Shown here one piece after another: positions 1 to 12,381 of a stretch of 12,381 nucleotides of DNA. The stretch lies in contig CADBLV010000009.1 of NCBI GenBank assembly GCA_902795555.1, positions 1-12,381 on the forward strand, written 5' to 3'. Source of the stretch: an uncultured Eubacteriales bacterium. Lineage in GTDB: Bacteria > Bacillota_A > Clostridia > Christensenellales > Aristaeellaceae. A model generated the notes under the pieces. The model worked only from the letters and a program-made list of their open reading frames with translations, was not told the origin of the DNA and ran no database searches. The position numbers and the translations under genes were made by a program. Positions within the stretch are counted from its first letter, which is position 1. The number at the start of each line of letters is the position of its first letter.

Positions 1-397
1 CGACGGCAGCGGCTTCTTCAGCGGGAGCGGCTTCCTCGGCGGGAGCTTCCGCAACAGGAGCTTCCGCAACGGGCCGGGCGGCACGGGGCTTCACGCCCGA
101 ACGCTTTTCTTCCAGCTTCACGACCAGATAACGAAGCACATTTTCGTTGATCTGGAGGTTCCGCTCGAGCTCGCGGGGCAGCTCAGCCGGGGCCTTGAAG
201 GTCACCAGCACGTACCAGCCTTCGGTCTTGTAGTCAATGGCGTAGGCCAGGCGGCGCTTCCCCCATGTCTCATCGACCTTTTCGATCTCGCCACCATTGT
301 TCGCGATCAGGGCGGAAACCTTTTCAATCAGCTCCTTGCGGGCCGTCTCCTCCAGACCGGTGTCAATGATGTAGAACATCTCATACCTGTTCATCAT
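1..397 (-). CDS. rpsF: 30S ribosomal protein S6, 3' end cut by window edge
   Basis: Component of the small ribosomal subunit that binds 16S rRNA as a heterodimer with S18. The translation begins MMNRYEMFYIIDTG and contains the S6 core features: a Gly-Gly-Glu turn (NNGGEIEKVDETWGKRRLAY), the DYKTEGWYVLVTF strand and the ELERNLQINENVLRYLVVK helix and strand. The start at 397 follows AGGAGG (405-410) by seven bases; the second Met codon (394) is possible but worse spaced. The S6 core ends near residue 95. About 36 further codons are visible as an Ala/Glu/Pro-rich tail with repeated VAEAP and PAEEA units, and no stop is reached. S6 genes usually head an rpsF-ssb-rpsR operon, which would lie off the left edge. 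Identification is very secure; the full tail length is unknown. Confidence 0.97.
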   Translation of the reverse strand, partial: MMNRYEMFYIIDTGLEETARKELIEKVSALIANNGGEIEKVDETWGKRRLAYAIDYKTEGWYVLVTFKAPAELPRELERNLQINENVLRYLVVKLEEKRSGVKPRAARPVAEAPVAEAPAEEAAPAEEAAAV

Positions 398-406
398 TCT
401 TTCACC

Positions 407-446
407 TCCTCACGGACTTTTGGCGCTGCATCCCGCAGCGCAAGGA
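407..446 (-). promoter_or_regulatory. rpsF leader RNA fold, candidate S6:S18 autoregulatory site
   Basis: The minus-strand leader contains a perfect 7-bp hairpin (GCGCTGC at 441-435, loop GGGAT, GCAGCGC at 429-423). Directly outside it, TCCTT (446-442) can pair with GAGGA (411-407), which is part of the ribosome binding site. That leaves an 11-base 3' bulge containing CCG (415-413). A hairpin with a CCG-containing 3' bulge over the start region is, from memory, the layout of the S6:S18-binding leader known upstream of many bacterial rpsF genes. The pairing is seen in the sequence; the function is inferred. Confidence 0.5.
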
Positions 447-460
447 TGTGCCAATCAGGA

Positions 461-489
461 ATTATATCAGATCCCGTCCCTCACCGCAA
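461..489 (-). promoter_or_regulatory. Promoter for rpsF
   Basis: On the minus strand there is a -35 element TTGCGG (489-484), a 17-bp spacer and a perfect -10 element TATAAT (466-461). Transcription would begin near 454, giving a leader of about 57 bases. This provides rpsF with its own promoter, separate from the upstream HsdR-like gene. Confidence 0.75.
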
Positions 490-591
490 GAGGTTTCGAA
501 AAAAACTTTCGCACTCATCCTTTTTCCTTCATCTTTTCCCATTCTGCCATGTACGCATGCGGGCAGCTTTGCGATCCCGGTTCACCCGCTT

Positions 592-2067
592 TTACAGGGA
601 GTCCGACATGGCAGCATAATAATACAGGGCTCCTTCTCCGTGAACAGGCAGCGCGCTGGACAGCACGCTTTCCGGCATGTGGCTGGTCCCCCTGGTAATC
701 AGGATCGCATCGGCATCGGCTTTGCGCAGGGCAGCTGCCAGGAAGGGCTTTTCCCCATAGCGGAGCGGAAGCCGGGGAAGGATAAACACGCTTCGGACAG
801 CGAAGTTTTTTGCTGTATTCGGGGACGTTTCAGAATGATCCCCCTTTTCCCGGATGGTTCCGGTATCCTCCGATTCTCCCGGAAACGTCGGCAGATCCCC
901 TGTCGCAGAAAAAAGGATCACTTTCGATTGCATTTTTTCCCCCGGAGCGGCACAGACTACACCACAGGATTCCAGCGCTTCACGATCCTGCGTGAGCGCA
1001 GCCTCGTCATCGGAAACCCAAAACAGCCTGGCCTCCGGAAACAGATCCCTCAGCAGGGCCGTCATGGAGGCGTTCATGGCCTTTTCCCCGGCTGCTCCGC
1101 AGGAGGGAACCGTCCAATTCTTCCATCCCCGCTCAGCCTTGCGAACAAGATCGCCCAGGGCGAAAAGCTGATCGGTGGTCAGCATGCGGCGAATCCGAAC
1201 TTCCTGTCCTGCCAAATCCGTTTCCCGGATATACCGGATACCGTATCGCAAAAGAAACAGAAAACGCCGATGATCAAAAAGGGTGGTCAGCATACGGTGA
1301 GTCATCTTCTGAGGTGAAAGATTCCGCTGAAATGTCCTGTTATGGGGGCGCTCCGAGATACCGTTATCAGCCAGAATCCGTTTCTCTTCCACCGGATCCC
1401 GCGGAAGCAGACGCGTAAAAACACCGGGATATTTCTCCCGAACAGGATAAACCGGAAAATCATCGGTCATCAGTGCCGCGAAAAACGCGCCTCCGGAAGG
1501 CAGAAGACAGCTCGGATCGCTCATCTGATCGTCAGAAAAAGCCCAGACCTGGACACATTGCAGATACCGGCCGCCCTTCTTCCCTCGAAATCGCGTCAGC
1601 ATCCGATCGTATTCAGCCTGAAGCCCCCGTGGACGGTTTTGGGTTTTCAGTTCAATCATGGCCAGGGGAAGACCGTTGACAAAAAGGGTGATATCCGGAC
1701 GGAAGCTGTCCGCCCCACTTCCGCAGGAAAGCTCCGCAGCGCTTTGGAAAATGTTGTTTTCCGGATGAACAAAGTCAATCAGGGAGATCCCGTTCCAGCC
1801 ATCCCGCAGGATGTGATAAAAGCATTGCCCTAAATCCCGTTCCTCCAGACTGATCTCCAGATCGCTCATCAAACGGTCGAAGACTTCCGGGGCGGGGCTG
1901 ATTCCGTTGATGCGGCCGATGGCTGCCCGCAACGTCTCCGGCAGAAAATTGCTTTTGCGGTGCCGAAGGCGCAGCTGGGAAGCGGTAAGGTAGCCATATC
2001 CCAGCCGGGACAGATGCATCAATGCCGGAATCTTCATCTGCAGATCTTCATTGCGCGGTTTCGCCAC
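592..2067 (-). CDS. HsdR-like protein: intact nuclease domain, degenerate motor, truncated
   Basis: A 491-residue protein homologous to the N-terminal half of type I restriction R subunits. Residues ~12-110 match the HsdR N-terminal region (IPALMHLSRLGYGYL; ENNIF). The nuclease core is D125 (RPDITLFVNG), E139 and K141 (MIELKT), with the D-x13-E-x-K spacing of HsdR enzymes. Residues ~170-280 follow the clostridial HsdR pattern (FSDDQM, GAFFAAL, FLFLLRYGIRYI). The first RecA-like domain then follows, but all its motifs are lost: Walker A reads CGAAGEKA (323-330), the DEAH box position reads PRLP (431-434) and the TGTP position reads RGTS (459-462). The protein stops near a region aligned to the HsdR YYY-DGY segment, so the second RecA domain and C-terminus (roughly half a normal R subunit) are absent. 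GTG start with GGGAGG (2079-2084) 11 bases upstream; an ATG ten codons in lacks such a site. No hsdM or hsdS is visible. The long intact frame with its own promoter argues against a simple pseudogene, though a decaying remnant cannot be excluded. Confidence 0.85.
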   Translation of the reverse strand: MAKPRNEDLQMKIPALMHLSRLGYGYLTASQLRLRHRKSNFLPETLRAAIGRINGISPAPEVFDRLMSDLEISLEERDLGQCFYHILRDGWNGISLIDFVHPENNIFQSAAELSCGSGADSFRPDITLFVNGLPLAMIELKTQNRPRGLQAEYDRMLTRFRGKKGGRYLQCVQVWAFSDDQMSDPSCLLPSGGAFFAALMTDDFPVYPVREKYPGVFTRLLPRDPVEEKRILADNGISERPHNRTFQRNLSPQKMTHRMLTTLFDHRRFLFLLRYGIRYIRETDLAGQEVRIRRMLTTDQLFALGDLVRKAERGWKNWTVPSCGAAGEKAMNASMTALLRDLFPEARLFWVSDDEAALTQDREALESCGVVCAAPGEKMQSKVILFSATGDLPTFPGESEDTGTIREKGDHSETSPNTAKNFAVRSVFILPRLPLRYGEKPFLAAALRKADADAILITRGTSHMPESVLSSALPVHGEGALYYYAAMSDSL

Positions 2068-2093
2068 CTGAGTTCTCGCCTCCCGTTTTCTCC

Positions 2094-2108
2094 CCTGTGA
2101 ATCACAGG
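2094..2108. repeat. Palindrome CCTGTGA-A-TCACAGG, possible operator
   Basis: A perfect 7-bp inverted repeat with one central base lies in the leader of the HsdR-like gene, about 35-45 bases downstream of its predicted transcription start and just before its ribosome binding site. It could be a repressor site or a small RNA hairpin. No cognate regulator is encoded nearby. Confidence 0.35.
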
Positions 2109-2147
2109 TTCACTCTGCCATTTTGTTCGGCTGGCTGTTTTGTTGAA

Positions 2148-2176
2148 ATCATACACTTCCTCCGAAAATGCGTCAA
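2148..2176 (-). promoter_or_regulatory. Promoter for the HsdR-like gene
   Basis: On the minus strand TTGACG (2176-2171) is followed after exactly 17 bp by TATGAT (2153-2148), each one base from consensus. Transcription would start near 2141, leaving a leader of about 74 bases. It is divergent from the glnA promoter, and the two -35 elements are about 50 bp apart. Confidence 0.75.
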
Positions 2177-2226
2177 GCGGATCCCCCGCGGTCTGTAGGG
2201 AATACAAAGGGAAAACAATCCGCCTC

Positions 2227-2255
2227 TTGACATTGGGCGGATGGGGTGGTAGGAT
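2227..2255 (+). promoter_or_regulatory. Promoter for glnA
   Basis: Consensus -35 TTGACA (2227-2232), a 17-bp spacer and -10 TAGGAT (2250-2255). Transcription would begin near 2261-2263, essentially at the first base of the terminator hairpin that follows. This is the best sigma-A-type match in the intergenic region; an additional upstream start cannot be excluded. Confidence 0.7.
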
Positions 2256-2261
2256 ACGCCC

Positions 2262-2305
2262 ATCAGGGCAAAGGCGCCGTGAGGCGCATCGTGTCCTGAT
2301 TTTTT
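2262..2305 (+). terminator. Intrinsic terminator in the glnA leader (attenuator)
   Basis: ATCAGGGCA (2262-2270) pairs with TGTCCTGAT (2292-2300), nine pairs including one G-U. Beyond a small internal loop, GCGCC (2274-2278) pairs with GGCGC (2283-2287) around a GTGA loop. A run of six T (2300-2305), then GTTTT, follows immediately. This is a full Rho-independent terminator placed between the glnA promoter and the glnA ribosome binding site (AAGGAGG), so it must be read through for expression. An alternative hairpin GGC-AAAGGC-GCC (2267-2278) would break it; its six-base loop has A at position 1 and G at position 4, as in ANTAR-protein binding sites. The terminator is clearly seen; control by the downstream ANTAR gene is inferred from the known clostridial glnA/ANTAR arrangement. 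Confidence 0.82.
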
Positions 2306-2335
2306 GTTTTCACAGAAGTAAGGAGGTCGACGAAG

Positions 2336-3667
2336 ATGAGTAAGTACACGAAGGAAGACATCATCCGCATGGTACGGGAAGGGGACGTGGAGTTTATCCG
2401 GATGCAGTTTACGGATATATTCGGGCAGCTGAAAAACGTAGCCATCACCGCCAGCCAGATTGAAAAGGCTGTGAACAATGAAATCATGATCGACGGGAGC
2501 AGCATCGAGGGCTTCGTTCGCATCAATGAAAGCGACCAGTATCTTCGGCCTGATCTGGACACCTTCGCCATCCTGCCATGGCGGCCTCAACACGGAAAGG
2601 TGGCCCGGCTGATTTGCGACGTATACAATCCGGACGGAACGCCTTTTGAGGGCGATCCCCGGGGCGTGCTGAAAAAGGTCCTGCGCCGGGCGGCAGAGAT
2701 GGGATATTCCTTCAATGTCGGGCCGGAATGCGAATTTTTCCTCTTCCAGACAGACGAGGAAGGCCGGCCGACGACCACCACGTCCGACGAGGCGGGATAT
2801 TTCGATCTGGGGCCGCTGGATCACGGCGAGAGCACCCGGCGGGAAATCTGCATGGCTCTGGAGCAGATGGGGTTTGAAATCGAGGCCAGCCATCACGAGG
2901 TGGCCGCGGGGCAGCACGAAATCGACTTCCGATACGCCGATGCGCTGACGGCAGCGGACAACATCATGACCTTCAAACTGGCCGTAAAAACCCTGGCCCA
3001 GAAGAACGGGTTGCACGCCACGTTCATGCCCAAGCCGGTTTTCGGGATCAACGGCAGCGGCATGCACACCAACATGAGTCTTTTCCGGGACGGGAAGAAC
3101 GTTTTCTACGATCCTTCCGACCGGCGCGGGCTGAGCAGGGAAGCATATTCCTTCATCGCAGGCATCCTGGCCCACATCCGCGGCATGGCGGCAATCAGCA
3201 ATCCGCTGGTGAACAGCTACAAGCGTCTGGTTCCGGGATATGAAGCGCCATGCTATCTGGCATGGAGCGCGAGCAACCGGAGCGCCCTGATTCGGATTCC
3301 CGCAGCGCGGGGGATGGGCACCCGGGTTGAACTGCGGTGTCCCGACCCCAGCTGCAACCCGTATCTGAACCTGGCGGTGTGCCTGGCGGCAGGGTTGGAC
3401 GGAATTGAAAAAGGCATGACGCCTCCGGAAGAGATTACCGAGAACATTTTTGCTATGGACGCGGCAACCCGGGAAGCCAAAGGAATTCAGTCACTGCCGG
3501 GGACGCTGAAGGAAGCGGTGGAGTGTCTGAAGGCGGATGCGGTTGTCTGTCAGGCGCTGGGCAGCCACGTTCTGACACAGTATGTCCAGGGCAAAGAGAA
3601 GGAATGGGATGCGTACCGGACACATGTGAGCCAATGGGAAATTGAGCGGTACATCGTAATGTACTGA
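2336..3667 (+). CDS. glnA: Glutamine synthetase, type I (Bacillus/Clostridium class)
   Basis: Cytoplasmic dodecameric enzyme that makes glutamine from glutamate, ammonia and ATP, the main ammonium-assimilation step. The 443 residues match the ~444-residue Firmicutes enzyme closely. Visible features are the [14 protein letters not shown] segment with the feedback-inhibition Arg at position 62 (same number as in B. subtilis), metal-binding glutamates in GPECEFFLF (131 and 133), [25 protein letters not shown], the flap Glu303 in PGYEAPCY, and [13 protein letters not shown]. The class lacks the enterobacterial adenylylation control; Firmicutes enzymes of this type are controlled by feedback inhibition and transcription. 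ATG 2336 is preceded by AAGGAGG with good spacing. It sits behind its own promoter and leader terminator and 43 bases before the ANTAR gene, which suggests one operon. Confidence 0.98.
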
Positions 3668-3669
3668 TC

Positions 3670-3708
3670 AGCCCTCCTCCAAACAATAAAACAGAAAGGG
3701 GGAAGGCT
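3670..3708 (+). promoter_or_regulatory. Hairpin covering the ribosome binding site of the ANTAR gene
   Basis: AGCCCTCCTCC (3670-3680) pairs with GGGGGAAGGCT (3698-3708) over 11 positions, with one C-A mismatch and one G-U pair, around a 17-base A-rich loop. The 3' arm is the ribosome binding site of the GTG start at 3711. The 5' arm begins two bases after the glnA stop (3665-3667), so a ribosome finishing glnA would cover it and could free the site. Translational coupling is inferred. Confidence 0.6.
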
Positions 3709-3710
3709 GT

Positions 3711-4244
3711 GTGGCCAGAATGATTATTGCCAGCGCTTCGGAAACGAACCGCGATCAGATCTCCCGGCTGCTGGCCTCCTCCGGTTACGCCGTATACCGG
3801 GTGTGCGCCAACGCGAGCAGTCTGCGACGGGCTCTTGCTGAAAGCGAGGACAGCATCGTGATTATTGCCGGCTCGATTCCGGATTGCAAGCCTGACGAGC
3901 TGGCCTGGGATTACGGCGACCGGGTACAGATTCTCTGGATTGCAAAGCCCGCCGTGCTGGAGGACTGCGAATCGCGGGAGATTTTCCGACTTCCCCTGCC
4001 CATCACGGGGCAGACGATGGTCGGAGCTCTGGAAATGCTGAATCAGCTGCACGCCCGACGGATGCCACGGCGAACAGGGGCTGACAGGGAAACTGTGGAA
4101 CAGGCCAAGGCGATTCTGATGCGTCAGCTTCGGATCACCGAGCCGGAAGCACATCATCTCCTGCAAAAGCAGGCAATGGATCACGGAGCGAAGATGGCGG
4201 AATACGCAGCGAAGATCATCACAGAGAACAGCAAAGATATATAA
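3711..4244 (+). CDS. ANTAR-domain RNA-binding antiterminator with pseudo-receiver domain
   Basis: A 177-residue response-regulator-like protein. Residues ~3-112 have the pattern of a receiver domain (MIIASASETNRDQISRLLASSGY), but the usual phospho-acceptor Asp position reads IIAGS (Ala53) and the Lys-Pro motif is also missing, so phosphorylation is unlikely. Residues ~127-173 form an ANTAR domain (VEQAKAILMRQL, EAHHLLQKQAMDHG, MAEYAAKII). ANTAR proteins bind paired small hairpins in nascent RNA and prevent terminator formation; in clostridia a gene of this kind (NitR in C. saccharobutylicum) follows glnA. GTG 3711 is chosen because a G-rich site lies 8 bases upstream; an ATG at 3720 is too far from it. 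The target is inferred to be the terminator upstream of glnA. How nitrogen status is sensed is not visible. Confidence 0.9.
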   Translation: MARMIIASASETNRDQISRLLASSGYAVYRVCANASSLRRALAESEDSIVIIAGSIPDCKPDELAWDYGDRVQILWIAKPAVLEDCESREIFRLPLPITGQTMVGALEMLNQLHARRMPRRTGADRETVEQAKAILMRQLRITEPEAHHLLQKQAMDHGAKMAEYAAKIITENSKDI

Positions 4245-4260
4245 TGTATTATAATGTATT
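4241..4260. repeat. Perfect 10-bp tandem repeat upstream of the glmS promoter
   Basis: ATAATGTATT occurs twice back to back, starting within the ANTAR stop codon and ending in the first two bases of the glmS -35 element. It is very AT-rich in an otherwise GC-rich region and places two TATAAT strings (4240-4245, 4250-4255) upstream. It could act as an UP element or an extra -10 site. Confidence 0.6.
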
Positions 4261-4288
4261 GACACAGGCAGGCGATTCATGATATGAT
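4259..4288 (+). promoter_or_regulatory. Promoter for glmS
   Basis: Consensus -35 TTGACA (4259-4264), 18-bp spacer and -10 TATGAT (4283-4288), with start expected near 4295. It gives glmS and the genes behind it expression independent of glnA and the ANTAR gene, although no terminator separates them, so read-through is also expected. Confidence 0.78.
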
Positions 4289-4291
4289 GCT

Positions 4292-4315
4292 TCCGTCCCA
4301 GGAGGACAGGACGGA
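4292..4315 (+). promoter_or_regulatory. Dyad at the glmS transcription start
   Basis: TCCGTCC (4292-4298) and GGACGGA (4309-4315) form a perfect 7-bp inverted repeat across the predicted start. A second pairing, CCCAGG (4297-4302) with CCTGGG (4333-4338), would end two bases before the AAGGAGG ribosome binding site. Either could be an operator or leader structure. The leader is about 60 bases, too short for a glmS ribozyme. Confidence 0.35.
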
Positions 4316-4355
4316 GATTCCGACTTCAAACGCCTGGGTGAAGGAGGACGTAATC

Positions 4356-6224
4356 ATGTGCGGGATCGTCGGATACACCGGGCGGCGACAGGCCGCCCCG
4401 ATCTTGCTGGACAGCCTGACGAGACTGGAATACCGGGGATATGATTCCGCGGGGCTGGCTGTGCGGAACGGGACGGCGCTGGCCGAGGTGGTCAAAGCCA
4501 CGGGAAAGCTTCATCATCTGGCAGACAAAACCGATCAGGGACGGGCACTGGCGGGATGCTGCGGGATCGGACACACCCGATGGGCCACCCATGGGGATCC
4601 CAGCCTCGTCAACGCGCATCCCCATGTGAGCGGGAACTGTTCCGGCAGTGGAAGCGGAGTTGTAGAATCGGACGTTGTGGGGGTTCACAACGGGATTATC
4701 GAGAATTACACGGAATTAAAGGAGAAACTGCTCCGGCACGGATACAGCTTTTACAGCGACACGGACACGGAGGTGGTCGTGAAGCTGGTGGACTACTACT
4801 ATAAAAAATACCGGATCGGACCGGTGGACGCGATGACGCGGACGATGGTGCGGGTTCGGGGAAGCTATGCCCTGGCGCTGATGTTCAAGGACTATCCGGA
4901 CGAGATTTTCGCGGCGCGGAAGGACAGCCCTCTGGTGATTGCCGCGCGGGACGGGGAATCTTTCTTGGCGTCGGACGTGCCGGCCATCCTCAAATATGCC
5001 CGGCAGGTATACTACATCGGGAACCTTCAGGTGGCCCGGGTGAGCGCCGGGAAGGTTGTTTTCTATGACCTGAACGGAGACGAGGTTGAGGTTCCGCAGT
5101 CGGAAATCACCTGGGACGCGGAGGCGGCGGAAAAAGGTGGATTTGAGCATTTCATGCTCAAGGAAATTCACGAGCAGCCGGAAGCGGTACGTGATACGCT
5201 GAACAGCCTCATCCGGGAAGGAAAATCCGACCTGAGCGGGACGGGCCTTTCGGACGAGGCGATTGCTTCTCTCACCCGGATCGATATCGTGGCCTGCGGT
5301 TCCGCATGGCATGTAGGGATGGCGGCCCAGTATGTCATCGAAGATCTGGTGGGAATTCCCGTGCGGGTTGAGCTGGCAAGCGAATACCGATATCGCAGCA
5401 TCCCCACGGCAGCGGGGGTGCTTGTGATTGTCATTTCCCAGAGCGGCGAGACGGCAGACAGCCTGGCGGCACTTCGCGTGGCGAAGGAACGGGGGGCTCT
5501 GACGCTGGCAATTGTCAACGTAATCGGGTCCACCATCGCCCGGGAGGCAGATCACGTCCTGTACACGCTGGCGGGCCCGGAAATCGCCGTGGCCACGACG
5601 AAGGCCTACAGTGCGCAGCTGGCGGCAGCAGATGTGCTAGCCGTCCATATGGCCCGGGTTCGCGGACGGATGACCGCGGAGGAAGCGGAGGAGCTGCTCA
5701 CGGAGCTGCAAACCCTGCCGGCCAAGATTCGCCGGATTTTGGAGGAAAAGGAGCGGTTGCAATGGTTTTCCTCCAAGATGGCCAACACACACGACATTTT
5801 CTTCATCGGCCGGGGTCTGGACTATGCGATCAGCCTGGAAGGCAGTCTGAAAATGAAGGAAATCAGCTATATCCACTCGGAGGCCTATGCCGCCGGAGAG
5901 CTGAAGCATGGGACGATCAGTCTGATTGAGAACAACACGCTGGTCATCGGCATGCTGACCCAGAAGGCACTGTTTGAAAAAACCGTTTCCAACATGATGG
6001 AATGCAAATCCCGGGGAGCGTATCTGATGGGGATCACTGCCAACGGGCATTTTTCTGTGGAGGATTCGGTAAATTTCACGGTTTATATCCCGAAAACAGA
6101 CGAACATTTCATGGCTTCCCTGGCCGTAATACCTTTGCAGCTGCTTGCGTATTACACGAGCGTGAACAGAGGTCTGGATGTGGACAAGCCGCGGAATCTG
6201 GCCAAGAGCGTAACCGTGGAATAA
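4356..6224 (+). CDS. glmS: Glutamine-fructose-6-phosphate aminotransferase (isomerising)
   Basis: Converts fructose-6-phosphate and glutamine to glucosamine-6-phosphate and glutamate, the entry to amino-sugar and peptidoglycan synthesis. It is 622 residues, close to the usual 600-615. The N-terminal class II glutaminase begins MCGIVGYTG; Cys2 becomes the N-terminal nucleophile after Met removal. It contains EYRGYDSAG, HTRWATHG and GVHNGIIENY. Two SIS sugar-isomerase domains follow: CGSAWHVG and ISQSGETADS in the first, ATTKAYSAQ in the linker, then FIGRGLDYAISLEGSLKMKE in the second. The C-terminus PRNLAKSVTVE carries the sugar-ring-opening Lys617. An in-frame ATG at 4284 would bury the catalytic Cys and overlap the -10 element, so 4356 is used; AAGGAGG (4341-4347) is eight bases upstream. 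It starts a likely glmS-dapL-pyrG unit. Confidence 0.98.
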   Translation: MCGIVGYTGRRQAAPILLDSLTRLEYRGYDSAGLAVRNGTALAEVVKATGKLHHLADKTDQGRALAGCCGIGHTRWATHGDPSLVNAHPHVSGNCSGSGSGVVESDVVGVHNGIIENYTELKEKLLRHGYSFYSDTDTEVVVKLVDYYYKKYRIGPVDAMTRTMVRVRGSYALALMFKDYPDEIFAARKDSPLVIAARDGESFLASDVPAILKYARQVYYIGNLQVARVSAGKVVFYDLNGDEVEVPQSEITWDAEAAEKGGFEHFMLKEIHEQPEAVRDTLNSLIREGKSDLSGTGLSDEAIASLTRIDIVACGSAWHVGMAAQYVIEDLVGIPVRVELASEYRYRSIPTAAGVLVIVISQSGETADSLAALRVAKERGALTLAIVNVIGSTIAREADHVLYTLAGPEIAVATTKAYSAQLAAADVLAVHMARVRGRMTAEEAEELLTELQTLPAKIRRILEEKERLQWFSSKMANTHDIFFIGRGLDYAISLEGSLKMKEISYIHSEAYAAGELKHGTISLIENNTLVIGMLTQKALFEKTVSNMMECKSRGAYLMGITANGHFSVEDSVNFTVYIPKTDEHFMASLAVIPLQLLAYYTSVNRGLDVDKPRNLAKSVTVE

Positions 6225-6262
6225 CAGGCGCACACAGGTTTTGTTGCGGAGGAGCGTTGGAC

Positions 6263-7447
6263 ATGAGTTTGAAGCCGAACGGAAACTATCGGAATTTGAA
6301 GGAATCCTATCTTTTCTTCCGGATTGGGAAAAAGGTTGAGGCCTACCGGCAGGCGCATCCGGGGCAGACCATTTACCGGCTTGGGATCGGCGACGTTTCC
6401 CGGCCGCTCTGTCCGGCGGTGATCTCGGCGATGGAAGCGGCAGTTCGCGACCAGGCGAACGCCGCCACCTTTCAGGGATACACCCCGGAATGCGGTCTCC
6501 CCTTTTTCCGGCAGGCCGTAGCAGGATACTACGCGCGGCGGCAGGTTTCGCTGGAAGAGGACGAGATCTTCGTTTCCAGCGGAGCGAGCGACGAGCTCGG
6601 GGACATTCTGGACCTTTTCGACGTATCCTCGCCGGCGCTGATCACGCAGCCGGCCTATCCGGCCTATGTGGATGCCAGCATCATGGTCGGACGGAAAGTT
6701 CGTTTCCTGTCCGCCGGGGCGGAAAACGATTTTCTTCCCCTGCCGGACGACCGGACGGAGGGGGATCTGATTTACCTGTGCTCCCCCAACAACCCCACCG
6801 GCGCGGTTTACAGTCGGGAAGGGCTGCATCGCTGGGTGGAATGGGCAAACGTCCGGGGCGCCGTCATCCTGTTCGACGCGGCTTATGAGGCGTTTGTGGA
6901 GGGAGATCTGCCCCACAGCATTTTTGAGATTCCGGGCGCGAAAAGCTGCGCCATCGAGATCAGCTCTCTGTCCAAAACCGCCGGATTTACGGGGACGCGG
7001 CTGGGATACACGGTGATTCCCACGGCGCTGGAGCGGGATGGCATGAACCTGAACGCGATGTGGGTTCGCAACCGAACTACCAGAACCAACGGGATTTCAT
7101 GCATCCTGCAGCGAGGCGGCGCGGCGGTATTCACAGACGAGGGGCTGAAACAGATTTCGGAAAACATCGGATATTATAAGCAGAACGCGCGGACGTTGAT
7201 GGCTGCGCTGAGCGACGCGGGCATCCGGTTCTGGGGCGGACGAAACGCGCCTTATGTCTGGATGGCCTGTCCCCGGGGCATGGGAAGCTGGGAACTGTTT
7301 GACCTGATGCTGAACGAAATTCAGGTCGTCGGAACCCCGGGCGAAGGCTTCGGCGAGAGCGGCGAAGGCTATTTCCGGCTGTCGTCCTTCGGAGATGCCG
7401 GAGAAACGGCCGTCGCCGCGGAACGGATCCGAAAGCTGTTTACCTGA
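6263..7447 (+). CDS. dapL: LL-diaminopimelate aminotransferase
   Basis: PLP-dependent class I/II (fold type I) aminotransferase that makes LL-diaminopimelate directly from tetrahydrodipicolinate and glutamate, bypassing the acylated DapD/C/E route, for lysine and peptidoglycan. The 394 residues fit the family (~400). Visible features are [15 protein letters not shown] and [12 protein letters not shown] near the N-terminus, the substrate loop [35 protein letters not shown] and the PLP lysine Lys238 in [16 protein letters not shown]. The DapL-type N-terminal pattern separates it from ordinary aspartate aminotransferases. ATG 6263 lies eight bases after GGAGGAG (6248-6254); 38 bases separate it from glmS, with no promoter seen. 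Being beside glmS, it links two inputs to cell-wall synthesis. Confidence 0.93.
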
Positions 7448-7508
7448 GCAAAGCGACCCGGCGGAACAGTGGAACGTTTTCGCTTGTAAACCCAGAGGAG
7501 GCGGGGAT

Positions 7509-9119
7509 ATGCCAAAGTATATTTTTGTGACGGGCGGCGTGGTATCCGGGCTGGGGAAGGGCATCACGGCCGCTTCCCTGGGGCGGTTGCTGAAGGCCCG
7601 GGGACTGAAGGTGGCGGCGCAGAAGCTGGATCCCTACATCAATGTGGACCCGGGGACGATGAGCCCCTATCAGCACGGGGAGGTTTACGTGACGGAGGAC
7701 GGAGCGGAAACCGATCTGGATCTGGGCCACTACGAGCGGTTCATCGATGAAGACCTGAATAAGTATTCCAACCTGACGACCGGAAAGGTATATGCCAACG
7801 TGATCCGGAAGGAGCGGGAGGGCGGATATCTGGGGTCGACAGTGCAAACCATTCCCCATATCACCGATGAGATCAAGCGCTTTATCTATCGTGTCGGCGA
7901 AAAGACGGATGCGGATGTCGTAATCACCGAAATCGGCGGGACAATCGGCGACATTGAAAGCCAGCCTTTTATCGAAGCCATTCGCCAGATCGGCCTGGAA
8001 GCAGGGCGGGAGAACACCCTGTATATTCACGTAACTCTAGTACCCTATCTGCGGGCCAGCGGGGAACACAAATCCAAGCCGACCCAGCATTCCGTCAAGG
8101 AACTGCAGGGCATGGGCATCACACCGAACATCATCGTGCTGCGTGTCGACGAGCAGATCACGGACAAATCCATTTTCACGAAGATTTCTCATTTCTGCAA
8201 TGTCAAACCGGACGGTGTGATTGAAAACATGACGCTTCCGATTTTGTATGAAGCGCCTCTGATGCTGGAAAAGGCCGGATTATCCGCCATCGTCTGCCGG
8301 GAGCTGGGCATCGTCGCGCCCGAACCGGATCTGACCGAATGGAAGGAGATGGTGGAGCGTGTCCGGCATCAACAGGACACCGTCCGCATCGGCCTTGTCG
8401 GCAAATATGTCCAGCTGCATGACGCGTATCTCTCCGTGGCCGAGGCCCTGCGCCACGCCGGGTTTGCCCTGGGGATGCGGGTGGAAATCGAATGGATTGA
8501 TTCGGAACATCTGACAGCGGAAAACGTGCGGGATGTGCTTTCCTCCGTCCACGGCATCATCGTGCCCGGCGGATTCGGCGGGCGGGGCATCGAAGGCATG
8601 ATTCTGGCCGCCCGGTATGCCCGGGAGCAGCATGTGCCGTATTTCGGAATCTGTCTGGGAATGCAGGTGGCGGTGATCGAATTCGCCCGGCATGCGGCGG
8701 GGCTGAAAGACGCCAACTCCGGGGAGTTTGACGAACACACGCCCCATAAGGTGATTGACTTCATGCCCGGACAGAACGACGAGATTGACAAGGGAGGCAC
8801 CCTGCGGCTGGGGAAGTATCCCTGCCGGCTGGAAACAGAAACGGTGATCGCCCGGAGCTATGGACAGACGAACATCAGCGAACGGCACCGGCACCGATAT
8901 GAATTCGCAAACGCGTATCGGGAAGTGCTTTCCGGAGCAGGGCTGCGCCTGTCGGGATTCTCGCCGGACGGCCGCCTGGTGGAAACCGTTGAGCTTTCGG
9001 AGGAAGCGTTTTTCGTCGGGGTTCAGTTCCATCCGGAATTCAAGAGCCGCCCCAACCGGCCCCATCCGTTGTTCAGCTCGTTCATCCGGGCCGCAATGGC
9101 CGAAAAAGCAGGCGGGTGA
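7509..9119 (+). CDS. pyrG: CTP synthase
   Basis: Makes CTP from UTP, ATP and glutamine; cytoplasmic tetramer. The 536 residues match the family (~535-545). The N-terminal synthase domain begins [18 protein letters not shown] (P-loop ~10-19) and contains [20 protein letters not shown] and [14 protein letters not shown]. The C-terminal class I glutaminase domain carries [10 protein letters not shown], the nucleophile Cys382 in GICLGMQ, and His508/Glu510 in [11 protein letters not shown] 7509 follows AGAGGAGG (7494-7501) by seven bases; an open frame continuing 38 codons upstream overlaps dapL and lacks family similarity. The 61-base gap after dapL contains no promoter or attenuator that I can recognise, so it is probably the last gene of the glmS-dapL-pyrG unit, which ends at the terminator near 9160. 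Confidence 0.98.
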
Positions 9120-9158
9120 TTCCTCCTTCTTCTTCAGCATGAATCATTCCCAAACCCA

Positions 9159-9193
9159 CAAAAACGTCCGCTGCTGTGGACGTTTTTGTTTTT
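9159..9193 (+). terminator. Rho-independent terminator after pyrG
   Basis: CAAAAACGTCC (9159-9169) and GGACGTTTTTG (9178-9188) form an 11-bp perfect stem around an 8-base loop, followed by TTTTT (9189-9193). It lies 40 bases after the pyrG stop. Because the stem ends in A and T runs it may also stop transcription arriving from purB on the other strand. The remaining 120 bases up to the purB stop show no other signal. Confidence 0.88.
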
Positions 9194-9315
9194 CTGTATA
9201 TTCTGTTTTCATCCCCGCGCGATCGGCTCTCAGACACGGTTTGATCACCAAATCATGTTTTACCTTGATGAAACTTGAATGGCAGACGCGACCATGCAGC
9301 TCATAAAAAAGAAGG

Positions 9316-10740
9316 TTACAGCGTGATTTCCTCCGGAGGCGCGATTTCGTCCTCCCCTTCCCGGAGCAGCGGACGCAGCTTCGCCAGATAGGCGTCCACC
9401 TGTTCCGGACATCTTCCCACATACTTTTCCGGGCGGAGAAGATCCGCCAGTTCTTCCTTCGAGAGGCCAAACTGCTTCTCAGCCGCCAGGCGCTCCAGCA
9501 GGTCACAGGGTTCCCCTTCTTTCATGCGGGCCGCGGCGGCCATGGAGCACCGGCGGATGACCTCGTGGAGCTCCTGACGGTCCCCCCCCCGTTTGACCGC
9601 CTCCATCAGGAGATTCTCCGTGGCGAGGAAGGGCAGATAATCCCGAAGGGCCCGGTCGACCATCTTTTCATGAACCCGCATCCCCGAAACCACATTGCGG
9701 CAAAGCCGCAGAATCGCGTCCGCGCAGAGAAAACCCTCCGGCAGGGAAATTCGCCGGTTTGCAGAGTCGTCCAGGGTTCTTTCCATCCACTGGGCAGAGG
9801 CAGTGAGCGGGGCGTTAAGCGCGTCCGCCATCAGGAAGCGGGCCAGGGAGCAGATGCGTTCGCAGCGCATGGGGTTTCGCTTGTAGGCCATGGCGGAAGA
9901 GCCGATCTGATGGGTTTCGAATGGCTCCTCAAGCTGTCGGTCGTGTTGAAGAAGGCGAAGATCGCAGGCCATGCGGGTTGCGCTCTGGGCCAGGGAGGAG
10001 AGGGCGTTCAGAATGCGGGAGTCCACCTTTCGCGGATAGGTTTGGCCGCAGACATCGAAGCACGCCGAAAAACCGAACGTCGCCGCCAGGGCCCGGTTCA
10101 TCTCATCAATCTTTTCCCCGTCGCCCTCAAAGAGATCCAGAAAGCTGGCTTCCGTCCCCGTTGTTCCCCGGCAGCCGAGAAAGCGCAGGTTTCCCAGGGC
10201 GAAATCCAGCTCCTCCAGATCCGAGACAAAATCCTGCAGCCAGAGGGTCGCCCGTTTCCCCACCGTGACCGGCTGGGCCGGCTGATAATGCGTATATCCC
10301 AGTGTCGGGAGCGCTTTATATCGGTCCGCAAAGGCGGCGAGATCTCTCAGGAGACCCTTCAGCTCGCCCCGGAGATATCGCAGGGCATCCCGGAACAGAA
10401 TCAGATCCGCGTTGTCCGTAACATAGCAGCTGGTGGCCCCCAGATGGATGATGCCTGCGGCGGAAGGGGCCGCCTTTCCATAGGCATAGACATGGGCCAT
10501 CACGTCGTGGCGGACTTCCTTGTCCCGGGCGCGGACACATTCATAATCGATGGCCGTCAGATGCGCTTCCAGCTCCGCCACCTGTTCCGCCGTAATCGGC
10601 AGACCCAGTCTGCTTTCCTCCCGGGCCAGGGCCACCCAGAGCTTTCGCCAGGTTTGATATCGCGTGTCGGCGGAAAACAGCCGCAGCATCGTTTCCGAAG
10701 CATAGCGGGAGGAAAGCGGGGATTCATATCGGTCTGTCAT
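9316..10740 (-). CDS. purB: Adenylosuccinate lyase
   Basis: Cleaves fumarate from SAICAR in IMP synthesis and from adenylosuccinate to give AMP. It is 474 residues, in the usual 430-480 range, of the aspartase/fumarase superfamily. Visible features are RHDVMAHVYAYG, HLGATSCYVTDNAD, the catalytic-His region GYTHYQPAQPVT (His151), GTTGTEASFLDLFEGD and the signature loop GSSAMAYKRNPMRCERI with the catalytic Ser; Ala replaces the more usual Pro in SSAMPYKRNP. ATG 10740 follows AGGAG (10756-10752), which abuts the purA stop; the intergenic gap is 16 bases, so the two genes are co-transcribed. The coding strand contains a run of nine G (9590-9582) near codon 385 encoding Gly-Gly within VKRGGDRQ, an unusual homopolymer for an essential gene; the frame is intact across it. 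Confidence 0.97.
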   Translation of the reverse strand: MTDRYESPLSSRYASETMLRLFSADTRYQTWRKLWVALAREESRLGLPITAEQVAELEAHLTAIDYECVRARDKEVRHDVMAHVYAYGKAAPSAAGIIHLGATSCYVTDNADLILFRDALRYLRGELKGLLRDLAAFADRYKALPTLGYTHYQPAQPVTVGKRATLWLQDFVSDLEELDFALGNLRFLGCRGTTGTEASFLDLFEGDGEKIDEMNRALAATFGFSACFDVCGQTYPRKVDSRILNALSSLAQSATRMACDLRLLQHDRQLEEPFETHQIGSSAMAYKRNPMRCERICSLARFLMADALNAPLTASAQWMERTLDDSANRRISLPEGFLCADAILRLCRNVVSGMRVHEKMVDRALRDYLPFLATENLLMEAVKRGGDRQELHEVIRRCSMAAAARMKEGEPCDLLERLAAEKQFGLSKEELADLLRPEKYVGRCPEQVDAYLAKLRPLLREGEDEIAPPEEITL

Positions 10741-10756
10741 CGATGGTCAAACTCCT

Positions 10757-12031
10757 TTATCGAAGAATGATGCTGTCCCGCTCGGGGCCCACGGAGACGT
10801 AGGTGATGGGGCAGCCGACGGCGTCCTCAATCATCCGGACATAGGCGCGGGCCGCTTCCGGAAGATCCTCCCATCGGCGGACGGCAGAGATATCCTGATG
10901 CCATCCCTTCACGTATTCCAGCACCGGCTTTGCCCGGTCCAGATCCGTCGGGAACGGGAAGGAATCCGTTTCCCGGCCGTCCAGTTCATACCGGGCACAG
11001 ACGGGAATTGTCTCCAGGTCGCTGAGCACATCCAGCTTCGTCAGGGCCAGGCAGGATGCTCCCTGGGCCTCGACGCCGTATCGGGTGGCCACCAGATCCA
11101 CCGGCCCCACCCGGCGGGGCCGCCCGGTTTTCGCGCCGTATTCCTGGCCGGCCTGGCGGAGACGCTCCGCCTCCTCGCCGAACATCTCGCAGACAAAGGG
11201 GCCTTCGCCCACGCAGGTGGAATAGGCCTTGACCACCCCGACGATCCGATCCAGCCGGAGAGAGGGAATCCCCGCGCCGATCGGCGCATAGGCCGCAAGC
11301 GTGTTAGACGAGGTGGTGTAGGGATAAATGCCCATGTCCAGGTCTCTGAGCGCCCCCAGCTGGGCCTCAAAGAGCAGCCGCTTTCCGTCTTTTCCCGCCT
11401 GCTTCAGGAAGGCGCCGGCATCGCAGAGATGGGGAATCAGCGGTACGCAGAAATCCGAAATCCATTGATCCAGGCGATCCATGGTATACGGCTCTGCGCC
11501 GTACACCCGCTCGAGCGTTAGGTTTTTCCATTCCATCAGCTCCCGCAGGTGTTCCCGCATGCGCGGAAGATCCCGCAGCTCGCCGGCCAGGACGGTTTTC
11601 TTCTGATATTTATCCGAATAGAAAGGCGCGATTCCCTGTTTGGTGGAGCCGTATTTTTTCTCCGCCAGGCGCTGCTCTTCCAGAGCGTCCAGATCCCGAT
11701 GCCAGGGAAGGAGCAGGGAGGCCCTGCAGCTGATTTTCAGGTTATCCGGCGAAAGAACCACGCCCCGCTCCGCCACGGTTTTCATTTCCGCCATGAGGTT
11801 TTCCGGATCCAGGGCCACGCCGTTGCCCAGCACGTTGACTACCCCGTCCCGGAAAATGCCGGAAGGGAGAAGATGCAGCGCAAACTTTCCCTTTTCGTTG
11901 ATCACGGTATGTCCGGCGTTTCCGCCGCCCTGATAACGGATGACCACGTCATAATCCGCGGTCAGCAAATCCACGATGCGGCCCTTTCCTTCGTCGCCCC
12001 AGTTGATTCCCACAATCGCGCAGGCTTCCAT
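10757..12031 (-). CDS. purA: Adenylosuccinate synthetase
   Basis: Joins IMP and aspartate using GTP to give adenylosuccinate, the first committed step to AMP; PurB next door performs the second. From the chosen start it is 424 residues, normal for the family. Visible features are NWGDEGKGRIVD with catalytic Asp13, GGGNAGHTV with His41, the GRPRRVGPVDLVATRYG segment (usually GRPRRCGWFD), LTKLDVL and the C-terminal SVGPERD guanine-binding motif. Two in-frame ATGs exist: 12037 lies only one base from AAGGAGG (12045-12039), while 12031 has the normal seven-base spacing and gives family-standard Asp13/His41 numbering, so 12031 is preferred. The gene lies 73 bases behind queH and 16 before purB on the same strand. 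Confidence 0.96.
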   Translation of the reverse strand: MEACAIVGINWGDEGKGRIVDLLTADYDVVIRYQGGGNAGHTVINEKGKFALHLLPSGIFRDGVVNVLGNGVALDPENLMAEMKTVAERGVVLSPDNLKISCRASLLLPWHRDLDALEEQRLAEKKYGSTKQGIAPFYSDKYQKKTVLAGELRDLPRMREHLRELMEWKNLTLERVYGAEPYTMDRLDQWISDFCVPLIPHLCDAGAFLKQAGKDGKRLLFEAQLGALRDLDMGIYPYTTSSNTLAAYAPIGAGIPSLRLDRIVGVVKAYSTCVGEGPFVCEMFGEEAERLRQAGQEYGAKTGRPRRVGPVDLVATRYGVEAQGASCLALTKLDVLSDLETIPVCARYELDGRETDSFPFPTDLDRAKPVLEYVKGWHQDISAVRRWEDLPEAARAYVRMIEDAVGCPITYVSVGPERDSIILR

Positions 12032-12048
12032 GTCCATTCCTCCTTCAT

Positions 12049-12102
12049 GACCCGCAGGCTTTCCGTCAGCCCTTCGGTCCGTGAGACTGATGTGTCTCCC
12101 GG
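12049..12102 (-). promoter_or_regulatory. Two possible hairpins in the queH-purA gap
   Basis: On the minus strand, CCG-G-GAGAC (12102-12094) and GTCTC-A-CGG (12087-12079) pair around ACATCA. The CGG bases at 12081-12079 partly overlap the outer stem of a second possible fold: GACC (12079-12076) with GGTC (12052-12049), enclosing GGGCT (12072-12068) paired with AGCCT (12060-12056). No T run follows either, so neither is a terminator. They match no riboswitch I recognise, and no convincing purA promoter is visible here. Confidence 0.25.
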
Positions 12103-12104
12103 TT

Positions 12105-12381
12105 TTATTTTATCACATTTTTACCGTAAAGGCATCCACAGTAATCCTGCCGATACAAATCAAAAACACGGGAAAGTTCCAGGGAGCGCAGATAGCCGTT
12201 TTTCTTTTTAAAATCCGCCGCCAGATATTTCACCCCGTATTTTTCCGCCGCCGCCTCCCCGGCCCGGTTCACCGCTTCCACGTTTTTATGGGGGGAAACG
12301 GAGAGGGTGGTCGTAAAATACTCAAAGCCGTGGAGACGGGCCTGCCGCGCCGTTTCGTTCATCCGCAGGCCAAAGCACGCC
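12105..12381 (-). CDS. queH: Epoxyqueuosine reductase QueH, C-terminal part
   Basis: QueH (formerly DUF208) reduces epoxyqueuosine to queuosine in tRNA, the last step of this wobble-base modification, using metal/iron-sulfur cofactors held by conserved cysteines. Only the last 91 codons are inside the window; the gene continues past the right edge. Visible family features are ACFGLRMNETARQA (conserved Cys-Phe and Arg), FEYFTTTLSVSPHKN, YLAADFKKKNGY and the C-terminal YRQDYCGC cysteine motif. The ATG at 12362 is an internal Met, not the start, since the matching frame continues upstream of it. It is followed by purA on the same strand. Confidence 0.9.
   Translation of the reverse strand, partial: ACFGLRMNETARQARLHGFEYFTTTLSVSPHKNVEAVNRAGEAAAEKYGVKYLAADFKKKNGYLRSLELSRVFDLYRQDYCGCLYGKNVIK

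Follow-up and report, generated by a model that had tools for sequence, protein, structure and literature searches.

The HsdR-like gene and its surroundings

The stretch of DNA analysed in this study, referred to as the window, is 12,381 nucleotides long and carries at positions 592..2067 of the minus strand (a strand that the original prediction had not given) a gene for an HsdR-like protein of 491 amino acids that starts with GTG. Its assignment is based on the open reading frame, on a match to the HSDR_N domain (E 3.4e-21) and on 39 stand-alone relatives. A candidate ribosome-binding site, GGGAGG (2079..2084, minus strand), can be read from the sequence 11 bases 5' of the GTG. A promoter-like element, TTGACG-17-TATGAT (2148..2176, minus strand), matches the consensus at 10 of 12 positions. 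The proposal of a near-consensus promoter thus stands as a consensus match, but two of the five promoter-like sites found in the scan (versus a mean of 1.0 in shuffled sequences) are located inside the HsdR-like gene on the same strand, and another one is the divergent glnA-side site.

The gene lies between rpsF, which is cut by the window edge (1..394, minus strand), and the divergently oriented glnA (2336..3667, plus strand). Directly 3' of glnA is a gene for an ANTAR-domain protein (3711-4244; PF03861, 2.7e-17). The seven other window genes scanned against Pfam (glnA included, an 85-aa reading frame at 12105-12362 left out) are this ANTAR-domain gene and metabolic genes. As had been proposed, neither hsdM nor hsdS was found among these seven genes or seen in the list of open reading frames. 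No N6_Mtase match was present on the contig carrying the HsdR-like gene in genomes G001-G003, and N6_Mtase (HsdM-type) matches were obtained on other contigs of these three stand-alone genomes. No defence genes were noticed beside the stand-alone copies when their open reading frame lists were read by eye.

The rpsF-glnA locus had been proposed as a place where orthologues might be compared. The two genes do flank the HsdR-like gene in the window, but this arrangement is not a trait of the family. The glnA-ANTAR pair was adjacent in 36 of the 36 relatives examined (glnA identity 84-95%), and in none of these did rpsF or an HsdR-like gene lie beside glnA, some of the relatives being from outside the genus and some having short flanks. 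All four stand-alone copies with known surroundings (the window and loci L001-L003) are at different loci, with no common neighbour. A conserved rpsF-glnA locus is therefore rejected, and the position of the gene is incidental. Gene order is fluid, and comparisons with possible empty sites, at the TldD neighbour of L002 and at rpsF, yielded no clean before/after site: the TldD-PmbA order is kept, but in about 1.5 kb of flank the MBL neighbour of L002 was not seen 5' of TldD at the other loci.

The window rpsF is 97% identical over 99 residues to that of G003, placing the window probably in the same genus. Two rpsF matches (G003:C55 and G003:C23) were found in G003, which is perhaps a mixed assembly.

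A conserved nuclease joined to a motor without its motifs

Searching protein sequences with the window protein gave at least 109 matches, a lower bound because scoring was confined to the 7995 candidates with the most words in common. One of them (P0001) is 99% identical to the window protein, 39 others (P0002-P0040) are stand-alone proteins of 442-522 aa with 49-60% identity, and 27 more (P0041-P0067) include 25 with a C-terminal GIY-YIG domain; from P0068 onward, the matches are mostly full or partial HsdR. The window protein, the 39 stand-alone proteins and the 25 fusions were aligned as 65 rows, with P0001 and two short matches (P0051 and P0065) omitted. Twelve full-length HsdR rows, hand-picked from six loci and six protein matches from P0069 on, were used for comparison; one of them, L036, is cut by a contig end.

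Residues 1-200 (1468..2067, minus strand) form a PD-(D/E)XK nuclease domain, the most conserved part of the protein (mean pairwise amino acid identity 0.54 among 14 sequences). The Pfam HSDR_N model (PF04313) matches residues 6-144 with 76.5 bits against a curated cut-off of 25.1, and no other Pfam domain was detected in the window protein up to E 10. The predicted catalytic triad, D125 (codon 1693..1695, minus strand) plus E139 and K141 (in the E139-L140-K141 codons, 1645..1653, minus strand), is invariant in all 65 aligned proteins, so that the loss in close relatives that would have spoken against a nuclease is not seen. The same columns read D, E and K in 12 of 12 full-length HsdR rows. 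The D...E-x-K arrangement is thus present throughout the family (65/65), and the fold match to HsdR covers the nuclease part. Three further residues, E112, R155 and Q173, are also invariant in the 65 rows; we take E112 to be motif I of the PD-(D/E)XK fold. With RecB-like PD-(D/E)XK nucleases the family shares motifs II and III and, further upstream, an invariant Glu, but here the nuclease is joined to a pseudo-RecA domain in place of a functional motor. The exact HsdR spacing that had been claimed (D-14-E-2-K) is that of EcoR124I, where the triad residues are named D151/E165/K167; in that enzyme, cleavage was abolished by D151A, E165H and K167A, and E165A or E165D left partial nicking only (PMC2602864).

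The nuclease is followed by a linker (residues 201-295; 1183..1467, minus strand) with the FLFLLRYGIRYI block, delimited by conservation, selection and model data, and by a pseudo-RecA-I domain without ATP-binding motifs (residues 296-460; 688..1182, minus strand), recognized from the predicted model, the alignment to EcoR124I HsdR through RecA-I and a tally of motifs. All three motor motifs are lost at their aligned positions, as had been noticed from the sequence. The Walker A position reads CGAAGEKA (1078..1101, minus strand) where full-length HsdR has TQGSGKTA, the motif II (DEAH) position reads PRLP (766..777, minus strand), and the motif III (TGTP) region reads RGTS (682..693, minus strand), with the protein end close after it. 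The GT in RGTS is the sole motor-motif remnant in the window protein; the TGTP columns are loosely aligned and were given less weight.

This loss is family-wide. The Walker A Lys is missing from 39 of 40 stand-alone rows and from all 25 fusion rows, and the motif II Asp from all 65, while both are retained in the 12 full-length controls, as are the other residues of GSGKT, DEAH and TGTP that were tallied. One full-length protein, L004, has DEVH at the DEAH place (among the seven full-length rows shown). The lone family member with a Walker A Lys, P0006, reads GAAGKE, with the rest of the motif absent. The stand-alone rows have a common new GAAGE-like stretch at this place, whose second Gly is invariant (40/40).

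The predicted model of the window protein, in which residues 468-491 have pLDDT below 50, aligns to residues 27-446 of EcoR124I HsdR (type IC; PDB 7bto, 2w00, 6h2j), a protein of 1038 residues with domain limits described in PMC2878639. The window protein therefore lacks both RecA-II and the C-terminal domain, and the statement that the C-terminal half is gone was an understatement. Unlike EcoR124I HsdR, the window gene also has no HsdM or HsdS partner adjoining. PF18766, PF22679 and PF04851 were not detected in the window protein at E 10, and all three were found in a full-length control, L033. The protein scored 55.1 bits against the NCBIfam HsdR model TIGR00348, below its curated cut-off of 284.55, and it lacks the Walker A and DEAH motifs by which HsdR membership is judged. 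With PADLOC, only partial REase_I matches were obtained, the best (E 4.4e-8) spanning 51 residues against a model of 1099 positions. A sequence search against solved structures gave nothing meaningful, but the fold comparison did match. In a structure listing whose best 50 rows are filled by HsdR and helicases, the lack of a GIY-YIG fold is uninformative. In the genome scans, the full-length relatives with the best scores, L033 and L034, come from other genera of the same family, are about 1000 aa long and carry all motor motifs, in contrast to the solitary 491-aa window gene; L033 belongs to a row of genes in the order R-M-S, with an S subunit only just above the Pfam cut-off.

The reading frame is maintained. 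No internal stops were found in 13 of 13 genomes, and dN/dS ranged from 0.20 to 0.47 across the 12 pairs listed, values that are rough because dS is near or above 1; the closest pairs gave 0.24 (G631/G646) and 0.30 (G001/G002), with dS about 1. When neutral drift was simulated on the window reading frame, none of the 200 copies run at each of 0.25, 0.5 and 1 substitutions per site remained open, which bears out the expectation that neutral decay would have brought stops. Mean pN/pS among 14 sequences was 0.52 for the nuclease, 0.61 for the linker and 0.78 for the pseudo-RecA part; their absolute values are overestimates because pS is near saturation, but their order is still informative, with weaker constraint on the pseudo-RecA part than on the nuclease. 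This is thus a conserved family with invariant nuclease residues, in which no member has kept the ATP motifs; the window protein stops at the border of RecA-I.

Distribution, GIY-YIG fusions and descent

In a sample of 396 genomes at the order level, six had a match at 1e-60. Three of these carry family members (G001, G082 and G314); the other three score much weaker, and three of four frames there are 720-1071 aa long, i.e., HsdR-like. Among 300 genomes at the family level there were 14 matches at 1e-90, two of them full-length HsdR (G502 and G632) and the remaining 12 all within one genus. Scanning 45 genomes of that genus gave 13 matches at 1e-60, one per genome, comprising three stand-alone proteins and ten fusions. 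In the scans at order and family level, four or five candidates were scored per genome, and misses are possible. The named stand-alone records come from Clostridia or Clostridiales MAGs, one of them from goat jejunum.

No relative was confirmed in the viral contigs scanned. The plasmid and phage collections yielded 24 plasmid records and one phage record, all below 60% identity and none covering 80% of the query, and a phage or plasmid gene is rejected on these grounds. Two plasmid-collection records (NZ_CP119142 and NZ_CP119140) are Neisseria gonorrhoeae sequences of chromosome-like size (2.17 Mb) in which no gene is listed across an HsdR-like stretch of 34.6% identity.

The fusion branch was not visible to the original prediction, which had the sequence alone. 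In the 25 sister proteins the HsdR piece is fused in frame to a C-terminal GIY-YIG domain, a domain (PF01541) not found in the window protein. A resident GIY-YIG gene, presumably YhbQ-like, was matched in 40 of the 45 genus genomes at 1e-8. The fusion is the only GIY-YIG match in the ten fusion genomes; the other 30 include the three stand-alone genomes, where GIY-YIG is on another contig, and 27 without an HsdR-like piece at 1e-60. The unfused GIY-YIG matches of two genomes (G002:C9:84769-85008 and G642:C122:8228-8470, the latter being L128) each contain a single in-frame TGA, possibly due to a frameshift or decay.

The fusion loci lie between a HAD hydrolase gene and an SDR gene, with HAD present within the stretch covered in 7/10, SDR in 8/10 and at least one of them in 10/10. 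In G540 the HAD gene is on another contig, in G606 the contig ends there, and in G663 SDR and a peptidase gene are present and HAD is absent. A HAD match at 1e-40 was obtained in 34 of 45 genomes. In nine of the ten fusion genomes, and outside this set in G653 alone, it is of a close form (65-73% identity, plus G314 itself); the remaining 24 carry a form with 45-54% identity. This pattern of neighbours and HAD forms fits vertical descent of the fusion. In G653 the close form (67%; G653:C47:48774-49397, L199) has no HsdR-like piece detected nearby, making this genome a candidate for a loss or a pre-insertion state. GIY-YIG lies beside SDR without HsdR in G615 and G670 (two of the 20 loci examined out of 30 unfused GIY-YIG loci), so that the two genes can be neighbours in its absence.

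The 65 family rows were separated from the 12 full-length HsdR rows with support 100/100, and the 40 stand-alone rows form one clade (100/100). When the tree was rooted on full-length HsdR, the stand-alone clade was nested inside the fusions, and the fusion would be ancestral on this tree. With AU tests, a single clade of fusions was not rejected (p 0.37, and p 0.56 for the nuclease part by itself), so that either form may have come first. The glnA tree is too weak a guide to species history; G615 and G650 (L068/L069), treated as separate species, have zero glnA branch length between them.

Possible roles of the motorless HsdR fragment

The openly licensed literature searched yielded no description of such a motorless HsdR family. 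The nearest case is MCA0838 of Methylococcus capsulatus, in which a GIY-YIG domain is inserted in a full-length HsdR near residue 800; the report on it calls the insert recent and unique and argues for chance insertion (PMC1564403). The likeness consists of HsdR and GIY-YIG in a single protein, but HsdR is complete in MCA0838, whereas here it is cut at RecA-I, its motor is dead and the fusion is common to 25 related proteins.

We lean toward the view that a piece of a type I R subunit, consisting of a PD-(D/E)XK nuclease, a linker and a RecA-I fold without ATP motifs, has been domesticated in the window protein, which would cut in an ATP-free, metal-dependent manner. As proposed for a domesticated nuclease with its motor off, the invariant triad, the family-wide motor loss, the open frames and the dN/dS values agree with this view, but nuclease activity and ATP independence are deduced from residues. 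The best sign of function is the fusion branch with its conserved locus, although the fusion may also be an accident of position or a structural chance. Against domestication are the patchy distribution (13/45), the fast divergence while glnA remains at 84-95% identity, the weak constraint on the pseudo-RecA part, the roughness of the dN/dS values and the absence of a common neighbour for the stand-alone copies.

Another explanation is a selfish or mobile nuclease gene whose stand-alone copies jump by cutting DNA, as homing endonucleases do; the four different loci, the patchiness and the intact nuclease residues are all in its favour. Yet there is a single match per genome at E 1e-60, the fusion copies keep their neighbours, and neither the viral contigs (no confirmed relative) nor the plasmids and phages (none covering 80% of the query) point to a mobile source; we consider this explanation unlikely. 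The protein might instead bind nucleic acids, with a nuclease that no longer cuts in the cell and a fold kept as a scaffold, in line with the loss of both ATP motifs and with a divergence that is faster in regions other than the nuclease core. The triad, E112, R155 and Q173 are all invariant, however, which one would not expect of a pure scaffold, and this seems rather improbable to us.

The HsdM-type matches on other contigs of the three stand-alone genomes would suit a decoy or modulator that competes with real HsdR in the cell's own type I enzymes. This is very doubtful, as the HsdR C-terminal domain, implicated in HsdS-HsdM binding (PMC2878639), is absent, and the fusions would be odd for such a role. 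A pseudogene in slow decay, which the lost motor motifs and the less constrained pseudo-RecA part might suggest, is rejected by conservation (the triad in 65/65), open frames in 13/13 genomes and the simulation, even at 0.25 substitutions per site; it has been largely refuted and has hardly any likelihood left.

If the protein is indeed a domesticated nuclease, it would use metal ions to cut or nick DNA without ATP-driven translocation, to which cleavage is coupled in type I enzymes (PMC4454674). As a free non-specific nuclease would be harmful, the cut must be licensed in another way. RecA-I, whose fold is retained but locked without ATP, would be an obvious candidate for a sensor of DNA structure or of a partner, and the pseudo-RecA domain might offer a fixed surface to which DNA or a partner binds, timing nuclease action. 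With the GIY-YIG domain fused to it, possible substrates would include branched or damaged DNA, and in view of the in-frame fusion to the resident GIY-YIG in sister species, processing of damaged, branched or foreign DNA with that nuclease would be the most likely setting. A defence role is possible but finds no positive sign: reading by eye brought up no defence genes next to the stand-alone copies, and the PADLOC matches of the protein are partial. As a tentative idea, less likely than the domestication itself, a type I motor might have been turned in one Clostridia genus into a two-headed ATP-independent enzyme, an HsdR nuclease plus a dead RecA clamp, alone or GIY-YIG-fused, with the dead RecA-I acting as a passive sensor of DNA ends, forks or partners that licenses the cut.

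A family found in nature in which all nuclease residues examined have been kept and the motor has been given up makes it possible to test whether, and in what way, HsdR can be licensed to cut in the absence of ATP. Its fusion with a resident GIY-YIG gene, at a single conserved locus, looks like a part of a restriction enzyme entering core DNA maintenance.
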